Virus record (IMG/VR): IMGVR_UViG_3300017706_000575
Coordinates: 1 to 52,184 of that record
DNA length: 52,184 bases
Reading direction: 5' to 3' (one strand)
Origin: a virus
The notes below the pieces were generated by a model. That model did not search any database and was not told the DNA's origin. It saw only the letters and a list, made by a program, of their open reading frames with translations. Both the position numbers and the translations under genes were made by a program. This document shows, piece after piece, positions 1 through 52,184 of this stretch (position 1 is the first letter of the stretch; each line of letters opens with the position of its first letter).

Positions 1-163
1 ATTTCTCTTTTGTTTTTATAGCTGAATCGTGTGGGTGGGGGTGTTCTATAAGATACCTATTTACTTCCCATACCACTTTGAACAAATCATTATCCGTAGC
101 ATTTCCATCCATATGATTACCTATAACATTATCAAGTTTAGTAAATAAATCTGTTTCTTTCAT
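1..163 (-). CDS. Hypothetical protein, C-terminus beyond window
   Basis: An ATG at 161-163 opens a minus-strand frame of 54 codons that stays open to the left edge, so the gene is cut by the window. The product starts MKETDLFTKLDNVIG and has a His/Pro run (EHPHPHDS) near residue 45. No domain is recognised. It sits 2 bases from the next gene (166-381), whose product also starts with MKE, which suggests one tightly packed operon reading leftward. Function unknown. Confidence 0.6.
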   Translation of the reverse strand, partial: MKETDLFTKLDNVIGNHMDGNATDNDLFKVVWEVNRYLIEHPHPHDSAIKTKEK

Positions 164-165
164 TT

Positions 166-381
166 CTATTTTGTTTTAAAGGTTTCTTTTAAATCTCTAA
201 TCCGTAACTCAAGGTCATCAACTCTTCCTTTTAGGAATATTTTCTTCCGATTAGTCTCTCCATCAAAACTTGAGTGCCAATAAACTTCATTCATCACAAT
301 ACTCATTTGATGTTCTAATGCCGCAAGCCTATCTAATACTTGAGTCTCAAATGATTTGGATGTTTCTCTAACTTCTTTCAT
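166..381 (-). CDS. Small coiled-coil hypothetical protein
   Basis: This 71-aa frame starts with ATG just left of the tRNA cluster. Residues 10-30 and 50-68 have heptad-like spacing (LDRLAALEHQ and VDDLELRIRDLK), so the protein is probably helical and may form a coiled coil. There is no signal peptide, membrane segment or catalytic motif. Its place between tRNAs and another small gene is usual for accessory early genes of phages. Function unknown. Confidence 0.6.
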   Translation of the reverse strand: MKEVRETSKSFETQVLDRLAALEHQMSIVMNEVYWHSSFDGETNRKKIFLKGRVDDLELRIRDLKETFKTK

Positions 382-400
382 TTCTCTTTGGTGTTAAAGG

Positions 401-474
401 TGGACCCTACAGGACTTGAACCTGTGACCTTTTCATTATGAGTGAACTGCTCTGACCAACTGAGCTAAGAGTCC
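401..474 (-). tRNA. tRNA-Met (CAT)
   Basis: Read on the minus strand this folds as a full cloverleaf. The acceptor arms GGACTCT and AGGGTCC pair with one G-T wobble, the D-arm is GCTC/GAGC, the anticodon loop is CTCATAA and the T-arm is ACAGG TTCAAGT CCTGT. The discriminator is A and CCA is not encoded. The anticodon CAT means Met, or Ile2 if the C is modified to lysidine. It directly abuts the Leu tRNA. Confidence 0.9.
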
Positions 475-563
475 TGGTAGCCGGAGTGGGACTTGAACCC
501 ACACGGACATTACTGTCCAAAGGATTTTAAGTCCTTCATGTCTACCAATTCCATCATCCGGCC
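475..563 (-). tRNA. tRNA-Leu (TAA)
   Basis: This is a class II tRNA on the minus strand with a long variable arm (GGACAGTAATGTCC), as expected for leucine. The acceptor GGCCGGA pairs with TCCGGCT, the anticodon stem-loop is AAGGA CTTAAAA TCCTT, and the 3' end reads A plus an encoded CCA (475-477). TTA is a preferred leucine codon in this AT-rich phage. It is the only one of the three tRNAs with an encoded CCA. Confidence 0.9.
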
Positions 564-568
564 AACAG

Positions 569-642
569 TGATCCCACAAGGACTTGAACCTTGAACCTAC
601 AGCTTAGAAGGCTGTTGCTCTATCCAATTGAGCTATAGGACC
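569..642 (-). tRNA. tRNA-Arg (TCT)
   Basis: The minus-strand cloverleaf has acceptor GGTCCTA pairing with TGGGATC (two G-T wobbles), D-arm GCTC/GAGC, anticodon stem-loop ACAGC CTTCTAA GCTGT, and T-arm CAAGG TTCAAGT CCTTG. The anticodon TCT reads AGA, the arginine codon used almost everywhere in the late genes here. CCA is not encoded. Confidence 0.9.
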
Positions 643-654
643 TGATGATCAAAT

Positions 655-1059
655 TTAGTCACGTTTTTCTGAATATCCAAGCTCAATTGCTTCTTTAGGA
701 TGCTCTTCTATATACATATGACAAGCTCTACAGACTGAAAGCCAAGTGCTAACCACTAAATGATATTTACCACGTCCTTTTTTGTGATGAACATCTGTTG
801 AACCACCGGCACAACAAGGCAAAGCTGCTTGACACATTGGATTTTCTTCCATAAACTTACGTCTAAGTTTAGTGTAAGCTTGATCAATGACCTGCATCTT
901 CTTTGACTTTTGATTGATGGGTGTTTTCTTTAGTGGTTTAGCATCTGAACTCTTACTTCTATACCAGCAACTCTTGCAATACCTATTACCCTTATCATTT
1001 TTCCAAATGAATTGGTCAGTATTGCAATTGCTGCACAGCTTCTTTTTCTGTTTAATCAC
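655..1059 (-). CDS. HNH-family endonuclease with N-terminal zinc ribbon
   Basis: A 134-aa protein. Residues 9-32 hold two Cys pairs (CSNC and CKSC), a zinc ribbon. The C-terminal half carries an HNH-like core: DVHHKKGRG near residue 90, then CRACHMYIEEHP near 112, together with an upstream Cys pair (MCQAALPCC). HNH enzymes use this beta-beta-alpha-metal fold to nick or cut DNA. It could be a homing or packaging-linked nuclease, or a structure-specific one. The start is GTG at 1057-1059, which overlaps the TGA of the preceding gene as GTGA and suggests translational coupling. Confidence 0.7.
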   Translation of the reverse strand: MIKQKKKLCSNCNTDQFIWKNDKGNRYCKSCWYRSKSSDAKPLKKTPINQKSKKMQVIDQAYTKLRRKFMEENPMCQAALPCCAGGSTDVHHKKGRGKYHLVVSTWLSVCRACHMYIEEHPKEAIELGYSEKRD

Positions 1060-1598
1060 GCTTTAAGTTGTTTTTGGTTATCATTAGGCTTAAGAGTAAG
1101 AAAGTTCTTAGGCAATAAACCCTTTGACATGAACAGTAAGATTACATCTTCATAATTAACGTTTAAATCTTTAAAGGTTAAAGTATTATTGTAATCCTCC
1201 AGATATTCATCAACTGGTATATTAAGCATAAACTCTACAGCAGGGCCTTTGAATGTCCTTTTGAAATAGTTGTTAACTTTCTTATTGCAAATCATCTGCT
1301 TCCAAGCATTGATTTCTCTTTGGCCTCTTCTCCAGACTTTAGATATTCTTCTCTTCTTATCCCAGTGCAACTTTTCAACTTCAGCTTTGTCATAAACATT
1401 TAACCCGTGTAACACTCTTTTAAATAAGAAATGCTGATAAGAGTTTAGTGATGAGTATGTGAAGTTGTTAATTATTGAGGTTGGATGTAACTGATATTCT
1501 TCCAGTAATCCGTAGTAGTGGTAACGTTGCAAAAGCTGTGATAATAGAGCTTTACTTTCATTTTCTTTTATTTGTGTTATTTGTTCCTGAGATAGCAT
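1056..1598 (-). CDS. Hypothetical protein
   Basis: I place the start at the ATG of 1596-1598 (MLSQEQITQIKENES), which gives 180 aa. The frame is open further upstream, but that part is an A/T-only leader translating to low-complexity Phe/Lys, while the chosen ATG follows the AACAAAAAACATATG-type leader also seen before the gene ending at 4213. The protein is basic and aromatic-rich (RYHYYGLLEEY, KRRISKVWRRGQREINAWK) and may bind nucleic acid. No family is recognised. It ends in a 4-base overlap with the HNH gene. Confidence 0.65.
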   Translation of the reverse strand: MLSQEQITQIKENESKALLSQLLQRYHYYGLLEEYQLHPTSIINNFTYSSLNSYQHFLFKRVLHGLNVYDKAEVEKLHWDKKRRISKVWRRGQREINAWKQMICNKKVNNYFKRTFKGPAVEFMLNIPVDEYLEDYNNTLTFKDLNVNYEDVILLFMSKGLLPKNFLTLKPNDNQKQLKA

Positions 1599-1653
1599 AC
1601 ATATGTTTTTTGTTTTTTTAAATAATAAATTGAATAAGATGTTTAAAATGAAA

Positions 1654-1685
1654 GAGGGAACCTCCACCTAAGTGTTAGTCCCCTC
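1654..1685 (-). terminator. Possible weak terminator
   Basis: On the minus strand, 28 bases past the stop of the gene at 1713-2282, GAGGGGA pairs with TTCCCTC (one G-T wobble) across a long loop and is followed by TTTCATTTT. The loop is long and the T-tract is broken, so this is tentative. It may be an attenuator ahead of the next gene. Confidence 0.3.
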
Positions 1686-1712
1686 CATGCATTCTTTAGA
1701 GTGATCTATGTT

Positions 1713-2282
1713 TTACAGTTCAAAAGTTTCTGCTTCTTCAGAAACCTCTTCAACTATTTCATTAACAGGTTCTTCTGTTATTTCTTCATCACTTGCGTCA
1801 AATCCAAATGCTTTAGCTGGATCTTCTGGCATAGCTACTGTAGATTTTTCAGCGTTGAAGTTAGAAGCATTGGCTTCTTTAATAGCATCACCATTATTGT
1901 GAGCTACCAAGACATCCTGTGATGCTGCATCAGCAACATAGAATGTTTTCCTATAAATAGGTTCTCCATCAACACAACAAATGATACCTGTATCACCTGC
2001 ATACTTTAAATCACGATCTGGATTATTCTGATTGAACGGTGTTAACTGTTCTTTGATTACAATTCTACCTGGTATTGTTTCCATACTACTTAGTCCTAAT
2101 GACTGAAGGTCTTCTAACTTACCATGTAATAGTGTACTAATGTTTGACTTTTTAACCCAGCCATTGTTACCAAATGTAACTCTGTCTTGTTGTAGTCTTA
2201 CAAATCCATACTCTGAACTTGTGCTTGATTGGCGGATAACATTTCCCATGTCATCAGCAACGATGTTTACTTTACTTTGCAT
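1713..2282 (-). CDS. Hypothetical protein with acidic C-terminal tail
   Basis: A 189-aa protein. Residues 1-110 look like a compact beta-rich domain (ADDMGNVIRQSS, YGFVRLQQDRVTFG, GIICCVDGEPIYRKTFY). The last 40 residues are strongly acidic (EEITEEPVNEIVEEVSEE). A folded core with a disordered acidic tail is the layout of many phage single-stranded DNA-binding proteins, but I see no OB-fold signature that would prove it. It starts with ATG behind an A-rich leader. Confidence 0.65.
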   Translation of the reverse strand: MQSKVNIVADDMGNVIRQSSTSSEYGFVRLQQDRVTFGNNGWVKKSNISTLLHGKLEDLQSLGLSSMETIPGRIVIKEQLTPFNQNNPDRDLKYAGDTGIICCVDGEPIYRKTFYVADAASQDVLVAHNNGDAIKEANASNFNAEKSTVAMPEDPAKAFGFDASDEEITEEPVNEIVEEVSEEAETFEL

Positions 2283-2325
2283 AATTTTTGTTGTTAAATA
2301 ATAAAATGATTGATGTGTCTATCTT

Positions 2326-2592
2326 TTAGACATCATCATTGTGAAAATCAGGGTCAATTCTTTTTTCAATCTCTTCAATTTCATCTAAAGCTGGTTCTCT
2401 TTCCTGAAGATAATCTTCAGAATCTTGGTCTATCTTGTTTGAATTGAAATAAGTATTGTAGAAAGGATTACCCACTTCTTTAGTATAAGCTGCGCTAAGA
2501 CCGTTGAGGTCTTGTATCTCTTCATCAGAAAGAGATAAGTATTGCTCAACTGAGCATTCAACTATACGTCCATTAGGTAACTGAATTATCAT
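2326..2592 (-). CDS. Small acidic hypothetical protein
   Basis: An 88-aa acidic protein starting MIIQLPNGRIVECSVEQYL, with DEEIQDLNGL near residue 24 and a C-terminus rich in Asp and Glu (REPALDEIEEIEKRIDPDF). The N-terminus resembles short phage proteins of the LPNGRxIExSxEEYLxLSDEE type, which I know only as uncharacterised. It lies 23 bases downstream of a TAAATTTG promoter-like site and may be the first gene of its own leftward unit. Confidence 0.6.
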   Translation of the reverse strand: MIIQLPNGRIVECSVEQYLSLSDEEIQDLNGLSAAYTKEVGNPFYNTYFNSNKIDQDSEDYLQEREPALDEIEEIEKRIDPDFHNDDV

Positions 2593-2614
2593 TCTATTTG
2601 CTAAGTAAGTTTAA

Positions 2615-2622
2615 CAAATTTA
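2615..2622 (-). promoter_or_regulatory. Bacteroidota-type promoter -7 element
   Basis: On the minus strand the site reads TAAATTTG, matching the TAnnTTTG -7 consensus of the Bacteroidota primary sigma factor, 23 bases before the ATG at 2592. An AT-rich stretch with a further TTTG lies about 30 bases upstream. This fits early leftward transcription by host RNA polymerase. Confidence 0.5.
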
Positions 2623-2707
2623 TAATAAATACATCACTTAATTTGGTATATCAAATACAATTTAGTATAAGAGCAGAATTTAAAGAGCATATATATAGCT
2701 AATGGTA

Positions 2708-2956
2708 CTATTTTATTATTAGCTTTCTGCCTACTCTTTTGACATAACCTTGTTCTTTCAGTTCTTTTATCAATCTTTTAATTGTTCTTTGACTTACATT
2801 TAAGTCGTCAGCTAGTGTTGATATAGAAGGAAAGCAAGATCTTTGTTTATTGGCATAGCAAGCAAGTGTTGAATAAACAGCTTTTGCTTGCAGTGATAAA
2901 TCTGGTTCTGTTATGACATCACGGCTAACAATACCAAATCTATAGTTTGATGACAT
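2708..2956 (-). CDS. Winged helix-turn-helix DNA-binding protein
   Basis: An 82-aa protein that is essentially one helix-turn-helix domain. SLQAKAVYSTLACYAN (residues 20-35) is followed by CFPSISTLADDLNVSQRTIKRLIKELKEQGYV, the layout of HTH_36/DnaD-type N-terminal domains, where the second helix recognises DNA. Such domains occur in phage replication initiators and regulators. With nothing fused behind the wing it is more likely a small regulator or an initiator fragment. Its start overlaps the end of the next gene upstream by 17 bases. Confidence 0.75.
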   Translation of the reverse strand: MSSNYRFGIVSRDVITEPDLSLQAKAVYSTLACYANKQRSCFPSISTLADDLNVSQRTIKRLIKELKEQGYVKRVGRKLIIK

Positions 2957-3125
2957 GTCTAGACATTATTATTAATAAGGCTATGTTAGGATCTAACTCC
3001 TTTTCTAGTTCCTTATCTTCAAAGTGATATCTAGAGTTCATTACTCTACCAAAAGGTTCTCTATTTTTTAGTTTCTGCCATTCACTATAATCTTTTCTTA
3101 ATAGTTCTACTGATATACTTGCCAT
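2940..3125 (-). CDS. Small hypothetical protein
   Basis: A 61-aa frame starting with ATG (MASISVELLRKDY). It lies two bases after the stop of the upstream gene and overlaps the winged-helix gene by 17 bases. This tight packing is the main evidence that it is real. It is mixed-charge with a hydrophobic C-terminal patch (IALLIIMS). No family is recognised. Confidence 0.5.
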   Translation of the reverse strand: MASISVELLRKDYSEWQKLKNREPFGRVMNSRYHFEDKELEKELDPNIALLIIMSRHVIKL

Positions 3126-3127
3126 AA

Positions 3128-3673
3128 TTATAATTCATTCTGTAGTTTTTCTTCTTCTTCCTTTATTAAATCTAAAAGATCTCTCTGTGCCGGTTTCTCT
3201 ACCTGTTTAAAGTAAGGTATGTCTTCCTTAGATACCTTTTGTAATGAAAAGGTTGTTATTGAATAATTGTCTTTGATTAGTTCCCTGTCATAATAAAGCA
3301 GATCCACTTTCATCTTATGAGAGTATGGGTCAAATTCACTTGACCATGAACCATCTTCTGTAATTATACCATAGACATATTTATCTTCTGTTGCTAGACC
3401 ATTATCCATAAGGACATCCCATTCAAACTTATCACCTTCATGATAAGCTGGTGGTTTTGCTTTCACATAGTCACCAATTGCTAGTGGTATATGTACATCT
3501 TTAGATAATATCATTTCCATTAAGGCACTAACATGGTCACGATTCAGTGAAGTACTTAATATACTTATGACGTTTTCCATATTGCCTTTGTTCTCAAGCT
3601 TATCTTTATTTATTATAGATTTAATAATGTGTTTAACAGTGTCTGCTGCTAAGCTATATGTTTCTTCTTTCAT
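3128..3673 (-). CDS. Hypothetical protein
   Basis: A 181-aa protein with an N-terminal helical half (residues 1-65, including NVISILSTSLNRDHVSALME) and a beta-rich middle (PLAIGDYVKAKPPAYHEGDK, then YVYGIITEDGSWSSEF). The middle looks like a small barrel of the kind used for protein or nucleic acid binding. The C-terminus is charged and helical. It begins just left of a long inverted repeat (3689-3769), so its mRNA leader may be structured. Function unknown. Confidence 0.65.
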   Translation of the reverse strand: MKEETYSLAADTVKHIIKSIINKDKLENKGNMENVISILSTSLNRDHVSALMEMILSKDVHIPLAIGDYVKAKPPAYHEGDKFEWDVLMDNGLATEDKYVYGIITEDGSWSSEFDPYSHKMKVDLLYYDRELIKDNYSITTFSLQKVSKEDIPYFKQVEKPAQRDLLDLIKEEEEKLQNEL

Positions 3674-3688
3674 GATTTAATTTTAAAA

Positions 3689-3769
3689 AAACATAGTAGA
3701 CCAACCATACTGCGAACAGCTTTAAAACCAAATTAAAAATGAATTTGTATGATTGATACTACTATGTTT
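3689..3769. repeat. Long imperfect inverted repeat
   Basis: The outer arms AAACATAGTAG (3689-3699) and CTACTATGTTT (3759-3769) are perfect 11-base inverted copies. Just inside them CAACCATAC and GTATGATTG continue the pairing with one mismatch, so each arm is about 20 bases. The AT-rich spacer holds no gene. It lies in the 212-base gap upstream of the gene ending at 3128 and could form a cruciform or an RNA stem-loop. Confidence 0.7.
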
Positions 3770-3831
3770 AGGTTACCACTATAACCATTATATGTTATGC
3801 TTTCCTGCTATGCTATCAACTGATACTACCT

Positions 3832-3857
3832 AGTGATATTATAGATATAATATTACT
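3832..3857. repeat. Near-perfect AT palindrome
   Basis: AGTGATATTATA and TATAATATTACT flank a GA centre and pair with a single G-T wobble. It may be a protein-binding palindrome or, in RNA, a short hairpin. It lies in the same gap as the inverted repeat at 3689-3769, about 30 bases past the stop of the membrane-protein gene. Confidence 0.6.
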
Positions 3858-3885
3858 GGTGTTGTTAGGGTGACAGGTGTGGCAC

Positions 3886-4206
3886 TTATTTTTTGCGTCT
3901 TTTAATTTCTAATGTCATACATGGTAGTACAATCATTAGAGCTACGTCTTTCTTGTATCCGTTGTCAACTCCTATGGCCAATCCAAAGACGGGTTGCCAT
4001 TCAAAGTTTACAATAGGAACCATGGATGTATTGTCCCAGTGTACCATCCAAAATAATGAATTAGATATAACGGTTACAATGGATAAAACACATATTACAT
4101 TTGCTAGTCCTGACATATGTATATCTGTAAATAGATAACATAAGGCTGTTGCTATTACCACTACGGGTAATATAACAACATAAAATAATTTTACAATAGA
4201 TTTCAT
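3886..4206 (-). CDS. Small two-helix inner-membrane protein
   Basis: A 106-aa protein with two predicted membrane helices, about residues 8-27 (YVVILPVVVIATALCYLF) and 34-54 (LANVICVLSIVTVISNSLFW). A soluble or loosely hydrophobic C-terminal half ends in KRRKK. The cluster of positive charge at the end favours a cytoplasmic C-terminus. Early phage membrane proteins of this kind often block superinfection or alter host transport, but nothing in this sequence decides that. Confidence 0.6.
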   Translation of the reverse strand: MKSIVKLFYVVILPVVVIATALCYLFTDIHMSGLANVICVLSIVTVISNSLFWMVHWDNTSMVPIVNFEWQPVFGLAIGVDNGYKKDVALMIVLPCMTLEIKRRKK

Positions 4207-4212
4207 GGCAGT

Positions 4213-4500
4213 TTAATTAAAAGATGAATAATAAGTTAAATAAGATTTACGATCATGATGAGACCATTGCTTTTCAATAAGATCATGCTCAAATGCTAGA
4301 TCTCTAAATGATTCATCAGTTTTTAGTTTTTCATTTAAGTCTATCATTAAAGGAGACTTAATTTCATTACGTTTGATTACGAAATGTTGGTTACCTGTAA
4401 ATAGGTTAACCTTTGGGTTGTCATCTGTATTGAACAGAATGATTCCAATGTTTTCTTTGTACTGAACAAAACGTTCAGGATGTGTGATAAGTATTTGCAT
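4213..4500 (-). CDS. Hypothetical protein
   Basis: A 95-aa protein (MQILITHPERFVQYKENIGI) with a beta-rich N-terminus and the phrase FTGNQHFVIKRNEI in the middle. The C-terminus has a His-rich turn (WSHHDRKSYLTYYSS). It starts with ATG directly after an AACAAAAACATATG leader and is six bases from the membrane-protein gene, so the two are probably one transcript. No family recognised. Confidence 0.6.
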   Translation of the reverse strand: MQILITHPERFVQYKENIGIILFNTDDNPKVNLFTGNQHFVIKRNEIKSPLMIDLNEKLKTDESFRDLAFEHDLIEKQWSHHDRKSYLTYYSSFN

Positions 4501-4871
4501 ATGTTTTTGTTTTTTGTATTAGTGGTTAATGTAAAGACACCCATAAGAAGCAGATGATTAAGGCTTATATTCTCCTCATACTATACTAGTAATAGTATAA
4601 CTGCTCCTGTTATTATTAGGTTGGACCTCCCAGTCCTCATTCAATCATTTTGATTGGTGCTCTACGTAAAGATTGTTAATGTAGTGATTTCTATATTGCG
4701 GGTAATACTATGCTATTCCTATAGAGGAAGAAACAAAGACTACTCATGTTATAGTGTCAAGTGTAATAGTTACACCTGTTGTAGTGTTAGCTATATTTAT
4801 ATCTATATGGTCCAGTGATTATAATAAGGGCCTTAAAGGTGGTTTATATGGCTTATGAGACCTCATCTATA

Positions 4872-4919
4872 CATTGCAACACACAAATAAATAAAAAATA
4901 AGTTGTGTAATACGCAATG
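4872..4919. repeat. Two-part stem-loop with A-rich loop
   Basis: CATTGC (4872-4877) pairs with GCAATG (4914-4919), and inside it ACACAA (4881-4886) pairs with TTGTGT (4903-4908), with small internal loops between the helices and an AAATAAATAAAAAATAA-type apical loop. Both helices are perfect. The right half is the first copy of the 27-base direct repeat. Confidence 0.6.
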
Positions 4920-5022
4920 TGCACTGCAAAACATAGTTAGGGAGCAGAGAGTAGAGGAAAGTTCAAGAGCAGAGAACAGAAAGAGGTAGAATAACAAAAA
5001 ATAAGCCGTGTAACTAGCAATG
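4893..5022. repeat. 27-base direct repeat, two copies
   Basis: Copy one (4893-4919) and copy two (4996-5022) share AAAAAATAAG, then GTGTAA, then GCAATG at identical spacing. They agree at 22 of 27 positions and lie 103 bases apart in non-coding DNA. The regular layout suggests a protein-binding site such as an origin iteron or a regulator target. Confidence 0.6.
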
Positions 5023-5028
5023 GTGATT

Positions 5029-5060
5029 AAAAAAAAGGGAAAGCTTTTACACTCTCCCTT
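5029..5060 (-). terminator. Rho-independent terminator (leftward)
   Basis: On the minus strand AAGGGAGAG pairs with CTTTCCCTT over nine bases (one G-T wobble) around an 8-base loop and is followed by a run of T. It begins ten bases after the stop of the gene at 5071-5454, so that gene is probably transcribed alone or with partial read-through. Confidence 0.85.
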
Positions 5061-5070
5061 GTTCTGATGC

Positions 5071-5454
5071 TTATGGATTCTCTACGTCATAGGCTTCCAC
5101 CCAAAACATATTAGTTTCCTCACCAGTCTTCATGTCAATCTGTGGATTGGATGAAAATCTAAAGCCTACCAATTCATGTCCAGGCTCAAGCTTTTGCATG
5201 AGTGACTGAATGGTAGGATGGTTTGCCCTCATTGTCTTACCCGTAGATGGGTCTTTAAGAGATAGGCTACCCCATACAATACTTTGAGTGCTGGAAGCTG
5301 ATACCTCAACTCCAGCAATCTTTTTGATTGTGTTGGTCACAGGATGGGATGTACATTGTAGCACCGCAGAGCCTGTAGACTCATTAATTTGCATTTTTCT
5401 GTAGAATACGTTCACGTTATTAGTTATTAATTTTGTTGGATACCACTTAGACAC
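5071..5454 (-). CDS. Hypothetical protein, first leftward gene
   Basis: A 127-aa protein starting at a GTG (5452-5454). The sequence is beta-rich and Ser/Thr-rich (VFYRKMQINESTGSAVLQC, IVWGSLSLKDPSTGK, GHELVGFRFSSNPQID). The next in-frame ATG would remove the first 19 residues, including the well-formed start MSKWYPTKLI. It has its own terminator and is nearest the divergent promoter region, so it is probably an abundant immediate-early product. No family recognised; an OB-like nucleic-acid-binding role is possible but unproven. Confidence 0.65.
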   Translation of the reverse strand: MSKWYPTKLITNNVNVFYRKMQINESTGSAVLQCTSHPVTNTIKKIAGVEVSASSTQSIVWGSLSLKDPSTGKTMRANHPTIQSLMQKLEPGHELVGFRFSSNPQIDMKTGEETNMFWVEAYDVENP

Positions 5455-5674
5455 GGGGGTACCCTTACCGCAAAAATTAGTTGGGGATCAGATAGCTAGA
5501 TCCTCTCAAGCATGCAATACACAGAACATTTGGTATACGTGAGGGGTGTAAAAAATTAGGAAAAAAAATTTTTTGTGTGTCCCGTGGGCAATGAAATATT
5601 ATAAATTATTTTCAGAACACAGTATAAATTTGTATATTACTTATATAGAAGTAGAACATTAATTTGTAACAGCT
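5455..5674. promoter_or_regulatory. Divergent early/late control region
   Basis: This gap separates the leftward and rightward arms. It contains a T-rich/A-rich run (AAAAAAAATTTTTT near 5564), inverted CACGGG/CCCGTG hexamers at its two ends (near 5450 and 5581), a TAATTTTTG-like site on the minus strand near 5471, and the plus-strand promoter at 5625. All rightward transcription seen here starts at or after it, so it probably governs the switch from early to late genes. Confidence 0.6.
5625..5640 (+). promoter_or_regulatory. Rightward promoter (TAAATTTGTATATTAC)
   Basis: The site combines the Bacteroidota -7 element TAAATTTG with the continuation TATATTAC that recurs ahead of other late units (18102, 25403, 34510, 52073). 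The ATG of the first rightward gene is 42 bases downstream of TTTG. It is the first promoter of the late arm. Confidence 0.65.
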
Positions 5675-5992
5675 ATGAGTGAAGAAGAAAAAAACAAAGA
5701 TCCATTAGATGACATTTATCAGAAACAGATAGAAGAAGAGATGGTTAATATTGCATATGATAATTCGTATAAAATATTAAGTGGGGAAATGACTTTTGAT
5801 TCTTTGTTGGAGTGTAACTATGTAGATGGGGATTCAGCACTTATGGGTTTTGATCCGGAATATGGCCCATTGCAATCAGAATTAGAAAATATGATTGAAT
5901 GGTATATAGACTCAGAGGAGTATGAAAGATGTGCTAAACTTCATGAAATATTAATAAGTAAATATCCAAAATCAATAGATGCTAGTTCGTGA
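5675..5992 (+). CDS. Small acidic hypothetical protein
   Basis: A 105-aa, strongly acidic and helical protein (MSEEEKNKDPLDDIYQKQ). The C-terminus (EEYERCAKLHEILISKYP) resembles a single tetratricopeptide-like helix pair and also occurs in short phage proteins of unknown role. It is the first gene after the late promoter and overlaps the next gene by 14 bases, which implies coupled translation. Confidence 0.7.
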   Translation: MSEEEKNKDPLDDIYQKQIEEEMVNIAYDNSYKILSGEMTFDSLLECNYVDGDSALMGFDPEYGPLQSELENMIEWYIDSEEYERCAKLHEILISKYPKSIDASS

Positions 5993-6482
5993 GAAATATA
6001 AATATGAAGGTCAAGCAAAGATAGAGCATGATGATTGGGCTAAGTATTTTTCCTTATCTACAATAGGAGAAGAGTATGAGGTTTTATACAATACGGAAGA
6101 TGGGATGCTTATTATGTCAGATACAGAATATGAAGCAATCACCAATCAAGAGTTTTTTGAGAACGTCAAGAAGGGTGATAAAATTTTGTCTATTGGTTAT
6201 GGTATAGGGTTTATAAATGATCGTGTAATAGAAGAAGGGGCAGACTTAACCGTTATAGAAAAATATCCAGACGTTGTTCTATTAGATGAAAATGTAAATC
6301 CCAACGTACATATACTATATGGGGACGTAAATAGATTTCCATTTAAACAGGTATTTGGAGATGAAAAATTTGACATTGTGTATTTTGATTCTTATGAAGA
6401 AACAAATGATCCAAATGTTATTGAGGATTTAAAAAAATTATTAAAACCAAAGGGTAAGTACATCCGATGGAAACACTTATAA
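5979..6482 (+). CDS. Short SAM-dependent methyltransferase-like protein
   Basis: A 167-aa protein. Residues 66-80 carry the Rossmann glycine motif (KILSIGYGIGFIND), followed by an acidic residue at the end of strand 2 (LTVIEKYP), a strand 3 motif (VHILYGDVNRFPF) and the strand 4 motif FDIVYFDSYEE. This is the SAM-binding core of methyltransferases and of the related spermidine/arginine-methyltransferase group. The protein ends soon after strand 5 (LLKPKGKYIRW), so it lacks the usual C-terminal strands and may be a minimal enzyme. The substrate cannot be told. Confidence 0.7.
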   Translation: MLVREKYKYEGQAKIEHDDWAKYFSLSTIGEEYEVLYNTEDGMLIMSDTEYEAITNQEFFENVKKGDKILSIGYGIGFINDRVIEEGADLTVIEKYPDVVLLDENVNPNVHILYGDVNRFPFKQVFGDEKFDIVYFDSYEETNDPNVIEDLKKLLKPKGKYIRWKHL

Positions 6483-6844
6483 AAATAAATAAAATGGGAA
6501 ATATACTACAAGACATGATGGGTATGCTGTCAAGAAAAAAGACAGTGACACCTAAAACTGATGATTATGTTGCAATAGCAAGATATGCTGGTGCACAAGA
6601 AAGAATGAAACCTCATCCAAAAGTTGAGACAGAACTTATTACACTAGGTTCTATTAAAACATTTACTAATGCAGGTTTGAATTGTTTACCAAAAACAGGG
6701 GGAACCATTTCTGGTAATTTAGATGTTACTGGAACAATAGAACTTTCATCATCAGGTGAAGGTATTATTCTTACTTCACCAGACGGTACAAAATTTAAGC
6801 AAACAATAAGTAACGCAGGAGTTCCTGAATATACAGCAATATAA
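6467..6844 (+). CDS. Fibre-like small structural protein
   Basis: At most 125 aa. The first ATG overlaps the previous gene by 16 bases, while the ATG at 6494 (MGNILQDMMGML) has the better A-rich leader and would give 116 aa. Residues 70-100 carry the phage fibre signature LPKTGGTISGNLDVTG, found in tail-fibre and head-fibre proteins as a shaft or trimerisation element. It is probably a minor virion protein. It abuts the next gene, with the stop and start sharing one base. Confidence 0.65.
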   Translation: METLIKINKMGNILQDMMGMLSRKKTVTPKTDDYVAIARYAGAQERMKPHPKVETELITLGSIKTFTNAGLNCLPKTGGTISGNLDVTGTIELSSSGEGIILTSPDGTKFKQTISNAGVPEYTAI

Positions 6845-7035
6845 TGGCAGCAAAGAAAAAAAGTACAGTTAACAGTTCTGGTAATTATACAAAACCGGGA
6901 ATGCGTAAGAGATTATTTAATTCTATTAAGGCAGGTGGAAAAGGTGGGGCTCCTGGTCAGTGGTCTGCACGTAAAGCTCAAATGCTAGCTAAACGTTATA
7001 AAGCTAACGGAGGCGGATATAAATCTAAAAAGTAA
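6844..7035 (+). CDS. Lysine-rich small protein (GGAPGQWSARKAQ family)
   Basis: A 63-aa protein with 17 Lys or Arg. The core NYTKPGMRKRLFNSIKAG followed by GGAPGQWSARKAQML is a pattern I know from small proteins of aquatic phages and giant viruses (DUF5872-like, from memory). No enzyme motif is present. The high charge suggests nucleic acid binding, perhaps in the virion. It is first in a cassette of four basic proteins whose genes touch or lie within a few bases. Confidence 0.7.
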   Translation: MAAKKKSTVNSSGNYTKPGMRKRLFNSIKAGGKGGAPGQWSARKAQMLAKRYKANGGGYKSKK

Positions 7036-7274
7036 TGAAAGATCTTACTCTAAATATTGGCAATATAATTTGGATCATAGGTATAATATTTACAATGGGT
7101 ATAGCCTATAGTCAAATAGCACAGTTATCAGATGATATGGTGGTATTAGAATCTAGATTAGAAAAGAAGATCAGAATGATTAATGAATCTGAAGATAGAA
7201 TTGTAAACTTAGAGAAAGAACTTATCAGGCTTCAAGAGTCCCAGTGTAAACATAAAAGAAATGGCAAAAACTAA
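7035..7274 (+). CDS. Membrane-anchored coiled-coil protein
   Basis: A 79-aa protein with one N-terminal membrane helix (about residues 9-27, IGNIIWIIGIIFTMGIAY) followed by a charged heptad-patterned helix (residues 30-70, VVLESRLEKKIRMINES). This topology is shared by inner-membrane spanins and some holin-like proteins, and the amidase endolysin lies 1.6 kb downstream. A lysis role is therefore plausible, but no lipoprotein partner was found next to it. The start overlaps the previous stop by one base. Confidence 0.6.
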   Translation: MKDLTLNIGNIIWIIGIIFTMGIAYSQIAQLSDDMVVLESRLEKKIRMINESEDRIVNLEKELIRLQESQCKHKRNGKN

Positions 7275-7503
7275 ACAACAAAAAAGTCTTAGCAGATGGA
7301 CTAAACAGAAATGGACAACCGCATCAGGAAAAAAGAGTTCTGAAACAGGAGAGGTTTATGCACCTAAGAAGACTATTGCTAAATTAAAAAGCACTAAAAA
7401 AGGAAAAGCTAAACTAGCAGCTGCAAATAAAAAAAAGCGTGCTGCCACAAAGAAAGGTAAACAACATGCAAGTCACGGTTTGCATAAAGGTAAAAAAAGA
7501 TAA
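7261..7503 (+). CDS. Lysine-rich small protein
   Basis: An 80-aa protein with 24 Lys and 3 Arg. SLSRWTKQKWTTASGKKSSE, then GEVYAPKKTIAKL and KKRAATKKGKQHA form a pattern seen in small basic proteins of phages and large DNA viruses. The latter half is low-complexity Lys/Ala as in histone tails. It overlaps the preceding gene by 14 bases. It probably binds DNA or RNA, either in the infected cell or packaged with the genome. Confidence 0.7.
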   Translation: MAKTKQQKSLSRWTKQKWTTASGKKSSETGEVYAPKKTIAKLKSTKKGKAKLAAANKKKRAATKKGKQHASHGLHKGKKR

Positions 7504-7505
7504 TT

Positions 7506-7730
7506 ATGGCACTAAAGAAAAAAAAGTCAGTAGCAGCAAAACCAATGGCTAAATCTGTTTATAAAAAGGGTGGGTCAGTAGGATCTACCAAAAGTGTAAA
7601 AGCACCAGCAGGTTTTCACTGGATGAAAAGTGGATCTGAATTTAAACTTATGAAACACTCTGGAAAGTTTGTTCCTCACAACGGAGGATCATTAGTTGCT
7701 AAGTTTAAGGTTCAAAAGAAACACAAGTAA
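7506..7730 (+). CDS. Lysine-rich small protein
   Basis: A 74-aa protein with 19 Lys and no Arg. A basic N-terminal tail (MALKKKKSVAAKPMAKSVYK) precedes a short globular-looking segment APAGFHWMKSGSEFKLMKHS, a motif I recall from other small phage proteins of unknown role. The choice of lysine only is striking. It is two bases downstream of its neighbour and shares one base with the next gene. Confidence 0.7.
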   Translation: MALKKKKSVAAKPMAKSVYKKGGSVGSTKSVKAPAGFHWMKSGSEFKLMKHSGKFVPHNGGSLVAKFKVQKKHK

Positions 7731-8020
7731 TGGCAGCAAAAAAAGATAGCAGATTAGCAAAAGCAGGGGTGTCAGCTTATAATAAGCCTAAACGTACTCC
7801 ATCACATCCAAAAAAATCTCATGTTGTAGTAGCTAAGGTTGGTGATAAAGTAAAGACAATCAGGTTTGGAGAACAAGGGGCTAGTACTGCAGGTAAACCT
7901 AAAGCAGGAGAGTCAGCTAAAATGAAAGCAAAAAGAAAGTCTTTTAAAGCTAGACATGGCAAAAATATTGCTAAAGGTAAAATGTCTGCAGCATATTGGG
8001 CTGATAAAGTCAAATGGTAA
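7730..8020 (+). CDS. Lysine-rich small protein (YNKPKRTPSHPKKSH family)
   Basis: A 96-aa protein with 22 Lys and 5 Arg. SRLAKAGVSAYNKPKRTPSH, then KVGDKVKTIRFGEQG and RKSFKARHGKNIAKGKMSAA form a well-conserved small family recurrent in marine and freshwater phages. The conserved beta-like VKTIRFGEQGA segment indicates a folded core and not just a basic tail. It closes the four-gene basic cassette. Function unknown; nucleic acid or virion binding is inferred from charge. Confidence 0.75.
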   Translation: MAAKKDSRLAKAGVSAYNKPKRTPSHPKKSHVVVAKVGDKVKTIRFGEQGASTAGKPKAGESAKMKAKRKSFKARHGKNIAKGKMSAAYWADKVKW

Positions 8021-8080
8021 ATACAGGAAGAGAGTGGGATTGGATGGATGATTATTGTCCTGAATCAAATACAAAAAGGT

Positions 8081-8512
8081 ATGGGCAAGATAATTATAAT
8101 ATTATATACTTTATTGTGCAGTCTTGCATATGGTCAGGAGTGCAGTCCTTTTTATAAACCCAAGAGTTATACTTTAGATAAAAATAAATCTGCAGCTATT
8201 GGATATGTAGCGTGTCTTCATGCAAGGGGTGTTGTTGCTGAAGTAGGATATGATAAACTGTTTCTTGGAATCTTAGCAATGGGACAAGGACATCATGGTG
8301 CAACTTATACATTTTTACAATATGAAGTGCCTTTTGATAGATTTAGAGTTTATATAGGACCAGCATATAAACTAAATCATGATCCTAGATTAATAATTGG
8401 TAGAGTTGGACTAGATTTAAAACTATATAAGAAATTCTATGCAACTGGCAGCATTCTTCAAATAAATCAGAATCTAAATTATTTACATGTCGGTTTTAAG
8501 GTTTTGATATAA
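8081..8512 (+). CDS. Exported beta-barrel-like outer-membrane protein
   Basis: I prefer the ATG at 8081 (143 aa) because it places a signal peptide, MGKIIIILYTLLCSLAYGQE, right at the start, with cleavage likely after AYG. The upstream in-frame ATG at 8048 would add 11 residues in front of it. The mature part has alternating hydrophobic strands (VVAEVGYDKLFLGILAMG, RFRVYIGPAYKL, NYLHVGFKVLI) like small outer-membrane barrels. A phage-encoded surface barrel could exclude other phages or alter the receptor. Function inferred only. Confidence 0.6.
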   Translation: MGKIIIILYTLLCSLAYGQECSPFYKPKSYTLDKNKSAAIGYVACLHARGVVAEVGYDKLFLGILAMGQGHHGATYTFLQYEVPFDRFRVYIGPAYKLNHDPRLIIGRVGLDLKLYKKFYATGSILQINQNLNYLHVGFKVLI

Positions 8513-8552
8513 ATAAGGTCTATAAACTTTTTTTATTTAAACTAATTTTATA

Positions 8553-8560
8553 TATATTTG
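8553..8560 (+). promoter_or_regulatory. Bacteroidota-type promoter -7 element
   Basis: TATATTTG followed by TAAAAATTAG, 31 bases before the ATG at 8592, in a 79-base AT-only gap. It matches TAnnTTTG and may start a new unit that includes the endolysin. Confidence 0.5.
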
Positions 8561-8591
8561 TAAAAATTAGTTTAACATTAAAAATTAAGAC

Positions 8592-8891
8592 ATGTCAAAA
8601 TCAACAAAAAACTTAACGGAAGAAAATGACCCTACTTTATCTAAAGAAGAAATGGCTGCACGCAGAGAAGAAATCACTGCATTCTACAAAGACAACATTC
8701 CTCATTTAGAAGTACAAGCAGAATATGAAGTATTGCTAGCTACTATTGAGAAGTCTAGAGCAGAGCGTATGCAAGCCCAAATGTTTATGGCACAGCAATA
8801 TTCTGATCAGAAAGAAGGAGTGGATGTTAATTCAGAAGAAGCTAAAGCTTTTAAACAAGCTATGGAAGAAGCTGCTTCAAAAATAGACTGA
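8592..8891 (+). CDS. Helical hypothetical protein
   Basis: A 99-aa, acidic and almost wholly helical protein (LSKEEMAARREEITAFYKDN, LLATIEKSRAERMQAQMFMAQ). It has no signal peptide and no known motif. It is the first gene after the 8553 promoter and ends four bases before the endolysin gene, so it is probably co-expressed with lysis functions. A role as a small virion or chaperone protein is equally possible. Confidence 0.65.
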   Translation: MSKSTKNLTEENDPTLSKEEMAARREEITAFYKDNIPHLEVQAEYEVLLATIEKSRAERMQAQMFMAQQYSDQKEGVDVNSEEAKAFKQAMEEAASKID

Positions 8892-8895
8892 TATT

Positions 8896-9816
8896 ATGCG
8901 GATACTAAAAAGAGGAGATAAAGGATCTGATGTACAAACTCTTCAAAGAGCATTAAACATTACATCTGATGGAGATTTTGGGCCTATAACAGAAAAGGCT
9001 GTAATAAGATTTCAACTAAGCAATAATTTTCCTATTACAGGAATTGTTGATTCACCAATGTGGACTTTATTATTTAATAAAGAAATTACAGTTACAGAGG
9101 AAATAGATGAAGATACAGACATTTCTGCAGAGTATTTTGAGACTACATTTGATCAAGTAATTCACAGACATTTTTTACCTAAAGGTCAATATGTAGAAGG
9201 ACCTGTAGAAAACAATTATATTTTTTTACATCATACTGCAGGACATGCAAATCCTTACAGAACAGTTGATCATTGGGGTAGAGATAGCAGAGGGAGAGTA
9301 GCAACAGAGTTTGTTTTAGGTGGCATAGACCATAGAAATGGAAATGCAGATAATGATGGAATTATGATTCAAGCATTTCCAGAAAAGTGTCAGGGATGGC
9401 ACTTAGGTAGAACGGGTTCTGGCAGAATGAATAGAAGTTCTGTAGGTTTAGAGATATGTAACATGGGATACTTAACAGATGATGACAAGACTTATGTAAG
9501 GTCTCGTTGTACACCAAGTCAAGTTACCGTATTGGAAAAACCTTTTAGAGGTCATAGCAGATGGCATAGCTATACTGATGCTCAGATTAAAGAAACTGAA
9601 AAATGGATAAGATATGTAGGGGAAAGAGATGATATAGACATCAGAGTTGGCTTACAAGAATATATACATAAATATGGTGCATATAAGGGGTTTGATTTTC
9701 ATGAGGATGCTTATTATGGAAAAGTAAAAGGATTATTAACACATACCAACGTAAGGAGAGATAAGTCTGATTGTTATCCTCATCCTGATCTAGTTGATAT
9801 GATAATGAGTTTATAA
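8896..9816 (+). CDS. N-acetylmuramoyl-L-alanine amidase endolysin
   Basis: A 306-aa two-domain enzyme that cuts the bond between muramic acid and L-alanine in peptidoglycan. Residues 1-60 are a PG_binding_1 domain (LKRGDKGSDVQTLQRALN, then DGDFGPITEKAVIRFQ). Residues 105-300 are an Amidase_2 domain: the zinc ligands are probably H112 (FLHHTAGH), H283 (LTHTNVRRDK) and C293 (SDCYPHP), and E185 (VGLEICN) lies in the conserved strand. No signal peptide is seen, so it needs a holin or acts from the virion. A wall-binding domain at the N-terminus is common in phages of Gram-negative hosts. Confidence 0.9.
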   Translation: MRILKRGDKGSDVQTLQRALNITSDGDFGPITEKAVIRFQLSNNFPITGIVDSPMWTLLFNKEITVTEEIDEDTDISAEYFETTFDQVIHRHFLPKGQYVEGPVENNYIFLHHTAGHANPYRTVDHWGRDSRGRVATEFVLGGIDHRNGNADNDGIMIQAFPEKCQGWHLGRTGSGRMNRSSVGLEICNMGYLTDDDKTYVRSRCTPSQVTVLEKPFRGHSRWHSYTDAQIKETEKWIRYVGERDDIDIRVGLQEYIHKYGAYKGFDFHEDAYYGKVKGLLTHTNVRRDKSDCYPHPDLVDMIMSL

Positions 9817-9817
9817 T

Positions 9818-10189
9818 ATGGCAATAGTAACTAATGTAGATCTAAAACTTAAGGTGGATATTAATGATTCAATAAAGTATCAGATACTTACTTATTGTTT
9901 CTTTAATAAAACATTAATAAGTAATACTGATTTAGAATTTTTAACTGAACTTTCTAAAAATCCTAAAATAGAAATTTCTAAATTCTGTGGAATCTTGACT
10001 GAGAAGTTAATATTTAAAAGTCCTCAGTCAGCAAGAAATGCAATTTCAAAAGCTGAGAAAAAAAATCTTTTAGTAAAAAGTGGTACTAATAAAAAAACAA
10101 TTAGTATAAAAAAAGAAATAAACGTGCAAGTAAAAGGATTAGTATTACTGAATTATAAAGTTCTAGGAAATGAATCCGAAGAAGCATAG
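9818..10189 (+). CDS. Winged-helix-like hypothetical protein
   Basis: A 123-aa protein. SIKYQILTYCFFNKTLISNT and DLEFLTELSKNP resemble a helical bundle, and SPQSARNAISKAEKKNLLVK looks like a recognition helix followed by a beta wing. A gene of this kind tends to sit directly upstream of the IHF-like gene in crAss-like genomes (from memory), and here the two overlap by 20 bases. A DNA-binding or regulatory role is likely but not shown. Confidence 0.6.
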   Translation: MAIVTNVDLKLKVDINDSIKYQILTYCFFNKTLISNTDLEFLTELSKNPKIEISKFCGILTEKLIFKSPQSARNAISKAEKKNLLVKSGTNKKTISIKKEINVQVKGLVLLNYKVLGNESEEA

Positions 10190-10526
10190 TGAATTTAAAG
10201 ATGGCATAGCAGAAGAGGTGGGAGTACACTCTCAATTGGTTGATGATTTTATAACATTCTACTATAGTAAAGTAAGAAAGAAACTTTCTAAGTTAGAATT
10301 CCCTAGAATCTATATTGAAGGATTAGGTACATTTTATCTTAGGAAGAATAAGTTAGAAAATGCAATAAAAAGGCAAAAGAGTATGTTAGGAAATATAGCT
10401 AAACGTACATATAATGGTTATGCTAAAAGTGAAAACATATTATTAAATATTGAAGAAATGGAAAAAGCTCTAGAACAAATGGAGAAAGATATTTTAAAGA
10501 AAAAAGAATTTAAATCAAAGATGTAA
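10170..10526 (+). CDS. IHF/HU-family DNA-bending protein
   Basis: A 118-aa protein with the HU/IHF layout: N-terminal helices (IAEEVGVHSQLVDDFITFYY), then the conserved beta hinge FPRIYIEGLGTFYLRKNKLE near residues 45-65, where HU proteins read xxIxxLGTFxxR. The C-terminal third is a lysine-rich helix that replaces the usual short end. IHF-type subunits are a hallmark of crAss-like phages and probably bend phage DNA in replication, transcription or packaging. It overlaps its upstream neighbour by 20 bases. Confidence 0.8.
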   Translation: MNPKKHSEFKDGIAEEVGVHSQLVDDFITFYYSKVRKKLSKLEFPRIYIEGLGTFYLRKNKLENAIKRQKSMLGNIAKRTYNGYAKSENILLNIEEMEKALEQMEKDILKKKEFKSKM

Positions 10527-10847
10527 ATGTCAAAGCCGTGGAAAAAATATATAGATGCATTTAAAAATGCAGATAAGATTGCAGAAGGAATAAAAAATAA
10601 GATATTTAAAAAAGAACACATTGAAGCTGTAGCAACTGATAGATTTCAGATATGCATAAAGTGTTCTTTATTTGATGCTAAAGGAAGTGATTGTATTGCT
10701 CCAGGAACTCAACCATGTTGTTCAGATTGTGGTTGTAGTTTAGCATTTAAAGTTAGATCATTATCTTCTGAATGTCCAAAAGGATTTTGGGATGCATTTA
10801 CTACAGAAGAGCAAGAGAATAAAATAAACCAACAGATTAAAAAATAA
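10527..10847 (+). CDS. Zinc-binding small protein
   Basis: A 106-aa protein. The middle has many cysteines: CIKCSLFD (near residue 41), then CIAPGTQPCCSDCGCSL and SSECPKGFW. At least seven Cys lie in two CxxC-like clusters, which fits a structural zinc site. The N-terminal 35 residues are helical and basic. Similar Cys-rich proteins occur beside the IHF and nuclease genes of related phages, role unknown. It starts directly after the stop of the IHF-like gene. Confidence 0.7.
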   Translation: MSKPWKKYIDAFKNADKIAEGIKNKIFKKEHIEAVATDRFQICIKCSLFDAKGSDCIAPGTQPCCSDCGCSLAFKVRSLSSECPKGFWDAFTTEEQENKINQQIKK

Positions 10848-10850
10848 ATA

Positions 10851-11093
10851 ATGAGTGATTTACTTAAACCAGTAGTTGTATCAGATATTGTAAGAGATTT
10901 ACTAGAATATAAATTGATTACAAAAGATTCAGCAGTAATATTATTAAACGCTGAGGCAAAAGCTAATGCATTTGATAATCAAACAGTGTTACCACCAGAA
11001 TGGATACCTAACATTGAAAAAGAAGAAACTATAACATGGACAATAGATCCATCAAATCCGGATTTACCACATTGGTATACAACAATAGCATAG
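10851..11093 (+). CDS. Hypothetical protein
   Basis: An 80-aa acidic protein with an amphipathic helical N-terminus (VVSDIVRDLLEYKLITKDSAVILL), a linker with two Pro-Pro and Trp motifs (LPPEWIPNIE), and a Trp-rich tail (ITWTIDPSNP). It is packed between the zinc protein and the nuclease in the same direction. No family recognised. Confidence 0.6.
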   Translation: MSDLLKPVVVSDIVRDLLEYKLITKDSAVILLNAEAKANAFDNQTVLPPEWIPNIEKEETITWTIDPSNPDLPHWYTTIA

Positions 11094-11097
11094 TATT

Positions 11098-11910
11098 ATG
11101 GCAATTATATTTAAAGAAGAAGGACATAGTTATGAAAGTATAGACAAAGATGCTATAGAGTGGTTAAGTGTAACTTCTTTTATAGGTATGTTTAAACCCA
11201 AGTTTGATGCTAAGGGTCAAGCTAAAAAGTCAGCTAAAAATAAAAGATCTAAATGGTATGGTATGACTGAAAAAGAAATACTAACTGCATGGGATAATGA
11301 GACTAAGAGAGCTATTAAGTTAGGTAATTTTTATCATAATCAAAGAGAAGCTGACATGTTAGATTTTGACACTATTGAACGTGATGGCACAGAGATACCT
11401 ATTGTCAAACCTTTAGTTAATGATGATGGTATTAAATTAGCACCTGAACAAAAAGTGGAAGATGGTATATATCCAGAACACTTGGTATATTTAAAGTCTG
11501 CTGGAATTTGTGGTCAGGCTGATTTAGTTGAAATTGTAAATGGTTATATTAACATATATGATTATAAAACTAATAAAGAGATTAAGGAAAAAGGATTTAC
11601 TAATTGGGAAGGTATAACAAGCAAAATGTTTAAGCCTGTGAATAATTTAGATGATTGTAATCTTAATCATTATAATCTGCAATTAAGTATTTATGCGTAT
11701 ATTATTAAAAAACACAACCCTAAACTTAAAATAGGCAAGTTAGTAATACAACATGTAAAGTTTAAACAAATAGGGGAAGATGAAAATGGTTATCCTGTTA
11801 ATGAACATGTTAATGGAGAACCTGTATTAGAAACAATTAAAATGTATGAATTACCATATCTTAAAGATGAAGTAAATTCTTTAATAATGTGGTTAAAAGA
11901 AAATAGATAA
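11098..11910 (+). CDS. PDDEXK-family (Cas4/RecB-like) nuclease
   Basis: A 270-aa protein. GICGQADLVEIVNGYINIYD followed by YKTNKEIK at about residues 137-160 fits the PD-(D/E)xK core: the Asp of GQADLVE and the Asp and Lys of DYKTNK are the metal-binding and catalytic residues. The helix LNHYNLQLSIYAYIIKK has the conserved QLxxYAY motif of RecB and Cas4 nucleases. Such a nuclease between the IHF-like and TerL genes is characteristic of crAss-like phages, with a role in recombination or DNA end processing. It shares one base with the next gene. Confidence 0.85.
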   Translation: MAIIFKEEGHSYESIDKDAIEWLSVTSFIGMFKPKFDAKGQAKKSAKNKRSKWYGMTEKEILTAWDNETKRAIKLGNFYHNQREADMLDFDTIERDGTEIPIVKPLVNDDGIKLAPEQKVEDGIYPEHLVYLKSAGICGQADLVEIVNGYINIYDYKTNKEIKEKGFTNWEGITSKMFKPVNNLDDCNLNHYNLQLSIYAYIIKKHNPKLKIGKLVIQHVKFKQIGEDENGYPVNEHVNGEPVLETIKMYELPYLKDEVNSLIMWLKENR

Positions 11911-12164
11911 TGGCATCAATAGTATTAACACAAGTTCATTTAGCACAAAAATCTCCAACAGATTCATCACAACCTTTATATGTTGTACCAGGATCAGATA
12001 ACCCATTAGCAATAGATCAACCGGAAATAATTGGTGTTGGGGTAGTATACAATTTAGATGGAACAATCCTTGATGCTAGACAAGTATATGTAGCTGGTTT
12101 GGTAACTCCAATTTATGTTGCTGATTCTTATGCTACAGTGAAGCAGTATATTGATCAAAACTAA
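11910..12164 (+). CDS. Small beta-rich hypothetical protein
   Basis: An 84-aa protein starting MASIVLTQVHLAQKS, with repeated short hydrophobic strands (PLYVVPGSDNP, IIGVGVVYNL, VYVAGLVTPIYVADS) and no charged clusters. It looks like a compact beta domain, possibly a capsid decoration or tail component. The start codon shares one base with the stop of the nuclease gene. No family recognised. Confidence 0.6.
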   Translation: MASIVLTQVHLAQKSPTDSSQPLYVVPGSDNPLAIDQPEIIGVGVVYNLDGTILDARQVYVAGLVTPIYVADSYATVKQYIDQN

Positions 12165-12176
12165 AAACATAAAATT

Positions 12177-12695
12177 ATGCTAATAAGATTATTTGATGTA
12201 CAAAACTCAAAAGTGGTACCAACAGAGCATTGTTATGCTTTACCTTTTTTAAATAAAATTATGGAAGAATATCCTGATAGTTATTTAAAAATTTATCAAT
12301 ACATTTTTTATATGTCTTGTCCTAATCCTGACATGAATCCATTTTTTAATTTACCAGAACATGAAAAGGAAGATATAATAATTGAAGAAATACAATTAGA
12401 AGATTCTCCTGAAGATGGTAAGATTAGATATGCATTAGATATGTGCAAACAGATGTATGAAACACCAACATATAGAGCTTATGTAGGTATCAAAGCTATG
12501 TTAGATAGATTAGCTAAGTATATGGAAGTAACACCTATAGAACATGGTAGAGATGGAAATATGAACTCTATGATAAACGCTGCTGCAAAATTTGAACAGA
12601 TTAGGCAGTCATATAAAGGAGCTTTTAGTGATATGAAGCAGGAGCAAGAAAGTTCAGTTAGGGGAGGTGCAGGATTAGCATATGACCAAATATGA
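12177..12695 (+). CDS. Hypothetical protein, possible small terminase
   Basis: A 172-aa protein. The N-terminal 60 residues are aromatic (YALPFLNKIMEEYPDSYLK, IYQYIFYMSCP). The C-terminal half is helical (IRYALDMCKQMYETPTYRAY, AKFEQIRQSYKGAFSDMK). It lies about 360 bases upstream of TerL, with only a small open frame and the GroES-like gene between, and no other TerS candidate is seen. Calling it the small terminase subunit is an inference from position and size; no N-terminal helix-turn-helix is evident. Confidence 0.6.
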   Translation: MLIRLFDVQNSKVVPTEHCYALPFLNKIMEEYPDSYLKIYQYIFYMSCPNPDMNPFFNLPEHEKEDIIIEEIQLEDSPEDGKIRYALDMCKQMYETPTYRAYVGIKAMLDRLAKYMEVTPIEHGRDGNMNSMINAAAKFEQIRQSYKGAFSDMKQEQESSVRGGAGLAYDQI

Positions 12696-12844
12696 CAAAA
12701 GATAAATGGCACTTTTGTTATTGGGATGAACCAGATTTCAATACTGATAAAAAAAAATTAATTAACAATAAAGAAACCAAAAAAAATGGCACAACAAATA
12801 GTTCCGGTAGGAAAAAAAATTCTGATAAAACAAAGAGAAGCTGA
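12692..12844 (+). CDS. Possible 50-aa protein in an ATGA overlap
   Basis: An ATG at 12692 overlaps the TGA of the previous gene as ATGA and opens 50 codons to a TGA at 12842-12844. The product starts MTKDKWHFCYWDEPDFNTDK, a composition unlike random AT-rich DNA, then becomes Lys/Asn/Ser-rich. It overlaps the GroES-like gene by 59 bases, where the two frames compete. The coupled start and the 90-base gap it fills argue for it; the overlap argues against. Confidence 0.45.
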   Translation: MTKDKWHFCYWDEPDFNTDKKKLINNKETKKNGTTNSSGRKKNSDKTKRS

Positions 12845-13064
12845 AAAGTTTTTTAATAACACAAATATTATGATACCTGATGGTGCTCAAGAAAGAGAAA
12901 ACATAGGTTCTGTTGTTGGTGTTGGAGCATCTGTAGAAGAGATAAAAGTTGGTGATGTAGTTCAATATACAGATCATTGCCTACCTGTACCAATGAAGCA
13001 TAATGATGTAGAACACTTATTGATTCAAGAGGGTGATATATTTGCAATTTTAGTGGATGTATAA
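12786..13064 (+). CDS. GroES-like co-chaperonin
   Basis: A 92-aa protein, the normal length for GroES (about 95). The order of motifs matches the Cpn10 fold: VPVGKKILIKQREAE at the N-terminus, a mobile-loop region (NNTNIMIPDGAQERE), then GSVVGVGASVEEIKVGDVVQY and the C-terminal LIQEGDIFAIL. Co-chaperonins close the GroEL cage during folding. Phage versions such as T4 gp31 are needed to fold the capsid protein, and this gene overlaps TerL by 8 bases at the head of the packaging and head genes. Confidence 0.85.
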   Translation: MAQQIVPVGKKILIKQREAEKFFNNTNIMIPDGAQERENIGSVVGVGASVEEIKVGDVVQYTDHCLPVPMKHNDVEHLLIQEGDIFAILVDV

Positions 13065-15243
13065 ATCCATACCCACATATTATAAAGGTACATGGGAAAC
13101 TACTGATTTTGAAACTAAGAATGATTTCATAGAATTTTTATTAAGTATATTTAGTGAGCCTGGGAAATATGATTTTACCATTTTATCTAAAGAATTTAAT
13201 AGAGAGGCTAAGACCTTTAATGAGAATGGGTTTTATTGTGATAAACCTTTTAGATCAAAAGATTTTATTTCTTATTGGAATGATCAAAAAAATAAATGTA
13301 GAGTAGGTGTAATTTATAAGAATGATGATAAGTCTTGGTATTTATCAAGAGATTATTATATGTGGTTAAATTTTTTGCCAATCTTTGATAAAGAAGAAAA
13401 AAAATACGGGTTTGCTAAAGTAAGAGATGCACAATATCATATGGCTCTTTATGAGCTATTAGCTGAATTAAATAATAAACATTCAGCAATACTTAAAAAA
13501 CGTCAAATAGCATCATCTTATTTTCACATGGGTAAGATTATAAATCAGTATTGGTTTGAAGAGGGAAGCATTTGTAAAGTTGGGGCATCTCTTAAAGATT
13601 TTATAAATGATAAAGGATCATGGAAATTTTTAGATGAATATAAAATATTTCTTAATGAGCATACTGCATGGTATAGACCAAGTAATCCTGAAAAGGTTTT
13701 ATTGTGGCAGCAACAGATTGAAGTAAAAGTTGGAAATAGAAAAACTGCCAGAGGTCTTAAATCAAAAATACAAGGGGGATCATTTGAAAAAAATGCTACT
13801 ACAGGAGTAGGTGGACCTTGTACATACTTTTTTCATGAAGAGGCTGGGATTGCACCCAAGATGTCAGAGACATATGAGTATTTACGTCCTGCAATGTCAT
13901 CTGGTATGATGACTACAGGTATGTTTATAGCAGCTGGATCGGTGGGTGACTTGGAGCAATGTAATCCATTAAAGGAAATGATTATAAATCCTAAATCAAA
14001 TGATATATATTCTATAGAAACGGATTTAATAGACGCTGATGGTACAGTTGGTATGGCTGGACTATTTATTCCTGAACAGTGGTCTATGCCCCCTTATATT
14101 GATGACTATGGTAACTCTTTAGTAGAAGAAGCTATAGAAGCAATTACTTTAGAAAGGGCACGTTGGAAGAATGAATTAAATGGAGAACAGTTTCAATTAA
14201 GAATATCTCAAAAACCTTTGAATATTGCAGAAGCATTTGCATATAGAAAAGCATCAATATTTCCACAAGGTATTTTAAGCAGACAACAAAAAAGAATTGA
14301 AGAAAAAGAATACCCTTATGAACTTATTGAATTAGATAGAAATGAAAAAGGGATCTTTGCAAAGAGGACAAATAAATTACCAATAACTAGATTTCCTGTA
14401 GATAAAAAACAAACAGACAAAACAGGTACTATAGTTGTTTGGGAAAGACCTGTAAAAAATCCAGAGTTTGGTGCTTATTATGCTTCTATTGACCCTGTTT
14501 CAGAAGGGAAGACAACAACATCAGATTCTTTGTGTAGCATATTTGTTTATAAAAATGCTGCAGAAGTAACAAGAACTACAGCAGCAGGAGATGTAGAGCA
14601 GTTTTTAGAAAAAGATAAAATAGTAGCTGCTTGGTGTGGTAGATTTGATGATATAAATAAAACTCATGAAAGATTAGAGTTAATCATTGAATGGTATAAT
14701 GCTTGGACAGTTGTAGAAAATAACATTTCTCTTTTTATTCAGCATATGATTGCCAGAAAGAAACAGAGATATTTAGTACCTAAACAACAGATATTATTTT
14801 TAAAAGATCTTGGATCTAATAGAACGGTATATCAAGAATATGGTTGGAAAAATACAGGTACTTTATTTAAAAGTCATTTAATATCTTATGCTATAGAATT
14901 TTTAAGAGAGGTTATAGATGAAGAAACAGATGTAAATGGTGTTGTCATTAATCAGACTTTAGGTGTAGAAAGAATACCAGATCCAATGTTAATTAAAGAA
15001 ATGTTGGCTTATTATCCTGGATTGAACGTAGATAGGTTAGTTGCTTTTGGAGCTTTAATAGCTTTTGCAAAAATTCAACAATCAAATAGAGGCTACTCTA
15101 AGCGGCAAGAATCAGAAGATAATTCTTTGGTAAAGTCAGATAATTTCAGTAAATTAAAGTATAGTCCGTTTAAAAATATAGGGCGTAATAGATCAAGAAA
15201 TACCAATAGACCTAGTAGATCTGGATTTAAAAATTATAAGTAG
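13057..15243 (+). CDS. terL: Terminase large subunit
   Basis: A 728-aa motor protein that drives DNA into the prohead and cuts concatemers. The ATPase half has a Walker A-like stretch at about residues 147-160 (KKRQIASSYFHMGK), Walker B near 258-264 (CTYFFHEEAG) and a coupling motif (MTTGMFIAAGSVGD). The C-terminal RNase H-like nuclease half shows its acidic residues in ASIDPVSEG (about 477), VVENN (about 551) and DPMLIKEML (about 645). The Walker A lacks a classical GKS/T, as in other divergent phage terminases. The tail is basic (NRSRNTNRPSRSG). Confidence 0.92.
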   Translation: MYKSIPTYYKGTWETTDFETKNDFIEFLLSIFSEPGKYDFTILSKEFNREAKTFNENGFYCDKPFRSKDFISYWNDQKNKCRVGVIYKNDDKSWYLSRDYYMWLNFLPIFDKEEKKYGFAKVRDAQYHMALYELLAELNNKHSAILKKRQIASSYFHMGKIINQYWFEEGSICKVGASLKDFINDKGSWKFLDEYKIFLNEHTAWYRPSNPEKVLLWQQQIEVKVGNRKTARGLKSKIQGGSFEKNATTGVGGPCTYFFHEEAGIAPKMSETYEYLRPAMSSGMMTTGMFIAAGSVGDLEQCNPLKEMIINPKSNDIYSIETDLIDADGTVGMAGLFIPEQWSMPPYIDDYGNSLVEEAIEAITLERARWKNELNGEQFQLRISQKPLNIAEAFAYRKASIFPQGILSRQQKRIEEKEYPYELIELDRNEKGIFAKRTNKLPITRFPVDKKQTDKTGTIVVWERPVKNPEFGAYYASIDPVSEGKTTTSDSLCSIFVYKNAAEVTRTTAAGDVEQFLEKDKIVAAWCGRFDDINKTHERLELIIEWYNAWTVVENNISLFIQHMIARKKQRYLVPKQQILFLKDLGSNRTVYQEYGWKNTGTLFKSHLISYAIEFLREVIDEETDVNGVVINQTLGVERIPDPMLIKEMLAYYPGLNVDRLVAFGALIAFAKIQQSNRGYSKRQESEDNSLVKSDNFSKLKYSPFKNIGRNRSRNTNRPSRSGFKNYK

Positions 15244-15263
15244 ACTAATTAAAAATATCTAGA

Positions 15264-18020
15264 ATGAGAGTATTAAATGCAATGCAGTTAAAAAATGGAG
15301 CTAAAGCTGATGGCGTATCTACGTTTTCTAGTTTAACTCAGCCAGTTCAGTTTTTACCATCTAAGGAGAAGACTGATGATTGGGCTGCATGGAATTTAGA
15401 TTGGCTTGAATTACAAGGTGTAGAGTTTTTAAGAATTAATGCAAGAAGGTTATTAAAAAATTATAAGTTAGCTAAAGGTATTATTGATAAGAGTGATTAC
15501 ATTGTTGAACCAGACAATGACTATAAGGAAATGATGGACGTTTTAACAGCTGAAAATGATTCAGCATTAGAACTAAAGTTTTATCCAATTGTACCCAATG
15601 TAATTAATGTATTAAGCGGAGAGTTTTCTAAGAGATATAACAAAGTTCAATTTAGAGCTGTTGATGACAAATCATATAATGAAATGTTAGAACAGAAGAA
15701 GATGCAAATTGAAGAGTCATTATTAGCTGAGGCAGAATCAAATCTTGTAGCAACAATGCTTGAGATGGGTATGGACCCAGCATCTGAAGAAGCTCAGCAA
15801 AAGTTATCACCAGAAGGTCTTAAATCACTTCCTGAAATAGAAGATTTTTTTAGTAAGTCATACAGAAGTATGGTTGAAGAATGGGCATCTCATCAGTTGA
15901 ATGTTGATGAAGAAAGATTCAGAATGCAAGAATTAGAAGAAAGAGCATTTAGAGATAGCCTTATTGCAGATAGAGAGTTTTGGCATTTTAAAATGTTAGA
16001 AGATGATTATGATATTGAATTATGGAATCCCGTATTAACTTTTTATCAAAAATCCCCAGATCAAAGATATATTTCAGATTCTAACTATGTTGGAAAAATT
16101 GATTTGATGACTGTATCTGATGTAGTAGATAAGTATGGCTACTTAATGAATCAGAAGCAATTACAATCTCTTCAAAAAATATATCCAGCAAGATCAGCTC
16201 AATATCAAGTTAATGGGTATCAGAATGATGGAGCATATTATGATGCAACTAGATCTCATGAGTGGAACACTAATGCTCCCGGTCTAGCATATAGACAATA
16301 TGCAAGTAATTACATGGCTGATCCAGAACGTGGTGGAGATATTGTTACCCAAATACTTTCTCAAAGTGAAGATTTAGAAGGCTTTGGTGATAGCAACTTA
16401 ATGAGAGTTTCTACTATATACTGGAAAACTCAAAGAAAAGTTGGACACTTAACTAAGATAGAATTTGATGGTGAGGTAACTCAGGAGATTATTGATGAAA
16501 CATATAAGATATCTGAAAAACCTGTTTATGATACATCTATTTTTAAAAATAAAAGCAAAGAGACTTTATTACAAGGAGAGCATGTAGATTGGATTTGGAT
16601 AAATGAAGTTTGGGGTGGTGTAAAAGTTGGTCCTAATGTTCCTGCCATGTGGAGAACTACAATGGATGATAATGTAAATCCTATATATTTAGGTGTTAAT
16701 AGAACTAAACCTGGAAGATTACCATTCCAATTCAAAGGTAATAATTCACTTTATGGGTGTAAACTTCCTGTAGAAGGTAGAGTTTTTTCTGATAGAAATA
16801 CAAGATCTACCTCACTTGTAGATTTAATGAAAGCATATCAAGTTGGTTATAACATGGTTAATAATCAAATTGCAGATATCCTGATAGATGAGTTAGGAAC
16901 AGTGATAATGTTTGATCAAAATGCTTTACCACGTCATTCAATGGGAGAAGATTGGGGTAAAAATAATTATGCAAAAGCATTTGTAGCAATGAAAGATTTT
17001 CAAATGCTACCTCTAGATACATCAATTACTAATACTGAAAATGCTACAAATTTCAATCATTATCAGACTCTTAATATGGAGCAAACAGGTAGGTTGATGT
17101 CTAGAATTCAACTTGCAAATTACTTTAAACAACAATGTTTTGATGCAATAGGAATTAATCCTCAACGTTTAGGAGGGGCTGTATCAGCTCAAACAGCTAC
17201 AGGGGTAGTTAATGCTATGCAACAGTCTTATGCTCAAACAGAGATTTATTTTGTACAGCATTCAGATCATTTAATGCCTAGAGTACATCAGATGAGAACT
17301 GATTTAGCACAATATTATTATAGCACAAACCCAAGTGTAAGGTTGTCTTATATATCAACAGAAGCACAAAAAGTAAACTTTACAATTAACGGTACTGATT
17401 TATTGTTAAGAGATTTTAATGTTTTTGCAACAACTAAAACAAATCATAGACAAGTCTTAGAACAGTTAAAGCAAATGGCTTTGACTAACAACACTACTGG
17501 AGCCTCTATTTTTGAATTAGGTAATATTGTTAAAGCTGATTCAATTGCTGAAGTAACAGATATCTTAAAAGATTCTGAAACTAGAATGCAAGAACAAAGA
17601 CAGCAAGAAATGCAACAGCAACGTCAAATGCAAGAAGAACAACTTCAAGCTAAGGCTCAAGAAGAGCAAATGAAGTTGCAAGCTGAAATGCAAGAAAATG
17701 ATAAGGATAGACAAAATGATTTAACCATTGCTGAAATAAGAGCTGCAGGATACGGTTCTATGGCTGATATCAATCAAAATCAAGTATCTGATTACCAAGA
17801 TGCAATGAAAGATATTAGAGATTCAACTAGATATCAAGAGCAAGCAAATCTTAAACGTGAAGAAATGAATAGCAAAGGCTCTCTTGAAAAAAGTAGACTA
17901 GAAGTAGAAAGAGAAAAAATTGCTGCAGATAGAGCAATTGCAGACACTAAATTAGCAATTGCTAGAGAAAATAAAAACAAATATGATAACCCTTCTTCAA
18001 AAAAGAAAGAAGATAAATAA
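15264..18020 (+). CDS. Portal protein
   Basis: A 918-aa protein directly downstream of TerL. Its size and position fit crAss-like portals, which form the 12-fold ring through which DNA enters and leaves the head. The N-terminus (LLKNYKLAKGIIDKSDYIVE), a clip and stem region, and ATGVVNAMQQSYAQTEIYF near residue 650 are followed by a 150-residue Gln/Glu/Met-rich coiled coil (about 770-918), which probably forms the barrel inside the head. No enzyme motif is expected. Confidence 0.85.
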   Translation: MRVLNAMQLKNGAKADGVSTFSSLTQPVQFLPSKEKTDDWAAWNLDWLELQGVEFLRINARRLLKNYKLAKGIIDKSDYIVEPDNDYKEMMDVLTAENDSALELKFYPIVPNVINVLSGEFSKRYNKVQFRAVDDKSYNEMLEQKKMQIEESLLAEAESNLVATMLEMGMDPASEEAQQKLSPEGLKSLPEIEDFFSKSYRSMVEEWASHQLNVDEERFRMQELEERAFRDSLIADREFWHFKMLEDDYDIELWNPVLTFYQKSPDQRYISDSNYVGKIDLMTVSDVVDKYGYLMNQKQLQSLQKIYPARSAQYQVNGYQNDGAYYDATRSHEWNTNAPGLAYRQYASNYMADPERGGDIVTQILSQSEDLEGFGDSNLMRVSTIYWKTQRKVGHLTKIEFDGEVTQEIIDETYKISEKPVYDTSIFKNKSKETLLQGEHVDWIWINEVWGGVKVGPNVPAMWRTTMDDNVNPIYLGVNRTKPGRLPFQFKGNNSLYGCKLPVEGRVFSDRNTRSTSLVDLMKAYQVGYNMVNNQIADILIDELGTVIMFDQNALPRHSMGEDWGKNNYAKAFVAMKDFQMLPLDTSITNTENATNFNHYQTLNMEQTGRLMSRIQLANYFKQQCFDAIGINPQRLGGAVSAQTATGVVNAMQQSYAQTEIYFVQHSDHLMPRVHQMRTDLAQYYYSTNPSVRLSYISTEAQKVNFTINGTDLLLRDFNVFATTKTNHRQVLEQLKQMALTNNTTGASIFELGNIVKADSIAEVTDILKDSETRMQEQRQQEMQQQRQMQEEQLQAKAQEEQMKLQAEMQENDKDRQNDLTIAEIRAAGYGSMADINQNQVSDYQDAMKDIRDSTRYQEQANLKREEMNSKGSLEKSRLEVEREKIAADRAIADTKLAIARENKNKYDNPSSKKKEDK

Positions 18021-18101
18021 TTACTGTTAGCTATATACTGCAAAAAACTTTACTGTTATTACAAATTATATAAGTTTATTACTTTATAACCGATTAAAGT
18101 T

Positions 18102-18113
18102 TTTGTATATTAT
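18102..18113 (+). promoter_or_regulatory. Late promoter motif TTTGTATATTAT
   Basis: TTTTTGTATATTAT followed by ATATATAAG, 42 bases before the scaffold ATG, in the 127-base gap after the portal gene. It lacks the full host TAnnTTTG match but is identical over 14 bases to the sites at 25403 and 34510. It would give separate control of scaffold and capsid protein, which are needed in large amounts. Confidence 0.65.
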
Positions 18114-18147
18114 ATATATAAGTATTAAATATTAAAACCAACAAGAT

Positions 18148-19464
18148 ATGGATACAAAAGAAAACACTGTGAAAAGTAACGTAGAAACATTAGACATTAA
18201 CTTAGATGAGATCTTTAACGGATCTCCTGGAGCTGATGATGTTACATTACCCGCAGAAGAAAAAAGCAAACCAAATATTTTTACAGGAAAACCAAAAGCA
18301 GACTTTTCATTTGCTGATCCTGATGAGGATGGTGTAGATGATTTATCAGCTAAATCAAAAGAAGAAGAAAAAACAACTGAACAAGTTGAAGAAGTTGAAG
18401 CAGCAAAGCCTGTTGAAACAGATGATGCTCAGATGTCTAAAAAAGACACAGATGACATTATGGATTCTTTAACAGATGAGGTTGAAGATGCTGAAGAAGA
18501 AAAAAGGGAAACAAGAGGTAGAAAATCTATATCCGGAATAAGTGATGTATTTAACAAACTTATAAAGGCTGATAAAATAGTTCCTTTTGATGATGATAAG
18601 GAATTAGCAGATTATACAGCTAAAGATTGGGAGGAACTTATTGAGGCTAACTTAGAAGAGAAGGCTAATCAAGCAAGACGTGAAACTCCAAAGCAATTTT
18701 TTGCAAGTTTACCAGAAGAGCTACAAGTTGCGGCTAGATATGTAGCAGATGGAGGACAAGATTTAAAAGGTTTGTTTTCAACTTTAGCTCAGGTAGAAGA
18801 AACTAGGACTTTAGATATTAAATCTGAATCAGGGCAGGAAACAATTATCAGAGAATATTTAGGTGCTACAGGATATGGCACACAAGAAGAAATCTCTGAA
18901 GAAATTGAGATATGGAAAGATTTAGGAAAACTTGAACAACAAGCTTCAAAGTTTAAACCTAAGTTAGATAAAATGCAAGAAAAAGTTGTTGCAAAAAAGA
19001 TTGAAGAACAAGATCTTAAAAGAAAGCAACAAGAGCAGGCATCTAAAACGTACATGTCTAATGTATATGAAACATTAAAAGACGGTAACTTAGGTGACAT
19101 TAAGATAGATAAAAGAACACAAGCAATGTTGTATAATGGTTTAGTTCAACCAAGTTATCCTTCAGTTAGTGGGAAAAATACAAATTTACTTGGACACTTA
19201 TTAGAAAAGTATCAATTTGTTGAACCTAACTATAATTTGATTTCTGAAGCTTTATGGTTATTGCAAGATCCAGAAGGATACAAGTCAAAAATCATGGATA
19301 AAGGAGCTCAAAAAAGTGTTGAGAAAACAGTTAGAAAATTAAAAACTGAACAGGCAAATGCAGGCGGATCTAATTCTCTAGGTATACAAGAGAAGGAAGA
19401 AACTAAAAGAAAGTCAAGTGGTAGAAAGCTACCAAGAACCAACAACATTTTCAAAAGGATTTAA
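18148..19464 (+). CDS. Capsid scaffold-like protein
   Basis: A 438-aa protein between portal and capsid genes. Residues 1-120 are strongly acidic and disordered, the middle (150-330) is helical with a coiled coil (LGKLEQQASKFKPKLDKMQ), and the C-terminus is basic (KRKSSGRKLPRTNNIFKRI). An acidic rod with a basic helical end that holds the capsid protein is the layout of phage scaffolds, and it matches the crAss-like gene 77 position. No protease motif is seen. Confidence 0.75.
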   Translation: MDTKENTVKSNVETLDINLDEIFNGSPGADDVTLPAEEKSKPNIFTGKPKADFSFADPDEDGVDDLSAKSKEEEKTTEQVEEVEAAKPVETDDAQMSKKDTDDIMDSLTDEVEDAEEEKRETRGRKSISGISDVFNKLIKADKIVPFDDDKELADYTAKDWEELIEANLEEKANQARRETPKQFFASLPEELQVAARYVADGGQDLKGLFSTLAQVEETRTLDIKSESGQETIIREYLGATGYGTQEEISEEIEIWKDLGKLEQQASKFKPKLDKMQEKVVAKKIEEQDLKRKQQEQASKTYMSNVYETLKDGNLGDIKIDKRTQAMLYNGLVQPSYPSVSGKNTNLLGHLLEKYQFVEPNYNLISEALWLLQDPEGYKSKIMDKGAQKSVEKTVRKLKTEQANAGGSNSLGIQEKEETKRKSSGRKLPRTNNIFKRI

Positions 19465-19514
19465 TAATCACAAATAAATAAATAAATAATAACAATTAAA
19501 AACAAGTAAAAATT

Positions 19515-21134
19515 ATGGCAACTCCAGTATTAAATAATGGAATTTTCCTAAGAGATACAAGCTACAAAGCTAGTTCTCATGTTGATTCTTATCACCTAAC
19601 CCAGATGCTTGGTAACGCTGAGCCTATGGACATGGGACCAGTAGATCTTTGGGCAATGACCCAGAAGGTAGAAATGCCTTTGTATCAGATGGCTTCATTC
19701 GGTGGAAAGAACACAATCATGGTGGACAACGCACGTGGTGAGTACAAATGGCAAACTCCAATTGCTCAAGATCTTCCATACATTGTGGCAGACATTGAAG
19801 CGGCAAACACAAACAAAGGTGTAGATGGTACAACCTTTAAAATTAAAATTTCCAAAAGAACTTTTGGTCATGGTGATATTATTACTTATGACAAGTACAA
19901 TGGATTAGAACTTTACATTACAGCAGATGATATTATCCCTGCAGGTGACGGTTTTATCTACACAGTTCAATTGGTAAACAACAACAATGCAGCTATCTTG
20001 GATAACAAGTATTTAGCTAAAGGTACTAAATTCTTCAGAAAAGGTTCTGCAAGAGGTGAGTATGGAGAAAGATTCTCTGACATTGAAACAGGTTCTGGTT
20101 TCCGTGAATTCTACAATTTCGTAGGGGGAGCAGAAGCACATGTACATTATTCTATTTCTAGCCGTGCTGATCTTATGATCAAAGGTGGCTTGAATGCTGA
20201 TGGTACTGTACCAGTAACTGAAATATGGAGAAACTTTGATACAGACTCTAACAATCCTTCAGTTCCTTCTATTGAGGGTCTGATTGCTAATATGGGTAAA
20301 GCTGGTGCAAGAGAAGCATTTGAAAATGGTACTCTTACTAGAACTTTCATTACTAATATGGAAGCAGCTCACTTATCTAAAATTGCTACGGATATTGAAA
20401 CTTACCTAATGTGGGGTAAAGGTGGTAGAGTAAAACAAGACGGACCAGATGATATTAGATTGTCTGTTGGTCTTTGGTCTCAGTTAGATAACTCTTTCAA
20501 AAGAGTATATAACAAGTCCTCATTTACTCTTGACATGTTTAAGTCTGAGCTTTACAACTTCTATCAAGGTAAAGTTGAATTTAAAGGGCCAGACCCACAA
20601 AGATCACTTGTTGTTCAAACAGGTATTGCAGGTATGCAACTAATTAACAAAGCTATTGCTGATGAAGTATATGGTTCTGGTTTAGTTCAAAATGCTAGTG
20701 ATATTGGTGCGGTAACAGGTAAAGGTATGGATTTAGATTATGGTTTTGCTTACACAAGCTTTACTATTCCTTTCCTTGCTAATGTTAAGTTTGTACTTAA
20801 CCCAGCATTTGATAACTTAAATACAAATGATATTGAGAATCCATTGATTGATGGAAGACCTTTAAGTTCTTATAGCTTTATCATTTTTGATGTTACAGAT
20901 GAAGGAAATGACAACATTCACTTGTTGAAACTTTCTTGGGATAATCAACTCAAGTGGTTCTACCAAAATGGTACTATGGACTACATGGGAAGAACTCAAG
21001 GGTTTGCATCTACAGGAAACTTTAATGGTTACCGTGTAATGATGTCTCAAACTATGCCAGCTATTTGGGTAAAAGATCCAACTAAAGTTCTTAAAATTGT
21101 AATGAGAAACCCTGTTACAGGAGGATCATTCTAG
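19515..21134 (+). CDS. Major capsid protein
   Basis: A 539-aa HK97-fold-type capsid protein of crAss-like phages, recognised by position after portal and scaffold, length, and its sequence: an N-terminal arm (FLRDTSYKASSHVDSYHLTQ), the segment MASFGGKNTIMVDNARGEYK, and a C-terminal YRVMMSQTMPAIWVKDPTK. The codons are richer in C-ending forms (TTC, AAC, ATC) than in neighbouring genes, as expected for the most abundant product. It is followed by its own terminator. The HK97 fold itself is inferred from the family. Confidence 0.85.
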   Translation: MATPVLNNGIFLRDTSYKASSHVDSYHLTQMLGNAEPMDMGPVDLWAMTQKVEMPLYQMASFGGKNTIMVDNARGEYKWQTPIAQDLPYIVADIEAANTNKGVDGTTFKIKISKRTFGHGDIITYDKYNGLELYITADDIIPAGDGFIYTVQLVNNNNAAILDNKYLAKGTKFFRKGSARGEYGERFSDIETGSGFREFYNFVGGAEAHVHYSISSRADLMIKGGLNADGTVPVTEIWRNFDTDSNNPSVPSIEGLIANMGKAGAREAFENGTLTRTFITNMEAAHLSKIATDIETYLMWGKGGRVKQDGPDDIRLSVGLWSQLDNSFKRVYNKSSFTLDMFKSELYNFYQGKVEFKGPDPQRSLVVQTGIAGMQLINKAIADEVYGSGLVQNASDIGAVTGKGMDLDYGFAYTSFTIPFLANVKFVLNPAFDNLNTNDIENPLIDGRPLSSYSFIIFDVTDEGNDNIHLLKLSWDNQLKWFYQNGTMDYMGRTQGFASTGNFNGYRVMMSQTMPAIWVKDPTKVLKIVMRNPVTGGSF

Positions 21135-21145
21135 AACTAATAATT

Positions 21146-21180
21146 AAAGGGGGGGAGTTAAACCTCCTCCCTTTTTTTTT
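21146..21180 (+). terminator. Rho-independent terminator after capsid gene
   Basis: AAAGGGGGGGAG pairs with CTCCTCCCTTT around a short AT loop, followed by nine T. It begins 12 bases after the capsid stop and would end most capsid mRNA there. Confidence 0.85.
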
Positions 21181-21200
21181 AATCTTTAAAACAAATAATC

Positions 21201-21395
21201 ATGGGACTAGATATAAAAAAAGCAAATAAAACTACTGAATTCACTAATTTAAGTGTTTCTAAAATTATTGCTTCTAAAGCCGTTGGTAAAGATATATTAG
21301 TCAAAGACTATGCAAATAATGCTGCAGCCGTTGCAGCAGGTTTAGTCAAAGGTGATCTATATCATTCCAGTGGAGATTTAAAGGTGGTAGTATAA
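21201..21395 (+). CDS. Small conserved structural-region protein
   Basis: A 64-aa protein (MGLDIKKANKTTEF) with an Ala-rich middle (AVGKDILVKDYANNAAAVAA) and the ending GLVKGDLYHSSGDLKVVV. The last phrase is common at the ends of short phage virion proteins. It sits alone between the capsid terminator and a predicted structured RNA, so its expression may depend on read-through. Probably a minor head protein; not proven. Confidence 0.6.
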   Translation: MGLDIKKANKTTEFTNLSVSKIIASKAVGKDILVKDYANNAAAVAAGLVKGDLYHSSGDLKVVV

Positions 21396-21398
21396 TAA

Positions 21399-21480
21399 AA
21401 GTCAAAAAACTTTAGCAAGCGTAATACCTTGCTTTAGAAATTAGTAATAATAAATGTACATAAATATGTACCTTTGACTT
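21399..21480 (+). ncRNA. Predicted three-way-junction RNA element
   Basis: In the 118-base gap before the next gene, AAGTCAAA (21399-21406) pairs with TTTGACTT (21473-21480). Enclosed between them are two perfect hairpins: AGCAAG/CTTGCT (21414-21419 and 21428-21433) and GTACAT/ATGTAC (21456-21461 and 21466-21471). The nesting of three exact helices in 82 bases is unlikely by chance in AT-rich DNA. It may be a leader regulating the gene at 21514, an RNA processing site or a small RNA. Confidence 0.55.
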
Positions 21481-21513
21481 AAAATAGTTATTAATTAATA
21501 AACCAAAAAAAAG

Positions 21514-22530
21514 ATGAATGATTACACAATTGTAGAAAAGTATCAACAAAGTAAAGATCAGACTATTGCTATACGTCCTTTCTTTAATCCAACTAAAGAA
21601 AATATGGGGTTAGAACAGTATGGTCTCTCACTCCATGATGGAGTATTTCATGAAGAATCTTTAGCCTGTTTAGAAATGAATGGTGTTAAAAGATATGTAA
21701 CTGGACTTAATGAATTTGCACCTGAAGTAAAATTATTACCAAAGGATAAAAAAATAGCAAAGATTAAAGAAATAAGACAAGTAGTTGCTCAATTAGAGGC
21801 AGAACTAGCAGCTAATGTAGTTGACCCGGAAGATAAAGATTTCTGGAATAAGTTAACAGTAATGAAGCCTGATAACTCTAAATTTTGGGATAAAATCAGT
21901 TTAAGATGTGGTAATGAACCAGTATTTTTAGATCCTATGAAAGATCCGTATGATCTTATAAAGTTACATGCTATTAATGCAGGAGGTTTTTCAATAGTTG
22001 CAGGATCATTAAGAGAAGCAAGAGCAATGAATAATTCTCCTAAATTTTATTTAGATACTGCACAAGAATCATTATCAACTAGAACAGAGTTGAGTAAATT
22101 GAAAAATAAAGCATTAGTTGCTTTACAGAATATGTATGACTCTAACGTTACTAAACTAATGTATGTTGCTAAAATATGTGATATAGATAGTGTGCAGTAT
22201 GTTAAAGCTACACCTAATGATGTATTATATGAAAATATGGACACATACATTAACGGTTTTGGAGCAGAGTCATCTAAAAAAAGAGCAGCATCTCAATTCT
22301 TAGAAGCTTCTGGATTATCTATGGAAGAATTAAAAATAAGAGCACTTATAAAAGATGGCCTTTATTATAGATTTATTACAACAAAAGCAGGTGGATGGAT
22401 TGAACCAATTGACAGTGGTGTTAAGTTTGGTAAAACCCCATCAGAATGTTTAACGTTCTTACAAAATCCAGAAAATGAAGAATCCTTAATGTCACTTTTA
22501 GAAAAGGTTGAACCATATTGGAATTCATAA
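21514..22530 (+). CDS. Conserved phage structural-region protein
   Basis: A 338-aa protein with no catalytic motif that I recognise. It has an N-terminal beta part (YGLSLHDGVFHEESLACLE), a Lys/Glu-rich helix (residues 75-98), and a helical C-terminal half (SKLKNKALVALQNMYDSNVT, SGLSMEELKIRALIKDG). Proteins with this sequence pattern follow the capsid gene in several Bacteroidota phages (from memory), so it is likely a virion or assembly protein. It sits downstream of the three-way-junction element. Confidence 0.65.
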   Translation: MNDYTIVEKYQQSKDQTIAIRPFFNPTKENMGLEQYGLSLHDGVFHEESLACLEMNGVKRYVTGLNEFAPEVKLLPKDKKIAKIKEIRQVVAQLEAELAANVVDPEDKDFWNKLTVMKPDNSKFWDKISLRCGNEPVFLDPMKDPYDLIKLHAINAGGFSIVAGSLREARAMNNSPKFYLDTAQESLSTRTELSKLKNKALVALQNMYDSNVTKLMYVAKICDIDSVQYVKATPNDVLYENMDTYINGFGAESSKKRAASQFLEASGLSMEELKIRALIKDGLYYRFITTKAGGWIEPIDSGVKFGKTPSECLTFLQNPENEESLMSLLEKVEPYWNS

Positions 22531-22541
22531 AAATATAGAAA

Positions 22542-23249
22542 ATGAACAATGACACTCTTTTACTAAAATTAAAACAAAGGCTTAACAAACTAGACAGTCA
22601 AGATTATGACAATATAGAATGTTGGCAATTTGTAGAAGCTTTTAACAAGGTTCAATTAGAGTGGTGTAGAAGAAATCTGCATGGGGGAAACATGTATAAA
22701 GAAGGAGATGAGTTATCTAAAAAAAGAATAGATGATTTACAACCTTTATTAATAGAGCTTTCTTTAACTGGAACTATTACAGATACATATTTTGAATCAA
22801 ATAATTTTCCAGTAGATGAGTATTTAGAATATAAAAGAGTTGGCACTGATGCTACCTCAGAATGCTGTACAGATCCAAGATCTATGACAGTATATTTATC
22901 TGAAGTAGCAAATGTTCCTTTATTGTTAAGAGATCCTTTAAAAAATCCTGATTTTGAATGGGGTGAAACTTTCTGCACAATGCAGAATAATACAATAAGA
23001 ATTTATAGAAATACAGATTTTAATATTGTAAATCCAGTTTTAACTTACTACAGAAAACCAGTATATATTGAAGTATTAGGATGTACTGATCCATATACAG
23101 GAGTAACAAGTACAGTAAATATTGAATGTGAATTTAAAGATGATGTAACAGAACTTATGTTAGATGATACAGCATCATTGATTGCAGGAGATATAGAAAA
23201 TATATATCAACAACAAAGAGGTCAAGCTGCTGCTGAACGTAATAACTAA
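22542..23249 (+). CDS. Probable head-tail ring (neck) protein
   Basis: A 235-aa protein. The N-terminal helices (LKLKQRLNKLDSQDYDN, CWQFVEAFNKVQLEWCRRN), a beta middle with paired cysteines (SECCTDPRSM) and the C-terminal helix (VTELMLDDTASLIAGDIENI) follow the pattern of portal-bound adaptor or ring proteins in Bacteroidota phages. Position between capsid and tail genes supports this. It shares an operon with the next gene, five bases away. Confidence 0.6.
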   Translation: MNNDTLLLKLKQRLNKLDSQDYDNIECWQFVEAFNKVQLEWCRRNLHGGNMYKEGDELSKKRIDDLQPLLIELSLTGTITDTYFESNNFPVDEYLEYKRVGTDATSECCTDPRSMTVYLSEVANVPLLLRDPLKNPDFEWGETFCTMQNNTIRIYRNTDFNIVNPVLTYYRKPVYIEVLGCTDPYTGVTSTVNIECEFKDDVTELMLDDTASLIAGDIENIYQQQRGQAAAERNN

Positions 23250-23254
23250 TTATT

Positions 23255-23701
23255 ATGGAATATAGATCATTAAAAAAAGATGGTGATAAAAAGTCTAAAG
23301 GAATAGGAAGACTTAGCAGTTCCCTTCATGATCAGACTGCTGAATTAGTGGTTGAATTAATGAATGCTGCCACTAGTTTTCATAAACTTCATTTATCTGT
23401 AACAGGAGATGGTTCATATGCTCAGCATAAAGCATTAAATGAAATTTATGATGCTTTACCAGAATTAGCAGATACAATTGCTGAGGGTATGCAAGGTGCT
23501 TGTGAAAAGATATTAAACTATCCTGATAAAGCTCCTGTAAGTTTAAGTGGTGTTGATGGTGCAGTTCAATATCTTAGAAATTTAACTGAAGAAGTAAACC
23601 AATTACAAGCAGTTATGCCTTATTCAGAAATAATAAATAATCTTGATCTTGTTAAGGATTCTATTAATACTGCAAAATATAAGTTGATTTTCTTATCTTA
23701 A
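23255..23701 (+). CDS. Dps/ferritin-like four-helix hypothetical protein
   Basis: A 148-aa, wholly helical protein. LHDQTAELVVELMNAATSFHKLHLSVTG, then AQHKALNEIYDALPELADTIAEGM resembles the DNA-protecting Dps/ferritin-like pattern in which HxxHL and the D/E-rich second helix lie across a dimer. The phrase YDALPELADTIAEGMQG is typical. Short phage proteins with this look occur in head gene clusters. A metal-binding or DNA-protecting role is inferred; not every ligand of real Dps is visible. Confidence 0.6.
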   Translation: MEYRSLKKDGDKKSKGIGRLSSSLHDQTAELVVELMNAATSFHKLHLSVTGDGSYAQHKALNEIYDALPELADTIAEGMQGACEKILNYPDKAPVSLSGVDGAVQYLRNLTEEVNQLQAVMPYSEIINNLDLVKDSINTAKYKLIFLS

Positions 23702-23783
23702 TTTGATTAAGTAACAATAATTGCTTATATTATTAATGTACAATGAAGTACAAATATATATATCTAATTAAAAATTAAAAATT

Positions 23784-25316
23784 ATGGCTTATTTTAATCA
23801 TGCGTTTAACAAAACGTTTATTGCAGACAGCACGCTGAGAGCGGCTGGTACTGCAACAAGTGCTCTCACTGCAGGGCAACTAGCTCTAGTGGATGGTGCA
23901 GACTGGGAATCAGTTGCATTACCAGGTGGAGCTGCTGTTCCAGCAATTGGAACAGGAGATCTTGCATATGTAGTGCAAGGATCATTTTACACTAAAGACA
24001 GTATTGGAAACAATCCTGGTCATGGTGGTTACAAAGAATCAGTAAAATCTAAAGGTATCAACCCGAAGTATATTACTAGACTTTGGAAAACAAACTGTAT
24101 TGAGGCTACTCAAGCAACTGCTTCTTTAGCATTAGGTGCTGAATGTACTCCATGTGGAACTACACAATTCATGAGAATGGATGTTAAAGGTTCTCCAGCA
24201 TTACGTTTTTTAAATCACAATGCTTATGCAATTGGTGATTCTGCAAATCTTTGCTGTATTGATGGACAAGAATTTTTGGATCCTGCATTAGTGTTAGCTA
24301 CTGAAGCTGCACAAGTTGTTGGAAACATGTTAGCAAAAGATGCTGTTGGATATGACGCTGGTAATCCACTAATCACTCCTTTTACAAAAGAAGCTGATTT
24401 AGATGGTGTTTTAACTGCTACTTTAGTTGGTGGTACAGGTTATGCTGTTGCTGACGGAGTTGCTACTACTGTTGCTTCTCCTTCTGTAGGATCTGGTGCA
24501 TTAATTAACATTTTAACTGTTGCAGGTGGTGCAATTGCTACTTATAGCTTTGCTTCACAAGGTTCAGGTTATGCTGTTGGTGATGTATTAACAGTTTCTG
24601 GTGGTGGCGGTGATGCAACATTAACTGTTACTGCTGTAACTGAAGGTGGTGTTGTAGTAAATGTAACCGATGCTGCTGGACAGGTTGTTTCAAATATTTA
24701 TTCAATTGCTCAAGCGCAAGGTCTTGCTGCTGCAGGAAATTATGTTCCTTCAACAACTCCTAACGCTGCTGCAGCTACTGTAGATGCAGTTGTTCATTTT
24801 GTTGGAGCTTATGTTAGCACTGAATTTGGAAACTGTTCTTTTGATACAAGAGACTTTTATGGCAAAGAGCCTGTAGAGATTATTGCAAGTATCTTAGATG
24901 AAACTGGAGATCCATGTAATGATTGTGGTACTGCTGCAAGAACTGCTGGTCAAATGCAACAAACTCAAGGTGAGCAAGTAATTAGAGAATTAATTTTATC
25001 TGAAAGATACCGTCAGTCTCCTTACAATCAAGGAAACAGAGACAGTGCTAGAATCAGAGAAATTGAAATGTCTGATGAACTTCTTGCTGCTGTAGATAGA
25101 ACTGAAACTTACAGAGCATATTATATTCAACACACTGTGCCAAGATTTAACAATCCAACTGGTGTATTTGATAATGATCAATATGTATACAAAGTATATG
25201 TAAAGTGTTCTGATGCTGGTGCACAAGGTGAGTTAGATGATCTATTTGAAGGTTTGGCTGCATGGGCAAGTGACAACGGCAATAAAATTGCTATTGAAAC
25301 AAATCCAGTATGGTAA
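23784..25316 (+). CDS. Large structural protein with Gly-rich beta insertion
   Basis: A 510-aa protein. Residues 1-200 and 330-510 look like one conserved virion domain pair (YITRLWKTNCIEATQATASL, ERYRQSPYNQGNRDSARIRE, YIQHTVPRFNNPTGVF). Between them, about residues 205-295, is a Val/Gly/Ala-rich stretch with two GxGYAVxD repeats (VGGTGYAVADG and GSGYAVGDVLTVSGGGG), a short beta module found in many phage surface proteins. It could be a head auxiliary protein or an abundant tail component. Its promoter-less gap contains a TGTAC/GTACA hairpin. Confidence 0.65.
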   Translation: MAYFNHAFNKTFIADSTLRAAGTATSALTAGQLALVDGADWESVALPGGAAVPAIGTGDLAYVVQGSFYTKDSIGNNPGHGGYKESVKSKGINPKYITRLWKTNCIEATQATASLALGAECTPCGTTQFMRMDVKGSPALRFLNHNAYAIGDSANLCCIDGQEFLDPALVLATEAAQVVGNMLAKDAVGYDAGNPLITPFTKEADLDGVLTATLVGGTGYAVADGVATTVASPSVGSGALINILTVAGGAIATYSFASQGSGYAVGDVLTVSGGGGDATLTVTAVTEGGVVVNVTDAAGQVVSNIYSIAQAQGLAAAGNYVPSTTPNAAAATVDAVVHFVGAYVSTEFGNCSFDTRDFYGKEPVEIIASILDETGDPCNDCGTAARTAGQMQQTQGEQVIRELILSERYRQSPYNQGNRDSARIREIEMSDELLAAVDRTETYRAYYIQHTVPRFNNPTGVFDNDQYVYKVYVKCSDAGAQGELDDLFEGLAAWASDNGNKIAIETNPVW

Positions 25317-25347
25317 ACATATAATCTAGCATTATATAATCTTAATT

Positions 25348-25384
25348 AGAGCAGGAGAAATAAAAAACTCCTGCTCTTTTTATT
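25348..25384 (+). terminator. Rho-independent terminator
   Basis: AGAGCAGGAG and CTCCTGCTCT form a perfect 10-base stem with an A-rich loop, followed by TTTTT, 31 bases after the stop of the 510-aa gene. A late promoter follows within 20 bases. Confidence 0.92.
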
Positions 25385-25402
25385 TTATATTCTCTGTATT
25401 TT

Positions 25403-25414
25403 TTTGTATATTAT
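25403..25414 (+). promoter_or_regulatory. Late promoter motif TTTGTATATTAT
   Basis: TTTTTGTATATTATCTATATAGTGTGATAA lies directly behind a terminator and 35 bases before the next ATG. It shares both the TTTTTGTATATTAT box and a TATA-AGTGT-ATAA tail with the site at 34510. Confidence 0.7.
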
Positions 25415-25441
25415 CTATATAGTGTGATAAAGTAATATAAA

Positions 25442-25993
25442 ATGGCAGATAAACATATACTAAGTTTAGAAATACCCACTGTTTCAAACTGTGGGTTATT
25501 GTGTATTAAAGATACAAGTCAATATGCTTCAGAGTTAGATGTAGATTGTGAAGAATTATTAATTACTTTACCAGGATACTCAGTTCCTGTATTAATTAAA
25601 GTTGATAAAAACTTTGATTTTTGTTTAACTGCATGTGCGTTAGGATCTCAAAAAACAGATTGCGGAAAAACTCAACAAAATATACCTGATGGTATTTATA
25701 TTATAAGATATAGTGTATCACCTAATTCAAAAGTATATGTTGAATATAACCATTTAAGAGTAACAAGTTTACTTAAAAAGTACTATGATGTACTATGTGG
25801 TTTAAATATTCAAGCTTGCCAACCGGAAGCTAAGAAACAAGCCTTATTAGATGAGATGGGTTTTATTAGAACTTTAATTGATGCTGCTGTAGCAAATGCT
25901 GAATACTGTTCTTCATCTGCTCAGGCAATGCAATTATATAATTATGCTAAACAAAGATTAAATAAAATAAATTGTCCAACGGGACATTGTTGA
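25442..25993 (+). CDS. Conserved phage structural-region protein
   Basis: A 183-aa protein. The N-terminal half is beta-rich (LSLEIPTVSNCGLLCIKDTS, LLITLPGYSVPVLIKVDKNF) with cysteines in LTACALGSQKTDC. The C-terminal half is helical (YYDVLCGLNIQACQPEAKKQ, GFIRTLIDAAVANAEYC). The pairing of a beta N-domain with a helical Cys-bearing C-domain is common in virion genes of Bacteroidota phages, function unknown. First gene of a late unit. Confidence 0.65.
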   Translation: MADKHILSLEIPTVSNCGLLCIKDTSQYASELDVDCEELLITLPGYSVPVLIKVDKNFDFCLTACALGSQKTDCGKTQQNIPDGIYIIRYSVSPNSKVYVEYNHLRVTSLLKKYYDVLCGLNIQACQPEAKKQALLDEMGFIRTLIDAAVANAEYCSSSAQAMQLYNYAKQRLNKINCPTGHC

Positions 25994-26020
25994 TAATAAA
26001 GCTTAAACCAATAGAGTAAT

Positions 26021-26215
26021 ATGAACTGTGCTAATTGTAATAAAGGATTTAGTTGTGGATGTCAAAAGATGACTGTAGATGGAGTAACTATTCACAAAAC
26101 ATGTCAGAATGAGTGGAATAATAAAAAACTATCTAATCAAAGTGAACAAGCACCTAAACAAGATTTGAATTTGCAGTTAGCTGCAGATCAAATTAAAAAT
26201 TTAAGAAACAAATAA
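26021..26215 (+). CDS. Small treble-clef zinc protein
   Basis: A 64-aa protein. CANCNKGFSCGCQKMT, then GVTIHKTC near residues 3-29, gives five Cys and one His in a treble-clef or LIM-like spacing. The rest is a Gln/Lys-rich helix (LNLQLAADQIKNLRNK). Proteins of this pattern recur in phage structural regions. It may be a small assembly factor. It ends one base before the next gene. Confidence 0.65.
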   Translation: MNCANCNKGFSCGCQKMTVDGVTIHKTCQNEWNNKKLSNQSEQAPKQDLNLQLAADQIKNLRNK

Positions 26216-26216
26216 A

Positions 26217-26759
26217 ATGAGTATAGTAAAAACATCAAACACAGCTTATCAAGAAGATCAATGTATTATTGAAAAAATTAACATTGAACAAAATTTTGCT
26301 CAGCAAGTGTATGTTGTTTTTAGAGAAATAAAATTTGGAATAACACCTTGTTGCTATAGTGACTATGAAGATGCTGTTATTAATAAAGCACTTTCTGATT
26401 GGAGATATGCTAAATCACATAAAACAATCTTATGTATTGAAAAAGCAGGAGAGTTTGTAAAACCTTTAGCACCAATAAATAAAGAAGCAAGCATGGATTG
26501 TCCTCCTAATCCATCTAATGTATGTACAATAGAAGATATATGTTCTTTAAGAAGTTCAGCAGCAACATATACTCAATGTTTTGAGTCTGCTTTATCTACC
26601 TGGGTCATAACACATAATTTAGGTAAGTTTCCTTCTATAACAATAGTTGATGTAAACAATGAAATAGTAGTGGGAGATGTAGATTACACAACCTCAAATA
26701 TAATAACAGTAACATTTAACAATCCGTTTGCGGGTTGTGCATTTTTAAATTCAAAATAA
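26217..26759 (+). CDS. Tail-associated protein with WxITHNL domain
   Basis: A 180-aa protein. The last 70 residues carry STWVITHNLGKFPSITIVDV and DVDYTTSNIITVTFNNPFAG, a beta domain that recurs on phage tail and fibre proteins. The N-terminal part (VYVVFREIKFGITPCCYSDY) is Cys-rich and of unknown fold. It precedes the first giant fibre gene, so it may attach or cap the fibre. This role is an inference. Confidence 0.65.
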   Translation: MSIVKTSNTAYQEDQCIIEKINIEQNFAQQVYVVFREIKFGITPCCYSDYEDAVINKALSDWRYAKSHKTILCIEKAGEFVKPLAPINKEASMDCPPNPSNVCTIEDICSLRSSAATYTQCFESALSTWVITHNLGKFPSITIVDVNNEIVVGDVDYTTSNIITVTFNNPFAGCAFLNSK

Positions 26760-26785
26760 TAAACAATAAAAAAAAAAGATAAACA

Positions 26786-29179
26786 ATGGCAATTAAGTAT
26801 TTAGTGGGTTTAGACATTGATGGAAACATTGATTTAAACTCAAATCAAATTAAGGAGGTTCGTATTGACAACCTTGCCTCTGATCCCACTGGATCACTTG
26901 GTAGAATATATTACAATACGGGTGCAAATGTATTAAAATTTTATAACGGAACTGCTTGGGTGCCTTTATCTACTGCTGTAGATACAAACACTACTTATGA
27001 TTTATCAGGTGTTGGTTCATCAAATGGAACAGCAGGTGTAAGACTTGCAGGTTCAGATGGAACCAATGATGATGTATTAGTAGTTGGTGCTGGTACAGTA
27101 GGAGTAACAAGGAGTGGTAATACACTTACAGTTACAGGAACTGACTCTGCAGTTGGTACAGTTACAGATGTATCAGGTGGAACAGGAATTACTATAACAG
27201 GAACATCTACAGTTACCCCAACAGTTAATATTGATACTGTAGGTACAGATAACGCAATTGAAGTATTAGTTGCAGCAGATCCAGTAGGAGCTGATTATGT
27301 ATGGTTTTCAGATGTAAGTGATTCAAATACATTAAGAAAATCACTTATATCTAATATGCCAGGTTTTGGTAAAGACGGTACAGTAACTTCTGTAGATTCT
27401 GGAGCTGGTTTAACAGGTGGTGCTATCACAGCAACTGGTACAATATCTGTAGATTATGTAGGTGCAGATAACGTAGTATTAGCTGCGTCTGATGGTACAG
27501 GAATATCCGTAGTAGCAGGAGATAGAATACTTGTTTCTGATTCTAGTGACAGCAATGCTAAATATGTAAATATTTCACAGATTACTGCTGCAATTGGTGG
27601 TGGTACTGTAACTTCTATTGATGTAAGTGGTGGAACAACTGGATTAACTACTTCAGGTGGGCCAGTTACTGCTTCAGGTACAATAACGTTAGCTGGTACA
27701 TTAGCTGCTGCAAATGGTGGTACCGGACAATCAAGTTACACAGTAGGTGATATACTATATGCATCAGGAACAGGTGCGTTATCTAAATTAGGAATTGGAA
27801 CAGCAGGGCAAGTATTAAAAGTAGCGGGTGGTATTCCATCTTGGGCTACAGATGCTAATGCAGGTGGAACAGTAACAAGTATTGGTATTACTGAAACAGG
27901 TACAGCATTAGCAATTACAGGTTCTCCAGTTACAACATCTGGTGATATTAACATTGCAGGTGCAGGAACATCTTCTCAAGTAATATTAGGAGATTTATCT
28001 TTAGGTACTTTTACAAGTGGTACAGTAACTAGTGTTACTGCATCTAATGGGGCTAAAGTAACAGGTACAGCAACGACAGTTCCTAATGTAGAAGTTGATT
28101 ATTCTGCAACTGGTGTTGTTGATTCAGCAGCTGGAATGAGCGGTAATGCTGAAGCTGATGATAAAATTTTGTTAGCAGATGATAGTGCATCTGGCGTGGT
28201 TGTTAAAGCACCATTGTTAGATATTCCATTAAATGTATTAGGAGCACCTATTGCGGATTTATCTATAGGTTCACAAAAATTGACTAGTGTTGCAACAGGT
28301 ACTGCAGGTACAGATGGTGTTAATTTAGCACAAGTACAAGCAATAGCAGCCGGTGTTGGTGTATTCCAAGGAGGTTATAACGCAACAACAAACTCTCCTG
28401 CATTGACAGGAGCAAGTAACGTTGCTTTAGTACAAGGTGATTTCTATGTAGTTACTGTTGATGGTACATTCTTTACAGAAACTGTAGAGGTTGGAGATTT
28501 GATATTTGCTAATGGAACAATTGCAGCTGGGTCAAGTCCAGTGATTGGAGATTACACTGTTGTTATTTCAGATGCTAACATTGCAGGTGTAGGTGCTACA
28601 GATGGAGCAACTGAAAAAGGTGTTGCTGGATTTAGTAGTGCAACTTTTGCTGGTACAGCAAATGGATTCATTACTGTTAAAGCAGGCGGAATTAGTGATG
28701 CTCAGTTAGCAAGTACATTTAACAAGATTATTGGTACTGATACAGATCTTGATACAAGTGGTGTAGATGTAGTTGATCAGATTAATGTTACTGATGGTGT
28801 TATTACATCAATGAGTAAAAGAACATTACCTAATGCTGCAACAGGATCAGTTGGTGTTACAGAGATAGCAACACAAGCTGAGGTTGACGCAGGAACAGAT
28901 ACATTTAGATATGTAACTCCAGCAACATTAAAAAGTGCTCAATCTAAAAGATCATATACAGGCACATGGCCTACAACAGATGCGTCTAGTTGGGTTATTG
29001 ATTTAGGTACTCACTTGTTAGCTACTGGACCTTACATTATACAAACATATGATGTTGATACTTTTGATCAAGTATTTTTAGATGTTAACGCAAATACTAC
29101 TAGTGGAGATGTTACTTTTACAGCATCAAATACAATAACTGCAGGTACAATACGTGTAAATATTATATTGGTTGATTAA
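26786..29179 (+). CDS. Long tail- or head-fibre protein
   Basis: A 797-aa fibre. The N-terminal 60 residues (IKYLVGLDIDGNIDLNSNQI, LGRIYYNTGANVLKFYNGTA) are the usual base of a trimeric phage fibre. Residues 100-450 are Gly/Ser/Thr repeats of type GTVTSVxxxGGxGLT..GTI, which build a beta-rod shaft. The end (AQSKRSYTGTWPTTDASSWV, FDQVFLDVNANTTSGD) looks like a globular tip. It probably recognises the host surface. It is followed by a terminator. Confidence 0.8.
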   Translation: MAIKYLVGLDIDGNIDLNSNQIKEVRIDNLASDPTGSLGRIYYNTGANVLKFYNGTAWVPLSTAVDTNTTYDLSGVGSSNGTAGVRLAGSDGTNDDVLVVGAGTVGVTRSGNTLTVTGTDSAVGTVTDVSGGTGITITGTSTVTPTVNIDTVGTDNAIEVLVAADPVGADYVWFSDVSDSNTLRKSLISNMPGFGKDGTVTSVDSGAGLTGGAITATGTISVDYVGADNVVLAASDGTGISVVAGDRILVSDSSDSNAKYVNISQITAAIGGGTVTSIDVSGGTTGLTTSGGPVTASGTITLAGTLAAANGGTGQSSYTVGDILYASGTGALSKLGIGTAGQVLKVAGGIPSWATDANAGGTVTSIGITETGTALAITGSPVTTSGDINIAGAGTSSQVILGDLSLGTFTSGTVTSVTASNGAKVTGTATTVPNVEVDYSATGVVDSAAGMSGNAEADDKILLADDSASGVVVKAPLLDIPLNVLGAPIADLSIGSQKLTSVATGTAGTDGVNLAQVQAIAAGVGVFQGGYNATTNSPALTGASNVALVQGDFYVVTVDGTFFTETVEVGDLIFANGTIAAGSSPVIGDYTVVISDANIAGVGATDGATEKGVAGFSSATFAGTANGFITVKAGGISDAQLASTFNKIIGTDTDLDTSGVDVVDQINVTDGVITSMSKRTLPNAATGSVGVTEIATQAEVDAGTDTFRYVTPATLKSAQSKRSYTGTWPTTDASSWVIDLGTHLLATGPYIIQTYDVDTFDQVFLDVNANTTSGDVTFTASNTITAGTIRVNIILVD

Positions 29180-29194
29180 TAATAATTAAAATTT

Positions 29195-29238
29195 AAAGGG
29201 GAATTTTGAATTTTGATATTTAAGATTCCCCTTTTTTT
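29195..29238 (+). terminator. Rho-independent terminator
   Basis: AAAGGGGAAT pairs with ATTCCCCTTT around an AT-rich loop and is followed by a T-run to 29238, 16 bases after the first fibre gene. A TATATTTA box (29248-29255), a weak promoter-like match, precedes the second fibre gene. Confidence 0.88.
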
Positions 29239-29272
29239 AAAATGTATTATATTTACACATTTATAAATTAGG

Positions 29273-32200
29273 ATGGCAAAGATATTAAATGACTTAGAAG
29301 TTACAGGATCAATTGAGGTAGATACATTAGTAAATGCTGCATCTAACACAAATGCATTTTTAGTATCTGATGGCGGTCTAGTTAAGTTTCGTACAGGTAC
29401 ACAATTGAGATCAGATATTGGAGCTGGAACAGGAAGCGGAAGTGTGACATCTGTAACAGTAACTGGATCAAGTGGTTTATCTGGCACAGGTACAGTTACA
29501 TCTTCAGGAACAATTACTTTATCAAATTCTGATAAAGGTTCTTCCCAGGCAATTTATAAAAATGTAGTGGCTGATTCCGGTGGAACAGCAACTGCTAATA
29601 GCAATAATGATTCTATTACTATAGCAGGTGGTAGTAATGTTAGCACAGTTAGAAGTGGTGATACTATTACAATTAATGCTACAGATACAACAACAAATAA
29701 TTACGTTAGTTCTGTAAGTTTTAATACTACAAATGGAATATTAACATTAAACCGTTCAGGTCTTAGTGCGCTAACAGTTGATCTTGATGGTAGATATGTT
29801 ACAAGCTCAGGTGTTACTTCTATAGCTACTACAAACGGTATTACAGGTGGTACAATAACAGGATCAGGAACTATTCAATTAGACAGTACAGTAGTAAGAA
29901 CTACAGGTTCACAAAGCATAGCAGGAGCTAAAACATTTACTAATAATTTAGAAATTGGAGGTACTACTGGATCTACTGGTAATGCTTTTGTTGTAAATAG
30001 AGGTAGTGATGGAGCTAGTGCTTTAACAGTACAAAACTCAGGTGAAGTTGTAATACCAAGTAATTATTTATATGCAAGTGCCAGTGGAACATCAATATAT
30101 GTACAGAACACAGCTGTTTTTAGAGGAGCTATTATAAATGACGTTGCAGGAGCAGGTGTAAATATTGCTGATGATTTATCAATTAATAATGACTTAATAG
30201 TATCTGGTGGAGATATTACATTAGGAGGCACCGGTAGAATACAAGGTGTTGATACAGTTTCATCTGGAACAGATGCAGCTAATAAAACTTATGTAGATAA
30301 TGCTGTTGCTGGTGTGCCACAAGGGGATATAACAGCAGTAGTGGCAGGAACAGGACTAAGTGGAGGAGGTACTTCAGGTAGTGTAACATTAAACAATACT
30401 ATTACTAACAATAACCAATTAACAAATGGTGAGGGATACACTACTTTTGCAGAACCTGGTATATTTAGTGGAGGTGGTACACCTACATTAGCTAGTGGAG
30501 TAACTGCGGCTGAAGTTAGATCTTTAATTGGAGCTGGAACATCAAGTTCTTCTGGCGTAACAAGTGTTGCTACATCAGGATCAGTAAATGGTTTAACATT
30601 AACGGGTGGAACAATTACATCAACTGGTACTATAACATTAGGTGGTACACTTGCAATTAGCAATAGTGATTGGTCAGGGACTGATTTATCAATTGCCAAT
30701 GGTGGTACAGGAGCTAGTACAGCTTCACAGGCTAGAACTAACTTGGGAGTTGTTAATGATACTGGAACACCAGCAATTCTTTCAAATGGAAGTACACCAT
30801 CTTTAAATTCAGGTATATCTGCGGCAGAGGTAAGAACTCTAATTGGTGCAGGTACAAGTTCATCAACAGGTACAGTTACATCTGTTGCAGCTTCTATTGA
30901 TGGTGATGGATTAACTTTAAGTGGAACTCCTATTACTAGTAGTGGTACTTTAGCTTTTTTATGGGCAGGTGGCTCTACTGATTACATTAATGGTCAAGGT
31001 GATATTACATCTTTTCCAAGCATACCACAAGGAGACATAACAGCAGTAGTAGCTGGTACAGGGATGTCTGGTGGTGGAACAAGTGGTTCTGTTACATTAA
31101 ATTGTACTGTAGTTGGTGACACAGGTGTTCCAGCTATATTATCAAATGGTACTACACCTAGTTTAAATAGTGGTATTTCAGCTGCTGAAGTTAGAACTTT
31201 AATAGGTGCAGGGACAAGTTCAAGTGCTGGTGTTACATCTGTTGCTACATCAGGTAGTGTAAATGGATTAACGTTAACTGGAGGTACGATAACATCTACA
31301 GGTACAATAACCCTTGGAGGTACATTATCAATTAATAATGGTGACTGGTCTGGAACAGACTTATCAGTTGCTAACGGTGGTACTGGTTCAAGCACAGCAT
31401 CTGGTGCAAGAAGTAACTTAGGTGTCGTTAATGATACAGGTACACCTGCAATATTAAGCAATGGTACAACACCAACATTAAATTCAGGTATTAGTGCTTC
31501 TGAAGTAAGGACTTTAATTGGAGCAGGTACAAGCTCTAGTACGGGTACAGTGACTTCTGTTGCAACAGGAGGAGGTTTAGATGGAGGTACTATAACATCT
31601 AGTGGAACATTAGAAGTAGAATATGATAGTGTAGCCACAAATGTATTATTTTCAGGTTTTAATTTTACTGGAGCTCAAAATCCAGAAAACTTTTTGATGG
31701 TTAGTGACACGGGAATAAACCCGTCAAGAGTTGGTTATTGTCAAATTCAAGATTTACCATTTACATCCAATGTTGGTGATATAACAGCAGTAACTGCTGG
31801 TACAAATCTTACTGGAGGTGGTTCATCAGGAAGTGTAACAATAAATATGGCAACTGGAGGAGTTGGAGCTGGAACATATGGCTCTACATCCAACAGCACA
31901 AAGATAGATAATATAGTAGTTGATGCATATGGTAGAATAACTAGTGTAACTACAGGTGCAACTGGTGCTGGAGACATTACAGCAGTAACTGCTGGCGATG
32001 GATTAACTGGGGGTGGCACAAGTGGTGCAGTAACACTAAATGTAGATTATGTAGGATCTGATAACATTATTTTAGATTCACCAACTTCTGCAACTGGAAC
32101 TTTATCTACATCAGATAACATATTAGTTAGCAATGGTTCAAATAATGCTGTTAAAGCATCTATAAGTCTTTTACCATTTACAAATAATTCAGGTGATATT

Positions 32201-33118
32201 ACAAATGTCACTGCTGGTACCGGAATGTCAGGTGGTGGTAGTTCAGGTTCAGTAACTTTGAACTGTACTATTACTAATAATAATCAGTTAACTAACGGAG
32301 CTGGTTATACAACTAATGTAGGAACTTTAACTGGCGTAGTTGCTGGTAATGCTATTAAAGGTGGAGGAACTTCAGGTTCACCTACTCTATCTCTTGACTA
32401 TACTACTGCTAGTTCTAATGTGGTTATGGGTTGCCCAACACAGGGAGTCCCAGATTCAGATGATTATTTACTATATGGTGCTGATTCTTCAGCATCTGGT
32501 GAAACAATCGTAGCACAGTTTACAGATATACCTTTAAATGTATTTGATAAATATGTAGATACTCTTTCTTTAGCTGGTAATATAGTTCATACAGGTGACA
32601 CAAATACTTATTTTGGATTTCATGCATCAGACCAGTGGAGAGTTGTTACAGGCGGTACTGAAAGATTTGAAGTAAATAATTCTCAAGTTTATGCTACTAG
32701 AGAAATCAGATGTACACAAGATATTATTGCATTTTATTCTGATGAAAGATTAAAGGAAAAGCTGGGTAGTATTGAATCCCCATTAGATAAGATATCTAAG
32801 TTGGATGCATTCTATTATTCAAATAATGATTTAGCAAAAGAAAAAGGATTTGAAGATAATAAGAAACAAATAGGTTTATCTGCTCAGCAAGTAAAAGAAG
32901 TATTACCAGAAGTTGTTCATTCAGCACCATTTGATACTGATTTTGATGAGGATGGTAATATGTTCTCTACATCAGGTGAAGATTATTTAACTCTTAAATA
33001 TGATAGATTAGTACCACTGTTAGTTGAAGGTATTAAAGAACAAACTGAAATTGTAAAAACTCAGCAAAAAGAAATAGATGAGTTAAAAGAAATGGTCAAA
33101 CTTTTATTAAATAAATAA
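29273..33118 (+). CDS. Giant fibre with C-terminal S74 intramolecular chaperone
   Basis: A 1281-aa trimeric fibre. After a short base (MAKILNDLEVTGSIEVDTLV), residues 30-1100 are Gly/Ser/Thr repeats (GTVTSVxxxGGGL..GTIT), including a long duplicated block (about residues 398-545 and 617-768). Residues about 1150-1281 match the intramolecular chaperone of tailspikes (Peptidase S74): YSDERLKEKL, then LDAFYYSNND, IGLSAQQVKEVLPEVVH and LTLKYDRLVPLLVEGIK. The chaperone folds the trimer and is cut off at the Ser next to the DERLK motif. The stop codon overlaps the next ATG. Confidence 0.88.
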   Translation: MAKILNDLEVTGSIEVDTLVNAASNTNAFLVSDGGLVKFRTGTQLRSDIGAGTGSGSVTSVTVTGSSGLSGTGTVTSSGTITLSNSDKGSSQAIYKNVVADSGGTATANSNNDSITIAGGSNVSTVRSGDTITINATDTTTNNYVSSVSFNTTNGILTLNRSGLSALTVDLDGRYVTSSGVTSIATTNGITGGTITGSGTIQLDSTVVRTTGSQSIAGAKTFTNNLEIGGTTGSTGNAFVVNRGSDGASALTVQNSGEVVIPSNYLYASASGTSIYVQNTAVFRGAIINDVAGAGVNIADDLSINNDLIVSGGDITLGGTGRIQGVDTVSSGTDAANKTYVDNAVAGVPQGDITAVVAGTGLSGGGTSGSVTLNNTITNNNQLTNGEGYTTFAEPGIFSGGGTPTLASGVTAAEVRSLIGAGTSSSSGVTSVATSGSVNGLTLTGGTITSTGTITLGGTLAISNSDWSGTDLSIANGGTGASTASQARTNLGVVNDTGTPAILSNGSTPSLNSGISAAEVRTLIGAGTSSSTGTVTSVAASIDGDGLTLSGTPITSSGTLAFLWAGGSTDYINGQGDITSFPSIPQGDITAVVAGTGMSGGGTSGSVTLNCTVVGDTGVPAILSNGTTPSLNSGISAAEVRTLIGAGTSSSAGVTSVATSGSVNGLTLTGGTITSTGTITLGGTLSINNGDWSGTDLSVANGGTGSSTASGARSNLGVVNDTGTPAILSNGTTPTLNSGISASEVRTLIGAGTSSSTGTVTSVATGGGLDGGTITSSGTLEVEYDSVATNVLFSGFNFTGAQNPENFLMVSDTGINPSRVGYCQIQDLPFTSNVGDITAVTAGTNLTGGGSSGSVTINMATGGVGAGTYGSTSNSTKIDNIVVDAYGRITSVTTGATGAGDITAVTAGDGLTGGGTSGAVTLNVDYVGSDNIILDSPTSATGTLSTSDNILVSNGSNNAVKASISLLPFTNNSGDITNVTAGTGMSGGGSSGSVTLNCTITNNNQLTNGAGYTTNVGTLTGVVAGNAIKGGGTSGSPTLSLDYTTASSNVVMGCPTQGVPDSDDYLLYGADSSASGETIVAQFTDIPLNVFDKYVDTLSLAGNIVHTGDTNTYFGFHASDQWRVVTGGTERFEVNNSQVYATREIRCTQDIIAFYSDERLKEKLGSIESPLDKISKLDAFYYSNNDLAKEKGFEDNKKQIGLSAQQVKEVLPEVVHSAPFDTDFDEDGNMFSTSGEDYLTLKYDRLVPLLVEGIKEQTEIVKTQQKEIDELKEMVKLLLNK
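30463..31575 (+). repeat. Duplicated fibre repeat with diverged codons
   Basis: Two stretches of the fibre gene (about 30463-30900 and 31120-31575) encode nearly the same protein, for example GSVNGLTLTGGTITSTGTIT in both and SGISxxEVRTLIGAGTSSS three times. Many codons differ at third positions between the copies, so DNA identity is clearly lower than protein identity. This limits recombination between the copies. Confidence 0.7.
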
Positions 33119-33119
33119 A

Positions 33120-33596
33120 ATGGCAGTACCTACTTCAGGACCTTTAACATTAGAAGGATTAGCACAAGAGTGTTATTATGGTACTTATGGGAGCGGTATT
33201 ATAACAGATCCTATATACATAAGTGATTTGATTAATGGTGGTAATGCTGCCGGTTCAGGAATGGTGTATCCTCCAATAAATCAACAAAGCCCTCAATTTC
33301 CAGTAAACCCTACATTTAGTGAGTTTTATGGTTATGATTCAACTTATTCTCCTGTAACTACATTCCCTATAGTTTTATACTATGATCAATTTGATCCATT
33401 TGTAGCTTGTGCAAATCCTGGTAATCAACAAACTTATTACATAGATGCTCCTACTTTACAAGGTGCTACTCAGTTATGGGATAATTCTGGTGGAACCATA
33501 CCTTCACAACCTGGTTTTTATGCTCAAACAACAGGTAGACCAAGATACGTTGTAGAGTGGGATGGAATCCAGTTTATTTACAATGCCATTTGTTAA
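33120..33596 (+). CDS. Tail-fibre-associated protein (MAVPTSGPLTL family)
   Basis: A 158-aa protein. The start MAVPTSGPLTLEGLAQECYY, the phrase IYISDLINGG and the motif NPTFSEFYGYDSTY form a pattern I know from many Bacteroidota and aquatic phages, next to fibre genes. The C-terminal half (LYYDQFDPFVACANPGNQ, YVVEWDGIQFIYNA) is beta-rich. Probably a minor tail or fibre protein; its exact role is unknown. It begins at the last base of the fibre stop region. Confidence 0.65.
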   Translation: MAVPTSGPLTLEGLAQECYYGTYGSGIITDPIYISDLINGGNAAGSGMVYPPINQQSPQFPVNPTFSEFYGYDSTYSPVTTFPIVLYYDQFDPFVACANPGNQQTYYIDAPTLQGATQLWDNSGGTIPSQPGFYAQTTGRPRYVVEWDGIQFIYNAIC

Positions 33597-33621
33597 GTTT
33601 AAAAATATAAAATAGAATATC

Positions 33622-34110
33622 ATGAATACTAAGAAAAAACCAATTGTAAAAAAGTCAAATACTTTAACTTTAAAATCTAATAAGGTTAAAAAATCTGTTA
33701 GCAAAAAGCAAGTTAAAAAGAAAACAACTAAACCTAAACCTAAAACTAAAGCTAAAGGTCCTATTATTATAAAGCCTGTTTTTAATGAGAAACCTATACA
33801 GTATATAGAGTATTCTTGGGATATTGAAAATATTGAAGTTTCAGAATCTAACACTATTATTAAAATCTTTTATATATACACCGGGATTAGCAAAAATTAT
33901 AAAGTTGAAAAATCTGCTTCATGCTCAGGGCTAATTGAAACGAAACATGATCCAACTAGTAAAGTAGAAACTTCTGATTATAAAAATTTGAAAAAACAAG
34001 ATTTAATTGGTTACATACAATCTTTTGTATCTTTAAGACAAGTACAACAGATGAAAAATATAATAGTTAATGAACTTGGTGATGGTAAAAAAATTATAAA
34101 ACCTTTTTAG
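33622..34110 (+). CDS. Hypothetical protein with lysine-rich N-terminal tail
   Basis: A 162-aa protein. Residues 1-47 are a Lys-rich, low-complexity tail (VKKSVSKKQVKKKTTKPKPK), like the basic cassette at 6844-8020. The remainder is a small alpha-beta domain with EYSWDIENIEVSESNTIIKI and a helical end (SFVSLRQVQQMKNIIVNE). The basic tail may bind DNA or membranes. No family recognised. Confidence 0.6.
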   Translation: MNTKKKPIVKKSNTLTLKSNKVKKSVSKKQVKKKTTKPKPKTKAKGPIIIKPVFNEKPIQYIEYSWDIENIEVSESNTIIKIFYIYTGISKNYKVEKSASCSGLIETKHDPTSKVETSDYKNLKKQDLIGYIQSFVSLRQVQQMKNIIVNELGDGKKIIKPF

Positions 34111-34128
34111 TTTTAGAATAATTAATCA

Positions 34129-34140
34129 TATATTTGTATA
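34129..34140 (+). promoter_or_regulatory. Bacteroidota-type promoter TATATTTGTATA
   Basis: TATATTTG, a full match to TAnnTTTG, followed by TATAAATT, 23 bases before the ATG at 34160. It gives the small gene at 34160-34435 its own start. Confidence 0.55.
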
Positions 34141-34159
34141 AATTAAAAAATCAAAGACA

Positions 34160-34435
34160 ATGGCAAAATCAAAAATGAGCAAAGTAGCAAAAGATGCAAA
34201 ACCTGTAGATAAAATTGCTGACAAGCAATTACAAGAACTAAAGGAACTTCAATTAAAGTTGAATAATATATTACTTAACTTAGGTAATGCTGAAGTAGCA
34301 AAACAATCTATGCTTACAGCACATATTGCATTAAAGTTGGAATGGGAAACTATGACAACATCACTTGAAGAAGAGTATGGTCAAGTTAATATTAGTCTAG
34401 AAGACGGTGCCATTTCACCAATAGAAGAAGAATAA
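34160..34435 (+). CDS. Small coiled-coil hypothetical protein
   Basis: A 91-aa, basic-to-acidic helical protein. LQELKELQLKLNNILLNLGN near residue 25 has clear heptad leucines, and the end is acidic (LEDGAISPIEEE). It resembles small phage proteins of unknown function that sit near tail genes, and it has its own promoter. Could be a minor tail or chaperone protein. Confidence 0.6.
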   Translation: MAKSKMSKVAKDAKPVDKIADKQLQELKELQLKLNNILLNLGNAEVAKQSMLTAHIALKLEWETMTTSLEEEYGQVNISLEDGAISPIEEE

Positions 34436-34509
34436 CAAACACTTCTTTTTTTTCATAATTGTTTTTCAAAGATTTTTAAAACCTTTCTTCTTGTTTGGTT
34501 TTAAAAATT

Positions 34510-34521
34510 TTTGTATATTAT
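34510..34521 (+). promoter_or_regulatory. Late promoter motif TTTGTATATTAT
   Basis: TTTTTGTATATTATATATGTATAGAGTGTAATAA, 57 bases upstream of the vWA gene. It shares the 14-base box and a closely similar tail with the site at 25403. The sequence before it (34441-34500) is AT-rich without a clear terminator stem. Confidence 0.7.
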
Positions 34522-34570
34522 ATATGTATAGAGTGTAATAACCAGGTACATTATAGAAAAAAAAGCATTT

Positions 34571-36802
34571 ATGATTCCAACTAACTCCAGCACAACTACA
34601 AATGGTTGTGATAATATATCATCCAATTGTGTTATTTGGCAGGGGCCAGATATTGCTTGTATAGATCTTTGCCATGGAGATACTGTAAGTGACGTAATTG
34701 CAAAATTAGCTACTGAACTTTGTGATCTAATTACAAATGGTGTTATTGCAAATCCAAGTTTGGAAGGGTTAGACCTTACCTGTCTTAACATTCCTGGCAT
34801 AACTCCAACAACTTTAGTTCCTGTTTTACAGGCAATGATTACACAAATTTGTAAAAATGAAGTGTCGTCACAATCTGATGATGGTAGAAAAACACAAGTA
34901 CAAGCAGATTTGCCAGTACTTACTTTACCAGGTTGTTTAGAATATGATGATGCTAATGGTAATAGAGTTACAGAATTACGCTTAGATTTATTTGCACAAA
35001 AAACTGCACAGCAAGTATGTCTCAATCTTGCAGATATACAAGCTGCTCAAATTACGTTAGCTTCACACGGACAAGACATTGCTGAATTACAAGCATGTGT
35101 TCTTCCATGTGATGGTGGGGTAGTAGAAGCACAAATAGTACCAACTTGTGTTAGTACTGTAGGAACTTTAACAAATGTCTCTACAGTTTTATTAGCATTA
35201 GAAATTAGATTTTGCGCATTAGAAAATGCTGTTGGATTACCTTCAGTAATTAATAGTGCTATATCTCAATCTATTATTACAGGATCTTATATTACTTTAA
35301 CTAACAATGCAGTTAGTTATGGTTCTATAACAGGATGGAATAATAGCACTACAAATTTAGCTCAAAGCATGCAAAACGCATGGGTAGTTATAGATGATAT
35401 GTATAGTGCTATTACAAATATTAAAAATAATTGTTGTCCATCAGGATGTGATGGTGTAACATTTGGATATACAACTACTAACATACTTTCAAACGGAGAG
35501 ATTACAGGTTTAAACTTTAATTTCCAAGGATCTACAATACCTGCAGCGTTTAATGATTGTGCAGGAAGCACAGTTATTACAATTACAGATGTGTCTAATA
35601 ATGTTATTACACAAACTGTTAATGTGAGTTCTTTACAAACAGTTTCAGGTGGAATAAATGTTTCTTTACCTACAATAAATACCAATCAAGATTTTACTGC
35701 TAGTGTAGCATTTTGTGTAACAGATGGAGCTGACACATGTTCAGATACTATATTATCAACAATAAATGGAGTACTAGCTTGTCCTCCAACTATTACTGTA
35801 ACACAAATTTCAGGTACAGGAGCAACAGTTTCTTTTGTTAATTTAATTGGAACGACAGCAGTATATACAATTGATATATTAGATCCATCTAATAATGTTG
35901 TTGGAACATTTGTACAAAATTCTCCAGGAACAAATGTATCTCATGTTTTTACAGGTTTAATACCTGGAACTACTTATACTGTTAGGCTTACTGTTGCTCA
36001 AGGCGGTGCAACCCAAGTATGTCCTAATACACAAGCATTTAGCACATTAACTGCAGATGCAGATTGTGACCAAGGAATGGATGTAGCATTTATAGTAGAT
36101 TATTCTGGTAGCATGGGTACTGATATTAATGCTATTAAAAGTGGTATAGCAGGTGTTACTTCAACTATTATAAATGAATCTTCTCCTAATGATTATAGAT
36201 TAAGTTTAGCATTAGCAGATGAGGGACCTACATCAGTACCAAATTATAATACATCCGTTAGTTATGTAGCATTACCTGCTGCACAAAAAGTTATTAATAC
36301 GGGCTCTTCCTCTTTTCAGTTTATTACTGCAATGGAAAAATTTGCAACTAATAATGTTACAACATTTACAGCTCAATTAAATAAAATAAATACAGGTGCT
36401 CCAACTGCAGATATGCCATTGGGTAGCGGTGTAGGTATACCTGAACCAGTAGATATGGCAATTGGTTTGACAGTAGAAGCTAATCAATTTTTAGGAGCAT
36501 TTAGATCGGGTGTTGCTAAATATTTAATTATTATAACTGATGCTTTACCAAGTGGAGATGATGATACATTTGATGCAAGTGATGTTTCTAGATTGAATTC
36601 ATTACAAGTGACATGTTCATTAGCAGGAATTAAATGTTTTGTTTTAGGAGGTGGAGTTAATCAAACATTTACCCAAGGTGGTGTTACCACATATCCATGG
36701 AGGAGTTTTGCTCTAGGAACTGGAGGTAATTGGAATGTTAGTCCATCACCTGCTTCAATTTCTACTGAAATAGTAAACGGTTGTGCACCACCTGCACCAT
36801 AA
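34571..36802 (+). CDS. Tail protein with fibronectin III and von Willebrand A domains
   Basis: A 743-aa protein. Residues 1-110 carry a phage tail module (CVIWQGPDIACIDLCHGDTV, then SDVIAKLATELCDLI). Residues about 404-490 look like a fibronectin type III domain (FTGLIPGTTYTVRLTVAQGG). Residues 505-740 are a von Willebrand factor A domain whose metal site (MIDAS) has D510, S512 and S514 in DYSGSMG, an inner strand VAFIVD, and D657 in YLIIITDALPSG. Such domains bind ligands through a divalent ion, mostly in adhesion. On a virion it could bind host glycans or proteins. Confidence 0.82.
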   Translation: MIPTNSSTTTNGCDNISSNCVIWQGPDIACIDLCHGDTVSDVIAKLATELCDLITNGVIANPSLEGLDLTCLNIPGITPTTLVPVLQAMITQICKNEVSSQSDDGRKTQVQADLPVLTLPGCLEYDDANGNRVTELRLDLFAQKTAQQVCLNLADIQAAQITLASHGQDIAELQACVLPCDGGVVEAQIVPTCVSTVGTLTNVSTVLLALEIRFCALENAVGLPSVINSAISQSIITGSYITLTNNAVSYGSITGWNNSTTNLAQSMQNAWVVIDDMYSAITNIKNNCCPSGCDGVTFGYTTTNILSNGEITGLNFNFQGSTIPAAFNDCAGSTVITITDVSNNVITQTVNVSSLQTVSGGINVSLPTINTNQDFTASVAFCVTDGADTCSDTILSTINGVLACPPTITVTQISGTGATVSFVNLIGTTAVYTIDILDPSNNVVGTFVQNSPGTNVSHVFTGLIPGTTYTVRLTVAQGGATQVCPNTQAFSTLTADADCDQGMDVAFIVDYSGSMGTDINAIKSGIAGVTSTIINESSPNDYRLSLALADEGPTSVPNYNTSVSYVALPAAQKVINTGSSSFQFITAMEKFATNNVTTFTAQLNKINTGAPTADMPLGSGVGIPEPVDMAIGLTVEANQFLGAFRSGVAKYLIIITDALPSGDDDTFDASDVSRLNSLQVTCSLAGIKCFVLGGGVNQTFTQGGVTTYPWRSFALGTGGNWNVSPSPASISTEIVNGCAPPAP

Positions 36803-36827
36803 TTAGAAAATAAAATAAAATATAAAA

Positions 36828-37385
36828 ATGGCATGTAATTGTACAAAATGTAGTACCAAATGTAGTTGTTCAGACACTGCATTAACTAATCCATGTACTT
36901 ATACTGATTGTAGTGTGGGCAGTGAGAGGTGTGAAGATATTCAGTGTGCTGAATGTGTAAGTTATTGTGGAACATCTTTTCAAATAGGAACTCCTGAATC
37001 TTTATTATTAATAACTAAAGGTGAAAGGTTAGATTCTATTATTCAAAAGTTTGCTATGATCTTAGCTAATGGTTTGGGTCCTTGTACAAGTGATGATATG
37101 CAACATGATCCATATAACGTATTTGCAGGTTTAATTACTAGTAATACAGCAAATATATTATGGAATGGAACATGGGCATCTAGTTTAGGTATAGATATTT
37201 ATTATGATACGCAAGTAGCTCCAACAGGTTGGACATTAGCAAATCCATCCCCAATTGCAACTACAATATTTAATTATACAATAACAAATTTAACTGCTAG
37301 TACAGCATATAAAGTAAAAGTAGTAGATACAGAGAACACTGGTTGTGAACCAATTGAACTTCTTTTTTCTACTTTAGCTGTATAG
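36828..37385 (+). CDS. Cys-rich tail protein with fibronectin-like domain
   Basis: A 185-aa protein. The first 45 residues have twelve Cys in close spacing (CNCTKCSTKCSCSD). Next follows a helix resembling the tail module of the previous gene (ITKGERLDSIIQKFAMILAN), then a C-terminal beta domain with the end FNYTITNLTASTAYKVKVVD, as in a fibronectin III fold. It probably belongs to the same surface complex as the vWA protein, 25 bases upstream. A terminator follows. Confidence 0.7.
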   Translation: MACNCTKCSTKCSCSDTALTNPCTYTDCSVGSERCEDIQCAECVSYCGTSFQIGTPESLLLITKGERLDSIIQKFAMILANGLGPCTSDDMQHDPYNVFAGLITSNTANILWNGTWASSLGIDIYYDTQVAPTGWTLANPSPIATTIFNYTITNLTASTAYKVKVVDTENTGCEPIELLFSTLAV

Positions 37386-37444
37386 TCATTTATAAAAAAT
37401 ACAACAGAAGTGATAGTTTGTTGGTTTTCTATCACAAAAGTTGG

Positions 37445-37475
37445 AGAGGTTCCTTTCAGGAGCCTCTTTTTTTTT
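37445..37475 (+). terminator. Rho-independent terminator
   Basis: AGAGGTTCCT pairs with AGGAGCCTCT over ten bases (one G-T wobble) with a three-base loop and a run of nine T. It closes the unit of the vWA and fibronectin genes. Confidence 0.92.
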
Positions 37476-37489
37476 AATAATTAATTCAT

Positions 37490-37497
37490 TATATTTG
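37490..37497 (+). promoter_or_regulatory. Bacteroidota-type promoter -7 element
   Basis: TATATTTG directly behind the terminator and 21 bases before the ATG at 37519. Its position shows that the metallophosphoesterase gene has its own promoter and that the true start is 37519. Confidence 0.6.
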
Positions 37498-37518
37498 GTA
37501 AATTTAAAAACTTTTGGT

Positions 37519-38742
37519 ATGGAAGATATTAAACAGAAGGTAATCAATTCATTACGTTGGAAAAAGAGTACTGCTGTATCTGCTAGGCGATGTAATATGA
37601 CTGAAGAAGAATACATCAAAGTCAAAAAACAAATCTTTAAAGACAGAAAATCCAAGAGAAAAAAATCATTATTTTTTAATAAAGTTATAGATAATGCACA
37701 GATTACTGAGGCAATAGATTTAGAAAAAGGTGAAGGTAAAATATCAGGTACATTTGATCATGAACCTAAAAGTGCAGAAGAAATAATTCAGTTATTAAAA
37801 ATAGATACTGACAGATGGAAACTATCTCAGTATTGGAATAAACAAATGAGTGATCACTGGAGAGTATCAGCATTAGTAAGTCAAATTAAAAATCCAGAAG
37901 AAAAATTATTTCAAGACCTTCTTAAAAATTGGAAACCTAAAAAACATAAGATAACAAATAGCAGATTGGGAAATAAATCTTTTAATGATCCCCATTGTGC
38001 AGTTATATCTCTTCAAGATATACACTTTGGTAAAGAGGGTAATGATACTATTGATAAAGATTTTGAAGACACAATTAAAAATTTAGTTCAACGAGCTAAT
38101 GCTATTCACTATATTGAAACAATGTATTTTGTTGTAGGAGGTGATTTAATGAACATGGATACCTTTACTGGAACAACTACAGGAGGAACACCTGTAGATA
38201 ATTGTATGACTGCCACAGAAGCTTATATGCAGGCATTTGATGCAATGCATTGGGCAGTAACATATATTAAATCTTTTTGTGATAAATTGGTAGTGGTATA
38301 TATTCCAGGAAATCATGATAGGCTTTCTTCTTTTCATTTAGCTCATGCACTTTCAAAGTCAATAGAATGTGATAAAATAACTTGGGATGTAAAATATGAA
38401 GAAAGAAAAGTTCATGTTTGGCATAACAACTTTAATGCTTTTGAGCACGGAGATAAACGTAGCAAAAATAATCCTTTAATATATGCATCAGAATATCCTG
38501 AGCAATGGGGTAGCACTACAAATAGAACTTTATTTAAAGGCCATATACATACAGATAGAAAGGTAGAATATATGACCTCTAATGAGACAGCAGGTTTTAT
38601 AGAAAAAACTTTACCTAGTCTGGGTAAAACTGATTACTATCATTATAGCAATAAATTTGTAGGCAATAGAAGATCAGGAAAGTTAGAGATCCAGCATCCT
38701 ACAATGGGTAATATATGTGTATTAACTCATCAAGCCCTATAA
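37519..38742 (+). CDS. Calcineurin-like metallophosphoesterase
   Basis: A 408-aa protein. All metal-binding motifs are present in order: DIHFG (about residue 167), GGDLMN (about 207), GNHDR (about 264), HNNFNAFEHGD (about 305) and GHIH (about 342). The fold binds two metals and cleaves phosphoesters, in phages often DNA or nucleotide substrates. The N-terminal 120 residues are basic and include a helix-turn-helix-like ARRCNMTEEEYIKVKKQ segment. The frame is open further upstream to 37441, but that part is the terminator stem. It forms a one-gene unit with its own promoter and terminator. Confidence 0.85.
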   Translation: MEDIKQKVINSLRWKKSTAVSARRCNMTEEEYIKVKKQIFKDRKSKRKKSLFFNKVIDNAQITEAIDLEKGEGKISGTFDHEPKSAEEIIQLLKIDTDRWKLSQYWNKQMSDHWRVSALVSQIKNPEEKLFQDLLKNWKPKKHKITNSRLGNKSFNDPHCAVISLQDIHFGKEGNDTIDKDFEDTIKNLVQRANAIHYIETMYFVVGGDLMNMDTFTGTTTGGTPVDNCMTATEAYMQAFDAMHWAVTYIKSFCDKLVVVYIPGNHDRLSSFHLAHALSKSIECDKITWDVKYEERKVHVWHNNFNAFEHGDKRSKNNPLIYASEYPEQWGSTTNRTLFKGHIHTDRKVEYMTSNETAGFIEKTLPSLGKTDYYHYSNKFVGNRRSGKLEIQHPTMGNICVLTHQAL

Positions 38743-38744
38743 TC

Positions 38745-38779
38745 AGACCAATTAAATTTCATTAAGTGGTCTTTTTTTT
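38745..38779 (+). terminator. Rho-independent terminator
   Basis: AGACCA pairs with TGGTCT, extended by TTAA/TTAA past a mismatch, and is followed by eight T. It begins two bases after the stop of the metallophosphoesterase gene. Confidence 0.85.
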
Positions 38780-38788
38780 GTAAATTAT
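38777..38788 (+). promoter_or_regulatory. Late promoter motif variant TTTGTAAATTAT
   Basis: One mismatch to TTTGTATATTAT, starting in the T-tract of the terminator and 20 bases before the ATG at 38801. It would start the conserved tail unit that runs to 52042. Confidence 0.55.
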
Positions 38789-38800
38789 AAATATAACTGT

Positions 38801-39364
38801 ATGATAAACAATTTTAAAAAACCTGATTTAACTGCCTCTAGATACAGAGAAAAGAGATTGGGTTTATTAAATGAAGAAACAATAAAGGAATTTAAGGAAA
38901 AAAAGCCTTTGTATTCTAATATTGACAATGATAAATTAAAAAAAATAATTAAACTATATAATGTAAAATTATGGAGAGCTGTTATTGAGTTTAGAGATGG
39001 AGTTGAATTACCTGATTCATTAGGTTATTTATTTATAGGAACGTGCTCTGCCTCTAAAACAATAAACACTAATTATAAATTATCTAATCAATATGGAAAA
39101 GTATTACAAAATAAGAATTGGGAGACTGATGGGAATTTAGGAAAAATATTTTATACAAATTGGTCAACAAAGTACAGATATAAAAATAGAGAGCTATGGA
39201 GATTTGTAGCATGTAGAGAATTTAAAAGAGCAGTGGCAAAAGAGTATCCGGCAAATTGGACAAAATATGTTACTATGAAAAACAAATATAGAGTTGCTCA
39301 TTTATATGATAATACAGAACAATCAAAAGAAGCTTTGAAGAATTATAATGAATTTGAAACATAA
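38801..39364 (+). CDS. Conserved crAss-like tail-region protein
   Basis: A 187-aa protein with the conserved core KLWRAVIEFRDGVELPDSLG, then YLFIGTC, NYKLSNQYGKVLQNKNWETD and IFYTNWSTKYRYKNRELW. I recognise this pattern from crAss-like phages, where the gene lies upstream of the tail tubular gene. No enzyme motif; probably a ring or collar component of the portal-tail interface. It is six bases from the next gene. Confidence 0.75.
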   Translation: MINNFKKPDLTASRYREKRLGLLNEETIKEFKEKKPLYSNIDNDKLKKIIKLYNVKLWRAVIEFRDGVELPDSLGYLFIGTCSASKTINTNYKLSNQYGKVLQNKNWETDGNLGKIFYTNWSTKYRYKNRELWRFVACREFKRAVAKEYPANWTKYVTMKNKYRVAHLYDNTEQSKEALKNYNEFET

Positions 39365-39370
39365 ACGAAA

Positions 39371-40042
39371 ATGTCAACAATAGCACAAACAATATCAAGA
39401 ATTAGAGGTCAGGTTAAAGCTGAAGTTCAAGATGCTTTTGTTACAGATAGATATATTTATAGTTTAATAGAAAAGTTTGCTCAAGTATTAATGAGAAGAC
39501 AAGACTATGCTAATAAACTTATGAAGTTCAATGCTGTATGGAAAGCCTTACCTTATGTTGAGTTAATAGATGTAGATAAGATAGAAGCTGGATGTTCTGG
39601 AATCCAAAGTGGTTGTACAATAAAACGTACAAAACTTAGATTACCATCAATGATTGAAGGCTACTGGGGACCGCTTATACGTACTGTAAGCTCTATAGAT
39701 GGTTCTCAAGAGCTTCAAGCAACTCAACCGGGTACATATACTTCAATGACTAAAACCACGTCATTTAAGTACAATACAACAAGATATTTTTGGTGGCTAG
39801 ATGGATATATATATTCTCCTAATATAGAATGGGATGCTTTAAAAATAGAAGGTGTATTTAATTCTGACATTACTAAATGGAATTGTGATGAGGAAGACGA
39901 TTGTACACCACGTTATGAACAACCAATTTATATTCCAGAAGCATTATTTGCAGAGATTGAACAACAAGTTATAAATGTTATGATGAATACTATGAAAATT
40001 CCTGCAGAAGATTCAGATAACAAAATTAATATTAATAGATAA
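39371..40042 (+). CDS. Tail tubular (P22 gp4-like) protein
   Basis: A 223-aa protein. AQTISRIRGQVKAEVQDAFV, SLIEKFAQVLMRRQDYANKL, then CSGIQSGCTIKRTKLRLPSM and IEGYWGPLIRTVSSIDGSQE match the conserved tail tubular protein of crAss-like phages. It probably forms a ring just below the portal. The four-cysteine-like pair CSGIQSGC is a conserved hallmark. It shares one base with the next gene. Confidence 0.85.
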   Translation: MSTIAQTISRIRGQVKAEVQDAFVTDRYIYSLIEKFAQVLMRRQDYANKLMKFNAVWKALPYVELIDVDKIEAGCSGIQSGCTIKRTKLRLPSMIEGYWGPLIRTVSSIDGSQELQATQPGTYTSMTKTTSFKYNTTRYFWWLDGYIYSPNIEWDALKIEGVFNSDITKWNCDEEDDCTPRYEQPIYIPEALFAEIEQQVINVMMNTMKIPAEDSDNKININR

Positions 40043-40998
40043 TGGGAGTATCAAATAAATATAGAACCTTTACCTCATTGATGGAAGATGTTTCTATTGA
40101 TTTTTCTACATATGCGTTAGAAGGATTAATTGAACCACAGCAACTTATTAAAGTAGCAACAAGAGTTAACTATGATCTTGGATTGAGAATACATAGAACT
40201 AAAGAAGTTATTATTGATATTGAACATGGAAGAGGTCAATTGCCCATGGATTTTGCATATTTAAATTATGCATTTTTATGTGGTGATTATAAGATTAATG
40301 CAACAATGCCATCAGGGACACATGTAGAAACATTTAATGATGTCCCATATGTGCCTGCTCCTGGTGAGTCTGGACCTTGTGATGATCCAAGTTGTAAAGA
40401 CGTTTGTGTAATTGAAACATGTGATGGCAAAAATAGCCATCAGCTAGTTCAAAGAATAGGACCCAATCAGTTTAGAACTTTTGATACATGGACTCAATTA
40501 AGGATTCAAGATGTTAATGATACAGTATGCTATTGTCCTGCATTGGGTGCACAGGCACCTGATATTGCACAAATAGAAGATGGTTTTTTAGTTACAACAT
40601 TTAGAACGGGAAAGGTATATTTAAGTTATCAAGGAGCTATGGAAGCACCTAATGGTGACTTGTTAGTATTAGATCAACCATATTGCAATGAATATTATGA
40701 ATATGCTTTAAAACAAAGAATATTAGAAAACATGATTTGGCAAGGAGAAAGCGTTAGTCAACAGTTAGGTTTAGTTGAGACTAGATTGAGGGCGGCTAGA
40801 AACAATGCTTTAAGTTTTGTTAATACACCAAACTTCCAGGAAATGCAAAAAGTGTGGACTATGAATAGAAGAGCACAGTACCATAATTATTATAACATGT
40901 TTTTAAGTTACGCACCAGTAAATCCAAGAGTGGCTCCAATAAGAGGTAACTCATTATCTGGATCTAATAGTGGTAGCAATGTAACATCATCATGCTAA
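40042..40998 (+). CDS. Tail ring or connector protein
   Basis: A 318-aa protein located between the tail tubular and muzzle genes, as in other crAss-like genomes. YALEGLIEPQQLIKVATRVN, GRGQLPMDFAYLNYAFLCGD and VYLSYQGAMEAPNGDLLVLD are typical. A Cys-rich insertion (CDDPSCKDVCVIETCDGK) around residue 113 may bind zinc or hold disulphides. The helical C-terminal part (YNEYYEYALKQRILEN-like) is as in phage neck proteins. Probably a ring of the tail. Confidence 0.75.
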   Translation: MGVSNKYRTFTSLMEDVSIDFSTYALEGLIEPQQLIKVATRVNYDLGLRIHRTKEVIIDIEHGRGQLPMDFAYLNYAFLCGDYKINATMPSGTHVETFNDVPYVPAPGESGPCDDPSCKDVCVIETCDGKNSHQLVQRIGPNQFRTFDTWTQLRIQDVNDTVCYCPALGAQAPDIAQIEDGFLVTTFRTGKVYLSYQGAMEAPNGDLLVLDQPYCNEYYEYALKQRILENMIWQGESVSQQLGLVETRLRAARNNALSFVNTPNFQEMQKVWTMNRRAQYHNYYNMFLSYAPVNPRVAPIRGNSLSGSNSGSNVTSSC

Positions 40999-41015
40999 TA
41001 AAGAAGTAATTTATT

Positions 41016-44000
41016 ATGGCTAAGCAAAATAGAAACTCTAAGACAAGTACATCTGTAATTACTAATTCATTCATAAAAGGAATGAATAAAGATATTACAC
41101 AGTCTATGGAACCAGCACAAAGTTGGTGGCATGCACGTAATGCTGCTAATAATTCTACAGATGGTGACTTAGGTGTAATAGGTAATGAGCCTTCTAATTT
41201 GCAATGTGGAGTTATTCCATATACAATTATTGGTGCAATACATAGATTTGGTGATGAATGGATAATTTATTCAACTGATGATGTTAATTCTGAAATTGGC
41301 AGATTTGATGATAGTGAGTGTAAGTATACAACTATTGTAAATGACCCTTGTTTAAATTTTAACAGAAAATATTTAATTACAGGTGCAGCAAAAGAAAACT
41401 TTGATTGCACTTGGGCAGTATATTGGGATGATGGAAATAATCCATCACGTTATCTAAATGTTGATGATGTTCCTTATAAGCAATATATAAGTTCTGCTCC
41501 AGGAGATCCTTGTATAGTATATAGTGATATAGAACCAAAAGAATTAGACTGTGAAAAAATAAGATTAGCTCCTTTACTTGATACACCTTGTATTAGTTTA
41601 ACAAAAAATGTTGATGGGGGAATGCTGAATAATGGTAGTTATCAAGCATTTATTGCATATACAGAAAATGAAATAAAGGTTACAGATTATATAGGTGTAT
41701 CTAATGTTCAATCATTATGGAGTCATGAAGGAAGCGGTGGTTCTTTAGATATTTCAGTTTCTAATTTAGATACTGATTATGAGTTTTATGAGTTGACATT
41801 GTTAATTAGACAACAAGGTCAAGTATTTGCAAAACGTATAGGTTTATATAGTACGCAGCAGCAAAACATAAATGTAGATTTCATTAGTGATGAATTAATA
41901 GCTGTTGATTTAAAGATAATTCCTATGCGTAGCCCTGCTTATGAGAAGTCAGAGGCAATGTATGTTGTTAATGATTATTTAATTAGACAAGGACCAACTG
42001 AACAATTTGATTTTAATTATCAACCTATTGCAAATGAAATCAAAGTAAATTGGGTTGCAAATCAAATAGATTCTCAGTACTATCATATAGGTGGTAACAA
42101 AACAGGTTTTTTAAGAGATGAACAATATGCTTTTTTTATAAGATGGATTTATAACACAGGAGAAAGATCTTCATCATATCACATACCGGGCAGAGCACCA
42201 GAACTATATAATGTTGCAACTCAACAATTTACAAATGTACCAGGCCCTGATGTTTATTATGAAAATGAAAATATAATTAATCCCAATGCATTAAATCCTA
42301 CCGGAGAGCCTTTATATAAAATATTTAATACAGGAGATATACTAGCCCAAGGTTTAAGTGAAGTTCAAGAAGACGGATCTTTAGTTATTGGAAGAGGTAA
42401 AATGGGATATTGGGAATCTACAGAAAGATATCCTATCAACAAACCTGATATATGGGGTGATCTATGCGGTCTTCCTATTAGACATCATAAGATGCCTACT
42501 GAAGAAAGAGGTGGTTCAAATTCACCATTACACATTAGCACTACTGCTGGAGATCTTATAAATTTATTAGGAGTAGAATTTACTAACATAGGCAGACCAA
42601 AAAATAATGATGGATCTTATATTCAAAATGTAGTAGGTTATGAAATATTAAGAGGTTCAAGAGCTGGAGCTAAATCAATTTTGGCAAAAGGTTTATTTAG
42701 GAATATGCGTAAGTACAATGTTCCTAATGCTGAAAATTTAATTGGTGGAAGTGTAACAGGGTTGTATGCTAATTATCCTTACAATGATTTAAGACCTGAT
42801 ATGTATTTTTGGGATAAAATAACACCACCTGGTAATCCATTATTTGAACCACTTAAAAGAACAGAGAGTTGTGACAATCTTACTGAATCAATTCAAGATT
42901 TTCCACCTTTAGGGACTCCAAATTCAGGAACAGATGGCTATTCTAAAAAAGTATTTACATTTTCTTCACCGGATTTAATGTTTACTAAGCCTTTTTTAGA
43001 TGCTTATGAAACTAGAATTTATGGGCAACTAGATGGCAGACAATCAGGTAATTTTATACCATCAGAAGATCATCCACAGTTTAAATTACTTAGGAATAGT
43101 TCAGCACTAATGGGTGCTATTATAGGTATTGGTTATGCTATATCTCAAGTCCGAGGTGAAACATCTGAAGAGATGACTTCATCTAAAATGCGTTATCAAT
43201 CAACTGGTGACTTTGCAGGAATAGCTGCAAATGCTGTAGCTAACAATATAGCAATTGCAGTCCCTCCATTTCCAATACCTGTAGCTGCAGGAGCTATAGT
43301 TGGTATGCAACAAGGAACTTTAGCAGCTGGTCTAGCTGATATATGGGCCTTTGGTGCTGCACAGGGTGGTATAGATAATTTTGTTCAAAATACTAATGCT
43401 GCTGTAGGATTGCTTCCTGGAACAGAGGCAGGTGATTACAAACTTACAATAAAAAGAAATAGCCCGATTTCTAATTTTCCCAATGCATTAAAAGCTGTTG
43501 TAGGTATTTTTACTTCAGGAGCAAACATTGCTATTGGAGGGAATGAAATAATAGATTTGATTTACAATTTAGTTAAAAAATCTAGTTTTGTTTTAAAATA
43601 TAATTCAGCAGGTTTCTTTAATAAATTTAGAAAAAATAACATTAACGATACATTTAGATTTAAAAATACAGATTCTAATTATTTAGGTTCTTCATTTCAA
43701 ACTTTTAATCAAGGTGAATATAAAATAAATAATTTATTTAGACCATCTACAGTTGCTGTTGCATTGGAGAAAGATTTACAAGATCCTGCAGTTCAAGATA
43801 GATCAAGATTTACTGTTGGAGGGGAAGTAGATCTAGGTGGTGGTTCTGGTCAAGCTACTCCTTTTGGAGATACGTATTTAGAAAAGCCTTCTTCTGAAAG
43901 ACAAACTAACATATCTGCTTTTTATGGAGCATTGAAGTTTAATTTTGATAATCAATACGGTCAGTTAAGTGGAATAAAACAAGTTCCAATGAGAGGCTGT

Positions 44001-47000
44001 GTTGAATTACTAGATCCAACAAAACCTCCTCAATTTTTGTATTCTTCTAAAGCTATATTTGCAGGAGATGTATATATAAATAGATATACAGAGAAAGTAA
44101 TAATGCCAATTTTTGCTCAATATTTATTAGGGCAACCAGATGAGTATACTTATGATTATTCTCAACATGTTAATATACCATATCCAAGATTTTGGTTAAA
44201 CTCTCAAAAGTTTGACATGACTAAGATAGGTAAATTTATTGGAAACCCAATTACAGCTATTGCTTCTCTTGGTAATGGTTTTTTTACCGATTTACTACCT
44301 AATGATTTATTTTATTTAGATAGAGGCCAAAATAGTTGCCAGAATGCTTTTGGTGCTATTTTTAATAATAATGATCCTAATCCAATGTTTGCTATGAGAT
44401 TTGCATATATGTATTCTCATTCAAATGGTATCTTGGATTTCTTTGTAGAATCAGAGATTAATTTAGCTCAAAGAGATTGGGAAGATACAAGAGCAAGACA
44501 AATATATAGTGTTTATAATTATAATGATAGAGAGGAATTATTTCATGCTCAAATAGAAAAAGTAGATAATTTTTATAAGTATGATGAATCATTAAGTATA
44601 GGAAAATTTCCAACTCAACTTTCAAGTTTTGGAGAAGTTCAACCATTATATTATGATCCTTATGTTGCAGCTAATTGTTATGTGAGTAGACCTAAAAGAT
44701 TAATATATTCTTTGCAAGCACAAGAGGAAGCAAGAAAAGATTTTTGGAGAGTATTTTTACCTCTTAATTATAAAGACTTTAAAAATAAAGTAAGTGTAAT
44801 TAAACCCATAAATAAAAACGGAGCAATAGTTTTCTTTCCTTATTTATCACCTCAGATGTTTCCAGGAACAGATGTTTTAAAAACTGGATTAGATACAAAG
44901 ATAACAATTGGAGATGGTGGATTATTTGCACAACCCATGCAAAATATTGCTAATGCAGATCTTTCAAATGAATATGGATCTAATGAAAGTTTAAGGAGTG
45001 CTATGAATACTCCTCAAGGTTTATTCTTTATTTCACAAGCACAAGGAAAAATATTTCAATATGCGGGTAGAGGATTAGATCCTATATCTAATAGAGGAAT
45101 GAAGTGGTGGTTTAATAAATATTTGCCATCACAACTAGTTAAGCAATATCCTGATTTAGAATATTCTGTTTTATCTGATAATCCAGTTATTGGAGTTGGC
45201 TGTCATACAATATATGATGCCAATGATGATATTGTTTACTTTATGAAGAAAGACTTTAGAGTAAAGAAAGAATATATAAGCAGTGTATCTTATACAGAAA
45301 AAAGAGGTTTTACAGTAAGACTTGATACTGATGGGGGTAAATATAGTTTTCCTATTCAAATAGGTGATCCATTATATTTTGATGATTGTTGTTGGACTAT
45401 AAGTTATGATCCAAAAGCAAAAGCTTGGATATCTTTTCATGATTGGTGTCCTGAATTAGCATTACCAAGTATAAATCATTTTTTTACTACTAAGAGTATT
45501 GAAACTGATGAGCCGCAGTGTCCACCAGGATATACATTTAATGGTGCAACAGGACTATGTGAATTAGTTGTAAATGAAACTGAATTGTCAACTGTTACTG
45601 TTAGTGAATTAAATTCAATTGTAACAGGAGGTTCTCAAGATTGTTTATTAGATATTGTAATAGCAATGGATGATTCAGGTAGTACGGGTGGTACTAATCC
45701 AGGATCTATTGGAGCTGCTCAATTAACTTGGTTAAATTCATTTTTAACTAATCCTGCTATAACTGGGCCAATGGCTGCAGGAGATATGCAAATAGGTTTT
45801 ACTAAATGGAATTCTACTAGCACAGCTTATCAAATACCTTATCTTTTAGGTACATACAGTATGAGTAATACTGTAACACCAACGCAAGTTAATAATTGGT
45901 ATACTACTAATTGGTGTGTTAATCCTGGGTGCGGAACAAGTGTACCACTTGGATTGGCTAGTGCTGAGAATTGGCTTAATAACAAAGCTTCTAGTCAACT
46001 AGGTGATAGAACTGCACAACCAAACTTTAAACAGATTATTATTTTAATTACTGATACTACCAGCAACCCTGGAGCTATTGGGTGTCCGTATCAAGCAGTG
46101 GGTGTATCACCTTCATCAACAGGTCCTGCAAATCAAAATGTATTTGCTTTATTTTGTGGTACTGGAAGTAGTACACCATCTAACCCACTTGTATTAGGTA
46201 ATATTACTTGTACATCTGGTCCTGTTAATGTAGATGGTTATCAATTTGGTATTGCCGTTAGTAATCCAGCAGGAATAGATGTTGTTGCAGATACAATTGC
46301 AACAAGTGTTTGTTCTCTTCCATTTGAATGTAATTGTGCACCAGGATATACCACGGTTTATTTAGATCCTGTAACAGGAACTTATACTGCACCTACAGGA
46401 GTATGTGATGATATTACACCACCTATTTGTAGAAAAGTAGAATGTGCTTGCCCAACATCACCTCCAAATTTTCTTACAACAATAACAGGGACATGTGATG
46501 ATGTTTATTTAACAGGTGATCCTGATTATGTAAATCCAGATCCACAAGTTTGTGATTATTATTTAAAATTAACTACTCCAGCTAGTTTTAAATATGGTAC
46601 GTTATGGAGACATAATGTTAGATGTGATGATTTTGCAAATTTTTATAATGTTAGTTATCCATGGGAAGTTGAACTTGTAGCTAATAGTGGACAACAGGTT
46701 AATACTGTTAGAAGCATGGAATATCAATTAGAATGTTATGTCTATAAAGGAGATATGGGTAATGCATGTAATGATGATAAGTGGGAAGATTTAGATTTTA
46801 ATTTTGATCAATCTATAATTTATAATAATGAACAAGTATCAGGATTATTACAATTAACACCTACACCATACAATCAACCTCTTTTAAATTTAACTTATCC
46901 TATAATTGGTACTAGTAGCATTGAAATTTTATGTTCTAAAGTTGAACAGAAATATAGATTTAATCAATTTTGGGACATAACTAATGATAGAGGAGAGTTT

Positions 47001-47210
47001 ACTATTGCTGAGCAACCTATATGGAAAACACAGCCAAATGGATATATAAAAGATTTAAATGCAATTAATTTAAATTATAATAAGCCGCCATTGCAACATA
47101 AGAAGTTTAGACATTACTATACTAACATAATATTACGTAGAGTTAATTCTTCAAACAGAAAGATGTTGTTAAGATTAAATAATAGTAAATTGTTAACATC
47201 CCTTAGATAA
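41016..47210 (+). CDS. Giant tail stabilisation (muzzle) protein with inserted von Willebrand A domain
   Basis: A 2064-aa protein. The N-terminus (ITNSFIKGMNKDITQSMEP and WWHARNAANNSTDGDLGVIG) is the signature of the crAss-like stabilisation protein that forms the tail muzzle. The conserved body resumes at the end (FNQFWDITNDRGEFTI, about 1983). Between them lies a vWA domain at about 1545-1765: D1552, S1554 and S1556 in DDSGST, and D1680 in IILITDTTS form the MIDAS metal site. Cys-Pro-Gly-Tyr motifs (CPPGYTFNGATGLC at about 1501; CNCAPGYTT at about 1771) flank it like linkers. It shares one base with the next gene. Confidence 0.85.
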   Translation: MAKQNRNSKTSTSVITNSFIKGMNKDITQSMEPAQSWWHARNAANNSTDGDLGVIGNEPSNLQCGVIPYTIIGAIHRFGDEWIIYSTDDVNSEIGRFDDSECKYTTIVNDPCLNFNRKYLITGAAKENFDCTWAVYWDDGNNPSRYLNVDDVPYKQYISSAPGDPCIVYSDIEPKELDCEKIRLAPLLDTPCISLTKNVDGGMLNNGSYQAFIAYTENEIKVTDYIGVSNVQSLWSHEGSGGSLDISVSNLDTDYEFYELTLLIRQQGQVFAKRIGLYSTQQQNINVDFISDELIAVDLKIIPMRSPAYEKSEAMYVVNDYLIRQGPTEQFDFNYQPIANEIKVNWVANQIDSQYYHIGGNKTGFLRDEQYAFFIRWIYNTGERSSSYHIPGRAPELYNVATQQFTNVPGPDVYYENENIINPNALNPTGEPLYKIFNTGDILAQGLSEVQEDGSLVIGRGKMGYWESTERYPINKPDIWGDLCGLPIRHHKMPTEERGGSNSPLHISTTAGDLINLLGVEFTNIGRPKNNDGSYIQNVVGYEILRGSRAGAKSILAKGLFRNMRKYNVPNAENLIGGSVTGLYANYPYNDLRPDMYFWDKITPPGNPLFEPLKRTESCDNLTESIQDFPPLGTPNSGTDGYSKKVFTFSSPDLMFTKPFLDAYETRIYGQLDGRQSGNFIPSEDHPQFKLLRNSSALMGAIIGIGYAISQVRGETSEEMTSSKMRYQSTGDFAGIAANAVANNIAIAVPPFPIPVAAGAIVGMQQGTLAAGLADIWAFGAAQGGIDNFVQNTNAAVGLLPGTEAGDYKLTIKRNSPISNFPNALKAVVGIFTSGANIAIGGNEIIDLIYNLVKKSSFVLKYNSAGFFNKFRKNNINDTFRFKNTDSNYLGSSFQTFNQGEYKINNLFRPSTVAVALEKDLQDPAVQDRSRFTVGGEVDLGGGSGQATPFGDTYLEKPSSERQTNISAFYGALKFNFDNQYGQLSGIKQVPMRGCVELLDPTKPPQFLYSSKAIFAGDVYINRYTEKVIMPIFAQYLLGQPDEYTYDYSQHVNIPYPRFWLNSQKFDMTKIGKFIGNPITAIASLGNGFFTDLLPNDLFYLDRGQNSCQNAFGAIFNNNDPNPMFAMRFAYMYSHSNGILDFFVESEINLAQRDWEDTRARQIYSVYNYNDREELFHAQIEKVDNFYKYDESLSIGKFPTQLSSFGEVQPLYYDPYVAANCYVSRPKRLIYSLQAQEEARKDFWRVFLPLNYKDFKNKVSVIKPINKNGAIVFFPYLSPQMFPGTDVLKTGLDTKITIGDGGLFAQPMQNIANADLSNEYGSNESLRSAMNTPQGLFFISQAQGKIFQYAGRGLDPISNRGMKWWFNKYLPSQLVKQYPDLEYSVLSDNPVIGVGCHTIYDANDDIVYFMKKDFRVKKEYISSVSYTEKRGFTVRLDTDGGKYSFPIQIGDPLYFDDCCWTISYDPKAKAWISFHDWCPELALPSINHFFTTKSIETDEPQCPPGYTFNGATGLCELVVNETELSTVTVSELNSIVTGGSQDCLLDIVIAMDDSGSTGGTNPGSIGAAQLTWLNSFLTNPAITGPMAAGDMQIGFTKWNSTSTAYQIPYLLGTYSMSNTVTPTQVNNWYTTNWCVNPGCGTSVPLGLASAENWLNNKASSQLGDRTAQPNFKQIIILITDTTSNPGAIGCPYQAVGVSPSSTGPANQNVFALFCGTGSSTPSNPLVLGNITCTSGPVNVDGYQFGIAVSNPAGIDVVADTIATSVCSLPFECNCAPGYTTVYLDPVTGTYTAPTGVCDDITPPICRKVECACPTSPPNFLTTITGTCDDVYLTGDPDYVNPDPQVCDYYLKLTTPASFKYGTLWRHNVRCDDFANFYNVSYPWEVELVANSGQQVNTVRSMEYQLECYVYKGDMGNACNDDKWEDLDFNFDQSIIYNNEQVSGLLQLTPTPYNQPLLNLTYPIIGTSSIEILCSKVEQKYRFNQFWDITNDRGEFTIAEQPIWKTQPNGYIKDLNAINLNYNKPPLQHKKFRHYYTNIILRRVNSSNRKMLLRLNNSKLLTSLR

Positions 47211-50200
47211 TGAGAAACAAAAAAAGCATAGGATTACCAAATGGCCCAAATGAGTTTCTCAAAGATATAACTCAGTATATATCTGTAGAAGGTTATAAGC
47301 GTTATAGTGAAGATATAAACAACCCTTACAATATTATTGAGTCAGGCTATATTACTATGGAAGATGTAGATTTTCCTGTTAAGGGTACAGACAACTTAGG
47401 TAACGAACAAATAATGATGCCTGGTATGAACTATCAGTTTCCAGGAGATAGTGTCTTAGAAGTGCCCATGGCTCAAGAAGGCATTGAAGTACCATTAAAC
47501 CGTGGTGAAGTATTTAATATACCTAGAACAATGGGTTATGAAGACGGTAAAATGGTTCTTCAAGATAAACCTATATATGATGGTATGCTTGATGAAGTTA
47601 CTGTTACCCCATACACTTCAAACCAAATGTTGTATAAAGATTTCATGACTGCTAAAGCTACAGGTGGACTAAAACCTGTATATCCGTTGTTTGATATAAT
47701 GACTTTAGGTTTAAAAGCTCCTCTGACTGCTGGTGCTAAAGTTATAAAGGCAGGTATTAAAAAAGCACCTTCTAAAATAAATCCTAAATACTATAATCCT
47801 AATACGCTAGCAAAGGGAAATCCTAACACTATGTATAGAGAGATTGGCAAAGATGCTTATCAGGATTTTGCAAATAGTGGACTTGTAAGAACTAAAGCTG
47901 AAATTACAGATAATCCTATATTAGGGTTAGTTAAGACACAAAAAGAAATAAAAGATGTTCTACGTTTTAATAAAGAGTATGGGCAATTTCAATATAGACA
48001 CCCTACAGACTTTAGAGCTCCTTTTTTTAGCAGAGGTAAAACAACTATATTAAAAAAGGGGGATCCTGATTACTTGATTCAAACTCGTCCTGATAGAGTT
48101 GGACCTGATAAGTTTTCTAGTGCACAGTGGAATATTCTTCATGGTAATCAGCAGCCTCCTGCGGGTGGGTTTGGAATAATGGATCCTATGTACAGAGACG
48201 CAGATAACTTTGATGTATTTAAGAAAAACTGGTGGTCAGGTTATAAACAAATTAAACAAGATGGTGGAGAGCAAGGAATTCAAGTACCTAAAAGAAATGG
48301 AGTTAGAAAAAATTCTGATGGTACTGAGTCAACACACCTTATGGCTACTGAAACTTTAGATGGTAAAAACTGGTTTTCATTTCCTACTTTATTTCAAAAT
48401 GAAGATAGTACTTGGTTAGACATGTCTGACAAGCCTTGGATGGAAGCATATAAAGAAGCAATCAAAAGAGGTGAGGTTATAGAGTTTGGTACAGATAAAG
48501 ATGCTGCTATTAAATTTGGTGAAGGTTCTTGGAAACCTAAAGCTCAAGTTGGTCAAGAAGTAATAAGATCAAACAGAGATCCATATGAGTATAAAAGAGA
48601 AGCAGATAAATTTTATACAAGAAAAAGAGAAGGAGAATGGGAGTCAGAAGAACAGCCAGATTGGACACTAGCATCTGACAATGCAGAGAAGGCAATTAGA
48701 GAAAAAATATATGATGAGGATGTTTCTGACTCAGGAGCAGAAGATGGAAAAGCATTTAGAGAAATTGGTAATGCAAAAACAATTCAGGAAAATATTCAAG
48801 CACTTGATACCTCATCCTATGGTCTTAGGGTTATTTCTTATCCAATTGGACATGAAGTAAATCCTCCTGGACATATTGAAGCTGTGTTGTTTGACAAAAA
48901 AACAGGTAAGTTGATAAATAAAGTACCCGGTACTAAATTTAAAGGACATATAAATAGATGGGCAAAGGAAGGAAATAAACCTGTAGTAGAAAGCAATTAC
49001 AAAGGTGATAAGAATGTACAAGTTGTAGATTTAAGATTACCTGAGCAAGAACTCAAAGATTTTTTAGTTCAAGCGCAGGGTTTTTTACCTAACACTGAAG
49101 GTAAGATTCACAAAAATTTAGGTTTATCAAAAAATAAACTTCCTATTTCTTCTAGTAATAATCCAAAACAATATGGCATCATAGGTTCTAATTGTGCTAC
49201 AGGTATGTGTTTAGGGTTGGGTCTAGATCCAGATTCTCCAGAAAATCAAACAGCAGGTATAACTGATCCAAATAAAGTTATGGATAATATTCTAACAAAC
49301 TTTAGTAACTACTATGATTCAGAAAAAGATTATAGAGGAAATAAGGTAAGTAAGAGAGAAGGTATTAGAAAACTTATTTCTAACAAATTAGAAGTAGAAG
49401 GTAACACAAGAGCTGCTACAGCAATTGTGGATTATTTGGATGGTTTGGATGGAAAAGAGGCTAAGAAAACATTAGAAGAATTATCTGAAAATCCTATGAT
49501 ACAGAAGATGATTAAATCACCTAATTTAAAAGCATCAATTAAACCTTTATTAAATGCACCAATTACACAAGTTATTGATGCTTATAAAAAAATACCAGAC
49601 GGAACCTTTAACGCTTTAATGGAAGCTGGTTGGGAACAATACCCAAATCAATACATTAGAGAAAATACACCATTTGATTTTTCTGGAGAAGGTGTAGATA
49701 ATATAATACCATGGTGGGAAAACAATGTTATAAATCCTGTAGGAGAAGCTGGATCTGATGCTATAAAAAGCGTTAGAGATTTTTTTGGTTTTAAAGAAGG
49801 AGGAAGTGTTTCATGGCAGTTTAAAGGTAAATCATATTCAGGAACTTTAATACCTGGTATGGAAACTGAGAATAACAGATATGCTAGAACTCACAATGGC
49901 AAAATAAAAACACTACCTAAAGGTCAAGTTGGAAAAGAAATTAAAACAGGTAGAGGTACTCCAGGACTTCTTGATAAGCCGTATTTGGATCCTGGAAACA
50001 TTAATCTTATTTATGATGAAGATGAAGTTTATGAATCAGTATTTGATCCTAGAATTAGAGAAAGCAGAAGAGCAAATAAGTTAGCTAAAGAAGAATATGA
50101 ACGTAAGGTTCAGAAAAGAAATAAAGACATAAAATCAATAGAAGAAGCAAAAGCCTTATACAGAAATGTATGGTATGATGATTTTAAAGATACAACTTTT

Positions 50201-52042
50201 AAAACTAGTGCAGAAAGAAAAGAATGGCAAGAAAACAATCCCAGATGGAAAGCAGCAACTGATACTTTGGGGCGCTATGCTGCAGCTCCAAAAGGATTAA
50301 ATGCTTCTGTTAGTAATGCAAGTGGTTTTGAATATACACCATATTTTAATCCTGAAGCAAATTTAACTGATCTTTATCCTGAAAAACCTTTGTTAAAACT
50401 TCCATATCCTGATATTAAATATAATCTATCTAATCTACCAGAAGGTGTAGATGAAACAGAATTTAGAAAATGGGTTAATTATTATTATCCTGATTATGCA
50501 GTAGAAAATGATATTAGTTCTACAACTCCTTCAGAAAAAGAAAATGACTTTATTAAAAGTGCATGGTATGAATTGGGTAATCAGTATGAACCTTTTAAGA
50601 AACTTGAGATTAAAAAGTTAGAGCAACCTGCTTTAAAAGATAAACCTCAACTATCTAATTTTACAGAAACTAAATCAAAAGGAACTTTAGTATCAACTGG
50701 AATTGGTGATGGTAGAGTTAATGTAATTGATCTGGATACAGGTGGTGGTTTTGGAACATATGATACACCTGAACAAGCCCGTATTGCTATGATTGAAGCT
50801 TATACAGATGGTTATAGTTTAAGTAATCCTGAAATTGCTAATATTTCAGCAGAAGACTTAGGAAACCTTTATGATGTTGCAGATAAACAGCCAGCATATA
50901 GAGCTAATAATAGACCGCTTACCAATTATGAAAAGATTCAGGCAATGAAAAGAAAGATGTCTGAGGGTGGTCAATATCAAACTGGTGGTGAGCATACAGT
51001 ATCAGAAGGAGAAACGTTTTATGGTATTGCTAATAAAAATAAAATATCATGGAAGGATTTAGAAGCCTTTAATCCTAATATTGATATTAATGCTCTTAAG
51101 AAAGGACAAACTATTAATCTTTCTGCACAACCTACAAAAACTAAAAAAACTACTGAAGAAAAACGTGAACCAACATCATGGAGCGATTATATAAATCCTT
51201 ATAATTGGGGAGTTACTGATAGAGATGATGATGGCTCATATAATCAAGCTTTTAGAGCTGCAAGAAATGCTGGTGAAGATGAGTTTATGTGGTATGGTAA
51301 AAGATACACAACAGAACTTGATAAAACAGATGTTGCAAAAGAAAAAGAACCAGTAAAGAAAGAAGTTAGCAATTATAGTTTTCAAGAATATCAAGATGAC
51401 TTAAAAGCTCAAGAAAATCTTTCATTGAAAGGATGGGATCCTAAAAGACAATTGTGGTTTCCAACTCCAGCTCCAGAAGAAAATGGAGGTTTTGATATTG
51501 GTTATGGTCATAAGATTAAAAAAGGTGAAAATTTTTCTAAAGGTTTAACAGATGATCAAGTCAACAATCTTTTTGCAAAAGATCTTAATGTTAAATTTAA
51601 AGCAGCAAAGTCAACATTTAATAGACAAGGCCTAAATAGAAGTTGGGATGAGTTAAATGAACAAGAGCAAATATTACTTGGAGATTATCAATACAATGGA
51701 GTTTTAGGTGATTTTGAAAAATTGATGAAAGCTGTTGCGAATAAGGATAAAGATTCAATGCTTAAAGAATATGTAAGATATCAAGGCAAAGAAAAATTGG
51801 GAAGAAGAAATGACTGGACTAAATCTTATATAGATAGTGAAATAAATTATAAGAAAGGTGGAGAACCTAATCCATTAACTATTTATAGTAATTATATAAA
51901 TGGTGATTATGATGGTACAGATTTAGAAAATCAAGCTATAAAGATCTATGATAGACTTAATAGAATTCATTATGGAGATGCTAAATCATTAGGTATGTCT
52001 CCTGTAAATTATATATTAACTCATGTTGTAGCTAAAGCTTAA
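47210..52042 (+). CDS. Multidomain virion protein with LysM and lysozyme-like domains
   Basis: A 1610-aa protein. Residues about 360-445 hold a conserved virion segment (HLMATETLDGKNWFSFPTLF, AIKRGEVIEFGTDKDAAIKF). Residues about 540-700 have GHIEAVLF (H555) and GSNCATGMC (C662), a His-then-Cys order as in permuted NlpC/P60 peptidases. Residues about 1263-1306 are a LysM wall-binding domain (HTVSEGETFYGIANKNKISW). Residues about 1395-1545 are lysozyme-like (E1402, GFDIGYGHKIKKGE; D1429 stands where GH24 has Thr). It probably opens the wall during DNA entry. Confidence 0.75.
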   Translation: MRNKKSIGLPNGPNEFLKDITQYISVEGYKRYSEDINNPYNIIESGYITMEDVDFPVKGTDNLGNEQIMMPGMNYQFPGDSVLEVPMAQEGIEVPLNRGEVFNIPRTMGYEDGKMVLQDKPIYDGMLDEVTVTPYTSNQMLYKDFMTAKATGGLKPVYPLFDIMTLGLKAPLTAGAKVIKAGIKKAPSKINPKYYNPNTLAKGNPNTMYREIGKDAYQDFANSGLVRTKAEITDNPILGLVKTQKEIKDVLRFNKEYGQFQYRHPTDFRAPFFSRGKTTILKKGDPDYLIQTRPDRVGPDKFSSAQWNILHGNQQPPAGGFGIMDPMYRDADNFDVFKKNWWSGYKQIKQDGGEQGIQVPKRNGVRKNSDGTESTHLMATETLDGKNWFSFPTLFQNEDSTWLDMSDKPWMEAYKEAIKRGEVIEFGTDKDAAIKFGEGSWKPKAQVGQEVIRSNRDPYEYKREADKFYTRKREGEWESEEQPDWTLASDNAEKAIREKIYDEDVSDSGAEDGKAFREIGNAKTIQENIQALDTSSYGLRVISYPIGHEVNPPGHIEAVLFDKKTGKLINKVPGTKFKGHINRWAKEGNKPVVESNYKGDKNVQVVDLRLPEQELKDFLVQAQGFLPNTEGKIHKNLGLSKNKLPISSSNNPKQYGIIGSNCATGMCLGLGLDPDSPENQTAGITDPNKVMDNILTNFSNYYDSEKDYRGNKVSKREGIRKLISNKLEVEGNTRAATAIVDYLDGLDGKEAKKTLEELSENPMIQKMIKSPNLKASIKPLLNAPITQVIDAYKKIPDGTFNALMEAGWEQYPNQYIRENTPFDFSGEGVDNIIPWWENNVINPVGEAGSDAIKSVRDFFGFKEGGSVSWQFKGKSYSGTLIPGMETENNRYARTHNGKIKTLPKGQVGKEIKTGRGTPGLLDKPYLDPGNINLIYDEDEVYESVFDPRIRESRRANKLAKEEYERKVQKRNKDIKSIEEAKALYRNVWYDDFKDTTFKTSAERKEWQENNPRWKAATDTLGRYAAAPKGLNASVSNASGFEYTPYFNPEANLTDLYPEKPLLKLPYPDIKYNLSNLPEGVDETEFRKWVNYYYPDYAVENDISSTTPSEKENDFIKSAWYELGNQYEPFKKLEIKKLEQPALKDKPQLSNFTETKSKGTLVSTGIGDGRVNVIDLDTGGGFGTYDTPEQARIAMIEAYTDGYSLSNPEIANISAEDLGNLYDVADKQPAYRANNRPLTNYEKIQAMKRKMSEGGQYQTGGEHTVSEGETFYGIANKNKISWKDLEAFNPNIDINALKKGQTINLSAQPTKTKKTTEEKREPTSWSDYINPYNWGVTDRDDDGSYNQAFRAARNAGEDEFMWYGKRYTTELDKTDVAKEKEPVKKEVSNYSFQEYQDDLKAQENLSLKGWDPKRQLWFPTPAPEENGGFDIGYGHKIKKGENFSKGLTDDQVNNLFAKDLNVKFKAAKSTFNRQGLNRSWDELNEQEQILLGDYQYNGVLGDFEKLMKAVANKDKDSMLKEYVRYQGKEKLGRRNDWTKSYIDSEINYKKGGEPNPLTIYSNYINGDYDGTDLENQAIKIYDRLNRIHYGDAKSLGMSPVNYILTHVVAKA

Positions 52043-52072
52043 ACCTTAAAAATTAGTAAATCTCTGGATTTA

Positions 52073-52084
52073 TTTGTATATTAA
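52073..52084 (+). promoter_or_regulatory. Late promoter motif TTTGTATATTAA
   Basis: TTTGTATATTAATATTAT, 26 bases before a GTG start, one mismatch to the TTTGTATATTAT consensus. It begins a new unit after the 1610-aa gene. Confidence 0.6.
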
Positions 52085-52102
52085 TATTATAAAATAATTG
52101 TT

Positions 52103-52184
52103 GTGAAAGTAAACAAATTAAGTTTAAAACAGATGGGTGGACCTGCTACAAATCAATCAGTTGATCCCGCTATTCAACAAATTA
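52103..52184 (+). CDS. Start of next virion gene, cut by window
   Basis: A GTG at 52103-52105 opens 27 codons to the right edge, and an ATG lies ten codons in (52133). The product begins MKVNKLSLKQMGGPATNQSV. The phrase KQMGGP resembles the starts of other large virion proteins of crAss-like phages. It follows a late promoter. In this position relatives carry cargo proteins and, further on, the virion RNA polymerase. Confidence 0.5.
   Translation, partial: MKVNKLSLKQMGGPATNQSVDPAIQQI

Follow-up and report, generated by a model that had tools for sequence, protein, structure and literature searches.

An exchangeable, predicted von Willebrand A domain in the muzzle protein of a crAss-like phage

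The very large protein that plugs the tail of a crAss-like phage carries, on a cysteine-rich stalk, a predicted von Willebrand A (vWA) domain, a kind of domain that bacterial and animal adhesins use to hold on to ligands through a metal ion. Related phages lack this domain, carry very different versions of it, or have another kind of domain in its place, so that it looks like a plug-in part for recognising bacterial surfaces. We have analysed a virus record of 52,184 bases (IMGVR_UViG_3300017706_000575; hereafter the window, meaning the whole stretch), in which an open reading frame of 2064 residues matches the Pfam family crAss_MUZ (PF25731, E 6.5e-28, 97.8 bits against a cut-off of 27) as well as PHROG virion structural proteins, and has 77 relatives on viral contigs. 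The gene lies directly after CrAss_Ring_2 (39371-40042) and CrAss_Ring_1 (40042-40998), with Crass_capsid and P22-like portal genes upstream. The hexameric assembly at the tail end, which has been determined for phiCrAss001 only (PMC10172136), was not examined here. The gene that follows, at 47210-52042 (+), encodes 1610 aa with LysM and a tail-lysozyme-like C-terminal part and is likely a cargo or cell-wall enzyme, and three adjacent tRNA genes (Met, Leu, Arg) are found at 399-642 (-). The features relevant to the following are:

41016..47210 (+), crAss-like muzzle protein gene, 2064 aa
45255..45365 (+), slot B (residues ~1414-1450), short in the window, able to hold a vWA domain or a metalloprotease-like insert in relatives
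45468..45494 (+), upstream strand of slot A, SINHFFTTK (residues 1485-1493), conserved across relatives and a strand in the AlphaFold2 model
45495..45644 (+), N-terminal Cys-rich stalk (residues 1494-1543, CPPGY..C), ending in C1543, with near-invariant cysteines
45645..46313 (+), predicted vWA domain (residues ~1544-1766)
45669..45683 (+), MIDAS motif 1, D1552-x-S1554-x-S1556
45936..45938 (+), MIDAS motif 2, T1641
46053..46055 (+), MIDAS motif 3, D1680
46314..46595 (+), C-terminal Cys-rich stalk (residues 1767-1860, C.CxPGYT...PPICRKVxCxCP...), with invariant cysteines
46596..46616 (+), downstream strand of slot A, GTLWRHN (residues 1861-1867), with W(R/K)HN conserved in vWA-bearing relatives and W.H in more distant ones, a strand in the model
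34571..36802 (+), second tail-region protein with fn3 and a C-terminal vWA domain (DYSGSM)

The first-pass annotation had described an intact MIDAS metal site in this protein, with D1552, S1554 and S1556 and with D1680 in ILITDTTS, flanked by Cys-rich CPxGYT motifs, and this observation is confirmed. The residues are where they had been placed, the middle MIDAS residue, which had not been named, is T1641, and the CPxGYT/Cys motifs lie on both sides of the domain and are among the most conserved columns of the module. The DxSxS pattern by itself has been rejected as evidence, as the same pattern recurs in the conserved core as an unrelated KYDESLSPSKF near residue 1200. Sequence comparison of the window segment alone is likewise weak. 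Pfam VWA reaches only 11.9 bits against a cut-off of 23.8, which reflects a limit of sensitivity rather than a structural trait and lowers the sequence claim but not the fold claim, and sequence searches of the PDB with the whole protein and with the domain returned no match. However, of 41 homologous segments 19 match VWA_2 and 12 match VWA at E<=0.1, and inserts of relatives pass the VWA cut-off, with 36.9 bits for slot A of L068 and 35.2 and 42.5 bits for slot B of L353 and L355 (L numbers denote the individual muzzle loci fetched for comparison). Fold prediction of this region had been proposed beforehand as the check on the assignment, and an AlphaFold2 model of the window segment with 40 homologues gives a mean pLDDT of 92.3 and the strand and helix order expected for the Rossmann-like alternating beta/alpha fold. 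Foldseek finds 204 PDB chains at E<=1e-3, among them the SpaC pilus tip adhesin, ANTXR2 (TM 0.69 on target length, E 1.1e-6), vWF A3, the integrin alpha2 I domain, TRAP and BatB, at about 9-17% sequence identity in the fold matches. The case for a vWA domain therefore rests on the fold, on the family members that Pfam does recognise, and on the conservation of the MIDAS.

In 59 non-redundant slot-A vWA domains, D1552 is conserved at 97%, S1554 at 97%, S1556 at 98%, T1641 at 93% and D1680 at 93%, against a median column conservation of 0.46, which points to selection on the metal site and not just on the scaffold, and 53 of the 59 keep all five residues (S or T allowed). The remaining six lack a full MIDAS in the alignment, of which L035 and L051 are clearly degenerate. 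The median pairwise identity is 33% in the domain and 66% in both flanks. Cysteines C1543 and C1766, at the start and the end of the domain, are both present in 53 of 59. The A domains of vWF have cysteines at these positions, and a closing disulfide as in those domains is inferred.

The domain sits in one fixed place, a beta-hairpin (SINHFFTTK | LWRHN), hereafter slot A. In relatives without the domain, such as L048 and L058, the chain runs from HFFTTK straight into WRHN, and the hairpin is also closed directly in L001 and L002. The same place is a tight hairpin in Leptolyngbya phage Lbo-JY46, in csAssE-Sib and in phiCrAss001 gp44, where it lies around residue 1234 (EFYAFK|DGKMWEQ). These three phages and Cellulophaga phi17:2 were considered as possible carriers and rejected, as slot A is empty in all four. 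As the Ig and crass-fold parts of gp44 end at residue 1021 (IG2 and crass fold, 318-1021; PMC10172136), the slot maps to the section that returns to the beta-propeller and is not an insertion in the distal crass domain. By strand alternation slot A would lie on the face opposite the IG1 insertion and may thus face away from the tip, which is an inference made without coordinates. A second slot (B) lies one loop upstream.

Over 377 loci with 108 distinct muzzles, slot A holds a vWA domain in 76, is empty in 14, holds the stalk only in 8 and holds another domain in 10. As the loci were fetched by similarity to chosen queries, these counts are not frequencies. The contigs are metagenomic assemblies. 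The N-terminal stalk is kept in the vWA-less relatives L020, L052, L053, L055 and L057, and the C-terminal stalk is kept in stalk-only relatives as well. Seven of the other slot-A inserts (L031, L143, L158, L161, L307, L310 and L323) form one non-vWA family on the same Cys-rich stalk, about 40-69% identical, whose model (pLDDT 75) shows weak fold matches to lectins and PA14 adhesins (Pleurotus lectin, Flo1, Epa1, Marinomonas PA14), so that lectin-like is to be taken as a lead and not as a result. A third type of cassette in slot A, of ~440 aa, is found in L050 (12603-14267) and L074 (12588-14252), unidentified, without a Pfam match above cut-off and with weak PHROG matches to virion structural proteins. 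Slot B is usually short, but holds vWA in L068, L075 and L245, together with vWA in slot A, and in L266, which has the stalk only in slot A. A canonical vWA with Ig-like segments is present there in L352, L353, L355 and L361, assigned by Pfam for L353 and L355 and by close similarity for the others. Slot B of L345 (11399-13981) holds an 861-aa insert with a reprolysin-type zinc metalloprotease motif, HExxHxxGxxH (HELGHVIGAKHEH), above the Pfam cut-off (28.2 bits against 27), an enzyme-like module built into a muzzle. The muzzle of the cultured Cellulophaga phage phi17:2_18 (L242:7602-14471) has an unidentified insert of ~317 aa in slot B, which looked vWA-like by eye, but a profile comparison gave nothing. 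The protein at 34571-36802 (+) matches Pfam fn3 and, below threshold, VWA, and its C-terminal vWA, with DYSGSM and TDALPSGDDD, is homologous to the slot-B vWA of the L353 group (blastp to L353 slot B, 34.5%, E 1.9e-21). Its relatives near other muzzles often carry a D.SGSM/D.TGSM motif too (29 of 87), and vWA modules thus seem to be shared between two virion proteins.

On a core tree of 89 muzzles the vWA domain has been lost or gained at least 11 times. L052 lacks it but is 91% identical in the core to L056, which has it, and L020 and L053, from different metagenomes, lack it too. A search for direct repeats at the deletion junction of L052 against L056 gave 8 of 27 bases alike and no convincing repeat. 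In pairs such as L238/L296, L007/L027 and L005/L013 the identity falls from about 80-95% to 11-35% only inside the slot and recovers after it, although L238/L296 and L073/L184 also differ in slot B or elsewhere in the core. Nearest neighbours conflict between flank and vWA in 19 of 59, but between the two flanks in only 3 of 59 (p 2e-4, which is only a guide since the rows are related). The upstream and downstream flank trees share 24 of 56 splits with each other, but 7 and 5, respectively, with the vWA tree, and vWA data placed on the upstream tree lose 1175 lnL units, whereas downstream data lose 223, a difference that is inflated by the greater variability of the vWA alignment. Some vertical signal is retained, as vWA identity correlates with flank identity (rho 0.70). 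One may therefore suppose hyperdivergence in place, in which the domain evolves so fast, in an arms race, that its tree becomes unreadable, with losses but little swapping. This concerns how the domain varies rather than what it does, and could hold together with the functional reading given below, but we consider it unlikely, because nearest neighbours are discordant across lineages, e.g., the L039 vWA is 63% identical to that of L056 but 34% to that of its core sister L004 (87% core), the vWAs of L047 and L207 are 68% identical, and entirely different sequence families occupy the same slot.

The interpretation offered by the first-pass annotation, a metal-dependent host-binding module inserted on the muzzle at the tip of the tail, is partly supported. 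A comparison with other crassviruses had been named in advance as a means to support or refute an inserted domain, and the vWA has been found absent from other crassviruses and from some close relatives, while the Cys-rich stalks that flank it survive alone when the domain is gone. The placement at the tip is unproven and needs correction, since the slot is in the propeller section and the domain may project from the side, and the single domain that had been described is one of several alternative contents of two slots. We consider it most likely, with a probability of roughly 0.6, that the segment at 45.5-46.6 kb is an adhesin-type cassette, in which a vWA domain with a complete MIDAS is carried on a Cys-rich stalk that buds out of a beta-hairpin of the muzzle's propeller and binds a surface ligand in a metal-dependent way. 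The computations show the vWA fold, the conserved MIDAS, the one fixed slot, the presence or absence and exchange between lineages, and the replacement by other domains. It is inferred from these that six copies per virion display the domain, if the muzzle is hexameric like phiCrAss001 gp44, that a divalent ion in the MIDAS coordinates an acidic group of a host-surface protein or glycan, and that binding adds adhesion or specificity and may help to signal the muzzle to open; metal binding, ligand binding, host contact and position in the virion were not assayed. In this view, exchange of the cassette would retune which surface is recognised without touching the gate and ring-joining parts. Against it stand that no ligand, metal or host is known, the location of the slot in the propeller section, the six vWA copies without a full MIDAS and the several muzzles without any domain, by which it is not essential in every phage, and the presence in the same genome of the second vWA protein and of an S74 (endosialidase-chaperone) fibre-like gene, which could be the real receptor binders. 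Genome bins gave no host evidence, as the three bin contigs with relatives (L377, L378 and L379, one of 114.7 kb) carry the labels Pseudomonadales and Campylobacteraceae and are probably phage contigs binned by mistake.

Other roles have been considered. The vWA and its lectin-like replacements might provide general stickiness, holding the virion to capsule, mucus or extracellular polymer around cells without setting host specificity. The lectin-like alternative cassette is in line with this, stalk-only and empty slots in intact genes suit an accessory role, and the vWFa domain of LapA promotes biofilm adhesion rather than recognition of one receptor (PMC9180339), but the strong divergence and exchange of the domain while the MIDAS is kept looks like changing ligand specificity, and we regard this reading as unlikely. 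A structural role, in which the vWA binds a fibre, hub, cargo or neighbouring muzzle subunit in a metal-dependent way and stabilises the tail, would agree with the location in the propeller section rather than in the distal crass fold, and vWA domains also mediate protein assembly in general. It appears less likely still, as close relatives such as L052 keep an intact muzzle gene without the domain and others replace it with an unrelated sequence family, so that an assembly partner would have to change each time. A neutral passenger, tolerated in a permissive hairpin without function, could be suggested by the presence/absence polymorphism and the many contents, but is already disfavoured and very improbable, since the MIDAS residues are among the most conserved positions of an otherwise fast-diverging domain and the reading frame and the Cys stalk are kept.

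Among described systems, phiCrAss001 gp44 (PMC10172136) is a homologous chain encoded after the ring proteins, but has no vWA, and while length variation of muzzles has already been noted in that work, it has been placed in the crass domain and IG2, whereas here it is in the propeller part. The vWA/MIDAS ligand-binding domains of the integrin I domain, vWF A3, ANTXR2, TRAP and SpaC share the Rossmann-type fold and complete MIDAS, but the present domain sits in a phage tail protein. The nearest worked-out design is that of the RTX adhesins AhLap and MpIBP, in which PA14-type CBMs and vWFA domains with adjacent termini, which are ligand-binding domains, bud from split domains and project their binding site outward (PMC12077191). 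The insert in slot A likewise emerges with adjacent termini from a continuous host domain, although the adhesins are secreted bacterial proteins with Ig-like or RTX split domains and not a phage propeller hairpin. Deletion of the vWFa domain of LapA reduces biofilm (PMC9180339). The BACON domain repeats in tail-associated proteins of crAss-like phages (PMC6949934) are putative binding domains that spread partly by horizontal transfer, but have another fold, occur in another protein and form tandem repeats rather than a single-slot cassette. The vWA proteins of haloarchaeal viruses (Hardycor1 and others) are CobT-like or partners of AAA ATPases and not tail proteins, and provide no precedent. 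The module has no match in 50,697 phage records and no PHROG, and no paper joining crAss and von Willebrand domains was found in the open-licence literature searched, so that an earlier description elsewhere is not excluded. Modular exchange of binding domains is well known for phage fibres, but we found no earlier description of it in the ejection plug of a crassvirus and with a vWA domain, an unexpected protein and an unexpected fold.

A more far-reaching possibility, which we regard as doubtful, is that a lineage of environmental crAss-like phages uses two dedicated plug-in sites on the muzzle propeller to acquire and trade surface-active modules (vWA, lectin-like, metalloprotease-like and others). 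The metal-dependent vWA would then act like an integrin I domain, with ligand capture passed through its stalk to the propeller gate to trigger ejection of cargo and DNA, making the muzzle itself a host-range determinant separate from the tail fibres.

The muzzle is the gatekeeper of crassvirus ejection, and how it senses the host is an open question. A conserved metal-site adhesion domain that is traded in and out of one fixed place gives a concrete, testable candidate for the sensor, with defined residues to change and with natural near-pairs of muzzles with and without the domain.
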